From Fidelibacterota bacterium (GTDB taxonomy: Bacteria; Fidelibacterota; Marinisomatia; SCGC-AAA003-L08; D37C17): 64,000 bases of DNA. The translations under genes and the position numbers were made by a program. The stretch covers positions 1 to 64,000 of the forward strand of contig SCKP01000002.1 of NCBI GenBank assembly GCA_004124405.1, in the 5' to 3' direction. Positions within the stretch are counted from its first letter, which is position 1. Every line of letters begins with the position of its first letter. The notes under the pieces were generated by a model. That model was not told the origin of the DNA. It made no database searches and saw only the letters and a list, made by a program, of their open reading frames with translations. Of this stretch, positions 1 to 64,000 are shown in pieces.

Positions 1-650
1 CGTACAGCTTCGTCAAGTTGCGTGTCGTTTCCTTCATCATAAAACATACTTGCAACGTATCGAATCGGCCCAACTTCCACCATTGCAAGATTCAATGTGT
101 TTTTCAATTCATATTTGTTATCTGACAACCCATCTATTTCTGATTCTAAGGTCGAAATTTTCGTCTTTAAAACTTCAGTCTCAACATCCTTTTCTCCTAT
201 TTTTGTCAAACCTTTGGTGATTGCACCAAGTTCAATATATCGTAGAAGTGCCTTGTCCAGAATATCGAGTCGTGTCTGATATCGTTTTATTTGTGTATTC
301 TTCTGAACAATCTTGAGATCAATTCTTTCTATCCGTTCTTCCAATAAAGTTGTAGGACTTGATTGTTCAATATGTGCTCGTGCCAAAAATCCAAAAATAC
401 CCAATGATGTAATGAACATCAACACAACTACCGATACTATAAAATAAGATCGAATTGATGCAGGACTCGTTTTCCAATTCTGGAATGTCCACGATGCAAC
501 AACCAGTTTTCCTATTTCAAGGACTACCCCCATAATAGCAATTGCAAGTTTGGCGCCCGCAAAGATTGCCATTAATCCAACTATTGAATAATAAGCTGCA
601 ACTGTAGATATAGCAAGTGCAACCAATAGAGTTAAAAGACCAAAAAACAT
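1..650 (-). CDS. Partial phage-type membrane and coiled-coil protein, C-terminus off the window
   Basis: The minus strand is open from an ATG at 650 down to base 1 without a stop (about 216 residues), so the C-terminus lies outside the window. The first ~85 residues hold three hydrophobic segments (about 3-28, 30-50 and 63-85, the last containing VVVLMFITSLGIFGF and followed by RAHIEQ). The remainder is charged and heptad-like, as in a coiled coil. The layout and the HIEQ stretch resemble an uncharacterised protein of T4-like marine phages; that match is from memory. It lies 6 bases downstream of the phage polymerase end at 657, in the same direction. No function is known to me. It belongs to the foreign end of the window, not to the bacterial chromosome. 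Confidence 0.7.
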   Translation of the reverse strand, partial: MFFGLLTLLVALAISTVAAYYSIVGLMAIFAGAKLAIAIMGVVLEIGKLVVASWTFQNWKTSPASIRSYFIVSVVVLMFITSLGIFGFLARAHIEQSSPTTLLEERIERIDLKIVQKNTQIKRYQTRLDILDKALLRYIELGAITKGLTKIGEKDVETEVLKTKISTLESEIDGLSDNKYELKNTLNLAMVEVGPIRYVASMFYDEGNDTQLDEAV

Positions 651-656
651 TCGTTC

Positions 657-935
657 TCATCCAAAAAAATCTTCAAGTGTTGAAATATGTTCTGTTTGCC
701 ATCCGACTGCTCCCATTACTGAAGACATGGGTTCGATGAATGCTTTTTGAAATTGCAAATCATAATCGATGTATTCCTCCAAACCAAATTCTTTGGGCAA
801 TTGATTAAGAATTGCAATTACTGTATCTCCAACAGGATTTGGTTTCTTGAGATATGCAAATTTAATTTTCTCTCCATCTTTTATAGTAGGATAAGCGTTA
901 AGTAATTTCTTATCTTTCAATAATTTATTATAAAA
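657..935 (-). CDS. C-terminal fragment of T4-type phage DNA polymerase (gp43)
   Basis: About 93 codons ending at a TGA at 657-659. The translation reads like the thumb and tail of family B T4-type DNA polymerases: YPTIKDGEKIKFAYL, then LPKEFGLEEYIDYDLQFQKA, a GAVGW stretch and the terminal LEDFFG. The terminal motif is the kind of tail that docks on the sliding clamp. The frame stays open upstream to 959, and polymerase-like residues (YNKLLKDKKL) continue to roughly 935. The exonuclease, palm and fingers, normally more than 700 residues, are absent because the sequence changes into smc. The TTG at 920 is an internal codon, not a true start. This is a truncated gene, probably from a lytic myovirus. 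Confidence 0.8.
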   Translation of the reverse strand, partial: FYNKLLKDKKLLNAYPTIKDGEKIKFAYLKKPNPVGDTVIAILNQLPKEFGLEEYIDYDLQFQKAFIEPMSSVMGAVGWQTEHISTLEDFFG

Positions 936-958
936 AATAAAATGAAAATCAAAAAATG
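935..958. other. Breakpoint between phage and bacterial sequence
   Basis: An A-rich 24-base stretch separates a phage polymerase that has lost its 5' part (minus strand) from an smc that has lost its 5' part (plus strand). Both reading frames stop resembling their families here. No att-like duplication, tRNA or integrase is visible. A chimeric join formed during amplification or assembly is the simplest explanation; a real recombination cannot be excluded from sequence alone. Confidence 0.65.
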
Positions 959-3808
959 ATTACAATTGAAGTAACCCGTGCAGAAATTCAGCTTATTAAA
1001 ATCAAGAAAAAACCTTTACAAGATAAGTTGGGTGAGATTAAGAGTAAACAGTCCAGTTTGTCTGGTCAAATGAATTTAGATGAAGCTCTCACAGAGCAAG
1101 TTCAATCTCAGTTTGAAAATAAAAAGGGCGAGCTCAGCAAATGTCGAAAAGAGATTTCCTATCTGGAGAATATATTATCTACACTAAATAGCAACTTACT
1201 GGTTTGGGCAGAAAAAATATTGGGAAATGATAATCAGAAACATCATTTTTCCGATGAGTTGAAACATAATGAAGATAGCCTAATAATTTCTGCAATAAAA
1301 ATTGATGAATTGAAATCTAAAAAGAAAAAGTTAATGCCTGAAATTAAAAAGCGTCAAATTGATTTTAAAAGCCGTGAAAAGCAATATCAAAAAGTAAAAG
1401 ATAATTCCGATATTATTCAGAGAAATCAGGAAGAATTAAAAAAGCAAACAGAATCTGTATATTTGAAAATCTGTGAAGAAAAGGGTGTAATAGAAAGGTT
1501 GAAAAATACAATTACAGAAATAGAACAGAATAAAGAAACTATCGATGAAAAAATAGAACATTATAATCAAAAATTAGAAAATTCCAACGCAGATTCAAAT
1601 TTAGCCCGTGCAAATGTAGAAAATCAGGAAAAGAAAAACGGATTACTCAGCTACGAAGTAGCCAGTCTGAAGACTGAACACTCAAAGTTAGAGCAGGATA
1701 TTTTATCTAAAAGAGAAGAGGAAAATATTTTACAATCTAAAATATCCACATTATCCAGCCAAATAGACTTTTACACCAATATTATTGAAAATCATGAGGG
1801 AAAGCCAGCAGGTGTAAAACATATTTTAAGTAATAGTAAAAAGTATCCTTTTGTATTGGGTGTCTTATCTGACGTTATTGAAGTAGCTGATCCCTATCAA
1901 TTAGCGGTTGAGACAGCCCTGGGAGAGTATGGTAACTATTTGGTAGTTGATAGTCAAAAGAATGCTCAAATGCTCATCGCTGAAACAAAAGGTGGCTTAT
2001 CTATTTTTTCGCTGGATAACCTTCCTGAAGTTGCAACAGCTGAAATCCAAAATCATACTGAACTCCTACTAACAAAAATAAATTGCCAGCCTGAATTAGA
2101 AAAATTGCTGCAACTGCTTATTGGTGATGTGTGCATCCTCACTACTCATAAACCAGAACCTTATTTCAGCAATACTAAAATATATAATTGGGTAGATATA
2201 TCTGGCAATTACTTTGCTCATGGATATATTTTTAAATCTTCCGGACATAAATCGGATTCAGTGATAGGGCGGAACCAGAAATTAGAACTGTTAGAAAATG
2301 AGCTTATAAATACTAAAAAGAGTGTAAAAATACTAAACGGTAATTTAAAAGATCTTATAAATAATACCGATATCACCCGCAAGAATTTACAACTTAAAAC
2401 CGATGAATTAGATTCTGCTATACTGAAATTAAATAATTTTGAACAAAAGTTGAAACAACAGGATTATGTTGCAACCCAGCATCAAGAATCAATATTGGAG
2501 TACAAAGAAATTCAGAAAAAGATAGCTTCTCAAATTATTAATTACAACATCAGGCTTAAAACAGCCAAAGATGGTATTCATGATTTAGGGATTGAATACG
2601 AGAAATCATCTAAAGAATATGAAACCTTCCAGGAAAAAATAGCGGAAGATAGATCTACAATCAGAACCCATGAGCAGAATGTACAAGATGCTCGAATTAA
2701 ACTCCTGGAAATTGAAAAAGAAAATGAGGGACTGGAATATCGGATTGATACTTTTATTTCACAGAAGAATGAATTAAAAGTACGCATAAAAAAATATAAT
2801 TCTGAATTGCTGCGCATTGATAATGAGAATAAGAATTTACAAGCATCAATTTCTGATGGAAAAGAAAGACTAATTAATTTATCTCATTCTCTCGATAATA
2901 CTAGTAGAGAAAAGGATGAATTGGAAAAATTTTATAATAAATCATATGCAGAACTTCAACGCCTGCAGTCTGGAATTCGGGAGAGGCAAAAACAGAAGGA
3001 TGAATTTATAAATACTATTCGTGAATATGAAATCACCATTGCTGAAGACAGTAATGAAATAAAGTATCATCATAGTCGAATCAATGAGCTTTATAATGAA
3101 GAATTATCGGATGACCCCATTAGTTTTGATGAAGATGATTTACCGTCCCGAAAAGCTGAGATGGAAAATATCCAGAAAGCCTTAGATCGTATTGGTCCGG
3201 TCAATTTGGCTGTGGCTGAGGAATATGAAAAAGAATCTGAACGGTCTGGCTTTTTAACAGATCAGTATAGCGATTTAGTGCAGTCCGAAAAGACAATTAA
3301 TGAAACCATTGAAAAGTTAGATGGAGAAGCTCAGATAAAATTCATGGATACATTTACAGCCATTCAGGAAAATTTTACCAAGACCTATTCCTCATTTTTT
3401 AGGGGTGGCGAGGGGCATCTTCGACTGGTGTGTGAAGATGACCCTCTGGAAGCAGAAATTGAAATTATTGCCCGTCCCCCTGGTAAAAAGACCCAAACCA
3501 TACGCATGCTCTCTGCCGGCGAAAAAGCCCTTACAGCTATTGCCCTGCTCTTTGCCATTTATCTGGTAAAACCAAGTCCATTTTGTATTTTAGACGAAGT
3601 GGATGCACCCCTGGATGATACTAATATTGCAAAATTTACCAAAGTTTTGAAAGAATTCTCTAAAAAAACCCAGTTTATAGTAGTAACCCATAATAAACTC
3701 ACCATGGAAAAAGCCGATTATATGTATGGCGTAACCCAGGTGGAAGAAGGTGTGAGTAAAATTGTATCTGTGAAATTTAGCAGTGAAAAAGTGAAAGAGT
3801 TTGCTTAA
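956..3808 (+). CDS. smc: Chromosome segregation protein SMC, N-terminal ATPase half missing
   Basis: SMC proteins form the DNA-entrapping ATPase of bacterial condensin with ScpA and ScpB. This 950-residue frame has long coiled coils (about 5-275 and 440-740) around a hinge (about 280-440, with PFVLGVLSDVIEV and ETALGEYGNYLVV). It also has the C-terminal head, with signature LSAGEKALTAIALLFAIY (about 852) and Walker B FCILDEVDAPLDD. Complete bacterial SMCs are near 1170-1190 residues. Here the first ~220 residues, including Walker A, are gone. An in-frame stop lies just upstream at 938-940, and family resemblance begins within the first few codons. The ATG at 956 is therefore probably an internal codon of a gene cut at the phage junction. 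comF follows after 29 bases. Confidence 0.92.
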   Translation: MITIEVTRAEIQLIKIKKKPLQDKLGEIKSKQSSLSGQMNLDEALTEQVQSQFENKKGELSKCRKEISYLENILSTLNSNLLVWAEKILGNDNQKHHFSDELKHNEDSLIISAIKIDELKSKKKKLMPEIKKRQIDFKSREKQYQKVKDNSDIIQRNQEELKKQTESVYLKICEEKGVIERLKNTITEIEQNKETIDEKIEHYNQKLENSNADSNLARANVENQEKKNGLLSYEVASLKTEHSKLEQDILSKREEENILQSKISTLSSQIDFYTNIIENHEGKPAGVKHILSNSKKYPFVLGVLSDVIEVADPYQLAVETALGEYGNYLVVDSQKNAQMLIAETKGGLSIFSLDNLPEVATAEIQNHTELLLTKINCQPELEKLLQLLIGDVCILTTHKPEPYFSNTKIYNWVDISGNYFAHGYIFKSSGHKSDSVIGRNQKLELLENELINTKKSVKILNGNLKDLINNTDITRKNLQLKTDELDSAILKLNNFEQKLKQQDYVATQHQESILEYKEIQKKIASQIINYNIRLKTAKDGIHDLGIEYEKSSKEYETFQEKIAEDRSTIRTHEQNVQDARIKLLEIEKENEGLEYRIDTFISQKNELKVRIKKYNSELLRIDNENKNLQASISDGKERLINLSHSLDNTSREKDELEKFYNKSYAELQRLQSGIRERQKQKDEFINTIREYEITIAEDSNEIKYHHSRINELYNEELSDDPISFDEDDLPSRKAEMENIQKALDRIGPVNLAVAEEYEKESERSGFLTDQYSDLVQSEKTINETIEKLDGEAQIKFMDTFTAIQENFTKTYSSFFRGGEGHLRLVCEDDPLEAEIEIIARPPGKKTQTIRMLSAGEKALTAIALLFAIYLVKPSPFCILDEVDAPLDDTNIAKFTKVLKEFSKKTQFIVVTHNKLTMEKADYMYGVTQVEEGVSKIVSVKFSSEKVKEFA

Positions 3809-3837
3809 TACAAATGAATTAAAATAGTACAAATTAT

Positions 3838-4515
3838 ATGCATTCCCTCCTAGAATCATTTGAACAATTTATTTATCCCCAATATTGTAATACTTGTGAT
3901 ACTCCATTATCGGAAGTAGAACAATTGTTCTGCTCAAAATGTAGAGTAAATGATATTCAATTCAGTAAATTAGGAAATTGGGTTCGGCAACTCAAAACGC
4001 ATAAAAACCTGGATTATGCACATTCCTTTTATTGGTTTGGTGAGGTTATTCAAGCCTACATTCATCATTTAAAATATTCTGGTTGGGATACTTTTTTACC
4101 TCGACTCATTAATAATGCCATCAGGGAATCTGAATTGCCCAAACAAGCAACAGAAGCGGTATTGATTCCAATTCCACTTCATAGGGTGCGACAGCGGGAC
4201 CGTGGCTTTAACCAGGCAATGGTGATTGCAAAAGAATTAGCTCAGCAATGGAATCTAAAGTTAGATGATAAAATGTTGAAGCGGGAAAAATATACGCAAT
4301 CACAAACAAAGCTGAGTATTATTGAAAGACAGAAAAATATGTATATGGCATTTCATATGCTCAAAGATGCTCCTAAAGCTGTGTTATTAATAGATGATGT
4401 ACTCACAACTGGTTCAACAGTGGATGCATGCGCAAAGCAATTACGGGAAAGGGGCAGCACCTGGGTTGGCGTAGTTACATTAGCAACTCCAAAAATAAAG
4501 AAAATATATAGATAA
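3838..4515 (+). CDS. comF: ComF family phosphoribosyltransferase-like protein
   Basis: 225 residues, the usual ComF length. The N-terminus has a four-cysteine zinc site (C17, C20, C32, C35). The C-terminal part carries a type I phosphoribosyltransferase PRPP loop, VLLIDDVLTTGSTV. The middle contains the conserved RDRGFNQA stretch. ComF proteins are needed for DNA uptake during competence in several bacteria; the biochemical role is not settled, and other family members may act in nucleotide salvage. No other competence gene is next to it. It lies between smc and pgk, 29 bases after smc and 48 before pgk. Confidence 0.9.
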   Translation: MHSLLESFEQFIYPQYCNTCDTPLSEVEQLFCSKCRVNDIQFSKLGNWVRQLKTHKNLDYAHSFYWFGEVIQAYIHHLKYSGWDTFLPRLINNAIRESELPKQATEAVLIPIPLHRVRQRDRGFNQAMVIAKELAQQWNLKLDDKMLKREKYTQSQTKLSIIERQKNMYMAFHMLKDAPKAVLLIDDVLTTGSTVDACAKQLRERGSTWVGVVTLATPKIKKIYR

Positions 4516-4563
4516 AAAGTTCCTAACTTTTGTAATTTCCCGGTCTGTTTATCAGTCTAAAAT

Positions 4564-5754
4564 ATGAAAAATATTACAGAATTAGAATTAAATGGAAAAC
4601 GGGTACTCATTCGAGTGGACTTCAATGTTCCTCTAAATGGAGGAATTGTATTGGATGATTTCCGGGTAAGAGCCAGTTTACCAACTATAAAACATTGCTT
4701 GAATGAAGGTGCTTCGGTTATATTAATGTCGCATTTGGGTCGCCCAAATGGTGAGATTGTGCCAGAAATGAGTCTTGATCCTGTAGTATTTTGTTTGGAA
4801 GATTTACTTGATAGGGAGGTCATGTTCTCAGAGGATTGTATTTCAGATGATGCCATTGGGCTTAGTCAGCAAATGCTTCCTCGGGAGGTTCATCTTTTGG
4901 AAAACCTCAGGTTTCACAAAGGTGAATCAGAAAATGATCCTGTATTTAGCGCTTATCTTGCCGAGCATGCTGTTATTTATATTAATGACGCATTTGGAAC
5001 TGCCCATCGTTCTCATGCCTCCAATGTAGGTGTATCCGCAATAATAAATGAAACTGCCATTGGTTTTTTGATGGAAAAAGAATTAAAATATCTGGGTGAC
5101 GCAATGAAATCTCCTGAGCAGCCATGCGTTGTAATTTTAGGTGGCGCTAAAATTGATGATAAAATTACCCTCATTCACAATTTGATGGAAAAGGCAGATA
5201 CTATTCTAATTGGCGGAGCCATGGCATTCACATTTCTAAAAGTACTGGGTAAAAATGTAGGGGCTTCCTTAATTGATGAGGACCATATCAATACTGCAGA
5301 AGATATTCTAACTCTCGCTGATAAAACCAATACAAAAATTGTTCTCCCTGTTGATGTAGTGGCAGGTCTAAAATTATCTAACGATGCTACCTGGAGAATT
5401 TCCAATTTGGATAACCTGCAAACTGGTGAGGCCGGCTACGATATTGGTCCGGAAACTACCATGGCATTTGAAATGCTCTTATCCAATGCTAAAACTATAT
5501 TTTGGAATGGCCCCTTAGGTGTAAGTGAAATCCCCGCTTTTTCAACCGGGACCCAGGCAATCGCATCTGCTGTTATAGCCCAGACGGAAAAAGGTGCAAT
5601 ATCCATAATCGGCGGAGGAGATACGGCATTGGCGCTAAAAAAGTATGGACTAGAAGGGGGATTTACACATATTTCCACTGGTGGTGGCGCTTCCCTGCAA
5701 TTGATGAGCGGTAAACAACTTCCGGCATTAGAGGCACTTCAGGAGTATGCGTAG
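4564..5754 (+). CDS. pgk: Phosphoglycerate kinase
   Basis: Catalyses transfer of phosphate between 1,3-bisphosphoglycerate and ADP in glycolysis and gluconeogenesis, in the cytoplasm. 396 residues, normal for the family. Substrate-binding motifs are present: RVDFNVP (R17, D19), SHLGRP and ENLRFHKGE. The nucleotide side is also intact: GGAKIDDK, FWNGPLG, GGGDTA and STGGGASL. The 3' end overlaps tpiA by 8 bases, so the two glycolytic genes are probably translationally coupled, an arrangement common in bacteria. Nothing is missing. Confidence 0.98.
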   Translation: MKNITELELNGKRVLIRVDFNVPLNGGIVLDDFRVRASLPTIKHCLNEGASVILMSHLGRPNGEIVPEMSLDPVVFCLEDLLDREVMFSEDCISDDAIGLSQQMLPREVHLLENLRFHKGESENDPVFSAYLAEHAVIYINDAFGTAHRSHASNVGVSAIINETAIGFLMEKELKYLGDAMKSPEQPCVVILGGAKIDDKITLIHNLMEKADTILIGGAMAFTFLKVLGKNVGASLIDEDHINTAEDILTLADKTNTKIVLPVDVVAGLKLSNDATWRISNLDNLQTGEAGYDIGPETTMAFEMLLSNAKTIFWNGPLGVSEIPAFSTGTQAIASAVIAQTEKGAISIIGGGDTALALKKYGLEGGFTHISTGGGASLQLMSGKQLPALEALQEYA

Positions 5755-6496
5755 AATACGATATTGTGTGGCAAATTGGAAAATGAATTTTAACTGTTCT
5801 GAAACTAAATCATTTCTTGAAAACTGGGAAAAAAAAGATTTGATTAATAAGGAAGTTAAAACTATTTTTTGCCCGTCATTCACTGAACTGAATACTACTG
5901 CAAAACTGCTCCAAAATTCGAATTCTGAATTGGGAGCCCAAAATGTATATTATGAATCCAATGGCGCTTATACCGGGGAAATATCATGCAGAATGTTGAA
6001 AGAATTAGGATGCCAGTGGGTGATCATTGGGCATTCCGAACGCAGATCTATTTTTGGTGAAACAGATGAAATGGTATGTAATAAACTGGATAAATTAACA
6101 TCTGAAAATATGTACCCTATTGTCTGTATTGGAGAAACAAAAGTTGAGCGGGAAAATGGGAAAACAGAAGAAGTGCTTTCCCGGCAATTATCAGTGGCTT
6201 TTGAAAATCAAAAGGGGAAAAATATAGAAAATATTATCGTTGCTTATGAACCGGTCTGGGCAATTGGTACTGGAATTACAGCTACTAATGATATGATATC
6301 AGAAACACATCAATGTATTAGAAACATTTTTAGTACAAATGGTTTTAATGGAAGTAATATTTCCATTTTATATGGTGGCAGTGTAACAAATGAAAACGCA
6401 GCTGAGTTATCAGGAATAACGGATGTTGATGGTTTTTTAGTAGGTGGTGCATCGTTGGATGTGAACAAGTTTTATGCAATTTATAATCAACTTTAA
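5747..6496 (+). CDS. tpiA: Triosephosphate isomerase
   Basis: Interconverts dihydroxyacetone phosphate and glyceraldehyde 3-phosphate. 249 residues with the full active site: N10 and K12 in ANWKMN, electrophilic H96 in IIGHSERR, catalytic base E168 in AYEPVWAIGTG, and the phosphate-binding YGGSV and GFLVGGASL loops. It starts inside the end of pgk (8-base overlap) and is followed 12 bases later by secG, whose strong AAGGAG site overlaps the tpiA stop region. pgk, tpiA and secG look like one transcription unit that continues into tRNA-Leu. Confidence 0.98.
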   Translation: MRRIRYCVANWKMNFNCSETKSFLENWEKKDLINKEVKTIFCPSFTELNTTAKLLQNSNSELGAQNVYYESNGAYTGEISCRMLKELGCQWVIIGHSERRSIFGETDEMVCNKLDKLTSENMYPIVCIGETKVERENGKTEEVLSRQLSVAFENQKGKNIENIIVAYEPVWAIGTGITATNDMISETHQCIRNIFSTNGFNGSNISILYGGSVTNENAAELSGITDVDGFLVGGASLDVNKFYAIYNQL

Positions 6497-6508
6497 GGAG
6501 AAATAATA

Positions 6509-6886
6509 ATGTTATATGGAATAGCAATCTTTGTCTTTGTCTTGGTTTGTTTAATGTTAATGGGAATTATTCTATTACAATCCAGTAAAACGGGTGGAAT
6601 GGGTACAGCCATGGGTGGACAAGCAATTAATACGGCATTTGGTGGTCATGGAGCTGATAAACTTCTGGTTAAAATTACCAGTGGATTGGCTGTTGCTTTC
6701 ATGGTTTTGGCAATCACAATTGGAATGATGGATAATCCTGCTTCTCGGATTGATTTTAGTAATAAACCCACTCTTAGCCGTCATGAAGGATCTGGGAATA
6801 CTTCACCTGCACCAGCAATTGATCTACAGCCCATTGAAAAGGCCGCGCCTTTTGAAGCACCTACCGGAAACGACGATAGCAAATAA
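6509..6886 (+). CDS. secG: Protein translocase subunit SecG
   Basis: Small inner-membrane partner of SecYE. Two hydrophobic helices (about 2-22 and 50-71) flank the conserved cytosolic loop LLQSSKTGGMGTAMGG. 125 residues, with a Pro/Ala-rich, charged C-terminal extension beyond the second helix, which is not unusual in this group. An AAGGAG ribosome site precedes the ATG by about 8 bases. Placement after tpiA and before a tRNA-Leu gene is a common bacterial arrangement. The tRNA begins only 9 bases after the stop, so it is probably co-transcribed and released by processing. Confidence 0.95.
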   Translation: MLYGIAIFVFVLVCLMLMGIILLQSSKTGGMGTAMGGQAINTAFGGHGADKLLVKITSGLAVAFMVLAITIGMMDNPASRIDFSNKPTLSRHEGSGNTSPAPAIDLQPIEKAAPFEAPTGNDDSK

Positions 6887-6895
6887 TCTAAAATC

Positions 6896-6979
6896 GCTGA
6901 AGTGGTGGAACTGGTAGACACGCTGTCTTGAGGGGGCAGTGGGGGAAACTCTGTGTGGGTTCGAGTCCCACCTTCAGCA
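6896..6979 (+). tRNA. tRNA-Leu (anticodon GAG)
   Basis: Class II tRNA with a long variable arm. Acceptor strands GCTGAAG and CTTCAGC pair fully, and A6979 is the discriminator. The anticodon stem CTGTC/GGCAG encloses loop TTGAGGG, giving GAG. The variable arm GGGGGAAACTCT and T-arm TGGGTTCGAGTCCCA are normal. The 3' CCA is not encoded (the sequence continues ACGG), so CCA must be added after transcription. Confidence 0.95.
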
Positions 6980-7000
6980 CGGCTATTCTATTAGAATAAA

Positions 7001-8302
7001 ATGAGAAAAAATATGCAAAATACCATTCTACTCTGTGTAATCATCGGTTTCACCAATTTATTTGGAACTGCAGAAGATCATATATCTTCAATTCAGTCAT
7101 CAATTGATAATGGTGATTATTTGGTGGCAAATGAAATATTTGACACAGCCATTACAGAATACGATGCAAATGCAGGATTATACTTTATTGGTGGAACTGT
7201 TGCTGTTAAGCTTGACAAACTTGATGATGCTAATAAACATTTTATAAAGGCCATCGAATTAGATAATAAAAATGAGTATTATCGATTAGAGCAGGAAAAA
7301 TTATCTGAATTAAAAAATGGCATGACAAATGCTCGAAAAACCTATGATAGCGGCATGATAGATGATGCTATAATTGATTATGAAAAATTAACCACAGCTT
7401 TTTCTAAACATGCCATTGTCTTTTATAACCTGGGTCGTGTATATAAAATTAATAAAGAATATGATTCAGCTGTAAAAAACTATAAAAGGGCTATGGTAAT
7501 AAATCCATTTGAGAAGAAATATTCTCTTGCTATTACAGCAATTGCACAGGAAATGGCAAAAGCAGGTGATACAGAATATCGTAGGCAAGAATTTGATTCT
7601 GCCATAGAAAATTATAAAAATGCAATACAATATTCTCCAGATTATACTACTGCTTATTTCAAACTTGCCCGAACCTATTTTAAAATGAAGGATTATGAAA
7701 ATGCAAAAATATATTTAGAACAGAATCTTGCAGTTGATCCCAATCAGGAGCATTCTGAAAAAATGCTTGGAGATATTTACCGAGTGACTGGTGAATCAGA
7801 AAAAGCAATTGAGCATTACAATCTGGCAATATCCTTTAATGGTAATTATCATCAAGCTTACTATTCTCTGGGTACAATTCTACTTTCAAATGGTGATTTG
7901 GAGAATGCTAAAATTGCTCTGAAATCTGCCCTGCAGCTGGATTCCAGTTATGCCAAAGCATACGGTGCTTTGGGAACTGTAGAACAAGAATTGGGTGAAT
8001 TTGATTTGGCCATAGATAATTTTATTAAAGCTACAAATTTAGATGCTAAATCCTATAAAATTCATTATCGTCTGGCGAGTGTTTACAACATTCAAAAACA
8101 ACACGAAAATGCCAAGAAATCTGCTAAAGAATGTTTGAATATAAAACGGAATTTTGCTCCGGCTTATTTTGAACTGGGTATTTCTGAAAAAGCACTTGGA
8201 AATAAAGTTGCCGCCACAGATGCTTTTGAAAAAGCAAAGAAAGATAAGAATTGGAGGAAATCTGCTCAATTTGAACTTGATATGTTGAGTAAGGGATTTT
8301 GA
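7001..8302 (+). CDS. Exported tetratricopeptide-repeat protein
   Basis: 433 residues. The N-terminus has a basic start and hydrophobic stretch (NTILLCVIIGFTNLFG) ending near an Ala, consistent with a signal peptide. The rest is a run of about ten TPR units, recognisable by repeating YYNLGRVY, AYFKLARTY, AYYSLGT and AYGALGT cores spaced about 34 residues apart. This suggests a periplasmic protein-interaction scaffold. No enzymatic domain is visible. A second ATG at 7013 would give an equally good signal peptide. It follows tRNA-Leu by 21 bases and is closed by a strong terminator at 8353, so it ends the pgk-tpiA-secG-tRNA unit or is monocistronic. Function unknown. Confidence 0.85.
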   Translation: MRKNMQNTILLCVIIGFTNLFGTAEDHISSIQSSIDNGDYLVANEIFDTAITEYDANAGLYFIGGTVAVKLDKLDDANKHFIKAIELDNKNEYYRLEQEKLSELKNGMTNARKTYDSGMIDDAIIDYEKLTTAFSKHAIVFYNLGRVYKINKEYDSAVKNYKRAMVINPFEKKYSLAITAIAQEMAKAGDTEYRRQEFDSAIENYKNAIQYSPDYTTAYFKLARTYFKMKDYENAKIYLEQNLAVDPNQEHSEKMLGDIYRVTGESEKAIEHYNLAISFNGNYHQAYYSLGTILLSNGDLENAKIALKSALQLDSSYAKAYGALGTVEQELGEFDLAIDNFIKATNLDAKSYKIHYRLASVYNIQKQHENAKKSAKECLNIKRNFAPAYFELGISEKALGNKVAATDAFEKAKKDKNWRKSAQFELDMLSKGF

Positions 8303-8352
8303 TTAATTTTACACATGATATACTAAATTACGGTGAGAATAATTATCGGAAT

Positions 8353-8380
8353 AAAGGGACATTATCAATGTCCTTTTTTA
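8353..8380 (+). terminator. Rho-independent terminator after the TPR gene
   Basis: Stem GGACAT (8357-8362) and ATGTCC (8368-8373) with loop TATCA, extended by A-T pairs and followed by a run of T. It lies 50 bases after the stop of the TPR gene and 14 before the next start. Confidence 0.85.
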
Positions 8381-8393
8381 ATTATTTTATAAG

Positions 8394-9077
8394 ATGATTA
8401 AAGCTGTAATATTTGACTTAGATAATACTCTTTTGGATTTTATGAATATGAAATCCAAGGCGGTGGAAGCTGCGGTCCATGGAATGATAGAAGCTGGTTT
8501 TCAAATGGATAAAGATACTGCCTGTAAAAAAATATATTCAATTTACGAATCTAAAGGATGGGAATATCAGGAAGTATTTGATGATTTTATCCGGACAGAA
8601 TTGGGTAAACTTGATTACAAAATATTAGCTTCCGGAATAGTAGCATATAGAAAAGCAAAAGAAGCCTCATTAATTTTATATCCCAACGTGAATAGTACTT
8701 TGATCACTCTCTCAAAATGGGGATTGAAGTTAGGTGTGGTATCCGATGCACCCAGTCGTGAGGCATGGATGCGGATTTGTTCCGTAAACTTGCATCATAT
8801 TTTCGATGCTGTTGTTACATTCCAGGATACAGGAATGCATAAACCTTCTCCCGAGCCATTTGAGAAAATTTCGTCACTTTTGGATATTCCACCTGAAAAT
8901 TCACTCATGGTTGGAGATTGGCCTGAGCGGGATGTAATCGGTGCAAAAAAATTAGGAATGAAAACTGCTTTTGCTAAATATGGAGATGTTTTTGGTACTG
9001 AAGAATCCGGAGCAGATTACGATATTTTAAATGTGAAAGAAGTATTGTCCATAGTAAAAAAAGAAAACCAGGTATGA
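8394..9077 (+). CDS. HAD family hydrolase (phosphatase)
   Basis: 227-residue haloacid dehalogenase superfamily protein. Motif I FDLDNTLLDF carries nucleophile D8 and acid D10. Motif II is in VVSDAPS, motif III Lys in GMHKPSPEPF, and motif IV in VGDWPERDVIGAKKLGM. A helical cap sits between motifs I and II, as in the subclass I (YjjG/Gph-like) phosphatases that act on small phosphorylated metabolites. The substrate cannot be told from sequence. It overlaps acpS by four bases (ATGA) and opens a tightly coupled set acpS-nnr-vanZ-recN-murA after a terminator. Confidence 0.9.
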   Translation: MIKAVIFDLDNTLLDFMNMKSKAVEAAVHGMIEAGFQMDKDTACKKIYSIYESKGWEYQEVFDDFIRTELGKLDYKILASGIVAYRKAKEASLILYPNVNSTLITLSKWGLKLGVVSDAPSREAWMRICSVNLHHIFDAVVTFQDTGMHKPSPEPFEKISSLLDIPPENSLMVGDWPERDVIGAKKLGMKTAFAKYGDVFGTEESGADYDILNVKEVLSIVKKENQV

Positions 9078-9436
9078 TCTTCATAGGAACAGATATTGTT
9101 CCATTAATCAAAATTGAAAAGATGATTCAAGAAAATGGAGCCCGCTTTTTAAATCATGTATTCACCAAGTTAGAGCAAAATATCTGTGATAGCAAAAATT
9201 CACCATCTATTCATTATAGCGGCAAATTCGCCGCAAAAGAAGCTGTAAAAAAAGCTTTATTGAGTACAAAATCTTTTCCTGATATTCCCTTGAAATCTAT
9301 AGAAATACAAAATGATACTGATGGAACTCCCGTAGTCCAAATTGTTAAAGATAGCATCATTTATAGACAATTGAGAGTCTCAATATCCCATGCAGGAGAA
9401 TATGCAACAGCAACTGCAATATTAGAATTAGAATGA
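9074..9436 (+). CDS. acpS: Holo-[acyl-carrier-protein] synthase
   Basis: Transfers 4'-phosphopantetheine from CoA to the serine of acyl carrier protein, activating fatty-acid synthesis. 120 residues, normal for AcpS. The metal-binding aspartate D7 sits in IGTDIV, and the second metal site in KFAAKEAVKKAL. The late SISHAGEYATATAI matches the family's conserved end, with Ala where many have Asp/Glu. It is coupled by four-base overlaps to the HAD gene before and the nnr gene after. The acpS-nnr pair is a widespread bacterial neighbourhood. Confidence 0.94.
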   Translation: MIFIGTDIVPLIKIEKMIQENGARFLNHVFTKLEQNICDSKNSPSIHYSGKFAAKEAVKKALLSTKSFPDIPLKSIEIQNDTDGTPVVQIVKDSIIYRQLRVSISHAGEYATATAILELE

Positions 9437-10953
9437 TTCCTGTATTATTAAAAAATGATGCATACGCATTGGATGAATCTACAATTTCATCTGCTTATTT
9501 ATCTGAAAAAGATCTAATGGACAATGCTGGTAAGAGTATAGCTCAATTTGTTACAGAAAATATTCATGATACCTTCAACAAAAAATTTATTGTATTAGCG
9601 GGACCCGGAAATAATGGGGGGGATGCTATTATTTGTCATTATTATTTATCATACTATGGGATAAATTCACAATTAATATTAGTCAATAAACAACAAGAGG
9701 AAAGTTGGATATTTGAAAAATATACGATTGAAAGTAATACAATAAAATTTTATGATGACAAAATTGAGTTAAATCCTGACTATTGGTACATAGATGGTAT
9801 TTTTGGTATTGGATTAAAAAGAAATATAGATGGGAAATATAAAAATATTATTGATCTCTTAATTGATTGTCCCAATATCATTTCAATTGATATTCCATCG
9901 GGGATTTACTGCGATAATGGAATAATGGCAGGGACAAATATTAATGCTGTTTATACTTTGGCCCTGGGATATCACAAAGTAGGGCATTTTTTTAACGATG
10001 GTTTAGATGCCTCCGGTGAAATTCACGTTTTAGATATCGGGTTTAAACCCATATCAGAACCTCGATCTTTTTTACAATTGATTGAACCTGAAGATGTCTG
10101 TGGGCAGCTACCTGTTTATTCTGAAAATGCCCATAAATACAGCCGTGGAAAGTTAGTAACTATTTCTGGTTCAAAAGGATATACGGGTGCTTGCATACTT
10201 GCAATTCAGGCGGCAATTAAAACTGGGGTTGGTATCGTAAAGGCTATCATTCCCGAAAGCCTGAATCTGGTTCTGGAAACATTGCTCACTGAAGCAATTA
10301 CAATTCCGATTAAAGAACATGAAGCTGGAACATTCACAAGAGAAAATTCAAGTGATATCTTAATAGAAACAGACTGGGCTGATGCTGTTATATTTGGCCC
10401 AGGATTAAAAATATATCCAAATTCTGGAGACTGGATGGCAGAGGTTCTTCGAAATTTGAAAAAACCGCTGGTATTGGATGCAACAGGATTTCTTCCTTTA
10501 ATTGAAAATAAAATGACAATCAGTGAATTGCCCCCTGAAACAATATTAACCCCTCATTATGCTGAATTTTCCCGTATATTTAATTTGGATTTAAGAGAAG
10601 TTATTAAAGACCCTATTTCTGCTGTTAGGGGTATAATCCCATTCTTAGAAAACCGTGTGTTAATATTAAAGGGTGCCACAAATATTATTGTTAATTATGG
10701 TGGTGATATTTTTTTAGTGAATCACGGTACGCCTGCCTTAGCAACAGCAGGCACTGGCGATGTGTTGACAGGAATATTAGGAGCCTTGTTGGCGCAGGGA
10801 GAACAATTGGATGAGGCATCATTACTTGCTGTGTATTTACATGGAGAGTGTGTACATCAATTTAATAAATTAATCAGCGGTAAGGGCCTTACTGCTTCAG
10901 ATTTACCTGCTATGTTACCCTATGCTTTGAATGAAGTGAATTATGTACATTAA
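9433..10953 (+). CDS. nnr: Bifunctional NAD(P)H-hydrate epimerase and dehydratase
   Basis: Repairs damaged NAD(P)H hydrates. The N-terminal YjeF-like half (about 1-215) epimerises R-NAD(P)HX to S; it has the GPGNNGGDAIICHYYL loop and SIDIPSG. The C-terminal ribokinase-like half (about 225-500) dehydrates S-NAD(P)HX with ADP; it has GSKGYTGA, FGPGL, LTPHYAEF and the catalytic ATAGTGDVLTGILGALLAQG. 506 residues, the normal fused length. Overlaps acpS by 4 bases and the VanZ-like gene by 11. Confidence 0.95.
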   Translation: MIPVLLKNDAYALDESTISSAYLSEKDLMDNAGKSIAQFVTENIHDTFNKKFIVLAGPGNNGGDAIICHYYLSYYGINSQLILVNKQQEESWIFEKYTIESNTIKFYDDKIELNPDYWYIDGIFGIGLKRNIDGKYKNIIDLLIDCPNIISIDIPSGIYCDNGIMAGTNINAVYTLALGYHKVGHFFNDGLDASGEIHVLDIGFKPISEPRSFLQLIEPEDVCGQLPVYSENAHKYSRGKLVTISGSKGYTGACILAIQAAIKTGVGIVKAIIPESLNLVLETLLTEAITIPIKEHEAGTFTRENSSDILIETDWADAVIFGPGLKIYPNSGDWMAEVLRNLKKPLVLDATGFLPLIENKMTISELPPETILTPHYAEFSRIFNLDLREVIKDPISAVRGIIPFLENRVLILKGATNIIVNYGGDIFLVNHGTPALATAGTGDVLTGILGALLAQGEQLDEASLLAVYLHGECVHQFNKLISGKGLTASDLPAMLPYALNEVNYVH

Positions 10954-11293
10954 ATCTTTGAAAACATGGATATTTATTTCTTATGTAGGCTTGGTATTGT
11001 ATTTTTCTGCCCAACCAGGAAATAATATTAGTTGGTTTTTTCAATTGTGGAAATATGATAAGATTGTACATTTTATGGAATATTTAGGTATGGGGTTCTT
11101 ACTTATTAATGCTCTAAAAATAAAACCACTGAAAAAATCGGAATGGAAATTTGCAATACTATTCTTATTAGTTTTCCCAGTTATTGATGAGCTTTTGCAG
11201 TATTTTACACCAACTCGTATTCCTGATGTATTGGATGGGGTTGCAGATGTTTTAGGTGGATTAACCGGTGCATATTTAAGAAAATATTTATAA
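10943..11293 (+). CDS. VanZ-like small membrane protein
   Basis: 116 residues with about four hydrophobic segments, a DKIVHFMEYLGMGFLL stretch and DELLQYFTPTRIPDVLD. The pattern DK-x-x-H-F with a later DExxQ and R-x-x-D is typical of the VanZ-like family, whose members are mostly uncharacterised; VanZ itself gives low-level teicoplanin resistance. Nothing here implies resistance. It overlaps nnr by 11 bases and recN by one (TAATG), so it is expressed with the repair and wall genes around it. Confidence 0.85.
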   Translation: MYIKSLKTWIFISYVGLVLYFSAQPGNNISWFFQLWKYDKIVHFMEYLGMGFLLINALKIKPLKKSEWKFAILFLLVFPVIDELLQYFTPTRIPDVLDGVADVLGGLTGAYLRKYL

Positions 11294-12909
11294 TGCTGTC
11301 ATCACTCTATATTAAAAATTTAGCTATCATAGATGAATTAAATATCTCATTTAATGAGGGATTAAATATAATTACCGGTGAAACTGGTGCTGGAAAATCA
11401 CTCATCATAAAGGCAATACAACTTTTAATGGGAAGAAAATTCTCTCCGGAAATTTTAAGAACTGGTTGTGATACATTGGTGGTTGAGGGAAATTTCAATG
11501 ACCATAATAATAACACCGTAATTCGAAGAATATATAGGGAAAACAGGCAGTCAAAGTCATTTATTAATGATGAACCAGTCACCCAAAAAGAGCTACTTAA
11601 AACTACTCGTCTTCTTGCTGATCTACATGGGCAGCATGATCATCAGAATTTATTAGATTCAAGTACACATTTGCACTATTTGGACTCTTATGGCAGTTAT
11701 GATTCTATGCTAATTAAGGTTAAAAATATCTTTCATCATGTACAAGAATGTGAAATTAAACTTCATAAGCTACTATTAAGGCAGAGTCAATTAAGAGAGA
11801 AAAGTACACTCTATGAATTTCAATTAAATGAACTTACACAATATCCTCTTTCAATAGAATTTGAAGAAGAAATAATTAGAAAATATCATCTACTGTCAAA
11901 AGCCTCTGAAATACAATCCTCTCTTTTATCTGTCAGTTTGTTATTGGAGGGAGGTGATTATGCAGTCCTAAATAGTTTAAATAAAATAATAAATGAACTT
12001 GAAAATATTTCAGAATTTGATGAGTCTATTCTTACCATCCAAAAAAGAACTGGTGAAAATCGAATTGAATTGGAAGATATAGGTTTAGAAATTCAAAGGG
12101 TTAAAGAGAATATAATAGTTAATCCGGATGAATTAGAAAAAGTTAATGATATCATTTCACATATTGAGATGCTTAAACGAAAACATGGTGGTAGTATTGA
12201 ATCTGTAATTGAATACAGAGATGCAATAATCCAGGCAGAGGTTGAATCTGGCGGATGTAAGGCTGAAATTAATAATTTGGAAAACGAGTTTCAAAACCTG
12301 AAAAAAGATTTATTAGACAACTCAACCCTAATATCTCAATATCGTAAAAATACTGGAGCCAAACTGGAAAAGACAATTAAGGATAATCTGAAACATTTAA
12401 ATATGGCTGACACTATTTTTAAAATAAATTTGTATTCTAATCCTGAAAATATTATGGAAACTGGAATGGATTCCTGTGAATTTTTTATTTCCACAAATAT
12501 TGGAGAAGAGTTACGTCCAGTTGCGAAAATAGCTTCAGGTGGTGAAATATCACGAATAATGTTAGCAATTAAAATGACGTTACAATCAAAAGATATTGTG
12601 AATACGTTGATTTTTGACGAGATAGATTCTGGAATTTCAGGAGCCACCGCTGAAAGGATTGGTGAGACTTTCGAAAAATTAGCTGAAAGTCATCAGATTA
12701 TTTGCATTACTCATTTATCCCAAATTGCCGGCAAGGGAGACACTCATTTTAAAGTAAGTAAAAATATTAAAGGAAATCGTATAGTTGTCGATGTTAATAA
12801 ATTGACAAAATCCGATAGAATCGGGGAAATTGCTACATTAATCAGTGGACGAAAAATAACTGAATCCAGCCGAAAACAAGCAGAGGAATTACTGCAATCT
12901 AATGGATAA
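11293..12909 (+). CDS. recN: DNA repair protein RecN
   Basis: SMC-like ATPase that acts early at double-strand breaks. 538 residues. Walker A GETGAGKS (K35) is near the N-terminus and a family Q-loop stretch LHGQHDHQNLLD follows. A central region of moderate coiled coil spans about 150-390. The C-terminal head has signature ASGGEISRIMLAIK, Walker B LIFDEIDSGISG and the late ITHLSQIA. Slightly short compared with the 550-570 typical of RecN, with the loss in the coiled coil. The ATG shares one base with the VanZ stop; the end overlaps murA by 8. Confidence 0.95.
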   Translation: MLSSLYIKNLAIIDELNISFNEGLNIITGETGAGKSLIIKAIQLLMGRKFSPEILRTGCDTLVVEGNFNDHNNNTVIRRIYRENRQSKSFINDEPVTQKELLKTTRLLADLHGQHDHQNLLDSSTHLHYLDSYGSYDSMLIKVKNIFHHVQECEIKLHKLLLRQSQLREKSTLYEFQLNELTQYPLSIEFEEEIIRKYHLLSKASEIQSSLLSVSLLLEGGDYAVLNSLNKIINELENISEFDESILTIQKRTGENRIELEDIGLEIQRVKENIIVNPDELEKVNDIISHIEMLKRKHGGSIESVIEYRDAIIQAEVESGGCKAEINNLENEFQNLKKDLLDNSTLISQYRKNTGAKLEKTIKDNLKHLNMADTIFKINLYSNPENIMETGMDSCEFFISTNIGEELRPVAKIASGGEISRIMLAIKMTLQSKDIVNTLIFDEIDSGISGATAERIGETFEKLAESHQIICITHLSQIAGKGDTHFKVSKNIKGNRIVVDVNKLTKSDRIGEIATLISGRKITESSRKQAEELLQSNG

Positions 12910-14158
12910 ATTTATTATTGAGGGTGGAGCCCCTTTGAAGGGAGAAGTTGAAATTAGCGGGGCAAAAAATGCTGTTTTGCCAATTATGGCTGCAACAATA
13001 ATAGTTTCAGGTAAATATAGATTGAAAAACGTTCCCGAATTGCGAGATACATTTACCATGAAAAGATTATTAGAAATGGTTGGAGCTACTGTCCATTATG
13101 AAAACAATATTATGGATATTGATACATCTGGATGTGATACACCAATTGCCCCTTATGATCTGGTGAAAACGATGCGGGCATCCTTTTATGTATTAGGTCC
13201 ATTGTTAAGTCGTTTTAATTATGCAGAAGTTTCTCTTCCTGGAGGATGTGCCTGGGGTCCTCGCCCTGTAAACTATCACCTCCAGGCAATGGAAACGTTA
13301 GGGGCAGAGATTGATCTTTCTGATGGAATGATTATTGCAAAAGGTAAATTAAAGGGAGCGCAGATTAACTTTAAACAAAGCAGTGTAGGTGCTACAGGTA
13401 ATGCTTTGATGGCGGCTGTTAATTCTGAAGGAACCACTATTATTAAAAATGCAGCACAAGAGCCTGAGATAGAAGCTCTCTGTCATTTTCTTAAAAAAAT
13501 GGGGGCAAGCATCCAAGGAATTGGAAAGGAGAAAATCACAATTTCAGGCCAGAAGGAATTAAATGCCGATATTGAATATTCTGTAATTCCCGATCGAATA
13601 GAAGCTGGAACCTTTCTTATTGCCGGTGCAAGTACATTCGGTGATATTACTGTGGTAAATGTAAATCCTGATCATTTAGGTATGCTTTTAAAATATTTAA
13701 CCATAGCAGGATTTAATTTAGATGTGCAAGATAAATCAATTCGTATATCTCCTTCTCAAAATTATATCAATCCTGTTGATATGACGACAGAAATTTATCC
13801 TGGGTTCCCAACTGACCTACAAGCACAGTGGATGGCTTTAATGGCAATAGCTGATGGAGAGAGTAAAATTACTGAAGAAATTTATTCAGATCGCTTCACT
13901 CATATTGCTGAATTAACTCGGTTTGGTGCTCAAATTCAATTATCAGGCAATAAAGCGGAAATACAGGGAATAAATAAATTGAAAGGTGCTCCAGTAATGT
14001 CAACTGATATTCGGGCCAGTGCATCTCTTATAATTGCAGCATTAACTGCAGAAGGAAAGAGCAGTATTTCTAGAATTTACCATATTGACAGAGGATATGA
14101 TAATATTGAAAATAAATTCAATCTACTGGGCGCAAAAATTAATAGGGTTCGGGAATGA
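12902..14158 (+). CDS. murA: UDP-N-acetylglucosamine 1-carboxyvinyltransferase
   Basis: First committed step of peptidoglycan synthesis: enolpyruvyl transfer from phosphoenolpyruvate to UDP-GlcNAc. 418 residues, the usual length. The N-terminal GEVEISGAKNAVLPIMAA is intact. The active-site cysteine is kept as C116 in LPGGCAWGPRPV, the fosfomycin-reactive type. The catalytic aspartate lies in YPGFPTDLQAQWMAL, and DIRASASLIIAALTA is at the C-terminus. Last gene of the coupled set from the HAD gene on; 109 bases without a clear terminator separate it from the next gene. Confidence 0.97.
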   Translation: MDKFIIEGGAPLKGEVEISGAKNAVLPIMAATIIVSGKYRLKNVPELRDTFTMKRLLEMVGATVHYENNIMDIDTSGCDTPIAPYDLVKTMRASFYVLGPLLSRFNYAEVSLPGGCAWGPRPVNYHLQAMETLGAEIDLSDGMIIAKGKLKGAQINFKQSSVGATGNALMAAVNSEGTTIIKNAAQEPEIEALCHFLKKMGASIQGIGKEKITISGQKELNADIEYSVIPDRIEAGTFLIAGASTFGDITVVNVNPDHLGMLLKYLTIAGFNLDVQDKSIRISPSQNYINPVDMTTEIYPGFPTDLQAQWMALMAIADGESKITEEIYSDRFTHIAELTRFGAQIQLSGNKAEIQGINKLKGAPVMSTDIRASASLIIAALTAEGKSSISRIYHIDRGYDNIENKFNLLGAKINRVRE

Positions 14159-14267
14159 GGTGGTCTATAAATCTAGTATTGAAAGAAATATTAAGCCTTA
14201 GAAATTCTCTTGATTCTATCCTCATATCATTAGTAAGTTAATTATAATCAAAAAAGGGAGTAAAAAG

Positions 14268-15029
14268 ATGAAAACAAATAGAAATATAATAGTAGCATTA
14301 ATCTTTGGTGTGTCAACTATTTTTGCCAGTGATGCGAAAATTGCAGCAAAAACAGCAAATTTAGCCGATCAAAGTGTGAAAAAATCAAGTATCAATCTCA
14401 CCGTAGAATCAATTAGTGATATTTATGGTGTTCAATTTGATATAAAATATAATCCTCAAGAGTTGAGTTTAACCGACAATGATATTAAATCTAAAGTAGC
14501 CGGGATAAATATATATAGCCGTGTTAACGACGAAGGTTCAGCACGAGTATTGATGTTTGGAATGAACGGTGAAAAGATTCTTGATGTAAATGCAGGTAAC
14601 ATCGCTGACATCTTGGATATCAATTTTCAGCCTGCTGAAATATTTAATGGTACAAGTCAGGTTGAATTAGTTAATGTTACTCTCGCTGGAAAAGGTGGGG
14701 TAGAAGTAAGTGTCTCTACTTCAACTTTTGAGATATCATTCAACACTCCGCTAAGAACATCGTTATCAAAGAATTATCCAAATCCGTTCAACCCATCCAC
14801 AACTATAGACTATGAATTGTCTAATGCCGGAATGGTTTCCTTGGTGATCTATGATTTAAAAGGTGCTGTGGTGAAAACATTGGTTTATGAACATCAAAAA
14901 CCCAATTATCACAATGTTGTATGGAATGGATTAAATAATAGTGGACAATCTGTTGCAAGCGGTCGTTATTTATTAAAAATGACGGCTCCCGGTTATACAG
15001 AAACCATTACAATGACGCTTCTTAAGTAA
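14268..15029 (+). CDS. Secreted cohesin-like protein with type IX sorting tail
   Basis: 253 residues: a signal peptide (about 1-20, IIVALIFGVSTIFA), then a cohesin-like beta-sandwich (about 40-155; DIYGVQFDIKYNPQELSL and a late VELVNVTLAGKGG). The C-terminal domain (about 163-253) starts LSKNYPNPFNPSTTIDYEL and contains VSLVIYDLKG and ASGRYLLKM. This tail is the FlgD-like/Por-secretion type used by type IX systems of FCB bacteria, so the protein is probably delivered to the surface or released. No catalytic or dockerin part is visible. An AAAGGGAG site precedes the ATG and a strong terminator follows, so it is monocistronic. What it binds is unknown. Confidence 0.85.
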   Translation: MKTNRNIIVALIFGVSTIFASDAKIAAKTANLADQSVKKSSINLTVESISDIYGVQFDIKYNPQELSLTDNDIKSKVAGINIYSRVNDEGSARVLMFGMNGEKILDVNAGNIADILDINFQPAEIFNGTSQVELVNVTLAGKGGVEVSVSTSTFEISFNTPLRTSLSKNYPNPFNPSTTIDYELSNAGMVSLVIYDLKGAVVKTLVYEHQKPNYHNVVWNGLNNSGQSVASGRYLLKMTAPGYTETITMTLLK

Positions 15030-15058
15030 TAATTAAAAAGTAAGTTTCTCCCTTTTTA

Positions 15059-15087
15059 AAACCCGGCGGATCCGTCGGGTTTTTTTA
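15059..15087 (+). terminator. Strong rho-independent terminator
   Basis: Stem ACCCGGCGG paired with CCGTCGGGT (one G-T pair), a two-base AT loop and a run of seven T, 30 bases after the stop of the cohesin-like gene. It is one of the few GC-rich spots in the window. Confidence 0.93.
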
Positions 15088-15171
15088 TTTATTAAATACT
15101 CAATATATTACATAATATCTTCTTATACCTTTTGGATAAAAGAAAAATAATCAAGTAATATTAATACTATT

Positions 15172-16521
15172 ATGGATATCAAAATTGTAGTAATCGGTGT
15201 TGGGGAAGTAGGTTTTAACCTTGTAAAAGCGCTAAGCAAAGAAAAGTTTGACATCACCATTATTGACATAAACGAAGAAAAATGTCAAAGAATCACAAAT
15301 ACCATGGATGTTCGAGGGATTATCGGTAATGGCGCATCTCAGAGAATACTGCAGCAGATAGATATGCCAGAGATTGATTATTTGTTGGCACTTACAAGAA
15401 TAGATGAGGTGAATCTGGTTGCATCTAAATCTGCTTATGAAATGGGTGCAAAAAAAATTATATGTCGTTTGAGAAATACTGAGTATTCTCATGAAAATGC
15501 TATAATAACACCCGAACAATTTGGAATTGATTATGTAGTCTACCCTGAAAAAGCCGCACAAAGAGATATTGAAAATTTAATTCGTCAAACTTCTGCCATA
15601 GATTTAGAAGAGTTTAAAAATGGTCAAATCAATATGGTTGGAATTAAAATAGACCATACATCTCCTCTCATTGGTAGAAATATAAAAAATGTTGAATTAT
15701 CCAACCCGTATATTCCGCATAAGCTTGCTCTGGTTATTCGTGGAAATGAAAGTTTCATTCCCCTAAAAGACACAGCCTATAAGAAAGATGATATTGCGTA
15801 TTTTATTGGAAAAACCAAAGATATCCCTGAAATTCAGAGGATGGCCGGAAAACCTGCTTTTAAGGTGAAAAATATAATGATTTTGGGGTTAGGAAAAATT
15901 GGAAGATTATTAGCAAAATCACTTCAGTCTGATTATAATGTACGGATTGTAGAACAAAATTATGAAAAAGCCAAAAAATTTGGCAAACAATTATCTGATA
16001 CTCTTATACTTCAAGCAAACGGTTTAGATATAGATTTTCTCAATTCAGAAAATATTGAAGAAACGGATTGTTTCATTGCCGCAACTCAAAATGAACAAAC
16101 TAATATTTTGGCCAGTTTACTGGTTAAACATTATGGAGTGAAACAGGTTATCCTTCATATTACCACAACAAATTATTTCAAAGCCGTTCGCAGAATTGGT
16201 GTGGATGCCGTGGTAAGTAAGAATATATCTGCGGTTAATGAAGTATTAAAATTAATTCGAAGTGACCAGCAAGACCTGCCTGTTTCCAGATTTGAAGATA
16301 TAGATGTTGATGCCATTGAATTAACGGTTAATCCCGAATGTAAGTATCTTAGAAAAAAATATTCGATTAAACAAGTACCCGAAGAATTATGTATTGGAGC
16401 CATTTGTAGAAATAGCGAAATGATTATTCCCAATAATTTAACAGAAATATTCGCTGATGATGAATTATTGGTAATTACAAAAGAAGAGAATATTTCTAAA
16501 GCAGAAAAATTATTTCAATAA
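15172..16521 (+). CDS. trkA: Trk potassium uptake regulatory subunit TrkA
   Basis: Cytoplasmic NAD-binding gating subunit of the Trk K+ channel. 449 residues made of two repeats. The first Rossmann (RCK) fold starts at IVVIGVGEVGFNLVKAL and binds the nucleotide ribose through DIN; a TrkA-C domain follows near 140-220. A second Rossmann fold begins IMILGLGKIGRLLAKSL, with a second TrkA-C at the end. The gene sits 10 bases before trkH. A terminator 85 bases upstream suggests a promoter between 15088 and 15171, but I see no convincing motif. Confidence 0.95.
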   Translation: MDIKIVVIGVGEVGFNLVKALSKEKFDITIIDINEEKCQRITNTMDVRGIIGNGASQRILQQIDMPEIDYLLALTRIDEVNLVASKSAYEMGAKKIICRLRNTEYSHENAIITPEQFGIDYVVYPEKAAQRDIENLIRQTSAIDLEEFKNGQINMVGIKIDHTSPLIGRNIKNVELSNPYIPHKLALVIRGNESFIPLKDTAYKKDDIAYFIGKTKDIPEIQRMAGKPAFKVKNIMILGLGKIGRLLAKSLQSDYNVRIVEQNYEKAKKFGKQLSDTLILQANGLDIDFLNSENIEETDCFIAATQNEQTNILASLLVKHYGVKQVILHITTTNYFKAVRRIGVDAVVSKNISAVNEVLKLIRSDQQDLPVSRFEDIDVDAIELTVNPECKYLRKKYSIKQVPEELCIGAICRNSEMIIPNNLTEIFADDELLVITKEENISKAEKLFQ

Positions 16522-16531
16522 TTAATTTCAA

Positions 16532-17989
16532 ATGATAAGACGGCAGTCTTTTTATATAGTAGGTATACTTTTAATAATTTTAGGCTTTTCAATGCTTTTC
16601 AGTGTCGCCTGTAGTTTAATCTATGGCGATGGGGATCTCATCCCCTTACTACAATCCATTGCTGTTACTGTTGGATTCGGTTTAATTCTTGCAATACTTT
16701 CCAGAACTAAAGATAAAAAAGAATTAACTACCCACGATGGATTTGCAGTGGTTACTCTAGGATGGATTGCGATCGTTATTTTTAGTGCTTTTCCATTCTA
16801 TTTCTCCGGGACATTAGATTATACCAATTCTTTTTTTGAAGCAATGAGTGGTCTCACAACTACAGGTGCCACAGTGCTAGGGCATTCATCAACTTTATTA
16901 ATTGAAGACGTTCCGCATGGAATCTTATTTTGGCGATCTTTCACACAATTTATTGGTGGTATGGGAATTATTGTATTCAGTATTGCAATTTTGCCAATGC
17001 TGGGGATGGGGGGTGTACAATTGTTTAGAGCTGAAGTAGCAGGGCCTGTTGCAGATAAAATAACACCAAGGGTAAAACAGACTGCTAAATTATTATGGGG
17101 TATATATGTAGGCTTTGTTCTTATACTTTGCTTAATACTTAAAATTGAAGGAATGTCTTGGTTTGATGCTATATGCCATTCTTTCACTACAATAGCAACT
17201 AGTGGATTTTCAACCAAAACTATAAGTATAGGAGCCTATGGCGGATTGATCCAATGGACTATTATTATTTTTATGTTTCTTGCTGCAACTAACTTTTCAC
17301 TTCATTATTATTTTATTGCTAAGGGCAAATTTGAATATTATAAAGATCATGAGTTTCGTGTATATTTTGGTTTATGTATTATCTTCTCAATATTATTTTT
17401 TATTAATATTGTCGGCACCAACAAGTATCAAACAGATTTATTATCTTTTAGACATTCTGTTTTTGCTGCAGTTTCAATATTAACCACAACAGGTTTTAGT
17501 ACTGAAAATTTTAATGAATGGCCTGAAATGTCAAAAATGTTATTATTTTTCTTATTTTTTATTGGAGGTTCAGCTGGATCTACCACAGGTGGAATGAAAA
17601 TTATCCGTTCAATTTTGGTGTTTAAATATCTTATTTATGAAGTTCGTAAACTACTTCATCCCAAAGGTGTTTTCAATATCACTATTGGTGAAAATACTAT
17701 TGATGACAACGTGGTACGGGCAACACTGGGATTTTACTTATTTTATATATTAATTTTTGTATTTACTGCTATTTTCTTATCCTTTACAGGATTGGATGTT
17801 GAAACTGCTTTAACTGCATCAGCATCGGCAATAGGCAATATCGGACCCGGATTAGGCTCTATTGGCCCTTCAGGTAATTGGGGGCATCTAACTGATTTAG
17901 CAAAATGGCTAACAAGTTTTTGTATGCTGCTTGGACGGTTGGAAATATTTACAGTAGTTGTATTATTCAGCAGGAGCTTTTGGAAATAA
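16532..17989 (+). CDS. trkH: Trk potassium uptake channel subunit TrkH
   Basis: Membrane pore subunit that takes up K+ with TrkA. 485 residues, mostly hydrophobic, with the four-fold repeated pore signature: AMSGLTTTGATVL, HSFTTIATSGFSTK, AAVSILTTTGFSTENF and SASAIGNIGPGLG. A GGSAGSTTGGMKIIR stretch before the third/fourth repeat is typical. It directly follows trkA, its functional partner. The stop shares one base with the next ATG (TAATG at 17987). Confidence 0.95.
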   Translation: MIRRQSFYIVGILLIILGFSMLFSVACSLIYGDGDLIPLLQSIAVTVGFGLILAILSRTKDKKELTTHDGFAVVTLGWIAIVIFSAFPFYFSGTLDYTNSFFEAMSGLTTTGATVLGHSSTLLIEDVPHGILFWRSFTQFIGGMGIIVFSIAILPMLGMGGVQLFRAEVAGPVADKITPRVKQTAKLLWGIYVGFVLILCLILKIEGMSWFDAICHSFTTIATSGFSTKTISIGAYGGLIQWTIIIFMFLAATNFSLHYYFIAKGKFEYYKDHEFRVYFGLCIIFSILFFINIVGTNKYQTDLLSFRHSVFAAVSILTTTGFSTENFNEWPEMSKMLLFFLFFIGGSAGSTTGGMKIIRSILVFKYLIYEVRKLLHPKGVFNITIGENTIDDNVVRATLGFYLFYILIFVFTAIFLSFTGLDVETALTASASAIGNIGPGLGSIGPSGNWGHLTDLAKWLTSFCMLLGRLEIFTVVVLFSRSFWK

Positions 17990-18765
17990 TGGATTTAATT
18001 TTAAAAAAGATTGAAAAGGATATATGTACTTTAACTATCAATCGACCTGAGCAATACAATGCTCTAAATATTGAGGTTTTAACAGAGTTGGACTCAATAT
18101 TAAATTGGATACTGGAAGAAACCACCGTGAGAGTTGTTATTATTACCGGAAATGGAAAAAAAGCATTTATTGCAGGAGCAGATATTCAGGCAATGAATAA
18201 AATGGATGGAAAGGAAGCCGAAGTATTTTCAAAAATTGGGCAGGATTTAACAATGAAAATAGAAGAATTTAAGATTCCAATAATTGCGGCTGTTAACGGT
18301 TTTGCATTAGGTGGAGGTTGTGAATTTGCTATGGCATGTCATATACGTTACGCTTCTGAAAATGCAGTATTTGGCCAACCGGAAGTAGGATTAGGATTGA
18401 TCGCTGGATTCGGAGGCACTCAGAGACTTCCACGCCTTGTTGGAAAAGGATTGGCTATGGAGCTTCTCATTAGTGGGAAAAATATTAATGCGCACGAAGC
18501 ATGTAGAATTGGCTTGGTAAATAAAGTATTTCCATTAAATGAACTGATTCCTGCAGCAGAAAAATTAGCATTTTCTATCCTGAAAAATGGCCCACTTGCA
18601 GTAACTGCCACAATCAATGCAGTTAATTTTGGAGTCAATACCAGCCTGGGAATTGGGCTTACTTATGAGCAGAAAGAATTTGCAAATCTTTTTAAATCCC
18701 TTGACACAAAAGAAGGTTTATTGGCTTTTGTAGAAAAGCGATCTCCTAAATTCACTGGTAAATAA
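17989..18765 (+). CDS. Enoyl-CoA hydratase/isomerase (crotonase family)
   Basis: 258 residues from the ATG at 17989, the standard crotonase length; a longer in-frame start at 17905 would lie inside trkH and add a non-homologous leader. The oxyanion-hole stretches are KKAFIAGADIQAM and GFALGGGCEFAMACH. Both catalytic glutamates are present (E112 in GGCEFA, E132 in GQPEVGLGLIAG), so it should hydrate 2-enoyl-CoA thioesters, as in fatty-acid, butanoyl-CoA or branched-chain acid metabolism. The exact substrate cannot be read. It starts in the trkH stop but has no functional link to it; other beta-oxidation genes are not adjacent. Confidence 0.93.
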   Translation: MDLILKKIEKDICTLTINRPEQYNALNIEVLTELDSILNWILEETTVRVVIITGNGKKAFIAGADIQAMNKMDGKEAEVFSKIGQDLTMKIEEFKIPIIAAVNGFALGGGCEFAMACHIRYASENAVFGQPEVGLGLIAGFGGTQRLPRLVGKGLAMELLISGKNINAHEACRIGLVNKVFPLNELIPAAEKLAFSILKNGPLAVTATINAVNFGVNTSLGIGLTYEQKEFANLFKSLDTKEGLLAFVEKRSPKFTGK

Positions 18766-18811
18766 GAGATAATAATTTCATACATCATTTTTATTTTTTT
18801 TCATTTATTTT

Positions 18812-20614
18812 ATGACAACAAAATTAATTAGAAACTTTTGCATTATTGCCCATATTGACCATGGGAAATCCACTTTGGCAGACCGCTTGCTGGAAATGAC
18901 CAACACATTGACTGATAAACAAATGCAATCTCAAGTATTGGATGATATGGATTTAGAACGTGAAAGAGGAATCACTATCAAATCACATCCTATCCAAATG
19001 GAATATACCCATTCTGATAATATTCAATATAAATTGAACCTAATTGATACACCTGGACATGTTGATTTTACCTATGAAGTGTCCAGGAGTCTGGCTGCAT
19101 GCGAAGGCGCACTTCTTTTGATCGATGCTTCCCAAGGAGTGGAAGCACAAACAGTGAGTAATGCCTATTTAGCCGCTGATGCTGATCTTGTTGTTATTCC
19201 CATTATAAATAAAATAGATGCACCCAACGCTGACTTGGAAAGTGCAATTTCCCAAACAGTAGATTTACTTGGTTGTGATGAAGATGAAATTCTTTCAATA
19301 AGCGCTAAAGAGGGAATCGGTATAGCCAATGTACTCACTGCTATTATTGAAAGAATTCCTCAACCGGAAATCACTGGAGAAAAAGGAACTCGCGCTCTAA
19401 TATTTGATTCTAAATTTGATCAGTTTCGGGGTGTTGTCCCTTATGTGCGGATATTCGATGGCTATCTTGAAAAGGGGATGATAACCAAATATTTTGCAAA
19501 ACCTGGTGGACATGAAATTACGGAAGTAGGAATTTTGAAAATGAATAAAATTCCTGTTAAGCGTCTGACTGCTGGCGATGTTGGGTATATTGTCATAAAT
19601 ATTAAAAATGTTTCTGAGGTGAGCGTTGGTGATACACTCACAGTTAAAAGTGATCCCGCTAATAAGCCCCTTCCAGGATACCTGCCAGTTAAACCAATGG
19701 TATTCAGTGGAATGTACCCCATAGATTCCAAGGATTATGAAGACTTGAGGGTGAGTTTGGAAAAGTTACAGCTGAATGATGCTGCATTAACTTTTGAGCC
19801 TAATACTTCCATAGCCCTTGGTTTTGGATTCAGGTGTGGTTTTTTAGGACCATTACACATGGAAATTGTTCAAGAGAGATTAGAAAGAGAATTTAATATG
19901 AACTTAATAACAACCTGTCCCAATGTAAATTATCAGGTTCAAACAAAAAATGGAACAATTCTTGAAATTAATAATCCGTCCGATATGCCTGAAGCTGGTG
20001 ATATTGACAATATTAATGAACCTTTTATTAAAGCTGAAATTATTACACCAACCGAGTATATTGGAAGCGTTATGAAACTTTGCATGGGCAGAAGAGGGGT
20101 ATACAGATCAACTAATTATTTGTCACCAGAAAAAGTTCAACTTATTTTTGACATACCATTAGGTGAAATAATTTATGATTTTTTTGAAAAATTAAAATCA
20201 ATCAGCAGAGGTTATGCTTCCTTTGACTATGAAATAACAGAAAATCAACTTGGAGACCTGGTAAAATTAGATGTCCGGATTACTGGGGAAATCATTGATG
20301 CTTTAAGCATCATTGTCCATAAAGATAATGCCTATAAACAAGGTTCCTCATTATGCAAGAAACTAAAAGAAGAAATACATAGACAGCAATTTGAAATTCC
20401 TATACAAGCATCCGTTGGAAGTAAAATTATTGCGAGGGAAACAGTAAAAGCTTTTCGTAAAAATGTAACAGCAAAATGCTATGGCGGAGATATAACCCGA
20501 AAAAGAAAACTTCTCGAAAAGCAAAAATCCGGTAAAAAAAGAATGAAACAAGTTGGAATAGTCGAACTACCTCAGGAAGCATTTCTGGCTGTTTTAAAAA
20601 TTGATAATGACTGA
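18812..20614 (+). CDS. lepA: Elongation factor 4 (LepA)
   Basis: Ribosome-associated GTPase that back-translocates or aids initiation. 600 residues, exactly the typical length. G1 AHIDHGKST (K19), switch [11 protein letters not shown]4 NKIDAP, and domains II, III and V follow. The LepA-specific C-terminal domain contains [20 protein letters not shown] and ends [21 protein letters not shown]. It starts 46 bases after the crotonase in T-rich sequence and overlaps the following CPBP gene by 8 bases. Confidence 0.98.
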
Positions 20615-21347
20615 TAAGTTTGTTACTATTTCCTATTGGAATGTCACAAAGAATATCTATTATTCTCTGCTTTTTATTCTTCCTATGTTATTTTTATATG
20701 AGGTGATGTGTTGGATTCAATTTTTTGATAAATCGGCGGAAATCAGAAATGGTGCGGACGTATTAATTCGTCATTTAATAATGGGTGTTGGGAATAATTC
20801 TGAATTGACTTATGGATTAATATTATTGATAATATTTTTTGGAGTTATGTTCTTCAATAGAGGTGCAGTAAAAAATGGGCAGTTAAAATTTACATTTCTG
20901 TTACTAATGATAGCTGAAAGTCTTATGTGGTGTTTTGGATTTGTAATATTGATGAGTGTGTCAGAAAAATTATTATTATCAATTATGGGACGGAATATAA
21001 TTCCTGAACAATTTTATTTGGCAATTGGTGCAGGCATTTGGGAAGAATTACTATTCAGAGTTGGAGCAATTGGACTTTCGTTATCTTTTCTAACCAAAGT
21101 TATAGGATACAGTGGAATTTATTCAGTAATTATAGCTATTATATTCTCAGCTTTAATTTTTTCATTATTTCATTATTTGGGTCCCTATGGTGATAATTTT
21201 GCTTATAAAAGTTTTTATTTGAGAACATTAGCAGGAATATTTTTAGGATCCTTATATTTGTTTCGAGGATTTGGAATAACAGTTTATACGCATATATTTT
21301 ATGATATGGCAATTATCAGTATCCCTGTTTTACTCACTACTGCTTAA
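20607..21347 (+). CDS. CPBP family intramembrane metalloprotease
   Basis: 246 residues from the ATG at 20607; a TTG two codons earlier is also possible. About six to seven hydrophobic segments. The CAAX-protease/bacteriocin-processing motifs are EELLFR (two glutamates and the arginine), a histidine in FSLFHYLG, and a final histidine in TVYTHIFYD. The family is related to Rce1 and includes immunity, processing and scaffold proteins; the substrate here is unknown. Translation is probably coupled to lepA (ATGACTGA overlap). Confidence 0.85.
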
Positions 21348-21397
21348 ATTCAAAATCATATATTGAGAAAAACATTTATTCATAAAGGAAGTTTTTA

Positions 21398-22225
21398 ATG
21401 TATCCTATATTATTTCAGTTTGGGTCATTCACTATTTCATCTTTTGGTGTTATGATGGTTATTGCATTTCTTTTGGGTAATTATCTTTTGCGAAAAGATG
21501 TTATAGCAGAAGGATATGATCCAATTATTGCTGAAGATATTACTTTTCGAGCAGCTATTGGTGGAATTTTAGGAGCAAAATTATATTATCTATTTGAAAA
21601 TATTTCAACTGGTCAGGCAGCCGATAATATCAATGGATTGATAAATATTATTGCGGGCATATTTACTTTAAATGGCGAAAGAATTGCATTTGGAATACAG
21701 AACTTTGGTGCCGGTTTGGTGTTTTTGGGTGGATTGGTGGGTGGAATTGGAGCAGTATCCTGGTATATTTATCGTAAAAAATTAAATTGGTTTAAAATAG
21801 CCGACTTGTCTGCACCATTTTTGGTGTTAGGACATGGAATTGGCCGGATTGGATGTTTCTTAGTTGGTGATGATTATGGGGTCCCTTCAAATCTGCCGTG
21901 GGCATGTGCATTCCCAAAGGGATTGCCCCCAACCAATATACCGGTACACCCAACACAACTGTATGAAATGTCAGCCTATTTTATAATTTTCTTTTACCTC
22001 AGATATAGAAAACGAAATCAAAGCTTTCCTGGCGAAATCATATTCGAATATTTATTTTTAGGTGGATTTGCACGTTTTATGGTCGAATTTATCAGAACAA
22101 ATACAAAATATGCTTTTGATCTTTCTGGTGCACAATATCTATCCATATTAATGATGGTTATAGGTGCTTATCAATTATGGAAAATGAGAAGATCAATTAA
22201 CTCTCCTCTGGAAACTATTAGCTAA
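21398..22225 (+). CDS. lgt: Prolipoprotein diacylglyceryl transferase
   Basis: First enzyme of lipoprotein maturation; moves a diacylglyceryl group from phosphatidylglycerol to the lipobox cysteine. 275 residues with about seven membrane spans. The family signature reads GHGIGRIGCFLVGDDYG, and HPTQLYEM and RFMVEFIRTN are also conserved. An AAAGGAAG site lies 7 bases before the ATG. Its presence fits the predicted lipoproteins in this window (23101 and 53289). Confidence 0.97.
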   Translation: MYPILFQFGSFTISSFGVMMVIAFLLGNYLLRKDVIAEGYDPIIAEDITFRAAIGGILGAKLYYLFENISTGQAADNINGLINIIAGIFTLNGERIAFGIQNFGAGLVFLGGLVGGIGAVSWYIYRKKLNWFKIADLSAPFLVLGHGIGRIGCFLVGDDYGVPSNLPWACAFPKGLPPTNIPVHPTQLYEMSAYFIIFFYLRYRKRNQSFPGEIIFEYLFLGGFARFMVEFIRTNTKYAFDLSGAQYLSILMMVIGAYQLWKMRRSINSPLETIS

Positions 22226-22240
22226 TTTAAAGAATCATAA

Positions 22241-23116
22241 ATGGAGACAATTAAATGTATCGTTTGTGGGAAAAATAAAACCACTCCATATATTGAAGTT
22301 TCAGATCGGTTATCTCAAAACCCAGAATTATATCAATTAGTAAAATGTGATTGTAATTTTGTTTATTTAAATCCGAGGCCTTCAGAGGATAATATTGCAA
22401 CTCATTATAATTCTCCTAACTATGATCCCCATAATTTCTCAAAAGATAATAAGTTGGGTAAAATATACAAGCTCGTACAATGGGTTACAGTGCGTTGGAA
22501 ATTTAGAAAGATTGCCTCATTTTATCAATCAGGTAAATTATTAGATGTTGGAGGTGGAAATGGTGAGTTTGCAGACTTTATGGCTTTACAGGGGTGGAAA
22601 GTATATTTGCAGGATAAGATATCAAAACTTGATAATTTAAGTGATAGTAAAAACATAAATACTGTACAAAATTTGGAAACCATCAAAGATGATGAATATT
22701 TTAATGTTATTACTCTCTGGCATTCTCTTGAGCATATTCACAATATTGAGAAATTATATTTTCAAATAAATCGATTGCTGAAACCCGATGGAATTCTTCT
22801 TATTGCTGTTCCAAATATTAATGCTCCAGAAAGAACTTTTTTTAATAAAACATGGGCTCCATTTGATGCTCCTAGACATTTGTATCATTTCCAATTAAAA
22901 ACACTTAATGAATTATGTAGTAAATACAAATTTAAAATAGTTAGAAAATATTCTCTTTTTCAGGATACTCCGTACAACATATTACTTAGTATAGAAAAAA
23001 ATAAACCTTTTCAAATTATAAAGGGAGTACTTGTATTCTACTATTCCATAATAGTTACTCTTTTAAGAGGACCAGAACATTCATCATCTATATTAGTCAT
23101 TTGCAGAAAAGCATAA
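22241..23116 (+). CDS. Class I SAM-dependent methyltransferase with N-terminal zinc motif
   Basis: 291 residues. It opens with a cysteine pair (CIVCGK) and a second pair (KCDCNFVYLNPRP), the layout of small zinc-ribbon-bearing methyltransferases common in sugar and O-antigen clusters. The SAM-binding fold follows with LLDVGGGNGEFADFM, an acidic second strand and LWHSLEHIHNIEKL. DGILLIAVPN and a late APRHLYHFQ match the same group. The acceptor is unknown; the sugar-modification genes 1.4-6 kb downstream suggest a saccharide. Its 3' end overlaps the next gene by 16 bases. Confidence 0.88.
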   Translation: METIKCIVCGKNKTTPYIEVSDRLSQNPELYQLVKCDCNFVYLNPRPSEDNIATHYNSPNYDPHNFSKDNKLGKIYKLVQWVTVRWKFRKIASFYQSGKLLDVGGGNGEFADFMALQGWKVYLQDKISKLDNLSDSKNINTVQNLETIKDDEYFNVITLWHSLEHIHNIEKLYFQINRLLKPDGILLIAVPNINAPERTFFNKTWAPFDAPRHLYHFQLKTLNELCSKYKFKIVRKYSLFQDTPYNILLSIEKNKPFQIIKGVLVFYYSIIVTLLRGPEHSSSILVICRKA

Positions 23117-24081
23117 TATTACTGATTGCTCTCTTTTGTGCAGCTTGTTCCTGTCTTTCAGAATCTGTTGGAAAAGAAAACGAAATTATTATTATTTCTT
23201 CTCCTGAAGACAAGCCGCATATTGAAAGAATTTTAGGAAATTTATTTTCTCAAATAATTTATACCCCCCAACCAGAACCGGAATTTTCTCTTATATATAA
23301 AGATCCATGGGAATTAGATAATGTAAATAAATATGGAAATATATTAATTGCCTCTCTTGATTTCCCTGAAGATTCAACCGGTGATTATCTCATGGAACGA
23401 ATTACACAAAACCATGAAAAAGATGAGTCACTTTTTATATTAGAAAATTTATATGCTAATAATCAAATTATATGTGGAATTCACACACTGGATGCAATTT
23501 CAATGGAAAATGAGATTAAAAACAATGGTGCTTGGATATTAAAAGAATTTAGGAATATAGTTGTATCCAGAATGACAAATAATATTTTTATTCATGGATT
23601 TAATGATTCCTTGTCAAATAAGATGTTTGACTATTTTGGATATACGCTCGATTTACAACCTGATTTTAAAATAATAAAGGCAGATTCTATTAAACCATTT
23701 TTATGGATAGGACGCGGCTATCCCTATCGGTGGATTACAGTCCATAAAAGCAGGAAAAATAATTATTTGCAAAAGAATTCAGCATGGGATCAACTAAGAG
23801 CTGAATTTGCAGATTTAATGCCAAGTATTAAAATAAGTGAATTTTATAAAAACACATCAAACTATAGGGCTGATAAGAAAATGCTACATATAATGAGGGG
23901 AATTTATGAGCATGAAGAGAGCGCTTCGGGAGGTCCTTTTTTTGTATATATATTTGAAACTGAATCCGTTAATGAGGTAATTTTAGTAAGCGGTTTTGTT
24001 AATTATCCTGGACATGAGAAAATTCTTTTACTTAAACAGTTAGAAATTATAGCAAATACATTCCAAAAGGGAGAAATTTAA
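23101..24081 (+). CDS. DUF4837 family lipoprotein
   Basis: 326 residues from a TTG start that overlaps the methyltransferase end by 16 bases. The N-terminus IILLIALFCAACSCL has a lipobox-like end, so it is probably lipidated after Lgt action. The body matches the DUF4837 pattern known from Bacteroidetes and relatives: an early DKPHIERILGNLFSQ, a KDPW motif, two similar halves, and a late ESVNEVILVSGFVNYPG-type ending. Function unknown; the family occurs widely in FCB genomes, which supports the taxonomic guess. Confidence 0.82.
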   Translation: MQKSIILLIALFCAACSCLSESVGKENEIIIISSPEDKPHIERILGNLFSQIIYTPQPEPEFSLIYKDPWELDNVNKYGNILIASLDFPEDSTGDYLMERITQNHEKDESLFILENLYANNQIICGIHTLDAISMENEIKNNGAWILKEFRNIVVSRMTNNIFIHGFNDSLSNKMFDYFGYTLDLQPDFKIIKADSIKPFLWIGRGYPYRWITVHKSRKNNYLQKNSAWDQLRAEFADLMPSIKISEFYKNTSNYRADKKMLHIMRGIYEHEESASGGPFFVYIFETESVNEVILVSGFVNYPGHEKILLLKQLEIIANTFQKGEI

Positions 24082-24084
24082 AGT

Positions 24085-24546
24085 ATGAATGGAAAAGTAG
24101 CCTTTTTACTAGGCAGTGAGTCAGATAAAGAAACGGTTGAGGTATCACGAAAGTATTTTGACTATTTTGACATTGAATTAGATCTAAGAGTTATGTCTGC
24201 TCACAGAAATCCAGATGACGTGAGTAAATTTGCAACTTCTGCCCGTGAAAATGGTTACCATGTTTTAATTGGGGCTGCAGGCATGGCGGCACATTTAGCC
24301 GGAGCCTTAAAGGCTCACTCCACACTTCCGGTAATCGGTGTGCCATTAGCTGGTGGAATTGAAGATGGACTGGATGCTCTTCTTTCCACTGTTCAGATGC
24401 CTAAAGGTGTACCGGTAGCAACCATGGCTGTAGGAAAGGCCGGAGCAATAAATGCTGCAATTTTAACGGCTGAAATACTTTCATTAAATAACACAAAACT
24501 TTCCGAAAAACTTACTGAATTTAAAAGAATCGGAAGCAAACTCTAA
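24085..24546 (+). CDS. purE: 5-(carboxyamino)imidazole ribonucleotide mutase
   Basis: Purine synthesis: rearranges N5-CAIR to CAIR. 153 residues, usual PurE length. Substrate-binding GSESDKE at the N-terminus and the conserved MSAHRNPDDV loop carry the active-site His. AAGMAAHLAGALKAH and VPLAGGIEDGLDALLSTVQM are also present. The mutase-type partner purK is not adjacent, and no other purine gene is in the window. An AAGGGAG stretch lies upstream of the ATG; the next gene starts immediately after the stop. Confidence 0.95.
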   Translation: MNGKVAFLLGSESDKETVEVSRKYFDYFDIELDLRVMSAHRNPDDVSKFATSARENGYHVLIGAAGMAAHLAGALKAHSTLPVIGVPLAGGIEDGLDALLSTVQMPKGVPVATMAVGKAGAINAAILTAEILSLNNTKLSEKLTEFKRIGSKL

Positions 24547-25449
24547 TTGGCAAGAAAAATATTGATTACAGGTGCTGAAGGCCAACTTGGGAAAGCGCTA
24601 CAGATCTGTTTAACTGATAAGTTTAATATTTTATCCACAACCAGACAGCCAACTCAATTGGCTAAAAATCAACGGAATGTTCAAAAATTGGATATAACTG
24701 ATAAAGAGAACATATCTAATGTATTGGAATCATTTAAACCTGACATCATAATAAATTGTGCGGCATATACCAATGTTGATGGCAGTGAAATAAATAAGGA
24801 ATTGGCTCATCAGGTGAATGTGGAAGGTTTACGAAATTTGATTCAATTGTCTGATATAAATACCTATTTACTCCAAATATCGTCAGATTATGTGTTTGAT
24901 GGAGATAATGGACCCTATAGCGAAGATGAACACACCTTTCCAGTTAATTATTATGGAAAAACAAAATTAGAAGCTGAAAATATTCTCAGGGGAACCAGGC
25001 GGAAATGGGCAATATTTCGCCCTAATGTTCTGTATAGTTCAGATTTATTCAGCAAGGGCAATTTCTTTGCCTGGATATATAAATCCCTATTAAAAAAAGA
25101 TTCCATTTCTGTAGTATCAGATCAAATATCAAATCCTACCTTTAACCAACAATTTGTGAAAGCTATTTTTCAATGTATCATAATGGATTTTGAGGGAATT
25201 CTTCATATCGGAAGCGATGATTATATGAGCAGATATGAATTTGCCATGGAAATCGCAATGGTATTTGGGTTGGATTCAGCCCTAATAACAAAAATTGATA
25301 CAGATTCATTAACCCGAAAAGTGAAATCGTATATTGCCAAGCGTCCTCTTCATAGCGGCCTGGTCGTTAGCAAAATAGAAAAAGAATTAAATATATCTTC
25401 ATATTCCACCAATTATAATTTGAAATTATTAAAAAGGGCTTTAAACTAA
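24547..25449 (+). CDS. rfbD: dTDP-4-dehydrorhamnose reductase family protein
   Basis: NAD(P)-dependent short-chain type reductase forming dTDP-L-rhamnose in surface-sugar synthesis. 300 residues from a TTG directly after the purE stop. Nucleotide fold ILITGAEGQLGKAL, CAAYTNVDGSE, SSDYVFDG and the catalytic tyrosine-lysine pair in NYYGKTKLEAEN are all present, as is the late IAKRPLHSGLVVSKIE. rfbA, rfbB and rfbC are not adjacent, so dTDP-rhamnose specificity is inferred; related reductases act on other sugars. Confidence 0.88.
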   Translation: MARKILITGAEGQLGKALQICLTDKFNILSTTRQPTQLAKNQRNVQKLDITDKENISNVLESFKPDIIINCAAYTNVDGSEINKELAHQVNVEGLRNLIQLSDINTYLLQISSDYVFDGDNGPYSEDEHTFPVNYYGKTKLEAENILRGTRRKWAIFRPNVLYSSDLFSKGNFFAWIYKSLLKKDSISVVSDQISNPTFNQQFVKAIFQCIIMDFEGILHIGSDDYMSRYEFAMEIAMVFGLDSALITKIDTDSLTRKVKSYIAKRPLHSGLVVSKIEKELNISSYSTNYNLKLLKRALN

Positions 25450-25451
25450 AA

Positions 25452-26165
25452 ATGAAAATATTAGCTATATCGCCAACTTATAATGAGAAGAAAAATATTT
25501 CTGAACTAATTAATCGTATTTTTCAATTACCACTTGAAGTTGACCTCTTAATTGTTGATGATAATTCTCCGGATGGAACTGCTGACATAGTCAAAGATAT
25601 TATGATTCAGAATAAGAATATTTATATATTGGAACGAGAAAAAAAACTTGGCCTTGGGACAGCATATTGCGAAGGTTTTCAATGGGCATTAGATAGAGAG
25701 TATAATTTAATTGTTCAAATCGATGCTGATTTATCCCATAATCCCGATGATATTCTTCGTATGGTTGAAATGTCAAAGTCCTTTGACCTTGTAATTGGAA
25801 GTCGATATATTGGTGGCGTGAATGTGATTAACTGGCCAATGCGCAGGTTATTATTGAGTTATTTTGCAAATTTATACGCACATCTTCTTACTCGTCTTCC
25901 AATTAAAGACTCCACCGGCGGATTTAAATGTTTTCATAGAAAAGTATTAGAGTCTATTGATTTGAAAACGATTCGTTCTCAAGGATATTCTTTTCAAATT
26001 GAAATGAATTTTCTGGCGTGGGTAAAAGGATTTAAACTTAAAGAAATCCCCATTGTTTTTACGGATCGGACTGTAGGAGAATCAAAAATGAATAGGGGTA
26101 TTGTTTTAGAAGCTATCTGGATGGTACCTAAATTATTCCTAAAAAAAATATTCAAAATTTATTGA
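25452..26165 (+). CDS. Polyprenol monophosphomannose synthase-like glycosyltransferase
   Basis: 237-residue GT2 family enzyme. SPTYNEKKNI at the start, the nucleotide-binding LIVDDNSPDGTADIV, a catalytic DADLSHNPDDI and SRYIGGVNVINWPMRR match the Dpm1-like branch, which moves mannose (or a similar sugar) from a GDP-sugar to a polyprenyl phosphate. The late FKLKEIPIVFTDRTVGESKM is also typical. No membrane tail, so it is the short soluble form. The product would be a lipid-linked sugar donor for outer-face glycosylation. Overlaps the next gene by four bases. Confidence 0.9.
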   Translation: MKILAISPTYNEKKNISELINRIFQLPLEVDLLIVDDNSPDGTADIVKDIMIQNKNIYILEREKKLGLGTAYCEGFQWALDREYNLIVQIDADLSHNPDDILRMVEMSKSFDLVIGSRYIGGVNVINWPMRRLLLSYFANLYAHLLTRLPIKDSTGGFKCFHRKVLESIDLKTIRSQGYSFQIEMNFLAWVKGFKLKEIPIVFTDRTVGESKMNRGIVLEAIWMVPKLFLKKIFKIY

Positions 26166-28216
26166 AATTATCTATAATTATAGTAAGTTATAATGTAAGT
26201 AACTATCTGCGGCAGTGTTTGCAAAGCGTCCTTACTTCTAATAAATTCGGGTCATTTGAAATTATTGTTGTTGATAATTATTCCTATGATGATTCCTGCC
26301 GGATGGTGAAAAATGAATTCCCCTCAATTAAACTAATTCGGAATAAAGAGAATTTAGGTTTTTCAAAAGCAGTTAATATAGGACTTGAGAAATCAAAGGG
26401 AGAATTTATCTGTCTTTTAAATCCAGATACTTTGGTTAGTGACAATACCTTTAATAAACTGTTAGATTATATATCAAAAAATCAAAACACTGGCTGTATA
26501 GGTCCAAAAATATTAAACCCGGATGGGACATTGCAATTAGCATGTAAACGAAGCTTCCCAGATCCGTTTTCTGCTTTCTTTAAGTTAATCGGACTGAGTA
26601 GATTATTTCCCAAAAGTAGACTATTTGGGAAATATAATCTCACCTTTCTGGATGAAAATAGGATTCATAATGTGGATGCTATTAGTGGCTCATTTATGCT
26701 TTTCCCTAAATTGATCATAGATAAAATAGGCGCCTTTGATGAATCATTTTTCATGTATGGGGAAGATCTGGATTTCTGTCATAGAATAAAACAAATTGGG
26801 TATAAAATTATATATAATCCAATTACAAGTATCATTCATTATAAGGGTGAAAGTGCAAAAACTGCGCCCTACGATATGATTCAATTATTTTATATTGCTT
26901 TTCACAAGTATTATAAAAAATATAGTGACCAATATCCATCTTGGAAATTCTTTCATTTTATAGTGTCATTTGGAATTTATATCAGAAAAATATTAGCGTA
27001 TTTGAAAATTTACTCTACAAGAATTATCTCAATTTTATTAGATTTTTCTTCAATACTATTTAGTTTTATTGTATCAATGTTTTTTTGGTATTCGAATTAT
27101 CATCATGAAATTGTTACTATTTCAACTTTACAAGCACATTGGCTGTTATTTCTTAATTTCATTCTCTGTTGGATTATCAGCTCTTATTGGCTCCATTTGT
27201 ACAAAAAAGATTATCTCTCCTATGGCAGATCTCTGGTTGTGTCATTATTTGCCTTTCTCCTGTCAGCCACCACTACCTATTTTATAGCTGTAATCGCCTA
27301 TTCAAGAGCTGTATTAATAATAACCTTTTTCCTTGCCTCCATCATTTCTGCTGGATGGCGGATTGGAATCTATATTTTATACCGATATCGAAAAATTAAT
27401 TTATCAGTGAGAACGCCTCTTTTTAGCAGGAGAGCAGCTATTTTAGGAACAGGTAATGAATCCATGCGAGTTGGGAAATTACTTCAACATACATTGGAAG
27501 CTCATTTTATTTTAATTGGGTATATCGATGAACGAAACAAATCTGGTACAGATAAATTTCTTGGACGATTGGAAGACGTGACTGGATTAATAAAGAATCA
27601 TAATATCAATGAATTAATTATACCTGAAAAATTTATTAATATCAGGGAACTCATCCAGTTATTGGATAAACTTTCTGGTACAAATGTTAATTGTAAATTG
27701 GTTCCAAAAGGTGAAAAAATGCTCATTGGAAAAGGTATGGTGGAAAATTTGGCAGGGGTTCCGCTTTTAAATATTGAACTGCCTCTATTTGATAATATTC
27801 ATCAATTTACAAAACGATGTTTTGATATAATTTTATCATCTGTCTTATTATTATTAACTATTCCCATACATTTATATTTCCTTCTTCTTAGAAAATATTA
27901 TAAAGAAATTATTTGGTCTATTGATGGATCTAAAGTTGAAATTATACACTATCATTCCAACAGTAAATTAATCCAGGATTTACCCTTACTTTTTATTGTA
28001 TTAAACGGTTCTCTCAGTTTTGTTGGATCACAGATAATGACTGCCAATGAAAATAATCCCCAATTAATTGTTAAACCGGGATTGACAGGATTACCACATT
28101 TAAAGGCAGTGAATATTGATATTAACTTCATTCGTGAATTTGAAAATTATTATGCGATGCACCACTCATTAATTTTTGATATTGAAATTTTACTTAAATC
28201 TATTTTTAAAATATAA
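26162..28216 (+). CDS. Fused GT2 glycosyltransferase and WbaP-like sugar-transferase protein
   Basis: 684 residues from a TTG overlapping the previous stop. Residues 1 to ~245 are a rhamnosyltransferase-like GT2 domain (IIIVSYNVSNYLRQCLQSV, VVDNYSYDDS, LLNPDTLVSD, MYGEDLDFCHRIK). Four hydrophobic helices follow (about 270-400), then a nucleotide-binding-like fold (AAILGTGNESMRVGKLL). The C-terminus (about 545-684) resembles bacterial phosphoglycosyl transferases, with KRCFDIILSSVLLLL, DLPLLFIVLNGSLSFVG and KPGLTGLPHLKAVN. The usual DELPQL and GPRP are changed to QDLPLL and GSQI, so the transferase half may be inactive. It could couple sugar-lipid initiation and first extension, or serve only as a membrane anchor. 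Confidence 0.85.
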   Translation: MKLSIIIVSYNVSNYLRQCLQSVLTSNKFGSFEIIVVDNYSYDDSCRMVKNEFPSIKLIRNKENLGFSKAVNIGLEKSKGEFICLLNPDTLVSDNTFNKLLDYISKNQNTGCIGPKILNPDGTLQLACKRSFPDPFSAFFKLIGLSRLFPKSRLFGKYNLTFLDENRIHNVDAISGSFMLFPKLIIDKIGAFDESFFMYGEDLDFCHRIKQIGYKIIYNPITSIIHYKGESAKTAPYDMIQLFYIAFHKYYKKYSDQYPSWKFFHFIVSFGIYIRKILAYLKIYSTRIISILLDFSSILFSFIVSMFFWYSNYHHEIVTISTLQAHWLLFLNFILCWIISSYWLHLYKKDYLSYGRSLVVSLFAFLLSATTTYFIAVIAYSRAVLIITFFLASIISAGWRIGIYILYRYRKINLSVRTPLFSRRAAILGTGNESMRVGKLLQHTLEAHFILIGYIDERNKSGTDKFLGRLEDVTGLIKNHNINELIIPEKFINIRELIQLLDKLSGTNVNCKLVPKGEKMLIGKGMVENLAGVPLLNIELPLFDNIHQFTKRCFDIILSSVLLLLTIPIHLYFLLLRKYYKEIIWSIDGSKVEIIHYHSNSKLIQDLPLLFIVLNGSLSFVGSQIMTANENNPQLIVKPGLTGLPHLKAVNIDINFIREFENYYAMHHSLIFDIEILLKSIFKI

Positions 28217-29175
28217 TGTCTAATTACATACTTGAGTTCGAAGCCCCGCTCAGGGAAATTGAAGATAAAATTGATTCTATGAAATCCACCGGTATTAAAA
28301 CCGGGATGGATGTGACTGAGGCTGTTCAAAAATTAGAAGAGCAATTAACCAATGAAAAGAAAATATTATATGAAAATCTTTCCCGCTGGGAGAGGGTTCA
28401 ACTTGCTCGTCATCCTAAAAGACCATATTCATCAGATTATATAAGTAGAATTACGGATTATTGGTTTGAATTGCATGGAGATAGATATTTTTCTGATGAT
28501 CCGGCAATGATATGTGGAATTGCTGTAATTGACAATTTGAAACTCATGATTATAAGCCAGGAAAAGGGCAGAGGAACTAAATCTAAGCTTTTTAGAAATT
28601 TCGGCATGGCGCGCCCTGAAGGTTACCGTAAAGCCTTGCGTTTAATGAAATTAGCTGAGAAATACAAAATCCCGGTCTTAACACTTATTGATACACCGGG
28701 CGCATATCCGGGTCTTGGTGCGGAAGAACGGGGCCAGGCTGAGGCAATTGCAAGAAATCTATTCGAAATGTCAAAATTGAGGGTCCCTATCATTAATATT
28801 GTTATAGGAGAAGGAGCATCCGGTGGCGCTTTAGGTATTGGTGTGGGAGATAAAATGCTATGTTTTGAAAATACGTGGTATTCCGTTATTTCACCAGAAG
28901 GATGTGCAACTATATTATTTAGGGATGCTTCCAGAGCCCCTGAGGCGGCTGATTCAATGATGGTAACTGCTAAAGATTTGAAATATTTTGGGATTGCAGA
29001 CACTATTTTACCTGAGCCTTTGGGTGGAACTCATCAGGATTATAATCAATCAGCTGACACATTAAAGAATGCAATTTTGGATTCTTTTTTAGAATTAAAT
29101 AAAATTGATCCTGATAAAAGAATTGAGAATCGAATTGAAAAATATGATAAAATGGGTAAATGGTCTGATGGATAA
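28216..29175 (+). CDS. accA: Acetyl-CoA carboxylase carboxyltransferase subunit alpha
   Basis: Half of the carboxyltransferase that makes malonyl-CoA for fatty-acid synthesis. 319 residues, typical. It has the long helical N-terminus with ARHPKRPYSSDYI, then LHGDRYFSDDPA, RNFGMARPEGYRKALR, LIDTPGAYPGLGAEERGQ, EGASGGALGIGVGD and ISPEGCATILFRD. Partners AccB and AccC are encoded at 58873-60750; accD is not in the window. It starts in the stop of the glycosyltransferase (TAATG) and overlaps a second carboxyltransferase gene by 8 bases. Confidence 0.96.
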   Translation: MSNYILEFEAPLREIEDKIDSMKSTGIKTGMDVTEAVQKLEEQLTNEKKILYENLSRWERVQLARHPKRPYSSDYISRITDYWFELHGDRYFSDDPAMICGIAVIDNLKLMIISQEKGRGTKSKLFRNFGMARPEGYRKALRLMKLAEKYKIPVLTLIDTPGAYPGLGAEERGQAEAIARNLFEMSKLRVPIINIVIGEGASGGALGIGVGDKMLCFENTWYSVISPEGCATILFRDASRAPEAADSMMVTAKDLKYFGIADTILPEPLGGTHQDYNQSADTLKNAILDSFLELNKIDPDKRIENRIEKYDKMGKWSDG

Positions 29176-30814
29176 AATCGGAACACCAATTGAAAAATTC
29201 AACCAGGATGAATTTCATGCAAATTCTGAAGATTTTCTTAAATATATTTCTATTTATATTGAAGAACAGAAAAAAATAAAATTAGGCGGTGGCACAATTG
29301 CTATTGAAAAACAGCATAATAAAAAACGACTTACTGCTCGAGAACGAATTGATCATCTAATTGATCCGGGCACACACTTTTTTGAGCTAGGCCTTTATGC
29401 AGCTTGGGGAATGTATGAAGAATATGGTTCGCCTCCCGCATCTGGTACCCTTACTGGGATTGGAATCATAGAGGGATATGATTGCGTCATTATTGCTAAT
29501 GATGCTACTGTGAAAGCTGGCGCTTATTTTGAAGTGACTTTAAAGAAAACCTTGAGAGCTCAACAAATTGGATTAGAAAATAATCTCCCTATCATTTATT
29601 TAGTAGATTCAGCTGGAGTATTCCTCCCCCTTCAAGATCAAGTGTTTCCGGATGAAGCGCATTTTGGTAGAATATTTTATAATAATGCCAGATTGTCTGC
29701 TTTAGGGATAACGCAAATTGCAGCAGTTATGGGTCCCTGTGTTGCCGGGGGAGCCTATCTTCCAGTCATGTGCGATAAGTACATTATTGTTGAAGGTGCA
29801 AGTATGTTTTTAGCCGGTCCTGCATTAGTAAAAGCAGCCATAGGACAGGATATTGATTCAGATACATTAGGAGGAGCAACTACCCATTCAGCGATTAGCG
29901 GAACTGCCGATTACCATGAAAAAGATGATTTATCAGGATTGGAAAGAATTCGTATTATTATGCGTAGTTTAAATATATCAAAAGCCCTTGCGTATGAAAA
30001 GAAGAAATCTATTCAACCACAATTTTCACCTAGTGAATTAATAGGTTTATTCCATCCTGAAAATCCTGGACAATATGATATTAGAGAAATCATTGCTCGC
30101 CTTGTGGATGACAGTCTCTTAAGTGAATTTAAAAAAACTTATGGTAAAACATTGGTATGCGGAACAGCCAGAATTGGGGGCATGAGCATTGGCATTGTTG
30201 CCAATCAACGAAAAATATCGCGCACAGAATTGGGCGAAATGCAGATGGGAGGTGTCATCTATTCTGATTCTGCTGATAAAGGTGCGCGATTTATTATGAA
30301 TTGTAATCAGGATAGAATCCCCCTGCTTTTCATTCATGATGTCAATGGATTTATGGTGGGTAAAAAATCTGAATGGGGAGGAATTGCTAAAGATGGTGCG
30401 AAAATGGTAAATGCTGTGAGCAATTCGGTTGTGCCAAAAATAACCCTGGTAATTGGTGGCAGTTATGGTGCCGGTAATTATGCCCTTTCAGGTCGAGCGT
30501 ATAATCCCCGGTTTATGTTTGCCTGGCCCTCCGCAAAAATTGCCGTGATGGGCGGGGATACTGCGGCTAAAACTCTTGCGCAAATTAAACTGGCTAAAAT
30601 GGGTGATGTTGATGAAAAAACAAAAACAGAATTAATTAAAAAAATAAAAAAACTGTATGACATACAATCAGATCCACGCTATGCTGCTGCCCGCCTGTGG
30701 ATAGACGAAATAATTGATCCAAGAGAAACACGGAATGTACTAATTCGTTCCCTTGAAATTATTGCTCATCAGTGCAAAATGCCGGAACCAAAATTTGGAG
30801 TATTACAGGTATGA
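29168..30814 (+). CDS. Acyl-CoA carboxylase carboxyltransferase (methylcrotonyl/geranyl-CoA type)
   Basis: 548 residues from the ATG at 29168, which overlaps the accA stop by 8 bases; an upstream start at 29105 would add a non-homologous leader. Two crotonase-like halves as in biotin carboxyltransferase beta subunits. The stretch LPLQDQVFPDEAHFGRIFYN is characteristic of the MccB/AtuC branch rather than propionyl-CoA carboxylase. VAGGAYLPVMCD and the second-half VNGFMVGKKSE and GGSYGAGNYALSGRAYNPR are also there. It would carboxylate 3-methylcrotonyl-CoA (leucine breakdown) or a geranyl-type CoA. The matching biotin-bearing alpha subunit is not adjacent; AccB and AccC could serve. Confidence 0.88.
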   Translation: MDKIGTPIEKFNQDEFHANSEDFLKYISIYIEEQKKIKLGGGTIAIEKQHNKKRLTARERIDHLIDPGTHFFELGLYAAWGMYEEYGSPPASGTLTGIGIIEGYDCVIIANDATVKAGAYFEVTLKKTLRAQQIGLENNLPIIYLVDSAGVFLPLQDQVFPDEAHFGRIFYNNARLSALGITQIAAVMGPCVAGGAYLPVMCDKYIIVEGASMFLAGPALVKAAIGQDIDSDTLGGATTHSAISGTADYHEKDDLSGLERIRIIMRSLNISKALAYEKKKSIQPQFSPSELIGLFHPENPGQYDIREIIARLVDDSLLSEFKKTYGKTLVCGTARIGGMSIGIVANQRKISRTELGEMQMGGVIYSDSADKGARFIMNCNQDRIPLLFIHDVNGFMVGKKSEWGGIAKDGAKMVNAVSNSVVPKITLVIGGSYGAGNYALSGRAYNPRFMFAWPSAKIAVMGGDTAAKTLAQIKLAKMGDVDEKTKTELIKKIKKLYDIQSDPRYAAARLWIDEIIDPRETRNVLIRSLEIIAHQCKMPEPKFGVLQV

Positions 30815-32160
30815 AAGATATTATTCGAATTGGAAATGGTCAGGGTTTTTGGGGAGATTCCATTGATGCTCCTGTGAGGCTGGCAAAAGATGGCCCTCTG
30901 GATTATCTTACTTTAGATTATCTGGCTGAAGTAACACTCTCCATTATGCAGCGTCAAAAGTTGAAAAATCCAAAGGCGGGATTTGCCCACGATTTTCTGG
31001 ACTTGATTAAGAGAATTCTGCCTGAAATTTCTGAAAAGGGGTTGAAAGTCATTACCAATGCCGGTGGTGTAAATCCTCAATCGTGTCGAAATGAGTTGAT
31101 CCAATTAGCGCAATCTTCAGATTCAGATATGAAAATTGGAGTCATTCAGGGAGATGATATATTTCCCACACTTGCTGAATTAAGAACAAAAGGTGTCACC
31201 TTTGAAAATATGGACACTGGCGATTCTTTTGACTCCATTGCAGATAATGTTTATTCGGCTAATGTATATATCAACAGCATAACCATAGCTGAAGCCCTTG
31301 AAAAGGGCGCTCAAATTGTATTGGCAGGAAGAGTATCAGACCCGGGATTGGCATTAGGACCCTGTATATATGAATTTGGATGGAATTCTGATAATTACGA
31401 TTTGCTGGCAGCAGGAACATTGGCTGGTCATATCACCGAATGTGGAGCGCAATGCACCGGTGGTAATTATTCCCGATGGCAGGATGTGCCAGATTTGGCT
31501 GGTGTTGGCTATCCCATCATTGAAATGCAGCCCAATGGAGAATTTTGCATTACCAAACATGACAATTCAGGTGGGCTGGTAAATCGAGAAACCATCGGAG
31601 AACAAGTGCTCTACGAAATGGGGGACCCCAACCATTATATCTCCCCTGATGTTTGTGTAGATTTTACCTCCTTCAAATTAAACGATTTAGGCCATAATAA
31701 AGTGGCTATTACCAATGTTGCAGGTTTAATACCTACGGATACTTATAAAGTGTCAATATCTTACTTTGCCGGTTATAAAGCCTCTGGTCAATTGACAATA
31801 TCAGGACCAAATGCTTATGAGAAGGCACAGCTCACAGCAGAAATAATTTGGAAACGTTTAAAAAATAGCGGTGTAACCTATCAAGATACTTCAACAGAAT
31901 ATTTAGGCCTATCATCTTGCCATAGAGATATTAACCCGGTTCCATCTCAAATTAATGAGGTAGTTTTGCGATTGGGGGTAAAAGATGCTAATAAAGATAA
32001 TGTAAATCGATTTGGAAAGGAAATTGCTCCTGTAATTACCAGCGGACCTCCGGGAATCACTGGCTTTTCAGGTGGCAGACCCAAAGCCCAGGAGATTGTG
32101 GCTTATTGGCCGGCTCTCATTCCCAAAGAATTGGTACACACTACAGTGGATGTAATTTAA
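30811..32160 (+). CDS. AtuA family protein (DUF1446)
   Basis: 449 residues from the ATG at 30811 (ATGA overlap with the carboxylase). It shows the AtuA N-terminal pattern: IRIGNGQGFWGDS, DYLTLDYLAE, KVITNAGGVNPQSC, IVLAGRVSDPGLALGPCIYEF, HITECGAQCTGGN and late SGPPGITGFSGGRPKAQE. AtuA is encoded with geranyl-CoA carboxylase in acyclic terpene use in Pseudomonas, and homologues often lie next to MCC-type carboxylases elsewhere; the reaction is not established. Here the family's C-terminal domain is a separate gene directly after it. Confidence 0.85.
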   Translation: MKDIIRIGNGQGFWGDSIDAPVRLAKDGPLDYLTLDYLAEVTLSIMQRQKLKNPKAGFAHDFLDLIKRILPEISEKGLKVITNAGGVNPQSCRNELIQLAQSSDSDMKIGVIQGDDIFPTLAELRTKGVTFENMDTGDSFDSIADNVYSANVYINSITIAEALEKGAQIVLAGRVSDPGLALGPCIYEFGWNSDNYDLLAAGTLAGHITECGAQCTGGNYSRWQDVPDLAGVGYPIIEMQPNGEFCITKHDNSGGLVNRETIGEQVLYEMGDPNHYISPDVCVDFTSFKLNDLGHNKVAITNVAGLIPTDTYKVSISYFAGYKASGQLTISGPNAYEKAQLTAEIIWKRLKNSGVTYQDTSTEYLGLSSCHRDINPVPSQINEVVLRLGVKDANKDNVNRFGKEIAPVITSGPPGITGFSGGRPKAQEIVAYWPALIPKELVHTTVDVI

Positions 32161-32163
32161 TAT

Positions 32164-32508
32164 ATGAAAATACAATTAAATCAAATTGCCCATGCAAGAT
32201 CTGGAGATAAAGGCGCTCATTCAAATGTGGGATTGATGTTTAAATCTAAGCAGCTTTATGAATGGGCAAAATCTCATATTACCACAGATCTGGTTAAGGT
32301 GCATTTCCAAAGTATTGCCAAAGGTGCTATTGTTCGTTATGAAATGGATAATTTATTGGCACTAAATTTCATCTTAGGGGATAGCTTAGGTGGAGGGGGG
32401 AGTGAATCTCTAATTAATGATGCACAAGGAAAAACACACGGACAAGCACTTCTTCTAATGGAAGTTGACCTTCCAGACAATTTAGTACAATTTGTCAATA
32501 AAAAGTAA
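32164..32508 (+). CDS. AtuA C-terminal domain protein
   Basis: 114 residues, beginning 3 bases after the AtuA-like gene. HARSGDKGAHSNVGLM and the late LGGGGSESL and HGQALLLMEVDLP match the small alpha/beta domain fused to the C-terminus of AtuA in many bacteria. Here it is a separate polypeptide, most likely a subunit of the same complex. The split is common in the family, so it is not a sign of decay. A MATE gene follows after 29 bases. Confidence 0.82.
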   Translation: MKIQLNQIAHARSGDKGAHSNVGLMFKSKQLYEWAKSHITTDLVKVHFQSIAKGAIVRYEMDNLLALNFILGDSLGGGGSESLINDAQGKTHGQALLLMEVDLPDNLVQFVNKK

Positions 32509-32537
32509 AATTCCTTACTTTTAATTTTCCCTGAATA

Positions 32538-33941
32538 ATGAAATTCATTAAATCCGATAAACGCATTTCATCGGAGGTAATCACACTTGCCATCCCCATA
32601 ATATTCAGTAATTTAAGCCGGGTCATCATGGGTCTAACTGATATGGCAATGGTGAGTCGTTTAGGCGTTGTTGCTTTAGCTGCAACAGGTATGGGATCAC
32701 TATTATTATGGGTGGTTATGAGTATGGGGATTGGTGTGCGCACAGCCGTGCAAACAGTTACCTCTCGTAGACTTGGTCAAAAAATATTTGATGAATGTGG
32801 TCACGCCCTGCATAATGGAATGATGCTTGCCTTTTTACTGGCTATTCCTGCCACATTATTGGGAACCTATTATTCTGTTGAAATTGCTGAAATATTTTTA
32901 CAGGATTCTGACGTAATCCCCCAATGTGCAAGTTATATGTATATTGGATTTTACGGAATATTCTTTGTGCTTTCAGGTTTTGCTTTTCAGGGATTTTATA
33001 CAGGTATTGAACAAACTAAAATTCACATGAAGGTTACCATAGTTTCTAATTTAATTAATGTCTATCTAAATGCAGGCCTTATTTATGGTACAGATGGAGT
33101 GACAGCCTTTTTTGAAAAGATTGGAATACCATGGATGGCTGTTTTATGGCAGTGGTATGATTTTCCTGCAATGGCGGTTAAGGGAGCAGCATTGGCCACC
33201 GTAATTGCTTCTGGCTGGATGGTTGTTCAATATAGTTTTCATATTTTAAATGAAAAAGTAAAAAAGTATAAACCTCTTCAATTTCACTATTCTTCAAAAA
33301 ATCTAATACAACAAATTAAATTGGGGTTTCCCATTGGTGCCCAGGAAGTAATTTCAATGACAGGATTTGCCATATTTTATAAAATAATTGGCACTATCGG
33401 TACTATTGAGTTGGCAACTTCAGAGGTTATATTAAATATAGCTCATGCTTCTTTTATGCCGGCGGTGGGTGTGGGAATGGCTGCTGCAACCTTAGTTGGG
33501 AAATACTTAGGTGAAGAAAACCCGGACAAGGCTGAATTGGCTATCTGGAGCGCTTTAAAATGGTCGTTATTAATAATGGGTAGCATGGGTCTATTATTTA
33601 TTTTTGGTCCACAATGGGTTATTCCCATTTTCTCTGATGACCGGGAAATTATACGCTCAGGTATTCCCTGTCTGCAAATTATTGGCATTTTACAATTTTT
33701 TGATGCTATTGGTTTAACCTTATTTTTTGTACTCACAGGTGCAGGCAATACCCGCTTCCCTGCAATTGCGAATATGGCAACTTGCTGGATATTGTTTTTG
33801 CCCTTATCATATTACTTAAGCATTCATCTTAAAATGGGTATTCTTGGCGCCTGGATAGGGTTTTCTGCATGGATTATCCCCTTTGCCATTATAATGGCAT
33901 TAAAAGTGAGTAGCGGCTCATGGAAACAGATTAAGGTATAG
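32538..33941 (+). CDS. MATE family efflux transporter
   Basis: 467 residues and about twelve hydrophobic helices in two similar halves, as in Na+ or H+ driven multidrug and toxin extrusion proteins. Early LAIPIIFSNLSRVIMGLTDM and MVSRLGVVALAATGMG, and in the second half GFPIGAQEVISMTGFAIF and LTGAGNTRFPA, fit the NorM/DinF-like pattern. Substrates cannot be inferred. It closes the accA-carboxylase-AtuA run and is followed by a gene-poor 649-base stretch. Confidence 0.93.
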   Translation: MKFIKSDKRISSEVITLAIPIIFSNLSRVIMGLTDMAMVSRLGVVALAATGMGSLLLWVVMSMGIGVRTAVQTVTSRRLGQKIFDECGHALHNGMMLAFLLAIPATLLGTYYSVEIAEIFLQDSDVIPQCASYMYIGFYGIFFVLSGFAFQGFYTGIEQTKIHMKVTIVSNLINVYLNAGLIYGTDGVTAFFEKIGIPWMAVLWQWYDFPAMAVKGAALATVIASGWMVVQYSFHILNEKVKKYKPLQFHYSSKNLIQQIKLGFPIGAQEVISMTGFAIFYKIIGTIGTIELATSEVILNIAHASFMPAVGVGMAAATLVGKYLGEENPDKAELAIWSALKWSLLIMGSMGLLFIFGPQWVIPIFSDDREIIRSGIPCLQIIGILQFFDAIGLTLFFVLTGAGNTRFPAIANMATCWILFLPLSYYLSIHLKMGILGAWIGFSAWIIPFAIIMALKVSSGSWKQIKV

Positions 33942-33968
33942 AATTGTAAGTGAATGGTAGATTGTTAT

Positions 33969-34148
33969 TTAAACTCTCCTTTTGATACTATTCTTTTTTC
34001 GTGTATTTAATTTTCTAATTGCATATTTACGATTATATCCACATAATTCATAAAACTCATCTAATACCTGAGACTTTATCTTTTTACCAGAATTCCCATA
34101 TCGTTTTACTACTGTTTTATAGTAATCCTCTCTAGATTATTTCCTCAT
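33969..34148 (-). pseudogene. Decayed transposase N-terminus
   Basis: On the minus strand an ATG at 34148 is followed after three codons by TAA. The same frame then runs 55 codons to a stop at 33969. The translation contains REDYYKTVVKRYGNSGKK and LDEFYELCGYNRKYAIRKLN, which reads like the N-terminal DNA-binding region of integrase-core (DDE) transposases. The catalytic core is absent, so it is a dead remnant with a nonsense codon. I find no inverted repeats around it. The rest of 33942-34307 shows nothing else I can name. Confidence 0.65.
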
Positions 34149-34307
34149 AATCTTGCTCCATTATTATGGATGCATTATTTATGAGGCATTGCGATCTTAA
34201 TTATTCATCCAAAGCCCCTTTGTTGCTTATGGATTCTTCATTAATATTCACCGGCTTTTTAGAGGCTTAATATTAGTTTATTATAAATCTAATATCTTAA
34301 ATCCAAC

Positions 34308-34381
34308 GCCCTCGTAGCTCAATAGGATAGAGCGTTCGCCTCCTAAGCGAAAGGCTCCCCGTTCGATTCGGGGCGAGGGTA
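34308..34381 (+). tRNA. tRNA-Arg (anticodon CCU)
   Basis: Acceptor GCCCTCG pairs with CGAGGGT (one G-T), discriminator A34381. The anticodon stem TTCGC/GCGAA encloses loop CTCCTAA, giving CCU, which reads AGG. The T-arm CCCCG-TTCGATT-CGGGG is perfect. The 3' CCA is not encoded. It lies between a transposase remnant and decayed repeats, a typical insertion-prone spot. Confidence 0.97.
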
Positions 34382-34389
34382 CAAATATC

Positions 34390-34528
34390 GAACACTGAAT
34401 GTTGAATAGAGAATGATGAATAGGGAATATGGTAGATAACAGGAAAAATGAATAAGAAAACCAGATTCTGGAAATAAAATAAGTAATACATAAGACAAAT
34501 TGACCAATGACTGATAACTAATGACCAA
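34390..34528. repeat. Decayed short repeats downstream of tRNA-Arg
   Basis: Two groups of imperfect short repeats. At 34390-34432 a unit close to GAATGWTGAATAGRGAAT is repeated with changes. At 34500-34528 there are interleaved copies of ATGACYRATAACT-like and AATGACCAA units. On the other strand they translate as low-complexity text (SLVISHWS, IPYS). Such heptamer-like minisatellites occur between genes in many bacteria; these copies are degenerate and probably inactive. Confidence 0.5.
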
Positions 34529-34590
34529 ATCCTTGTTTGCTTAATAAATCTATAACGTCCTAATTTTACAGACATGACAAAAGGGAAAAA

Positions 34591-35256
34591 ATGAAAAAAC
34601 AGGAATTAAGGCACGACCCGATTCGTGAAAATATAGTTAAAGGTATACAATACTTTTCTGAAAATACCAGTACTGTAATTCAAATTTTAGCAGTAGTTGT
34701 TCTTGCTGTTGGCGGATTAAGCTATTATAACCACACCGGAAATATAAAAATGGAAAACGCTTCCCATTTAGCCGGAAGAGCTCAAAATATCTTCATAAAT
34801 GGAAATTTAGATGAAGCTAATGTAAAATTTGAACGAGTATTGGCAGATTACCCCAACACACCTGGAGCTGTTCAATCGTTAGTATATTTACTGAATGATG
34901 CCATCACAAAAAATGATATTGAAGAAGCAAAAAGACTTTTAAATGAAAATGATGGTTCTATTAATGATTCTCATGTTTTAGCGGCTATATATAAACTTCA
35001 GGGAGATATCTACCTTACTGAAGCTGACTTTTCTACTGCATTAAAATATTTCCAGAAAGCAGAAAATATTGCTGAAGGAAATCCAGTTCAGGCCGGATTT
35101 CAGCTTGATATCGCTTCAACCTTATTAGCCCAGAATAATTATGAAAACGCCCTGCAAACCTTAGGAGAAATAATTGATAATGAAGATATTGGGTTTAATG
35201 AAAAAAATATCGCAGAAGAACTGATAGCTTACACGAAGCAAAAAATGGGGATTTAA
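34591..35256 (+). CDS. Membrane-anchored TPR protein (YfgM/TPR_21-like)
   Basis: 221 residues. Short basic N-terminus, one hydrophobic helix (about 31-47, IQILAVVVLAVGGLSYY), then a periplasmic part with TPR-like units (AGRAQNIFINGNLDEANVKF, YKLQGDIYLTEADFSTALKYF and later). The layout of N-terminal anchor plus TPR resembles YfgM-type proteins, which interact with the Sec translocon and periplasmic chaperones in E. coli. That role is only a suggestion here. AAAGGGA lies upstream of the ATG. A hairpin at 35301 separates it from nusA. Confidence 0.78.
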   Translation: MKKQELRHDPIRENIVKGIQYFSENTSTVIQILAVVVLAVGGLSYYNHTGNIKMENASHLAGRAQNIFINGNLDEANVKFERVLADYPNTPGAVQSLVYLLNDAITKNDIEEAKRLLNENDGSINDSHVLAAIYKLQGDIYLTEADFSTALKYFQKAENIAEGNPVQAGFQLDIASTLLAQNNYENALQTLGEIIDNEDIGFNEKNIAEELIAYTKQKMGI

Positions 35257-35300
35257 TTCTTGTAAAAAACAAGAATAATGCCATAAATTTTAAGCAGCGG

Positions 35301-35330
35301 AAAGTGGGGCATGAACCCACTTTCTTATTT
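35301..35330 (+). terminator. Hairpin with T-rich tail ahead of nusA
   Basis: Stem AAAGTGGG (35301-35308) and CCCACTTT (35316-35323), loop of 7, followed by CTTATTTTAT. It could be a terminator for the TPR gene or a leader attenuator of the nusA operon. Similar GTGGG/CCCAC hairpins precede rimP-nusA operons in other bacteria. It would sit inside the gene if nusA began at the ATG at 35311, which argues against that start. Confidence 0.6.
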
Positions 35331-35370
35331 TATAGACATATCAAAGCTAATATTAAGACAGAGGTATATA

Positions 35371-36699
35371 TTGATTAATAAGGATATTATTGAAGCCTTT
35401 TCCATGTTGGCAAAGGAAAAAAATATTGATCGCACCAATTTAAGTACGATTATTGAAGATATTTTCATGGTTCTTATTCATAAAAAATATGGAGAAGAAA
35501 GAGAAAATTTCAGTGTAATTGTAAACATGGAAAAAGGTGAAATAGAAATTTACCAGGAAATGACTGTTGTTAACACTGTTACGGATCCGGTAACGGAAAT
35601 TAAATTAGAAGAAGCGATAAAAGAATATGATGATCTTGAAATAGGAGACGCTTATGTTAACATTTTAAGTCCGGAAAGTTTTGGCAGACGTTTGATAAAT
35701 ACTGCAAAACAGCATATGGTACAAAAAATTAGAGATATTGAACGGCAAACCGTTTTCGATGAATTCTCAAGTAGGATTGGTGAAATTATAGTTGGCAATG
35801 TACATCAAATACAGCGTGACCAGATTTTTATTCATGGAGCAAATGGTGCAGAATTTATCATGCCCAAAAATGAGCAATTACCAAATGACCGATTTCGCAG
35901 GGGGGAAACTATACGGGGTATTATCATAAATGTTGAAATATCCAGCAGAGGACCTGAAATAATCATTTCTCGAAGTGATGATTTATTCTTAAAACGATTA
36001 TTTGAAAAAGAGATTCCTGAAATTGAAGATGAGATTATAGAAGTGAGAGCTGTAAAACGTAGTCCGGGTGATAGAAGCAAAATTGTTGTGTACTCCTCCG
36101 ACCGCCGTGTAGATGCTGTGGGTGCATGTGTAGGGATGCGGGGAAGCAGAATTCAATCCATTGTGCGTGAATTAAATGGTGAAAAAATTGATATTATTAA
36201 TTGGAGTGATAAACCAGAAATTCTTATTTCCAGAGCTTTAGCGCCTGCAAAGCCTATTAATCTTTATATTGATGAAGAAAGACCTTATGTAGTTGCTGTG
36301 TTTGAAGATGAGGAATTGCCTATCGCCATCGGGAGAAATGGCCAAAATATAAAATTGGCATCCAGTGTCACCGAATATACAATTGATGCTGTAAAGAAAT
36401 CTGAGTATGAAGGTGAACAGGAAGAGGCTCTTTATCTGGATGAGATTGAGGGAATTGCAAAAAACCATATTGAAGTATTGGCTAAAAGTGAAATATATAC
36501 CAGTGAAGATTTTCTCAGTACAACGAAAGTAGATATTTTAACACTAAAAGGATTTGGAGAAAAAACTGTGGATAAGATTACAGCAATAATTTTAGAAGCT
36601 GTGGCAAATCATGAAGCAAAAAGTGTTGAGAATGAAAAAGGAGAAGCAAAGATATCTGACTCTGAAGAATCAATATTAGAAGAGGTTAATAACGATTAA
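35371..36699 (+). CDS. nusA: Transcription termination/antitermination factor NusA
   Basis: Binds RNA polymerase and controls pausing, termination and antitermination. 442 residues from a TTG at 35371, preceded by AGAGG at 35359 with good spacing; family resemblance (NKDIIEAFSMLAKEKNID) starts exactly there. The earlier ATG at 35311 lies in a hairpin and adds unrelated residues. Order: N-terminal domain, S1 (about 118-190), KH1 with GACVGMRGSRIQSIVREL, KH2 with AIGRNGQNIKLAS, and a C-terminal helix-hairpin-helix (about 380-420). rimP, usually just before, is absent; infB follows after two bases. Confidence 0.95.
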   Translation: MINKDIIEAFSMLAKEKNIDRTNLSTIIEDIFMVLIHKKYGEERENFSVIVNMEKGEIEIYQEMTVVNTVTDPVTEIKLEEAIKEYDDLEIGDAYVNILSPESFGRRLINTAKQHMVQKIRDIERQTVFDEFSSRIGEIIVGNVHQIQRDQIFIHGANGAEFIMPKNEQLPNDRFRRGETIRGIIINVEISSRGPEIIISRSDDLFLKRLFEKEIPEIEDEIIEVRAVKRSPGDRSKIVVYSSDRRVDAVGACVGMRGSRIQSIVRELNGEKIDIINWSDKPEILISRALAPAKPINLYIDEERPYVVAVFEDEELPIAIGRNGQNIKLASSVTEYTIDAVKKSEYEGEQEEALYLDEIEGIAKNHIEVLAKSEIYTSEDFLSTTKVDILTLKGFGEKTVDKITAIILEAVANHEAKSVENEKGEAKISDSEESILEEVNND

Positions 36700-36701
36700 T
36701 T

Positions 36702-39203
36702 ATGCCTGAGATTGCAAAGAAAAAACGAATTTTTCAAATTGCAAAAGAACTGAATATTTCCCATTTGGAAATAATCCAGTTCCTAAAGAATAATGGTGCT
36801 GATGTCGAAAGCCATATGGCGCCCGTATCTCCTGAAGCATACGATGAAATCCTGCTGGAATTTTCTAAAGATAAACTGCAAATAGAGCGTCATAGAAAAG
36901 AGCAAGCGCGAAAAATTGTTGTATCAAAAATTCATAAAAAAGAAATTGAAGAACCAAAAACTGCGGGTCCAACGGCCAAACCACCCATTCGGAAACTAAA
37001 AACATCACTTAAAGAAGGAAAATTGGCATTATCTGCTAAACTGAAGGATGCCTCTGATAAACTTCTAAAAGAAAAGAAAGACATTGCCGAAAAAGAAAAA
37101 GCTGAAGAAAAATTAATAACGGTGAAATCTGAAGTTAATGGATCTGCCGCAAGGGAAAAATTAGATGCAGTTAAATCAGGAAAGACTGATAAAGATGCTA
37201 TAAAATTGACCAGAGCATCTGTGCCGGATAGTATTCCTATTCAACATAGAAAATTGAAAAAAATCAGCATCCAAGATATCGCTGATAAAATAAATCAAAC
37301 CCAAAGACGTTCTCCAAGAGGGAAAGGAGAATCAAGTAAACCGCAAATAAAACAACCTTTACCCCAATTTGGCAAAAGTATTTCAAAAAAGAAAAGTAAG
37401 AAAAAAGAAAAAAATATTGATGTTGAAACTTCTGACCTTAAAAAATCCATAAAAGTGCCTGAATTTACGACTATTGACGAACTGGCCCGATCCATGGATG
37501 TAACAGTTCAAAAAGTAATAATGGCCTGTATGGGGCTAGGACTGATGGTGACCATTAATCAGCGAATGGATATGGATAATATCATCATGATTGCAGATGA
37601 ATTTGATTTTGATGTAGAAACGGTTGATGAATTTGCCGAAGATAAAACAAGTCATGAAGAGCTTTCTGAAGAAGATATCAAGAATGCTGTAGAGCGTGCT
37701 CCAGTGGTAACAATAATGGGTCATGTTGATCATGGAAAAACATCACTTTTAGATTTTATTAGAGATGCTAATGTTGTCGCTGGAGAATCTGGTGGGATCA
37801 CCCAGCATATTGGTGCCTATGAAGTACTTTTAGACAGAGGTAAGAAAATAACATTTTTGGATACTCCGGGTCATGCTGCTTTCACAGCTATGCGGGCAAG
37901 AGGGGCTCAGGTTACCGATCTTGTAATTTTAGTAATTGCCGCTGATGATGATGTTATGCCTCAAACTAAGGAAGCTATTGATCATGCAAAGGCGGCAGAA
38001 GTTCCTATTATTATTGCAATAAATAAAATTGATGTGCCAAATGCAAATCCTGATAAAATTCGCAAATCTTTAGGTGAACTTAATATTTTAGTTGAAGAAT
38101 GGGGTGGTAAATATCAATGTCAGGAAATATCTGCTAAAAATGGTCAGGGTGTTGAGGAATTATTGGACAAAATATTACTTGAAGCCGAAGTGCTCGAATT
38201 AAAAGCAAATCAAAAAACTGAGGCTAAAGGGATCGTGATTGAATCTCGCCTTGATAAGGGGCTTGGAGCAGTTGCGACTGTCCTAATTAAAAAAGGAACT
38301 CTTTTCAAGGGAGATGGATTCGTTTGCGGCAATCAATTTGGAAAAGTCCGGGCATTGATGAATGAGCGAAGTCAGAAACTGACAGAAGCATTACCATCTG
38401 ATCCTGTGCAAATATTAGGATTTGACGATGTTCCTAAAGCTGGAGACACATTCACAGTTTTTAAAGATGAAAGAGAAGCAAAAAGAATAGCAACAGAACG
38501 GGCACAATTAACCCGAGAAGCAGAACATCGCCGATTTAGAAAAATTACTCTGGATCAAATCGGTAAAAAAATATCCAGTGGTGAAGTTCGGGAACTGGAT
38601 ATAATCATCAAAGGTGATGTTGATGGGTCAATTGAGGCAGTGAGCGATTCTCTAATGGAACTCTCAACGGATGAAGTGTCCGTAAAAATACTTCATCGTT
38701 CCGTTGGTATGATTACGGAAAGCGACGTTTCACTCGCCGCTGCATCCAACGCTATTATTATTGCATTTAATGTCAAATCTTCTCCAGAAGCTAAAACTAT
38801 GGCTAAATCAATTGGTGTGGATATTCGCAATTATTCTATTATTTATGAAGCTATCCAGGAAGTCAAGCTAGCCTTGGAAGGCTTATTGGAGCCTGAAGAA
38901 GTTGAAAAAGCTTTGGGATATGCTGATGTGCGTGAGAAATTTAAAATACCCAAACTTGGTGTTATTGCAGGCTGTTATATTAAAGAAGGAAGAGTTATTA
39001 GAAATGCGTTATTACGTGTGAAGCGGAATGGAGAAGTACTTCACACCGGAAAATTAACCTCCCTCAAAAGATTTAAAGAGGATGTGGCAGATGTAACTGA
39101 GGGGTACGAATGCGGTATTGGAGTAGAAGGTTTTATAGATTTCAATGAGGGTGATGTTATTGAAGTATATGAAATTAAAGAAATAAAACGGAGTTTAGCA
39201 TAA
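36702..39203 (+). CDS. infB: Translation initiation factor IF-2
   Basis: GTPase that places initiator tRNA on the small subunit. 833 residues. The N-terminus has an IF2_N-like helix (RIFQIAKELNISHLEIIQFL), a long Lys/Glu-rich linker, and a second IF2_N copy (FTTIDELARSMDVTVQKVIM). The G domain follows with GHVDHGKTSLLDFI, DTPGHAAFTAMRARGAQVTD and NKIDVP. Domains II, III and IV end in GYECGIGVEGFIDFNEGDVIEVYE. It lies two bases after nusA. Its last bases carry the ribosome site for rbfA, and its stop overlaps the proposed ATA start. Confidence 0.97.
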   Translation: MPEIAKKKRIFQIAKELNISHLEIIQFLKNNGADVESHMAPVSPEAYDEILLEFSKDKLQIERHRKEQARKIVVSKIHKKEIEEPKTAGPTAKPPIRKLKTSLKEGKLALSAKLKDASDKLLKEKKDIAEKEKAEEKLITVKSEVNGSAAREKLDAVKSGKTDKDAIKLTRASVPDSIPIQHRKLKKISIQDIADKINQTQRRSPRGKGESSKPQIKQPLPQFGKSISKKKSKKKEKNIDVETSDLKKSIKVPEFTTIDELARSMDVTVQKVIMACMGLGLMVTINQRMDMDNIIMIADEFDFDVETVDEFAEDKTSHEELSEEDIKNAVERAPVVTIMGHVDHGKTSLLDFIRDANVVAGESGGITQHIGAYEVLLDRGKKITFLDTPGHAAFTAMRARGAQVTDLVILVIAADDDVMPQTKEAIDHAKAAEVPIIIAINKIDVPNANPDKIRKSLGELNILVEEWGGKYQCQEISAKNGQGVEELLDKILLEAEVLELKANQKTEAKGIVIESRLDKGLGAVATVLIKKGTLFKGDGFVCGNQFGKVRALMNERSQKLTEALPSDPVQILGFDDVPKAGDTFTVFKDEREAKRIATERAQLTREAEHRRFRKITLDQIGKKISSGEVRELDIIIKGDVDGSIEAVSDSLMELSTDEVSVKILHRSVGMITESDVSLAAASNAIIIAFNVKSSPEAKTMAKSIGVDIRNYSIIYEAIQEVKLALEGLLEPEEVEKALGYADVREKFKIPKLGVIAGCYIKEGRVIRNALLRVKRNGEVLHTGKLTSLKRFKEDVADVTEGYECGIGVEGFIDFNEGDVIEVYEIKEIKRSLA
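39188..39193 (+). promoter_or_regulatory. Ribosome-binding site for rbfA inside infB
   Basis: ACGGAG followed by six bases (TTTAGC) and then ATA at 39200. The spacing is right for initiation at ATA, and no ATG, GTG or TTG occurs in the rbfA frame until 39329, in the middle of the domain. Confidence 0.6.
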
Positions 39204-39565
39204 ATACATCTTCTTACAAACCGTATAAAAGACACGAAAGAGTTGGGGAAAAGATCAGACAAATTCTTGCAAATTGTTTTATCTCTGAAATATTTATTCC
39301 AGAAGCAGGACTTCTAACAGTTACAAAAGTGAACCTAACTGAAGATCTCAAAATAGCAAATATTTACCTAAGCTTCTTGGAGAATAAACTGCCGGTTAAA
39401 GATGTAATAAGTATATTTATATCTAAACATAACCGGATTCGTTTTCACCTTGGAAATAAACTCACTTTAAAATTTATTCCCCAACTAAGATTTTATTATG
39501 ATGATTCAATTGAACATGCTCAGCATATAGACAGCCTATTACAAAAAATTCATAAAAATGATTGA
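39200..39565 (+). CDS. rbfA: Ribosome-binding factor A, apparent ATA start
   Basis: Small-subunit maturation factor. From ATA at 39200 the frame gives 121 residues, the usual size: YKPYKRHERVGEKIRQIL (the family's first helix), ANCFISEIF, LLTVTKVNLTEDLKIANIYL, a middle RIRFHLGNKLTLKFIPQLRF (typical LRxxLAxxLxLRxxPxLxF) and FYYDDSIEHAQHIDSLL. The first standard start in frame, GTG at 39329, would delete the KH-like domain's first third. An ACGGAG site six bases before ATA supports the early start. The ATA overlaps the infB stop, so re-initiation by terminating ribosomes is plausible. It overlaps truB by 8 bases. Confidence 0.88.
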   Translation: MNTSSYKPYKRHERVGEKIRQILANCFISEIFIPEAGLLTVTKVNLTEDLKIANIYLSFLENKLPVKDVISIFISKHNRIRFHLGNKLTLKFIPQLRFYYDDSIEHAQHIDSLLQKIHKND

Positions 39566-40217
39566 TGCTATAATACCCATCTGGAAACCAGTTGATTGGA
39601 CATCTTTTGATGTGGTGAAAAAAATAAGAGGTCAAATAAAGCCTGCTAAAGTAGGCCATGCTGGCACTTTAGATCCATTTGCTGAAGGTGTGCTGATGCT
39701 ATGTACTGGAAAATATACAAAAATAGTTGAATCATTCATGGATAAAGAAAAAGAGTATATTGCTGAAATTCAATTAGGCATAGAAACAGAAACACTGGAT
39801 CCCACAGGGAAAATAGTAAAAACAGCCGATGTTCCACATCTTACTGAAAAAATAATTAATGATGTATTGTATAAATTTATTGGTGAAATTAGACAGGAAC
39901 CACCCATGTTTTCAGCACTTAAGGTGAATGGGCAGCCTCTATATAAATATGCTCGAAAAGGTATAAATATACCACGTGAAAAGAGAACAGTTAATATTTA
40001 TGGTATAACTTTAATTCAATTCATGCAGGATAGTGTTACCTTAAAAGTGACCTGTGGCAGAGGTACCTATATTCGTTCTTTAGCTAAAGATATTGCCGCT
40101 GAATTAAACACAGTTGGGCATCTTGTAAAATTGGTACGAACGCGCATTGGTGAATTTGATGAAAATAATTGTATTGAATTAAAGGACTTTCCGGAATGGT
40201 TATCTGCAAGAACCTAA
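39558..40217 (+). CDS. truB: tRNA pseudouridine(55) synthase, short form
   Basis: Makes the T-loop pseudouridine 55 in tRNAs. 219 residues, shorter than the 250-310 usual. The catalytic module is intact (IWKPVDWTSFDVVKKIR, VGHAGTLDPFAEGVLML with the catalytic Asp, QEPPMFSALKVNGQPLYKYAR, CGRGTYIRSLAKDIAAEL), but the C-terminal PUA-like extension is missing. The TTG/ATG arrangement is unremarkable. It overlaps rbfA by 8 bases and ribF by 22, within the conserved infB-rbfA-truB-ribF-rpsO-pnp order. Confidence 0.95.
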   Translation: MIDAIIPIWKPVDWTSFDVVKKIRGQIKPAKVGHAGTLDPFAEGVLMLCTGKYTKIVESFMDKEKEYIAEIQLGIETETLDPTGKIVKTADVPHLTEKIINDVLYKFIGEIRQEPPMFSALKVNGQPLYKYARKGINIPREKRTVNIYGITLIQFMQDSVTLKVTCGRGTYIRSLAKDIAAELNTVGHLVKLVRTRIGEFDENNCIELKDFPEWLSART

Positions 40218-41125
40218 ATACAATACCTCATTTAGATAAATCAGTTTTGACTATTGGATCTTTCGATGGAATGCATCGAGGTCATATGGAGATTATAAAA
40301 GATGTTAAATTGAAAGCTGACAGAAAAAATATCCCCTCTGTGGTTATAACTTTTGATCCCCATCCGAAAAGTATTTTACAATCGCATGTGCAGGAAAATT
40401 GGTGCATATTAACAAGTACTGATAAAAAGCTTGAATTATTAGAACAAAAAGGGATAGACTATGTATTATTGGTTCCCTTTGATTTAGAGTTCGCAAAGAT
40501 AACTGCCCAGGATTTTATGGATAGTTTTATTGTTAAGTATTTTAATCCCGATAATATTGTTATTGGATATGATCATCATTTCGGCAATAAACGCAAGGGT
40601 AATGCAGAATTCCTTAAAAAGCAGAGTAAAAAGAATAATTTCAATGTACATGTAATAGAACCCTTAACAATTGACGATATTTCTGTGAGCAGCACACAAA
40701 TAAGAGAGTATATCCAGAATTGTGATATCAAGGCTGCAAATAATTATCTTGGATGGGAGTATGAATTATCCGGAGTTGTGGTGAAGGGTGAAGGTATAGG
40801 GAAAGAATTAGAATTCCCAACTGCCAATATTATGCCAGATTACCAAAATCAACTTATTCCTGGGCGGGGAGCCTATTGTGTTGATGCTGTTGTGGGTAAT
40901 AAGATATATCCAGGTATGTGTAATATAGGAAATCGACCCACATTCTATGATGGTGGAGAAAATGTTATCGAGGCTCATTTGATAACAGAAGATGCATTAT
41001 CTTTATTGGGTGAAAATATTAAGGTAACTTTTAAAATATTTATTAGAAAAGAAAAAAAATATACCAATAAAACAGAATTGACAAGACAGCTCGAATTAGA
41101 TCGTCAAATTTGTCTATCATATTAG
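40196..41125 (+). CDS. ribF: Bifunctional riboflavin kinase/FAD synthetase
   Basis: Converts riboflavin to FMN and FMN to FAD. 309 residues. The N-terminal adenylyltransferase domain has LTIGSFDGMHRGH, VITFDPHPKSIL and SVSSTQIREYI. The C-terminal flavokinase domain has GEGIGKELEFPTANI, GAYCVDAV, NIGNRPTF and the catalytic Glu in VIEAHLI. The start lies 22 bases inside the end of truB and begins with the expected MVICKNLNTIP leader. Standard place between truB and rpsO. Confidence 0.96.
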   Translation: MVICKNLNTIPHLDKSVLTIGSFDGMHRGHMEIIKDVKLKADRKNIPSVVITFDPHPKSILQSHVQENWCILTSTDKKLELLEQKGIDYVLLVPFDLEFAKITAQDFMDSFIVKYFNPDNIVIGYDHHFGNKRKGNAEFLKKQSKKNNFNVHVIEPLTIDDISVSSTQIREYIQNCDIKAANNYLGWEYELSGVVVKGEGIGKELEFPTANIMPDYQNQLIPGRGAYCVDAVVGNKIYPGMCNIGNRPTFYDGGENVIEAHLITEDALSLLGENIKVTFKIFIRKEKKYTNKTELTRQLELDRQICLSY

Positions 41126-41149
41126 TAACATAAATACATAGGGAGTAAT

Positions 41150-41419
41150 ATGTCAGTAACAAAAGAACAAATAGAAGAATTAACCAAAGAATTTGGGAAA
41201 AATGAAAATGATTCCGGGTCTACGGAAACTCAAATAGCAATTTTTACAGAAAGAATAAGAAATATTACAAGTCATTTGAAGCAAAACAAAAAAGATCATA
41301 GTGGTCGTCGTGGTTTGGTCATTTTAGTTGCGAAACGCAGACGGTTATTAGATTATTTACGTAAAAATAATGTTGATGCTTATAAAAATATATTAGAAAA
41401 ATTAAAAATAAGAAAATAA
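41150..41419 (+). CDS. rpsO: 30S ribosomal protein S15
   Basis: 89 residues, the exact family length. GSTETQIAIFTERIRNIT, HLKQNKKDHSGRRGLVILV and KRRRLLDYLRKNN are the conserved 16S rRNA-binding parts. GGGAG lies 7 bases upstream of the ATG. The rpsO-pnp pair is conserved across bacteria and in E. coli is controlled by S15 binding its own leader and by PNPase; I see no leader fold I can claim in the 24 bases before it. Confidence 0.98.
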   Translation: MSVTKEQIEELTKEFGKNENDSGSTETQIAIFTERIRNITSHLKQNKKDHSGRRGLVILVAKRRRLLDYLRKNNVDAYKNILEKLKIRK

Positions 41420-41434
41420 AAAAAAAGGAAAATA

Positions 41435-43558
41435 ATGATAAAGAAAAGTATTGAAATATCGGGTCAGACACTGACTATTGAAACAGGACGTATGGCAAAA
41501 CAAGCCAGCGGGTCTGTATTAGTAACTTATGGTGAAACAGTTGTACTGGTTACAAGCACTGCAAATAAGGGAATTGAGACCGATAGAGGTTTCTTTCCAC
41601 TTACAATTGATTACCGTGAAAAATTTTACGCATCTGGTAAAATCCCTGGTGGCTTTTTCAAGCGTGAAGCAAGACCATCAGAAAAGGAAATTATTGGATG
41701 CAGGTTAACAGACCGCCCCTTAAGACCATTATTCCCAAAAGGGTTTTATAATGAAACACAAGTATTTATAAGTGTTTTATCATTTGATGGTGAAAATAAT
41801 GGAGATATTTTAGGCACAATTGGAGCATCTGCCTCATTAGCAATATCAGATATCCCATGGGATGGTCCTGTGGCATCAATAAAAGTAGGAAGAGTAAATG
41901 GTGAGCTCATAATTAACCCAACCAATACTGTCATGGAAGATAGTGATCTGTCCATTATTATATCTGGCACTAAAGATTCTATTGTGATGGTAGAAGGGGA
42001 AGCTAATTTTATTAGTGAGGAGGACTTTCTCAGTGTTATCGAGTTTGGTCATGAAACCATTAAAGATATTGTTAAATTACAGGAAGAATTGGTGGCTGAA
42101 TGTGGTAAAACTAAACGGGAGATACCTGAGATAGAAGTGAATCAAGTGCTCAATGTTGCGGTAGATAAACTTATTGAAGGAAAAATAAGTGAGTTAAATA
42201 CCCCTCGTGAAAAAGCAGAACGATATGATGGTATCCGTGATTTTAAACAATTGATTGTTGATGAATTATCAGAAGAATTTCCAGAGGATGAATCTGCAAT
42301 TAAAAGTTATATTGAAGATAAAATCAGTCTTGATCTGCGACAAATGACCCTAAAAGGTACTCGTGCAGATGGACGGGATTTCAAAACAGTTAGAGACATT
42401 ACAATTGAAACATCTGTTTTACCCAGAACTCACGGATCTTCTCTCTTTACCAGGGGAGAGACTCAAGCATTGGTTATTACAACTCTCGGGTCAAAACGTG
42501 ATGAGCAAATGTTAGATAATATAGAAGGATTCACTTACAAAAAACATATGTTTCATTATAATTTTCCACCATTCAGTGTGGGTGAGGCACGGCCTAAATT
42601 CAGTGTGAGTCGTAGAGAGATTGGACATGGTAATCTTGCTGAAAGAGCAATAAAACCTTCACTGCCTGATTTTGAAGAGTTTCCTTATACCATTCGACTG
42701 GTATCAGAAATTCTTGAATCAAATGGGTCATCTTCAATGGCCAGTGTATGTGGAGCCTCTCTCAGCTTAATGGATGCTGGTGTGCCAGTGAAAACACCAA
42801 TAGCTGGAGTTGCAATGGGATTAATTATGGAAGATAAGGATAACTATGCCATTTTAACTGATATATTGGGTACGGAAGACCATTTAGGTGATATGGATTT
42901 TAAAGTAGCTGGTTCACGTGATGGAATTACTGCAATCCAAATGGATCTTAAAATAGATGGACTTCCCATTGATCTTATGCGGGAAGCATTACAGCAAGCC
43001 AAAGAAGGTAGAATCCATATTTTGGATGTAATGAAGGAAGAGCTTGAAATACATCGTGACCGACTATCCATCCATGCACCTAAGATTGGCCAATCATCAA
43101 TACCCGTAGATAGAATCGGAGATTTTATTGGCCCTGGGGGTAAAAACATAAAAGCCATAAGCGCAGAATATGAATGCGAAATCAGCGTTGAAGATGATGG
43201 CATGTGTGTTGTAATGGGACAAGATCAAGATTATATCGATACGGTAGTTCGCATTTTAGATTCATATAATCTCGTGCCAATTCCCGGGGAGGTTTATGAT
43301 GCTGAAGTTGTGCGTATCATGGATTTTGGCGCATTTGTTAAAATTGCACCAGGGAAAGAGGGTTTAGTCCACATCTCTGCATTGAATTGGGAACATGTTA
43401 AAAAGGTTGAAGATGTAGTTAAAATTGGCGAACAGGTTAAAGTAAAACTCATCAAAATTGACGATCTTAAACGATTGGACTTCAGCATGAAGGCTCTCAT
43501 GGAAAAGCCGGACAACTATTCACCTCCTGAAAAAAGGAAGAAGTTTCAAAAGGGATAA
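41435..43558 (+). CDS. pnp: Polyribonucleotide nucleotidyltransferase
   Basis: Phosphorolytic 3'-5' exoribonuclease. 707 residues, typical. Two RNase PH-like domains: the first starts at the N-terminus with GRMAKQASGSVLVTYGET and the second near 310 with RADGRDFKTVRDI, SLFTRGETQALV and the catalytic LTDILGTEDHLGDMDFK. A KH domain (GDFIGPGGKNIKAIS) and an S1 domain (GEVYDAEVVRIMDFGAFVKI) follow. AAAGGAAA precedes the ATG. It ends the translation cluster. Confidence 0.98.
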   Translation: MIKKSIEISGQTLTIETGRMAKQASGSVLVTYGETVVLVTSTANKGIETDRGFFPLTIDYREKFYASGKIPGGFFKREARPSEKEIIGCRLTDRPLRPLFPKGFYNETQVFISVLSFDGENNGDILGTIGASASLAISDIPWDGPVASIKVGRVNGELIINPTNTVMEDSDLSIIISGTKDSIVMVEGEANFISEEDFLSVIEFGHETIKDIVKLQEELVAECGKTKREIPEIEVNQVLNVAVDKLIEGKISELNTPREKAERYDGIRDFKQLIVDELSEEFPEDESAIKSYIEDKISLDLRQMTLKGTRADGRDFKTVRDITIETSVLPRTHGSSLFTRGETQALVITTLGSKRDEQMLDNIEGFTYKKHMFHYNFPPFSVGEARPKFSVSRREIGHGNLAERAIKPSLPDFEEFPYTIRLVSEILESNGSSSMASVCGASLSLMDAGVPVKTPIAGVAMGLIMEDKDNYAILTDILGTEDHLGDMDFKVAGSRDGITAIQMDLKIDGLPIDLMREALQQAKEGRIHILDVMKEELEIHRDRLSIHAPKIGQSSIPVDRIGDFIGPGGKNIKAISAEYECEISVEDDGMCVVMGQDQDYIDTVVRILDSYNLVPIPGEVYDAEVVRIMDFGAFVKIAPGKEGLVHISALNWEHVKKVEDVVKIGEQVKVKLIKIDDLKRLDFSMKALMEKPDNYSPPEKRKKFQKG

Positions 43559-43595
43559 AACTGGCAAATAGTCACTGTAAATAGGCAGATTGCTC

Positions 43596-44711
43596 ATGGT
43601 AATAGGTGTACCGAAAGAGATAAAAAATAACGAGAAGCGGGTTTCCATTATTCCTTTTGGAGTAGAAGACCTTAAAAAGGAAGGTCACTCAATACTCGTA
43701 CAGTCCCAGGCAGGCTCCGGCAGCGGTTTCAGTGATGAAATCTACGCACAAGCTGGCGCTGAAATAATTGATTCTCCCGCTGAAATATTTCAAAAGGCTG
43801 ATTTAATTATAAAAGTGAAAGAACCCCAACCAGATGAGTATAGGATGATTCATGAAGATCAAATCGTATTCACCTATTTCCATTTTGCCGCCAATGAATC
43901 TCTAACCACCGGGATGATTGATTCTAAATCCATCGCCATTGCTTACGAAACAGTACAAAACAAAAATGGGGAATTGCCGCTGCTGACTCCTATGAGTGAA
44001 GTTGCAGGACGAATGGCAGTTCAAAATGGAGCAAAATGTTTAGAAGGTAATATGGGCGGTATTGGTAAACTTCTGAGTGGAGTTCCTGGAGTTGAGCCAG
44101 CAACTGTAACTATTTTGGGTGGTGGAGTTGTGGGGATGAACGCAGCTAAATTGGCTGCGGGACTTGGTGCAAAAGTATATATATTGGATATTAACGCATC
44201 TCGACTTAAGTATTTGGATGATATTATGCCGCCAAATGTTTTTACTCTTTATTCAAATAAGCATACAATACTCAAATTACTACCCGAAACTGATCTGCTG
44301 ATAGGAAGTGTGCTTGTGGTTGGTGCAAAAGCGCCAAATTTAGTTACAAGAGAAATGCTGTCTATGATGCAAAAAGGATCTGTAATAATTGATGTTGCTG
44401 TTGACCAGGGCGGATGTGTGGAAACGTGCAGACCTACTACTCATGCTGATCCAACTTATGAGATTGATGGTATTATACATTATTGTGTGACAAATATGCC
44501 CGGAGCTGTTCCGTTTACTTCTACTATCGCTTTAGCAAATACTACCTACCCATACATTAAACTCCTTGCAGATAAAGGGTATAAAACAGCTTTTAAAAGT
44601 AATCCTTCATTATTGAAAGGATTGAATATTTTTAAAGGGGTGGTAACACATCAGGGTGTTGCTGATGCATTTGATGTACCGTTCACACCACCGCATGATG
44701 TGTTTGCATAA
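43596..44711 (+). CDS. ald: Alanine dehydrogenase
   Basis: NAD-dependent interconversion of alanine with pyruvate and ammonia. 371 residues from the ATG at 43596, the canonical length; the TTG six bases earlier is less likely. IGVPKEIKNNEKRVSI at the start, the KVKEPQPDEY loop with substrate-binding Lys, the YFHFAANESLT His, and a Rossmann core TILGGGVVGMNAAKLAAGLG followed by DINASRL. DVAVDQGGCVET and NMPGAVPFTST complete the signature. It may assimilate or release ammonia. The end overlaps the broken deacetylase by 14 bases. Confidence 0.97.
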   Translation: MVIGVPKEIKNNEKRVSIIPFGVEDLKKEGHSILVQSQAGSGSGFSDEIYAQAGAEIIDSPAEIFQKADLIIKVKEPQPDEYRMIHEDQIVFTYFHFAANESLTTGMIDSKSIAIAYETVQNKNGELPLLTPMSEVAGRMAVQNGAKCLEGNMGGIGKLLSGVPGVEPATVTILGGGVVGMNAAKLAAGLGAKVYILDINASRLKYLDDIMPPNVFTLYSNKHTILKLLPETDLLIGSVLVVGAKAPNLVTREMLSMMQKGSVIIDVAVDQGGCVETCRPTTHADPTYEIDGIIHYCVTNMPGAVPFTSTIALANTTYPYIKLLADKGYKTAFKSNPSLLKGLNIFKGVVTHQGVADAFDVPFTPPHDVFA

Positions 44712-45444
44712 GCATTCATATCCCTTAATATTTACTTACCATAGTATAGCATCAGGGTTTCATATTGGACTGAATGTTATTCATCCAGATAGATTCAGAA
44801 AACATGTGCAATTTATTGCTAATATTAACCACTCACCTGATAAGAATAAACATATCTCTATAACATTTGACGATGGTTATGAATCTGTCTATACAAATGC
44901 CTTTCCCATTATGGAAGAAAATGGCCTTAAAGGCATTGTTTTCCCCATTAGCGGATATATTGGTAAGACTAATGATTGGGATGTTACTTTTGGTGTAAAT
45001 AAAACAATGCATTTAACTAAATCTCAGTTAATCACCCTGTCAGAACATGGCTGGGAAATTGGCAGCCACTCACATTCACATCGATCCTTTAGATGAATGA
45101 ACAATAATGAAATTAAAGATGATGTTGTAACATCAAAACTTATAATTGAAGAAATTACGGGGAAGGAGGTAGTTTCCTTCTGCCTTCCCTTTGGTGATTA
45201 TACAAGAAAAGCGATAGAAATTATTGAAGATGCAGGATTTAAATATTTATTTATGCAGCTGCCTTTATTAAAAATGGCAGTGAAGTTGAGAAAAATTCAA
45301 TTGCAATTTTGTAGAAGTATATATTCTACGGATAGTGTCAAATCCCTTCAAAATAAATATCAAAATATTAATGGTGAACACTTAAAGGAATACTTTATAC
45401 ACTCATTTTCAAATGCAACTGTACTTGTGAAAGAAATACTTTGA
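44698..45444 (+). pseudogene. Polysaccharide deacetylase, interrupted
   Basis: NodB-type deacetylase of the carbohydrate esterase 4 group. The first part has TYHSIASG, the metal-binding ITFDDGYES and HGWEIGSHSHSHRSF. An in-frame TGA at 45094-45096 then interrupts it, yet the same frame continues with sensible sequence (NEIKDDVVTSKLIIEEITGK, VSFCLPFGDYTRKAIEI). At about 45270-45313 the likely protein text (NGSEVEKNSIAIL) lies in another frame, suggesting a lost A in a run of A and a later compensating base. Either a pseudogene or sequence errors. An intact version would trim acetyl groups from a surface polysaccharide. Confidence 0.8.
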
Positions 45445-45507
45445 CAGTAGCCTATTAATGAATTAAGTTAAAGCACTACTTTAAACATAAATTTTAAATT
45501 ATAGATT

Positions 45508-45885
45508 ATGGAAGCAAGAGATATTAAGAAATTATACTATTCAATTAGTGAAGTTAGTGAGATAACCGGGTTAAAACAATACGTGTTACGGTATTGGGAA
45601 ACTGAATTTTCACAATTGAAACCGGGAAAGAATAGAGCTGGAAATAGAATTTATCGTTCACATGATGTTGATACAATAATAGAAATTAAATCACTTTTAT
45701 ATGATCGTAAATTTACCATTAAAGGTGCACAGCAGCATTTAAAGCATCCCTTTCAAAAGTCAACTCAGCTCATTGAAAAAAAGAAAATTATAAAACTGAA
45801 TAATCCCATCGATATTCAAACGCTTAAAGATTTAAAACATGGTTTGGATGATCTTATTAAAATCGTCGAACAATTTAAAGATTAA
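45508..45885 (+). CDS. MerR family transcriptional regulator
   Basis: 125 residues. A winged helix-turn-helix at the N-terminus: YYSISEVSEITGLKQYVLRY, then WETEF and the wing GNRIYRSHDVD. This is followed by a short helical part (LLYDRKFTIKGAQQHLKH) and no ligand-binding domain with cysteines. Such short MerR-like proteins are a common single gene in FCB genomes; their targets are unknown to me. It has 63 bases of AT-rich sequence upstream and a tRNA-Pro gene downstream. Confidence 0.9.
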   Translation: MEARDIKKLYYSISEVSEITGLKQYVLRYWETEFSQLKPGKNRAGNRIYRSHDVDTIIEIKSLLYDRKFTIKGAQQHLKHPFQKSTQLIEKKKIIKLNNPIDIQTLKDLKHGLDDLIKIVEQFKD

Positions 45886-45969
45886 TAATATATTCTTATA
45901 AATAAATGCCTTTAATTCTCAAAAAAGACATTAATTTTATTCACCCTGAAAAATCAATAATTAACAAAT

Positions 45970-46043
<74 letters not shown>

Positions 46044-46051
46044 CGATAGTT

Positions 46052-46087
46052 AAAACTCTATTTCCAGATTGAAATAGAGTTTTTTTT
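46052..46087 (+). terminator. Rho-independent terminator after tRNA-Pro
   Basis: Long perfect stem AAAACTCTATTTC (46052-46064) with GAAATAGAGTTTT (46071-46083), loop CAGATT, and eight T at the 3' side. Almost symmetric, so it might also work on the other strand. Confidence 0.95.
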
Positions 46088-46138
46088 CAATAATATTGAG
46101 AACATAAATATCCTTCTGAAAATAGTAAAAATATCTCT

Positions 46139-46792
46139 ATGAATCTTGCTATCATAATTCCGGCTTATAATCCTCCAGATACATTTTCTTCTCTTTTAAT
46201 AGCTATTCGTAAAATCACCTCTAAGGTTATAATTATTATTGATGATGGTTCCACACCAAAGATTAACATCGAATATTCCGGCGTTGTTATATTACGTAAC
46301 ACACAAAATCAAGGGAAGGGGTATTCACTGATTAAAGGATTTCAACATGCAGAAAATGAAGGATTTACGCATGCCATTACAATAGATGCAGACTCGCAAC
46401 ATGATCCGGAATTAATCAATTCATTTTTAGAATTTGATGCAAATATAAACCTTGTTTTAGGTACCCGGAATTTTACAGAGGATATGCCAATTCACCGTAG
46501 AATTTCAAACAAACTAACTTCCTATATTATTTCATTATTATGTAGAAAGACAATTTTAGATTCCCAATGTGGTTATCGTCGATATAAATTAAAAAATGTT
46601 TGCTCAGAATCCTTTCATGAAACAGGGTTTCAGTTTGAGTCTGAAGTATTAATCAAATTATTACGAAATAATTGTACCCATGTCAATTTAGGGATTCCAA
46701 CAATTTATAGTAGCGAAAATAGTTCTATTCACAATTTTAGGGATACTCTCAAATTTATCCGTTTAATTTTGAGAAACATAATTAGAGATTAA
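46139..46792 (+). CDS. GT2 family glycosyltransferase
   Basis: 217 residues, GT-A fold. AIIIPAYNPPDTF at the start, IIIIDDGST, RNTQNQGKGYSLIKGFQHA, then the nucleotide-sugar/metal motif TIDADSQHDPELI and LGTRNF. DSQCGYRRYK and FESEVLIKLLR resemble the Dpm1/GtrB-like branch that loads sugars on polyprenyl phosphate. No membrane helices. Starts 52 bases after the tRNA terminator; the next gene begins 58 bases downstream. The sugar is unknown. Confidence 0.9.
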   Translation: MNLAIIIPAYNPPDTFSSLLIAIRKITSKVIIIIDDGSTPKINIEYSGVVILRNTQNQGKGYSLIKGFQHAENEGFTHAITIDADSQHDPELINSFLEFDANINLVLGTRNFTEDMPIHRRISNKLTSYIISLLCRKTILDSQCGYRRYKLKNVCSESFHETGFQFESEVLIKLLRNNCTHVNLGIPTIYSSENSSIHNFRDTLKFIRLILRNIIRD

Positions 46793-46849
46793 TCCTAATT
46801 TTGCTGCTTATTAGATTAAATATATTTAGATACAATATACAATATTAAC

Positions 46850-47470
46850 ATGTTTACACTTTTGAGAAAGTTGTATGATTGGGTTCTTCATTGGGCAAAA
46901 ACACCATATGGTCCCATTGCGCTTTTTGTATTATCATGTTCTGAAGCCTCATTTTTTCCCATACCTCCTGATGTATTATTAATTGCCTTAGCGCTCGGAA
47001 ACCGAAAACAATCATTTAAATTTGCTTTGATATGCAGTATTGCGAGTATTGTGGGTGCCATTGGAGGCTACGGTATAGGGTATTTTCTATGGTGGAATGG
47101 AGATGGGTTTAATGAGATTGCTCATTTCTTCTTTAATCGCGTTCCAGGATTTAATGAAAGTGTTTTTCTTGATATACAAAAGCAATATGACCATTACGGT
47201 TTTATTATAACTTTTACAGCGGGATTTACTCCAATTCCTTTTAAAGTGTTCACTATTAGTGCTGGCGCTTTCAATATTTCTTTTCCCCTATTTTTAATGG
47301 CTTCAACAATTAGCAGATCAGCACGATTTTTCCTCGTATCATTTTTAATAGTGAAGTATGGCAAAAAAGTGGAAGGTTTTATTAATCGATATTTTAATCT
47401 ACTTACGGTTGCATTTGCTGTAATTTTAATTGGAAGCTATATGCTAATTAAATTTGTATTTGTTCATTAA
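46850..47470 (+). CDS. VTT-domain (DedA/YqaA-like) membrane protein
   Basis: 206 residues with about five hydrophobic segments. FVLSCSEASFFPIPPDVLLI and the half-buried FTAGFTPIPFKVFTISAGAF are the typical re-entrant motifs of the VTT/SNARE-associated family, in the YqaA-type branch. Members act in lipid transport or scrambling; some DedA proteins recycle undecaprenyl phosphate. The precise role is not known for this type. The setting among TamB, Omp85 and glycosyltransferase genes fits envelope maintenance. Confidence 0.88.
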   Translation: MFTLLRKLYDWVLHWAKTPYGPIALFVLSCSEASFFPIPPDVLLIALALGNRKQSFKFALICSIASIVGAIGGYGIGYFLWWNGDGFNEIAHFFFNRVPGFNESVFLDIQKQYDHYGFIITFTAGFTPIPFKVFTISAGAFNISFPLFLMASTISRSARFFLVSFLIVKYGKKVEGFINRYFNLLTVAFAVILIGSYMLIKFVFVH

Positions 47471-47543
47471 TGCTACATAAGTCTGCTGTCTATTTTAAGT
47501 ATAAAATAATGAAACATTTTCGTTTAGAAATTGTCCAACACGC

Positions 47544-50500
47544 ATGAGAAAACTCAGCAAAGTGGGAAAATGGTTTTTGCCTTTATTTTTACTGTTATCA
47601 TCCTTTGTTGTCATAATTGGATTTATCTTTTTATTCAGACCACAATACTTTATTGATGATATTGAAATAATTATTAAAAATAATCTTCCAAATTCTCTTG
47701 GCAGAGAGTTAAATATTGGCAATATAAATGGCAATTTTATCACAGGGTTCAAACTGAGCGATGTGAATTATTTCAAGGATAGTACTATTATATTTTCCGC
47801 AAAGGAAATTTATATTAATCCTGATTTATCACGTATTGCCTTTGGTACAATTGCTTTATCAGAAATAAGTGTTCATTCACCATATTATAATTATGAAAAG
47901 TTTATGCTAGGGGATGTAAAGGATAGGGAAAAACAAGCCTTTTCAATCTTTAATATTGAAATCTCCTCACTAAAAATCGATAATGGATTAATTGTGGTGA
48001 TGGATGAAATGTATAATTTAAATGGAGAATTATGGGTCGATATTAATGATGGGGTAGAATTAGAAATTAAATCTCTCCAGATAGATTCTCCTCTATTTAA
48101 TGATATTATGGAAGTGCCAAGCGGTAATATCTTAATCAATAATAATGAAATTGTGTTTACAAACCTTACATCAAATTCCAGCTGGTTTTCTGGAAAAGCA
48201 AATGGGAAAATTAATATAAAAGATTTACACAAATCCTCCGGAACTGTTCAGATTGAGAAACTCTCACTATCTACAACGGATTCCTCATGGATTAATATTT
48301 ATAATCTTGAAGCTGAAATTGATAACAAAAATAATATATCGGTGGGATATCTAAAATGTGACCTGGATTTTCTAAATAAAAAAATAACCGACATTTTGAT
48401 AAACGTAAATTTTGACAATAATACTATTGAAATTGATACAGCATCATTATTTGTGGATGGACAATTTATTTCTTCAACAGGGAATATTAAAATTCTTGAA
48501 AAAAGTTGGGAATTAAATACAATTATTGATGATTTCAAATTATCAAATAATACTTTTATTTCAGGATCTGTTAATTTGAAAAGCGCTCATTTATTCGATC
48601 AAATTGAAGGCGAGATCAAGTTGAATAATTCACTGATTGAATCCATTGAAATAGCTTCTATGGCTGGAAAATTCACAAATAAAGATCAGGTAGTGAGTTC
48701 AGAAAATATATCGATTAATTCTAACTGGTATATTGGAAAGATAAAAATCGATTCTCTTTCAGGTACTGATAATTTTAAAATTACAGGCATTGTGAATATA
48801 AGTGATATTTCTGAGAATATTATGCTTAAGGAATATGGTCTTAGTAATTTATATGGAGATATGAATTTTAGCTGGATTAAAAATACTGCTTTAAATGAAT
48901 TTTCTGCTGATATTAATTTGAGCGAAGGTTTATTGCTGAAAAATAAATTTTCCGGGTTTATAGGAAATATTTCTGGTAAAATTACAAATGCTCAATTTGC
49001 TGGGGAAACATATGGGAATTTATACGGGTGGCGATATAACTCCTATAATTGGGATAGCCTAAAATTTTATGTTGATCTATCAAATGATAATTGGGATAGC
49101 CTAAATTTTAATGCAATCAGTACTATGGGGGATAAAATTCAATTTTCTGCAAAACAGAAACCATCTGGGGATATAATTGTCAACAATTTTACAGGTATTT
49201 TAAAACAGAACAAAATAATTTTTCAACCATTTCATATACATGAAGAAGAAGGTTGTTTTGATTTTACTGAAATTGAAGTTAGTCTTGTGGATTTGAACCT
49301 CCAGCCTTTTGACCGTCAGTCAAGCGCGCTAGATACAAGTAAAATAATATTCTATGATGGAGAATATAAAGGGGAAAATCATTATAAAATATCTGGAAAT
49401 ATTCAAAATTTAGAATTGAATAATTTATATTCTATTATTGGTAGATCTTTCAGGATAAATGGATTAATCGATTCTGCTACAATAGGTATAGTAAGTAATA
49501 ATAATCAATTAAACCCTAATCCAATATATTCAGCAAACTATTTGAGAATCTTGAACGGAGCGATAGATGATATTCAATTTGACCAATTAATTCTATCAGC
49601 ATCCTACCGAAATCGACGATTTCTCTTAAGTGATTTTAAATTAGATACATATTTGGGAAATATAAATGGAGACGGTTGGTTTAATATTGGTTTGTCAAAC
49701 CAAGGCGAACTCTTTCAGGATGATGATAAACTTAATTTGAAATTTAACTGTAAAAATGTGGATATTGAACCATTCAACCGATATTTGCCTTGGGGATACG
49801 AAAGTAGAGGATTTATGACAGGAAGCATAGATATAACAGGTACTATCGCTAAACCAGAAATTATAAGCCGTATGGATATTTCCCATCCAGGGTTTGATAA
49901 AATAAATATGGAGGATACCCTTTCTGGAATTTTTGAATTTAAAGAAAATAAACTGGGTTTAAATTTATCATTACAAACCAAATATGGTAAATATTCAGGA
50001 ATTGGATTTATACCTTTAGATTTAAATTTAATAATTGAAAACCGCGTTGATATTTCTAAAGAGCCAATTGATTTTATTTTCACCGGTGTTACAAATAATG
50101 TTGAATTTCTGCCAGAATATTTTGATATTTTAGATTCTTTAACCAGTGATCAATTACAAAATGATACATCAAAAAACTATGATATTGTATTAGAAATCTC
50201 GGGAACATTAGAGAAACCCATCAGAAGTGGATGGATAATAATTCAAAATGGCAGTTTATATTTAGATCCAATTGAAGAGCCTATTAGAAATATTGAGGGT
50301 TCAATGTCTATAATTAATAATCAACTTATTATCAATAAAATGACTGGCTCACTTTTTAAAGAGGATGAGAATTTCATTTCTGATTTTAAAAACTTTTTTT
50401 CATCAGAAGATATAAAAAAACAAAATAATTTGAATGTCTCTGGCAGTATGGATCTTACAGAATTTTTTAATCCTAAGTTTGCTTTAAACCTTAGTGGAAA

Positions 50501-51404
50501 GGATATTTCAATAACATCATCTTACGATTTATTCCATGGATCAGGTACAGCAGATATAGATTTAACAGGCAGAGATACATTGTATATTTCTGGAGAATTC
50601 ATTCCAAATCCATATAATTTCACCATAACAAATTTGGGTTATGAGTCTACTTATGAAGTACCTAAATTATATACAAATCGAATTATCTCCTATAATATTC
50701 ATGTTCCTATCAAAGATGGAATAAAAGTAGAAACGGAAAACATAAATCTATTATTTGATGGAGATATTAGTATAACTAAAATTGGAGATGAAAAGTTTAA
50801 TTTTTCCGGTAAGGCTAATATAATTGATGGAAAATTTTATGATAATCAGGGAAATGTTTTTCGGAATACTTATGGAACTATAATTTTAGCACCCATTGAT
50901 AATACCCCATATATCGATCTACATGCTCAGACAAAAATCGAAGGTGATCCTGTCGATGTATCATTTATAGGATTTACTGATAATCCCACTCTTATTTTTA
51001 ACTCAGAGGAATATACTCAGCAAGAAATTCTTGATATATTAACTTTTGGAGACCCAGATGGTTTTAGCGATTATAAGCAGGCTGGTAATTTTCTATCAAA
51101 TTATTTAGAAAATGTAATTGAGAAAAATATAACAAGATATAGTGCCTTAGATGAGTTTCGACTCACAAGCGGAGGGTCCCCTTCAAAAAATATTGAAGGG
51201 AGTGAGAATATTGAATTGAAACTAATCCTAGGCAAACAAATGTCTAATAAAATATATTTAAATACTGAATTTGATTTATATAATATAAAAAATAGTCAAT
51301 ATGAAGCAACCTACCGAATTAACCATAATACATCCATTGTAGGAGGATTGGATGAAAATAATTTATGGCATTTAAAGTACCGCATAAAATTTTATTATAA
51401 ATGA
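47544..51404 (+). CDS. tamB: TamB-like translocation/assembly module protein
   Basis: 1286 residues. One N-terminal membrane anchor (about 8-32, FLPLFLLLSSFVVIIGFIFL), then a long periplasmic beta-rich part of repeating short strands as in AsmA/TamB lipid-transfer bridges. The C-terminal DUF490 region (about 880-1286) has ISGTLEKPIRSGWIIIQNGS, GSGTADIDLTGRDTLYISGE, GKANIIDGKFYDNQGN and a late EILDILTFGD. TamB-type proteins span the periplasm and move phospholipid or help fold outer-membrane proteins with an Omp85 partner. That partner gene follows with a four-base overlap, which supports the pairing. Confidence 0.92.
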   Translation: MRKLSKVGKWFLPLFLLLSSFVVIIGFIFLFRPQYFIDDIEIIIKNNLPNSLGRELNIGNINGNFITGFKLSDVNYFKDSTIIFSAKEIYINPDLSRIAFGTIALSEISVHSPYYNYEKFMLGDVKDREKQAFSIFNIEISSLKIDNGLIVVMDEMYNLNGELWVDINDGVELEIKSLQIDSPLFNDIMEVPSGNILINNNEIVFTNLTSNSSWFSGKANGKINIKDLHKSSGTVQIEKLSLSTTDSSWINIYNLEAEIDNKNNISVGYLKCDLDFLNKKITDILINVNFDNNTIEIDTASLFVDGQFISSTGNIKILEKSWELNTIIDDFKLSNNTFISGSVNLKSAHLFDQIEGEIKLNNSLIESIEIASMAGKFTNKDQVVSSENISINSNWYIGKIKIDSLSGTDNFKITGIVNISDISENIMLKEYGLSNLYGDMNFSWIKNTALNEFSADINLSEGLLLKNKFSGFIGNISGKITNAQFAGETYGNLYGWRYNSYNWDSLKFYVDLSNDNWDSLNFNAISTMGDKIQFSAKQKPSGDIIVNNFTGILKQNKIIFQPFHIHEEEGCFDFTEIEVSLVDLNLQPFDRQSSALDTSKIIFYDGEYKGENHYKISGNIQNLELNNLYSIIGRSFRINGLIDSATIGIVSNNNQLNPNPIYSANYLRILNGAIDDIQFDQLILSASYRNRRFLLSDFKLDTYLGNINGDGWFNIGLSNQGELFQDDDKLNLKFNCKNVDIEPFNRYLPWGYESRGFMTGSIDITGTIAKPEIISRMDISHPGFDKINMEDTLSGIFEFKENKLGLNLSLQTKYGKYSGIGFIPLDLNLIIENRVDISKEPIDFIFTGVTNNVEFLPEYFDILDSLTSDQLQNDTSKNYDIVLEISGTLEKPIRSGWIIIQNGSLYLDPIEEPIRNIEGSMSIINNQLIINKMTGSLFKEDENFISDFKNFFSSEDIKKQNNLNVSGSMDLTEFFNPKFALNLSGKDISITSSYDLFHGSGTADIDLTGRDTLYISGEFIPNPYNFTITNLGYESTYEVPKLYTNRIISYNIHVPIKDGIKVETENINLLFDGDISITKIGDEKFNFSGKANIIDGKFYDNQGNVFRNTYGTIILAPIDNTPYIDLHAQTKIEGDPVDVSFIGFTDNPTLIFNSEEYTQQEILDILTFGDPDGFSDYKQAGNFLSNYLENVIEKNITRYSALDEFRLTSGGSPSKNIEGSENIELKLILGKQMSNKIYLNTEFDLYNIKNSQYEATYRINHNTSIVGGLDENNLWHLKYRIKFYYK

Positions 51405-53194
51405 AATATTCTCAAATTTGGTTTTTATTTTGGTCATTCCTAATATCCAATACTTTTGCTGATGAAAAATTAGTTGTATCAGAAATAATATTTAATGGCA
51501 ATTCATTGCTACCTGATTATGAACTGCAATCTGTAATTAAATTGCAATCACCAAAGCTGTTCGCCAGGAGTGAATTTAGTCCTAAAAAACTTAACCGAGA
51601 TAAAATATCCTTAGAAGCATATTACAAATCAAATGGATTTCTAAATATAAGCATAACTGAAAATTATGAATTAGTATCTAAAAATTATGTCAATATTCAA
51701 TTTTTTATAAATGAAGGGGATCAATATCAATTAAAGGAAATTCATTTCTTTGGGAATAAGCTATTTTCTGATGAAGAAATAATTAAAATATTAAAGACAC
51801 CTACAAATATTAATTTTAATCCTTCAAAAATAAGAAGACAATTAAAAGCTTTAAAAAGAAATTATTTAACTAGAGGAAAAATTGATGTTGCAATTATGGA
51901 TGAGGTGATAATTGAAGGTATAAATGTCATTGCCAGAATAAATATTTTTGAAGGTATATCTTATCATATTCAAAGTATTTCCGTTTCAGATTTAGTGTTA
52001 GTAAATGAAAAATATGTCCTGCGGGAAATATTATTCCAAAGAGACGAAATTTATAATATTAATAAGATAGATGAATCCAGGAATAGAATTTTTTATTCGG
52101 GGCTTTTCAGTTCTGTAGAAATTATTAATAAATTGATTAATAAAAAAAATGGATTAGTAGATATAGAAATAAAAGTACGCGAATACAAATCTTCTTCAAT
52201 TGAGGCAGATATTGGATTTAAAGAATCAAACTACCCTCATGAAAATTTGACAACTACTGGTATTGATGCACAAGCTCGATGGGTAATGGGTAATATTTTT
52301 AATACAACTGCAAATGTTGAATTCACTGCTAGAATTGCCAGAAGTATCAATTTGAATATAATTACTGATAAGCCATTAATTGAAAGAGATTTTACCGTTG
52401 TTTATCGCACTCCCTGGACATTTTATTTTAGAATCCCTACACGATTTGAATATTTTCACAAGGAAGCGAGTGAACAATCTGTATTGAAAAGAGATGGATT
52501 AACCTACTCTTTATTATTCAAACAAGGGAAAACTACGAGATATGAATTTAATTCCACCTTAGAGATAATTAAAACTAATGAAAGCTTAGATACTGGTAAA
52601 ATAAATGAGGAGGATGAGCAACAAAGATGGATGAATGTTATATATATATCAAATAAAATTCAAAACCCATTAAATCCAATTGGTGGTCAATATTTTTCTT
52701 TTATTTCAACTTTATATGGAACAATATTGGGAGGGGAGAGGAATTTAATAAAATTTGAAGGTGAATATAGAAAATACCTGAGAATACAAAATAATAGTGT
52801 TTTTGCTTTCAGGATAGTTTTAGGATATATTAAAAATTTAGAAACAGAAAATGATCTTACACTCCCATACAATTTTCAACTTGGCGGTCAAACCTCTTTA
52901 AGAGGCTGGGCATCTGGCGATAAATTTGAAATTTCAAGCGGGGCAAACATTATCGACATGATTAATTTAGAATATAGATTCCCCATTAAAAATAAATTTG
53001 GCGGGGAATTATTTATTGATATGGGGAGATTATATGAAACAATTGATGCATTTACAACTACAAGCCTGAGCTGGGATTATGGAATGGGGATTATTTATCA
53101 CACAGGTCTTGGGCCAATTCGAATAGATGTTGGCTTCCCATATGGAGAATTAGAAAATCGCCAACTTCATGCATCATTATTATATATGTTTTAA
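51401..53194 (+). CDS. Omp85 family outer-membrane protein (BamA/TamA type)
   Basis: 597 residues. Signal peptide at about 1-20 (WFLFWSFLISNTFA). Three to four POTRA-like units follow (about 22-270), for example LVVSEIIFNGNSLL and QLKEIHFFGNKLFSDEEI. A C-terminal 16-strand-type barrel (about 275-597) contains FQLGGQTSLRGW, the R-G motif of the lid-lock loop, and ends with an aromatic residue (LLYMF) as in outer-membrane barrels. Shorter than true BamA (about 800), which with the adjacent tamB suggests TamA function. It overlaps tamB by four bases. Confidence 0.9.
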   Translation: MKYSQIWFLFWSFLISNTFADEKLVVSEIIFNGNSLLPDYELQSVIKLQSPKLFARSEFSPKKLNRDKISLEAYYKSNGFLNISITENYELVSKNYVNIQFFINEGDQYQLKEIHFFGNKLFSDEEIIKILKTPTNINFNPSKIRRQLKALKRNYLTRGKIDVAIMDEVIIEGINVIARINIFEGISYHIQSISVSDLVLVNEKYVLREILFQRDEIYNINKIDESRNRIFYSGLFSSVEIINKLINKKNGLVDIEIKVREYKSSSIEADIGFKESNYPHENLTTTGIDAQARWVMGNIFNTTANVEFTARIARSINLNIITDKPLIERDFTVVYRTPWTFYFRIPTRFEYFHKEASEQSVLKRDGLTYSLLFKQGKTTRYEFNSTLEIIKTNESLDTGKINEEDEQQRWMNVIYISNKIQNPLNPIGGQYFSFISTLYGTILGGERNLIKFEGEYRKYLRIQNNSVFAFRIVLGYIKNLETENDLTLPYNFQLGGQTSLRGWASGDKFEISSGANIIDMINLEYRFPIKNKFGGELFIDMGRLYETIDAFTTTSLSWDYGMGIIYHTGLGPIRIDVGFPYGELENRQLHASLLYMF

Positions 53195-53288
53195 GTATGA
53201 TTGAAATTTTTGATTAAATATTTATATTTAGTTATTGAGATAAATATGTAAAACATTGATAAATTTTAAGCCTGTAATTCAAACAAAA

Positions 53289-53801
53289 ATGGAGAAAACT
53301 GTGAAAAATATATTAATATTATTAATCGGATTGTACGTGCTGTCCTGTACTGGCGGTTCAAATAAGTCGGCTGATCAGTATTGGAAAGATGGTCAGAAAT
53401 ATAGAACTGAAGCTAAACTAATGGAATCTATCACTAGTTTTAAATCTATAATTAAAAATTACCCTTTGCATGAATTAGCTGCTCAGGCACAATTTCAGAT
53501 AGCTGATATTTATCTAAATGACAAAAAAGATTTTGAATTTGCTGTTGAAGAATTTCAAAAGGTAGTTCAGCAATACCCTGATCATGAAGTATCAAAAAAA
53601 TCATTATTTATGATTGCCTACATTTATAATAATTATCTGGAAGCTTATAGCGATGCAATAATAAATTATAATTTATTTAAGGAGAAATATCCCGATGATG
53701 AGTTGATTCCTTCTGTGGAATATGAACTTGAGGGCTTGAAAAATATTAAAACTACCATTGATTCATTGAATTCAATAGTTAACAAAAGAACTAATATATA
53801 A
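53289..53801 (+). CDS. BamD-like TPR lipoprotein
   Basis: 170 residues from the ATG at 53289; an upstream TTG at 53256 would put a charged leader before the signal. ILILLIGLYVLSCTGGS is a lipoprotein signal with the lipid-bearing Cys in VLSC. Then TPR units as in outer-membrane assembly lipoproteins: YRTEAKLMESITSFKSIIKN, AAQAQFQIADIYLN, FAVEEFQKVVQQYPDHE and SDAIINYNLFKEKYPDDE. It is shorter than BamD (about 245). Next to Omp85 and TamB it could be an accessory of outer-membrane insertion, though moxR only three bases downstream allows another role. Confidence 0.8.
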   Translation: MEKTVKNILILLIGLYVLSCTGGSNKSADQYWKDGQKYRTEAKLMESITSFKSIIKNYPLHELAAQAQFQIADIYLNDKKDFEFAVEEFQKVVQQYPDHEVSKKSLFMIAYIYNNYLEAYSDAIINYNLFKEKYPDDELIPSVEYELEGLKNIKTTIDSLNSIVNKRTNI

Positions 53802-53804
53802 AAT

Positions 53805-54800
53805 ATGTCTGAATTTGATCTTGCTGAATTAAAAGACTCCATTGAGAGGGAGTCCCAATTTATTCATGATATTAATACTTCTATTCGAACAGTTATAATT
53901 GGCCAGGATAATTTAATTGAAACGCTCTTATTGGCTATTTTAACAGATGGGCATGTCTTTCTCGAAGGCGTCCCCGGACTTGCAAAAACTCTCACAATAA
54001 ATTCTTTGGCGCAGATTATTGACACAAAATTCCAGCGCTTGCAATTCACTCCTGATCTTCTGCCTGCAGATATATTGGGTACTCTGATTTACAATCCCAT
54101 TGATGGTTCATTTGAAGTTAAGAAGGGACCAATATTTGCAAATATCATACTTGCAGATGAAATTAACAGAGCACCTGCTAAAGTACAATCAGCTCTACTT
54201 GAAGCAATGCAGGAAAGACAGATTACAATTGGTGATAAAACTTTTAAATTAGAAAATCCATTTCTGGTCATGGCAACCCAAAATCCAATTGAACAGGAGG
54301 GTACCTATCCTCTGCCAGAAGCACAAATTGACCGCTTTATGTTTAAAGTATTGGTTGGCTATCCCAATCCCGAAGAAGAATTAGAAATATTAAAAAGGAT
54401 GGGGAAAATTAATACAAACATTGAATTAAAACCTGTTGTAAACCCATCTCAAATTTTATCGGCACGAAAAATTGTAGATCAAATATACATGGCTGAAAAT
54501 ATACAAAAGTACATTGTATCATTGGTATTTGCTACTCGATATCCTGAAAAATACGGTTTAAAAGATTTGCAATCATTAATTACCTACGGCGCCTCTCCTC
54601 GAGCAACAATTTTCTTGGCAAACGCATCCAAATCATATGCATTTTTACACAGTCGAGGCTTTGTTATTCCTGAAGATGTGCGTGCAGTGGGAAAATCAAT
54701 TCTAAGGCATCGCATTATTTTATCCTATGAAGCTGAAGCAGAGGAGATAACAACTGAGGATATTATTCAAAGAATTTATGAATCTGTGCCTACTCCTTAA
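53805..54800 (+). CDS. MoxR family AAA+ ATPase
   Basis: 331 residues. Walker A EGVPGLAKTL (K61), Walker B IILADEINRAPAKVQSALLE, sensor 1 in MATQNPIEQEGTYPLPEAQ and sensor 2 in GASPRAT fit MoxR-type chaperone ATPases. These act with von Willebrand A or DUF58 proteins to mature or activate protein complexes and metalloenzymes. It is followed by the DUF58 gene after 8 bases, the standard partner. The target here is unknown. Confidence 0.95.
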   Translation: MSEFDLAELKDSIERESQFIHDINTSIRTVIIGQDNLIETLLLAILTDGHVFLEGVPGLAKTLTINSLAQIIDTKFQRLQFTPDLLPADILGTLIYNPIDGSFEVKKGPIFANIILADEINRAPAKVQSALLEAMQERQITIGDKTFKLENPFLVMATQNPIEQEGTYPLPEAQIDRFMFKVLVGYPNPEEELEILKRMGKINTNIELKPVVNPSQILSARKIVDQIYMAENIQKYIVSLVFATRYPEKYGLKDLQSLITYGASPRATIFLANASKSYAFLHSRGFVIPEDVRAVGKSILRHRIILSYEAEAEEITTEDIIQRIYESVPTP

Positions 54801-54808
54801 AATCCTAC

Positions 54809-55684
54809 ATGATTCCTGCCGAAATATTAAAGAAAGTTCGTTTACTTGAAATTAAAACCAGACATATTGTAAATAACATCTTTGGTGGTGAGTACCATTC
54901 GGCTTTTAAAGGGATGGGGATGGAGTTTGCTGAAGTAAGAGAATATTATCCCGGAGACGATATTAGAGCCATTGATTGGAATGTGACAGCAAGAACTGGC
55001 AAACCATTTATCAAGAAATATGATGAGGAACGGGAATTGACAGTAATGTTGATAGTTGATGTCTCCGCGTCTGGATTTTTTGGTACTGGAGAATCCTTGA
55101 AAAGTGATATCATGATTGAGTTGGCTTCCATTCTAAGCTTTAGCGCCATTAAAAATAATGATAAAGTTGGATTATTACTTTTCTCTGATAAAATTGAAGA
55201 GTTTATTCCACCCAAAAAAGGTAAGAGCCATGTTTTGCGTGTAATCAGGGAAATGATTTACCATAAAGCTAAAGATAGAAAAACCGACATTTCTATTGCA
55301 TTAGAACATATTCAAAAAGTACTTAAAAGAAAGAGTATTATTTTTTTATTGTCTGATTTTTGGGATGATTCCTATCAGCAACCTATGAAATTGCTAAACA
55401 AAAAACACGATTTAATCAATATCCAAATATTAGATAAAGCTGAGATTGCAATTCCTAAATTGGGTATGGTAAAATTTCACGATGCTGAAACTCAAATATC
55501 TAAATGGATAGATACAAATAATAAGCAGGTCCAAAATATTTCCAAAAAATATATCCTAAATAAAAACAATGTTATAAAGAAATTCTGTAAAAAAAATAAA
55601 ATAGACTTTATTTCAATTAATACTTCCGAAGGATATTTTAATCCGCTGGAACAGTTTTTTAGTACCAGAATGCACCGACATTAA
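54809..55684 (+). CDS. DUF58 domain protein (MoxR partner)
   Basis: 291 residues, the soluble short form without the membrane part. The characteristic stretch GMGMEFAEVREYYPGDDIRAIDWN is followed by ARTGKPFIKKYDEERELTV and a von Willebrand A-like fold with a MIDAS-like DVSASG; D-x-S-x-S is close to complete. It lies between moxR and a membrane protein, with a one-base overlap to the latter (TAATG). The family works with MoxR ATPases in an unclear maturation process. Confidence 0.93.
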   Translation: MIPAEILKKVRLLEIKTRHIVNNIFGGEYHSAFKGMGMEFAEVREYYPGDDIRAIDWNVTARTGKPFIKKYDEERELTVMLIVDVSASGFFGTGESLKSDIMIELASILSFSAIKNNDKVGLLLFSDKIEEFIPPKKGKSHVLRVIREMIYHKAKDRKTDISIALEHIQKVLKRKSIIFLLSDFWDDSYQQPMKLLNKKHDLINIQILDKAEIAIPKLGMVKFHDAETQISKWIDTNNKQVQNISKKYILNKNNVIKKFCKKNKIDFISINTSEGYFNPLEQFFSTRMHRH

Positions 55685-56592
55685 TGAAATTAATATTTTT
55701 AATATTTTTAATATTTTGCGTATTATTTTCATTTGATTTACGAGTGGATGTAAAACCTGATACTGTTTATCTTGGATCGTTGGTGGAAATAAAAGTAAGT
55801 GTTGAAAATAATAAAAATAATGAGTTGCCTGTTTTTTATGATTTAGAAGAAAATATAGAGGTATTTACAGTAGTGAATAAAAGTCTGACTCCTATTTCTA
55901 TTAGTTATTTTTTACAATTTTGGAGAGTTGGAGAGATTATTATTCCATCTATACCAGTAGATATTAAACAAAATAATCATGTTATTTCCCAAATTGAAAC
56001 AAATAAAATCACCCTGAATATTTTATCAAATATTTCAAGTACATCAAATGAGATGCGATCCATCAAACCAATAAAAGAGTTGAACTTGATTTCACCTTTT
56101 AAAATTGCCTTATTGCTGTTATTCTTTTTTGCAGGAATTGTTGGGGCAGGGTATTTATGGAAAACAAAAACAAGGCAAAGTAAATCAAAATATTCAACAG
56201 GATCTTTTAAAATTTCCGCTCTCAAAGAGTCTGTAAAAGAAATAGAAGATTTACCACTTCCTGAAATAATTAATTCTGAATCTACAGAAAAATACTATTT
56301 AAAATTAAGTGAAATATGTCGATTATTTTTTAAAGAGGTCTTCTATATAAAAGCTACAGAAATGACTTCAGGCGAAGTAGCAGAACATTTTACATTAATT
56401 GGAATTGAGCCAGAATTAGTAAACTCATGGAATGATGTCTGTCAAATTGCGGATATGGCAAAATATGCGAGTCATATTCCACCAATTGATCAATTCACCG
56501 AAGATAAAAAAGATTACATTAAATTAATTACATCTTTTTACAAAATCCAGTCACAATTAGGGGCCAATAATAAATATAGAAAATTTGCTTAA
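55684..56592 (+). CDS. BatD-like membrane protein of the MoxR operon
   Basis: 302 residues. N-terminal signal (IFLIFLIFCVLFSFD), a beta-rich periplasmic domain (about 20-125) opening with RVDVKPDTVYLGSLVEIKV as in BatD-like proteins, one membrane helix (about 141-158, ALLLLFFFAGIVGAGYLW), and a cytoplasmic helical part (about 190-300) ending with CQIADMAKYA, as in the DUF4381-like tails. It follows DUF58 with one shared base, the usual BatD position. The Bat operon vWA genes batA and batB are not here. The end meets the convergent gene with a four-base overlap. Confidence 0.75.
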   Translation: MKLIFLIFLIFCVLFSFDLRVDVKPDTVYLGSLVEIKVSVENNKNNELPVFYDLEENIEVFTVVNKSLTPISISYFLQFWRVGEIIIPSIPVDIKQNNHVISQIETNKITLNILSNISSTSNEMRSIKPIKELNLISPFKIALLLLFFFAGIVGAGYLWKTKTRQSKSKYSTGSFKISALKESVKEIEDLPLPEIINSESTEKYYLKLSEICRLFFKEVFYIKATEMTSGEVAEHFTLIGIEPELVNSWNDVCQIADMAKYASHIPPIDQFTEDKKDYIKLITSFYKIQSQLGANNKYRKFA

Positions 56593-58223
56593 TTTATATC
56601 AGGTGATAACCAAATTGGGTTTGACATTGCAAAAATTCTTTTCTCATTATTAGAATCAAGTTCCACTTCAAACCGAAAATAACAGTTGCTATCACTCTTA
56701 ATTTCAAAATCCTTTATTAATTTATACTCCCGTGAATTCATAATTGTAAAATAGTCTATTTCTTTTTTTTCACCAATAACGCCTTTTATTATTGTCATTT
56801 TTTTTATCATTCCAAATTCGGGGGTAGATATAATTGATACTGTAATAATACCATAATTTGAACTTACGGTACTGCCCATTTCATATATTAGTCCATTATT
56901 TTGGAATGTTATGTTGATAAAGGGTCCATTAGTTACAAAGCAATTCCCATTTTTCATGGAAGTAATGACCGAATTTATGTCTCTATTATACCCATTTATA
57001 TGCACACCGGTTCTGAATTCTCCAAATAATTGTTCTTTTTTTTCATATAAGGAAATCATTGGTGTTTTTATTTGGCGGTAAATATTAAAATTACCATGAG
57101 CATCATTTCCGGCATAAATAAATTTATGATAACCATCCAAAAGTAATTTTATCCAAATTTTTAATCCTTTATAAAATCCCTCATCAAGAGCTCCATTTAC
57201 TATTTGAATTCCTGCAATATTATCTTCCAAAATATCCTCTAATTGCCATTTTCCCCTTTTTACAAAAAACCATTGCACAATGGGAACAGGATTAAAAGGA
57301 TGGGCTGCAATACAAAGCGACTCATTATCTAAACTGTCATGAACAGTTTTTGTATTATAATCAGCATGAAAATTAAATGGCTTTTCAGCGCCATCTCCTG
57401 AGCCGGGGAGAAAATTTGAATTGTTTAAAATAAGCGCATGTATATTTCTTCCATTCTGATTATGTAAACTTAATTCTTCCGATGGAATGATAAATGATTT
57501 CCCTGGAGTGCCATTATTAATTGTTTCGATTTCTCTTCTGGATTTATTCCATTTTTCAAGAGTTGGGTCTGTTTCAGTCCATGAACCCGGAAGATCATCT
57601 AAATCATAGGAATGATCAGTATTGCAAAAAAAATCTAATCCTAATGATTCTGCCATGGTTAATGTTGCTTTTAATGGCGCGCCAAATTCAACCATATCTT
57701 CAGTTAAATTTGAATGATAATGAATGTCCCCGTATAATACATTTCCATCATTTGGATAAGGATATTTAGAAATACAGGTTTTTAACTTATTATGAGAGCA
57801 AAGTGGGTAATTATGAATAGTACATTTTTTATCTTGCCCATTTACATTGTACATAAATTCAACATTAATTTCAATATTTCCCGAAATACCTTCTGAATCA
57901 ATTATTAGGGTATCATCCCACCAATTAAGATCCATTTGAGTATTATATTGAAAAGTATGGGATTGAATAATTTTGTTAGATTTATAAATTACTATCTCAA
58001 CATATTTAAGAGTGATTGGGAATAAATGTGAATCCTTTATTATCAATAAAATTGGAATATTACTCTTAGGTTCAATTCTAATTGGGAGATCAGCTAATAT
58101 TTCCGGTTCTTTTTGAAAATAGCGGCTGCCAGTCCATTTAAAACGAAAATGTAATTCTGCATATAATAATACCGCAGGTGAATATTGTGCAAAAGATTCC
58201 ATGAGAAATTCAGAATTTATCAT
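56589..58223 (-). CDS. PHP-like metal-dependent hydrolase (DUF3604-like)
   Basis: 544 residues, the only bacterial gene on the minus strand with an intact frame. The N-terminus (about 1-160) is beta-rich. Then VLYGDIHYHSNLTEDMVEFG gives the first metal-binding histidines, FFCNTDHSYDLDD the next, then IAAHPFNPVP and AGNDAHGNFN, as in PHP-fold phosphoesterase-like proteins (DUF3604 type). The C-terminal part again is beta-rich. The substrate is unknown. It is convergent with the MoxR operon and divergent from efp; the 78 bases to efp must hold both promoters, though no clear motif stands out. Confidence 0.78.
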   Translation of the reverse strand: MINSEFLMESFAQYSPAVLLYAELHFRFKWTGSRYFQKEPEILADLPIRIEPKSNIPILLIIKDSHLFPITLKYVEIVIYKSNKIIQSHTFQYNTQMDLNWWDDTLIIDSEGISGNIEINVEFMYNVNGQDKKCTIHNYPLCSHNKLKTCISKYPYPNDGNVLYGDIHYHSNLTEDMVEFGAPLKATLTMAESLGLDFFCNTDHSYDLDDLPGSWTETDPTLEKWNKSRREIETINNGTPGKSFIIPSEELSLHNQNGRNIHALILNNSNFLPGSGDGAEKPFNFHADYNTKTVHDSLDNESLCIAAHPFNPVPIVQWFFVKRGKWQLEDILEDNIAGIQIVNGALDEGFYKGLKIWIKLLLDGYHKFIYAGNDAHGNFNIYRQIKTPMISLYEKKEQLFGEFRTGVHINGYNRDINSVITSMKNGNCFVTNGPFINITFQNNGLIYEMGSTVSSNYGIITVSIISTPEFGMIKKMTIIKGVIGEKKEIDYFTIMNSREYKLIKDFEIKSDSNCYFRFEVELDSNNEKRIFAMSNPIWLSPDIN

Positions 58224-58301
58224 CTCAAATATATGTGGATAATGTCCAATTGATTTGTAATTTTATAGGTGTAAATTAAATCAAGGAATACAATATAAAC
58301 G

Positions 58302-58865
58302 ATGGCAAATACTTCAGATTTTAAAAATGGACTTATTATTAATCATAAGAATAACTTATGGAAAATTGTAGAATTTCTACATGTTAAACCGGGCAAGGGA
58401 AATGCCTTTGTGAGGTCAAAATTAAAAAATATCCGTACAGGACAAGTGGTAGAAGAGACATTCAGAGCAGGCGAGAAAATTGAAACTGTAAGAGTTGTGG
58501 CCAGAAACTACACTTATCTGTACTCAGAAAACACCAATTATATATTTATGGATCAAGAGACATTCGATCAGATTAGCCTCAGTAAAGCTCAAGTAGAAGA
58601 TGTTCTTGATTTCCTTCTAGAGAATACAACCGCAACCATTGCTTTCAATGGAGACGAACCGATTGAAGTTAGAATTCCACAACATATGAATATGACCATT
58701 AAAGATACTGATCCTGGAGAAAAGGGGAATACTGCACAAGGCGGTTCTAAGCCGGCAAAATTAGAGACCGATTTAACCATTCAAGTTCCCCTATTTATCC
58801 AAATTGGTGATGTGATTCGCGTTGATACAAAAGAGAAGCGTTATATTGAAAGAGTAAAGAGTTAA
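58302..58865 (+). CDS. efp: Elongation factor P
   Basis: Relieves ribosome stalling at proline runs. 187 residues, normal. Domain I with HVKPGKGNAFVRSKLKN, in which K32 is the tip residue that some species modify; the lysine type with the PGKG loop is standard. Domain II has NYTYLYSENTNYIFMDQETF, and domain III ends in VDTKEKRYIERVKS. The modification enzyme genes (epmA or others) are not in the window. accB follows after 7 bases; efp-accB-accC is a common order. Confidence 0.98.
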   Translation: MANTSDFKNGLIINHKNNLWKIVEFLHVKPGKGNAFVRSKLKNIRTGQVVEETFRAGEKIETVRVVARNYTYLYSENTNYIFMDQETFDQISLSKAQVEDVLDFLLENTTATIAFNGDEPIEVRIPQHMNMTIKDTDPGEKGNTAQGGSKPAKLETDLTIQVPLFIQIGDVIRVDTKEKRYIERVKS

Positions 58866-58872
58866 TATACCT

Positions 58873-59388
58873 ATGTTAGAAAATAATATAAAAAATCTGA
58901 TCAAGATTCTGGAAGAGTCAAAAGTAGATGAACTAGAAATATCCACCTTTTGGGGGAAACAGAAAATTAAGATCCGGAAAAATTCAGTTCAAAGTTTAGA
59001 TCGAAACATTGAACTCATTCAAACTACACCAACGCCACCAATAATAAATACATTAAAGGATGCACCCAATGTTCCTGCAAATATTGGAGAAGAAAATGTG
59101 GCAACAAAATCTGAAGACCAAAATACTGTTCCCATTACCGATGACAATACAGTTACTATCAAAGCGCCTTTGGTGGGGACATATTACCGATCATCAAAGC
59201 CGGATATACCTGCCTTTATTTCAGAAGGGGACATCATAAAACCCGGTCAAGTCCTTTGCATTATTGAAGCTATGAAAATATTTAATGAAATCGAGTCTGA
59301 AATTTCTGGAAAAGTTGTAAAAATCCTTATTAAAGACGGTACCCCGGTGGAATATGATCAGGATCTCATAATTATTGCTCCTGAATAA
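58873..59388 (+). CDS. accB: Biotin carboxyl carrier protein of acetyl-CoA carboxylase
   Basis: 171 residues. The N-terminal part (about 1-60) is the family's helix-strand, a Pro/Thr-rich linker spans about 50-95, and the biotinyl domain begins at VTIKAPLVGTYYRSSKPD. The biotin-accepting lysine is K135 in IIEAMKIFNEIESE; the usual EAMKM is EAMKI here. It carries CO2 between AccC and a carboxyltransferase (AccA with an unseen AccD, or possibly the MCC-type subunit at 29168). accC follows after 3 bases. Confidence 0.97.
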   Translation: MLENNIKNLIKILEESKVDELEISTFWGKQKIKIRKNSVQSLDRNIELIQTTPTPPIINTLKDAPNVPANIGEENVATKSEDQNTVPITDDNTVTIKAPLVGTYYRSSKPDIPAFISEGDIIKPGQVLCIIEAMKIFNEIESEISGKVVKILIKDGTPVEYDQDLIIIAPE

Positions 59389-59391
59389 TTT

Positions 59392-60750
59392 ATGTACAAT
59401 AAAATATTAATTGCCAACAGGGGAGAAATAGCTCTCCGAATTATCCGTGCATGCAGGGAACTGAATATAGGAACAGTTGCAATTTATTCAAAAGCCGACG
59501 AATTATCACTTCATACAAAATTTGCAGATGAAGCAATTTGTGTAGGTCCTCCCGAAAGTACTAAAAGTTACCTAAATATTCCGGCCATAATTGCTGCAGC
59601 TGAATTGACAAACGCGGATGCAATTCATCCAGGCTATGGATTTCTTGCTGAAAGTTCAAAATTTTCAAATATTTGTACTGAAAATGGAATTGAGTTTATA
59701 GGTCCACCCCCTGAAACAATTGATGCAATGGGGGATAAAGCACAAGCAAAAAAAACTATGAAAAAAATCGGTATCCCGGTTATTTACGGGTCAGATGGAT
59801 TAGTTCAATCCGTTCAGCACGCAAAGGAAGAAGCTGAAAAAGCTGGCTATCCAGTTATGTTAAAGGCTACTGCTGGTGGTGGTGGGAAAGGAATGCGGCT
59901 GGTTGAAAATGAAAACCAGATTGAGAACGCTTTCAATGCTGCACAATCCGAGGCAGAGATGTCTTTTAACAACGGAGACCTGTATCTTGAAAAGTTTATT
60001 CAAAAACCACGTCATATTGAAGTGCAAATATTAGCAGATAAACATGGGAATATCGTTGCATTAGGAGAAAGGGAATGTTCTATCCAACGTAGGCATCAAA
60101 AACTTATTGAGGAAGCTCCATCATCTGGAGTCATAGAATTAACACGTAAAAAAATGTATGACGCAGCCATAGCCGGGGCTAAAGCATCAGATTATATTGG
60201 GGCTGGTACAATCGAGTTTCTGTTGGATAAAAATAATGATTTTTTCTTTATGGAAATGAATACCCGAATACAGGTAGAGCACCCCGTAACTGAAATGGTA
60301 ATTGGAGCTGATCTGATAAAATATCAAATTCTTTGCCATGCAGGCCATCCTATCCCCTCATGGATGAATAATATGAAAACACGCGGACATGCTATAGAAT
60401 GCAGAATTAATGCAGAAGATCCCGCTCATAAATTTAGACCCTGCCCTGGAACGATTACGAGTTTCCATATGCCGGGCGGAATGGGAATTCGTGTTGATAC
60501 CCATGTGTACGCTGGCTATACTGTTCCACCTTATTATGATTCACTGCTTGCAAAACTTATCGTTCACGCACCAACAAGAGCTGAGGCAATCAATCGCATG
60601 ATTGGAGCTTTGGATGAATGTGTGTTTGAAGGAATTAAGACTACTATACCCTTTCAGCAACAAATATTTAAAAATATTGATTTTCAAAAAGGTAATATAG
60701 ATACAAGTTTTTTAGATAATTTTCAATTTATTCAAGGAGAACCGGAGTAA
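59392..60750 (+). CDS. accC: Biotin carboxylase of acetyl-CoA carboxylase
   Basis: ATP-dependent carboxylation of biotin on AccB. 452 residues. N-terminal [29 protein letters not shown], the ATP-grasp glycine loop [33 protein letters not shown], metal-binding [19 protein letters not shown], and [17 protein letters not shown]. Free-standing form, as in bacterial ACC. It ends directly at the gcvH start (no gap), so accBC and the glycine-cleavage genes are on one transcript. Confidence 0.98.
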
Positions 60751-61125
60751 ATGATTATCCCCGAAGATTTACAATATACAGAAGACCATGAATGGGTAAA
60801 AATAGAAAATGAAATTGCCACCATTGGAATTACCGATTACGCTCAAGGCGAATTAGGCGACATCATCTTCATTGAATTACCTCAACCCGGAGATGCTGTT
60901 GAAGAAAAAGCCTCAATTGGAACAATTGAGGCAGTGAAAACTGTGGCAGATATTTATTCACCCATGCAGGGTGAAATATATGAGGTAAATCCAATTCTTG
61001 AGGATGAACCTGAATGTGTTAATACAGATCCTTACGCGAAGGGTTGGATAATTAAATTAACTAATTTTACAAATGATACTGCTAATTTTTTAACAGCGGA
61101 CGAATATAAAAATCTGGTTCAATAG
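60751..61125 (+). CDS. gcvH: Glycine cleavage system H protein
   Basis: Lipoyl carrier that shuttles aminomethyl between P, T and L proteins. 124 residues. YTEDHEWVKIENEIATIGIT, AQGELGDIIFIELP and the lipoyl site K63 in GTIEAVKTVADIYSP. The late INT-like PYAKGWIIKL is typical. It begins immediately after the accC stop. gcvT, which often precedes gcvH, is not here. It ends by sharing a base with the GTG of gcvPA. Confidence 0.97.
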   Translation: MIIPEDLQYTEDHEWVKIENEIATIGITDYAQGELGDIIFIELPQPGDAVEEKASIGTIEAVKTVADIYSPMQGEIYEVNPILEDEPECVNTDPYAKGWIIKLTNFTNDTANFLTADEYKNLVQ

Positions 61126-62447
61126 TGCATTTTATTCCCACAACACCAGAAGAAGAAGTTCAGTTACTAAAAGGAGCTGCAGTAACTAGTTTCTCGGAAT
61201 TAATTGAAATAATTCCTCAAAAATACAGGTTGAAGACCAATTTGGGAATTGGCGTGCCTTTTTCTGAAATGGAAATCGAAAGAGAACTGAAGCAATTAGG
61301 TGATTCCAATGCTGCCGATAATTTTTGCTTTTCTGGTGGCGGGGTATATGATCATTTTATACCAAAGGCAGTTGATTTTATTAGTGGCAGATCTGAATAT
61401 TATACATCCTATACTCCTTATCAAGCAGAAGTCAGCCAGGGCACTTTACAGTATCTATACGAATTTCAATCCATGATTTGTGAAATCTCCGGAATGGATA
61501 TAGCAAATGCATCTCTTTATGATGGCGCCTCTGCTATCGCTGAAGCCTGCCTTTTAGCTCATTCTTTTACTCGTAGCAATATAATTCTATATTCTGGATC
61601 GCTGAATCCGCATTACATTCAAGTTGTAAAATCCTATTTAACCGGTCAAGATATGAAACTGATTCAACTGCCAGAAATCAATGGTATTACAGATTTAAAC
61701 TCCCTAAAATCTTATTCTGAAAATATAGCGGCCGTAATTATTCAATCTCCCAATAGAAATGGGCTTATTGAAAACTGGATGAAATGTAAAAAGAAAATGT
61801 TAGATCCTAAATCTCTGTTAATTGCAGTATCAGATCCATTGGCATTATCTGTACTCAAGCCACCAGGAAAATGCGGCGCTGATATTTATGTTGGAGAAGG
61901 TCAATCTCTGGGGAATCCAATGAATTATGGGGGACCTCTACTGGGGTTAATGGCTGTAAAAGAACAGTATAAGCGAAGAATTCCCGGAAGAATAATTGGC
62001 AAAACGGTTGATAAAAATAACAATGATGGTTTTGTTTTAATACTCCAAACCAGGGAACAACATATCAGAAGAGAGAAGGCAACCTCTAATATTTGCACTA
62101 ATCAGGGCTTACTTGCATTAAGAGCTACAATATTTCTATCACTTATGGGTGAACAGGGAATGCCCTATATTGCGAATATTTGCCACCAAAAAGCTCATTA
62201 TACTGCTAATGCTATATTGGGGTTAGAAAATTATTCTTTGCCCTATTCCAATGAATTTCTAATGGAATTTGTTGTGAAAACTACCCATTCTGCTACTGCT
62301 GTCATTAATTATTGTGCTGCAAAAGGTGTATCAATTATGCGAGCATTGTCCGATGAGAGTGATTCTTTACTATTAATTGCTGTCACAGAAAAACGAACTA
62401 TTGATGAAATTAACCATTTAATCAAATGCTTGAAGGAATTCAGTTGA
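61125..62447 (+). CDS. gcvPA: Glycine dehydrogenase (decarboxylating) subunit 1
   Basis: Alpha half of the two-subunit P-protein; the PLP-binding lysine is on subunit 2. 440 residues from a GTG that shares one base with the gcvH stop. HFIPTTPEEEVQLLKG, GGGVYDHFIPKAVDFI, SYTPYQAEVSQGTLQYLYE, NASLYDGASAIAEA and EGQSLGNPMNYGGPLLGLMA are the family landmarks. Subunit 2 (gcvPB), normally next, is replaced here by a GGGP synthase gene, so it must be elsewhere. The 3' end contains the ribosome site of that gene and overlaps its TTG (TTGA). Confidence 0.95.
   Translation: MHFIPTTPEEEVQLLKGAAVTSFSELIEIIPQKYRLKTNLGIGVPFSEMEIERELKQLGDSNAADNFCFSGGGVYDHFIPKAVDFISGRSEYYTSYTPYQAEVSQGTLQYLYEFQSMICEISGMDIANASLYDGASAIAEACLLAHSFTRSNIILYSGSLNPHYIQVVKSYLTGQDMKLIQLPEINGITDLNSLKSYSENIAAVIIQSPNRNGLIENWMKCKKKMLDPKSLLIAVSDPLALSVLKPPGKCGADIYVGEGQSLGNPMNYGGPLLGLMAVKEQYKRRIPGRIIGKTVDKNNNDGFVLILQTREQHIRREKATSNICTNQGLLALRATIFLSLMGEQGMPYIANICHQKAHYTANAILGLENYSLPYSNEFLMEFVVKTTHSATAVINYCAAKGVSIMRALSDESDSLLLIAVTEKRTIDEINHLIKCLKEFS
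62432..62437 (+). promoter_or_regulatory. Ribosome-binding site for the GGGP synthase gene
   Basis: GAAGGA six bases before a TTG at 62444. The upstream ATG at 62426 has no such site, so the TTG is the better start. Confidence 0.6.
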
Positions 62448-63184
62448 GCACATTCTCAAAATTAGAAAAAATAAGAGCAGTCCGTGGCGCAGTAGCAATT
62501 GCGCTTCTTGATCCAGACAAGAAGAATGACAATGGATTGCTTAACATGCTTCAGCTTGTAAATGAAAGTGATTTTGACGCTATTTTTATTGGCGGTAGTT
62601 TAATATCCGATAATGAATTTGAATCGCGAGTTGAAGAAGTTACTAAAAATACAGATCTTCCTGTAATTATTTTCCCTGGGTCATCAAGTCAACTTTCTCA
62701 ACATGCTGATGCAGTGTTATTTTTATCATTAATAAGTGGTCGAAATCCTCAATATTTAATTGGCGAACATGTTAAATCGGCTCCCATAATCTTCAATATG
62801 AAATTAGAGGCGATACCGACGGCATATATTCTTTTAGATGGTGGTGTGCGATCATCGGTAGAGGTAATGAGCAATACATCACCAATTCCAATGAATAAAC
62901 ATGACATAATTCTGGCACATGCCTTAGCCGGCGAATACCTGGGTAATAGGCTTGTATTTTTAGAGGCGGGAAGTGGTGCGGAAAATCATGCTGCATCAGA
63001 TGTTGTTTCTATTATTTCAAAACAATTGCAAATACCAATTATCGTGGGTGGGGGTATTAATACACCTGCATCTGCCCGAATCTTAGTCTCCTCAGGTGCA
63101 GGCTATATTGTAACTGGAACTAAAATAGAACAAAACCCTTCAATTAAAGAATTGCAGGAATTTACAAATGCAGTACATCTATAA
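62444..63184 (+). CDS. Geranylgeranylglyceryl/heptaprenylglyceryl phosphate synthase
   Basis: 246 residues from TTG at 62444 (SD GAAGGA). PcrB/GGGPS family TIM barrel: AIALLDPDKKND, AIFIGGSLISDNE, VIIFPGSSSQLSQHADAVL, LISGRNPQYLIGEH, AYILLDGGVRSSVEVMSNTS, FLEAGSGAENH and phosphate-binding VGGGINTPASARILVSSGA. It couples a prenyl diphosphate to sn-glycerol-1-phosphate, forming the first ether bond of archaeal-type lipids; Bacteroidetes homologues of this longer type form geranylgeranylglyceryl phosphate. Chain length cannot be set from sequence by eye. The next steps and a glycerol-1-phosphate source are not in the window. Ends in the xerD start (TAATG). Confidence 0.92.
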   Translation: MSTFSKLEKIRAVRGAVAIALLDPDKKNDNGLLNMLQLVNESDFDAIFIGGSLISDNEFESRVEEVTKNTDLPVIIFPGSSSQLSQHADAVLFLSLISGRNPQYLIGEHVKSAPIIFNMKLEAIPTAYILLDGGVRSSVEVMSNTSPIPMNKHDIILAHALAGEYLGNRLVFLEAGSGAENHAASDVVSIISKQLQIPIIVGGGINTPASARILVSSGAGYIVTGTKIEQNPSIKELQEFTNAVHL

Positions 63185-64000
63185 TGATTGAAGAACCTGT
63201 AATAGGAAGAAACAATCCATTATGGGAATTGGCTACTGAATATCTATCGCACTTGCAATTTGAACGGAGATTGTCTACCAATACACTCAATGCTTATAAT
63301 CATGATTTGAAAAAATATACCAATTTTATGTTTGATAAATTACAGCTCACATCAATTGATTCAATTCAATCTTCTCATATAGAAAATTTTGTAAACAAAT
63401 TAAGTAATAAACCAAATATGGACAAAAAAGAGGGTCTAAAAAAATCGTCCAGTATCCATAGACTTTTTTCAACTATTCGCGGATTCCACCAATATCTATG
63501 CCAATTACGAATAACTAAAAATGACCCCTCACAATTATTAGTGCCGCCTCGATTAACTCGAAGTATTCCCACAACATTAATAGTAGAGGAAGTTAACCAG
63601 ATTATTCAGTCAGTTGATTTAAATAAAAAATTTGCTCTCAGAGATCAAGCTATTCTCAGCATGCTTTATGCTTCCGGACTCAGAGTCACCGAATTGGTTG
63701 ATTTAAAACTGAAAAACATCATGATGGATGAGGGATTGATTCGCGTTTTTGGCAAGGGTGGCAAGGAAAGAATAGTTCCCTTTGGTAAAATAGCATTAAC
63801 TTTTCTAAAACTTTACCTTAAGCTGATAAGACCTTCCAGCTCCAAAAAAGGCAAAAGCCAGGGAATATTATTTCTAAACCATAGGGGAGGAAAATTAACC
63901 CGAATGGCAATTTGGAATATTCTCCATGAAAATACCATCAGAGCCGGGATTAATAAGAAAGTAAGTCCTCATGTTCTTCGGCATAGTTTTGCAACTCATT
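63184..64000 (+). CDS. xerD: Tyrosine recombinase XerD/XerC, 3' end off the window
   Basis: Site-specific recombinase that resolves chromosome dimers at dif. The open frame runs 272 codons to the window end. The N-terminal SAM-like domain (ATEYLSHLQFERRLSTNTL, NAYNHDLKKY) is followed by the catalytic core: first Arg in YASGLRVTELVDL, Lys in GKGGKERIVPFG, and HVLRHSFATH (His-x-x-Arg) at the end. The nucleophilic tyrosine lies beyond 64000. The start ATG shares a base with the previous stop. XerD is favoured over XerC from overall look, not proven. Confidence 0.92.
   Translation, partial: MIEEPVIGRNNPLWELATEYLSHLQFERRLSTNTLNAYNHDLKKYTNFMFDKLQLTSIDSIQSSHIENFVNKLSNKPNMDKKEGLKKSSSIHRLFSTIRGFHQYLCQLRITKNDPSQLLVPPRLTRSIPTTLIVEEVNQIIQSVDLNKKFALRDQAILSMLYASGLRVTELVDLKLKNIMMDEGLIRVFGKGGKERIVPFGKIALTFLKLYLKLIRPSSSKKGKSQGILFLNHRGGKLTRMAIWNILHENTIRAGINKKVSPHVLRHSFATH

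Follow-up and report, generated by a model that had tools for sequence, protein, structure and literature searches.

In metagenome-assembled genomes, chimeric contig ends carry foreign sequence at the tip, a single breakpoint, and a true continuation that lies on another contig with imperfect overlap. Chimeras are also formed during MDA, where most of them are inversions of nearby sequence from the same genome (Lasken and Stockwell 2007, PMC1855051). The window analysed here (the whole stretch of DNA under study, 1–64000) is the start of contig C61 (75,860 bases) in an assembly of 1.66 Mb and 68 contigs (G000), so that the feature described below, in which DNA of a T4-like phage abuts a bacterial smc gene, sits at a contig end. 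It shares the foreign tip sequence, the single breakpoint, and the imperfectly overlapping continuation of the first kind of chimera with no notable difference, and we consider the join to be, very probably, an artefact of library or assembly. Its phage side corresponds to the gp43 region of T4-like marine phages (Kyanoviridae-type cyanophages and uncultured marine relatives in IMG/VR), although, unlike that region, contig C61 holds only 934 bases of it.

Results

Positions 1–934 are of foreign origin and form a single continuous T4-like phage segment. Upon comparison with marine phages, which a prior reading made from the sequence alone (hereafter, the sequence-only reading) had proposed, the segment was found to share 86–92% DNA identity with several marine IMG/VR contigs (92% with L006 and 91% with L005). 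That reading had assigned the minus strand to the end of a T4-like DNA polymerase and the next phage gene, and both assignments hold (Table 1). The polymerase end matches profile phrog_262 with an E-value of 2e-31 over positions 760–852 of 856 (the C-terminal 93 positions), which identifies it as gp43 by family profile; it is 99% identical in amino acids to the C-terminus of the whole 849-aa polymerase of its closest relative, IMG/VR contig L005, where the same ORF comes next, and 54% identical to cyanophage gp43. The 216-aa ORF shares 87–93% amino acid identity over its full length with several IMG/VR marine viral contigs (e.g., L006) and 42% with a protein of Pelagibacter phage Mosig EXVC030M; searches of Pfam and PHROG gave no match, and its product is predicted, on our reading of the sequence, to be a membrane/coiled-coil protein. 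The ORF that follows gp43 is conserved in marine T4-like phages L005, L006, L011, L012, L015, and L017, but in some relatives other sequence, ~0.3 to 2 kb long, separates it from the polymerase.

Table 1 Features at the start of the window
Feature	Position	Strand	Evidence
Next phage ORF after DNA polymerase, at least 216 aa, open at contig end	3..650	-	IMG/VR homologues
T4-like DNA polymerase gene 3′ end (gp43 type, family B), last ~92 codons	657..935	-	phrog_262 profile
Junction, TAAA common to phage and smc sequences	931..934	.	Base-by-base comparison
Start of smc-derived sequence, six substitutions versus C38	935..967	+	Comparison with C38 and relatives
smc codons 224–1173, hinge and C-terminal ATPase part	956..3808	+	Pfam SMC_N, SMC_hinge

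Searches of the assembly for more of this phage recovered only the part of the first 6.9 kb of L005 that matches 1–934, and the full L005 polymerase and the 216-aa ORF gave nothing further. The phage contractile-tail sheath family was not found in the assembly by a search whose controls responded, while a search for Gp23 gave no match either in the assembly or in its controls. The absence of a prophage noted in the sequence-only reading also stands: neither an integrase nor att repeats were seen, host DNA does not flank the 934 phage bases on both sides, and the segment has one boundary only, with the contig end on its other side and, as its ORFs, the polymerase end and an ORF unmatched in Pfam and PHROG. 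Among 245 Neomarinimicrobiota genomes, G000 alone has a close relative (>50% identity) of the flanking phage ORF, and one other genome has a relative that is 46% identical. A recurrent phage–host link within the phylum was considered and rejected, with T4-like polymerase present in 4 of the 245 genomes (G000 included) and the join not seen in the other three. The polymerases of those three (L299 in G177:C84, L301/L302 in G107:C57, and L300 in G147:C90) are 27–47% identical to that of L005 and are possibly on viral contigs binned with the genomes.

Base-by-base alignment to the phage relatives and to C38, another contig of this assembly, shows phage homology ending after 934 and smc homology extending back to ~931, in agreement with the prior claim that both genes are cut off on their 5′ side within the same ~20 bases. 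Against L005 there are zero mismatches over 895–934, after which the window diverges from all eight phage relatives compared; two sides of unrelated origin thus meet at a single sharp breakpoint. The 4-base match shared by the two sides is probably no more than chance would give in such AT-rich DNA, and the junction 33-mer was not found in IMG/VR.

Beyond the junction the window continues as smc of Neomarinimicrobiota. On the plus strand, the sequence-only reading had correctly recognized this gene, as Pfam confirms, but had placed its beginning at ~958, whereas the break lies at 931–935 and the ATG at 956 is internal codon 224 of 1173 rather than a start. Within the window ORF, SMC_N is matched at profile positions 135–220 only, along with the SMC hinge, and the N-terminal ATPase part with Walker A is missing. 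The real 5′ end of the gene lies at the tip of C38 (15,648 bases), where 271 intact codons include the Walker A motif GPNGCGKS. The last 173 bases of C38 overlap window 928–1100 with 94% identity, and the smc frame of C38 continues in frame into the window; by frame arithmetic from the coordinates, 223 + 950 codons make 1173, as in the relative L165. C38 and the window together thus supply the Walker A, hinge, and C-terminal ATPase domain of a bacterial Smc, the first of which the window ORF alone lacks. On this combined reading of the two contig sequences, smc is unbroken in this genome and C38 is the neighbour of C61.

Related genomes carry the same arrangement without the phage segment. In DTTG01000030.1 (Candidatus Neomarinimicrobiota, isolate UWMA-0072; L165), C38 10513–15646 (90%) and window 928–6521 (88%) match one contiguous stretch that encodes an uninterrupted 1173-aa Smc and holds no phage DNA at the site; judged by length and match, this is the same record as G001:C30 (L159 is likewise the same record), and counts as one rather than as independent evidence. 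Its smc gene is flanked by a HIT-family gene on one side and by comF-like, pgk, and tpi genes on the other; these neighbours are named from our reading of the translations. The comparison of smc with Neomarinimicrobiota genomes, likewise proposed beforehand, also found two more genomes of the same genus (G004 and G005) to be continuous across the break. Because C38 and C61 are collinear in these relatives, the two adjoin, with no place for the phage piece in between; the true continuation of the window is therefore present both at the C38 tip and in DTTG01000030.1. The sequence-only reading had regarded a real capture of phage DNA as unusual and had named, among the observations that would overturn its view, the same junction in a related genome; that junction was not found in the genomes searched, including the 245 Neomarinimicrobiota genomes.

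The overlap between C38 and C61 is itself irregular. Six differences from C38 lie between 939 and 967 of C61, one of which creates an in-frame stop (TTA to TAA) in C61. At these six sites, the close relative (L165/L159) has the base of C38 five times and that of C61 never, and the more distant G005 matches C61 at three of them. Close to the C38 tip, at 1045 and 1092, the relatives side with C61. Substitutions are clustered at both overlapping tips (window 939–967 and 1007; G000:C38 15593 and 15640), with the close relative, near either tip, mostly matching the opposite contig. Both tips look unreliable, which may reflect read errors at thin coverage or strain mixing. Since C61 943–956 equals C38 exactly where the close relative differs, this stretch is the organism's own smc. 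An origin of 935–967 at a third locus was considered and rejected: the 32-base match to G001:C48 is an A-rich stretch that precedes an unrelated gene, and G000 contains no further copy of the pattern.

To place this branching end within its assembly, both ends of nearly all contigs were fetched as regions and compared. In one pair of tips the overlap is exactly 127 bases, as expected from a de Bruijn assembler run with k=127 on a mixed population. Other tip overlaps have 94.8% identity (308 bases) and 97.1% identity (275 bases), and the overall range of 94–98% would suit a metagenome bin drawn from a population, not a single cell. Branching ends, in which the tip of one contig matches the interior of another, occur in four further pairs (C1/C42, C9/C37, C12/C16, and C41/C47), so that of C61/C38 is not exceptional. 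At the start of C1, a tyrosine-recombinase-like gene (G000:C1:99-1168; L171) lies next to an apparent tRNA gene, and the C42 tip (L272) overlaps C1 1196–1675 with 97.7% identity; this pair probably represents an integrative element present in some strains. Given its resemblance to a real recombinase-bearing element, branching ends have several causes.

Discussion

The sequence-only reading had judged a chimeric assembly or amplification join likely, and the intact smc 5′ end at the C38 tip, together with a relative that is collinear without phage DNA, bears this out. We infer a technical origin for the join and, likewise, the way in which it came about. Under this model, in which the assembly is metagenome-derived, the window from ~931 onward would have the end of C38 as its true neighbour; the two contigs were left unjoined, plausibly through the sequence differences within their overlap, and C61 would instead have been extended via a chimera (a read, a fragment, or a path in the assembly graph) formed at the 4-base match, with an unrelated marine T4-like phage from the same sample as the putative source. 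The six substitutions at 939–967 count against a simple, clean join.

Among the artefactual routes, a template switch during MDA of a single amplified genome, linking the chromosome to a phage that infected the cell or was sorted with it, is unlikely. T4-like DNA and smc do meet at a short common sequence (TAAA), as in MDA chimeras, and AM-382-M06, a relative within the phylum, is apparently a single-cell genome, judging by its name. Contig tips overlapping at 94–98% identity are, however, not expected from one cell, and an infected cell should give many phage contigs, whereas nothing else of this phage was found in the assembly. Intermolecular MDA chimeras, including ones whose junctions show complementarity over a few bases, are documented (Lasken and Stockwell 2007, PMC1855051), but, unlike most MDA chimeras, C61 joins two unrelated genomes, and its assembly resembles a population bin. 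Should this route nevertheless be true, it would provide weak evidence for a phage–host pair.

A real joining in vivo, by recombination of T4-like phage DNA into smc in a minority of the population's cells, would agree with the sequence as assembled, and illegitimate recombination could proceed at a microhomology of 4 bases; if true, it would also show phage entry into a Neomarinimicrobiota host. We hold it to be very improbable: the same assembly contains an intact smc, none of the related genomes searched has the join, and the joined product is a truncated Smc beside a phage part that runs off the contig end. Moreover, T4-like phages have no known mode of integration. Finally, phage and host DNA on one contig could derive from a phage particle or genome that had picked up host DNA, whether by a transduction-like event or as a phage-borne smc. 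This is scarcely credible here, as the host sequence begins a 75 kb contig that starts with ordinary chromosomal genes in conserved order (smc, comF-like, pgk, tpi) and as no IMG/VR relative of the phage has smc at that place.

As an artefact of library or assembly, the feature is of curation value only, and window 1–934 should be trimmed from the contig. Left in place, the join could pass for a prophage, for a disrupted smc gene, or for evidence that links a phage to Neomarinimicrobiota as its host.
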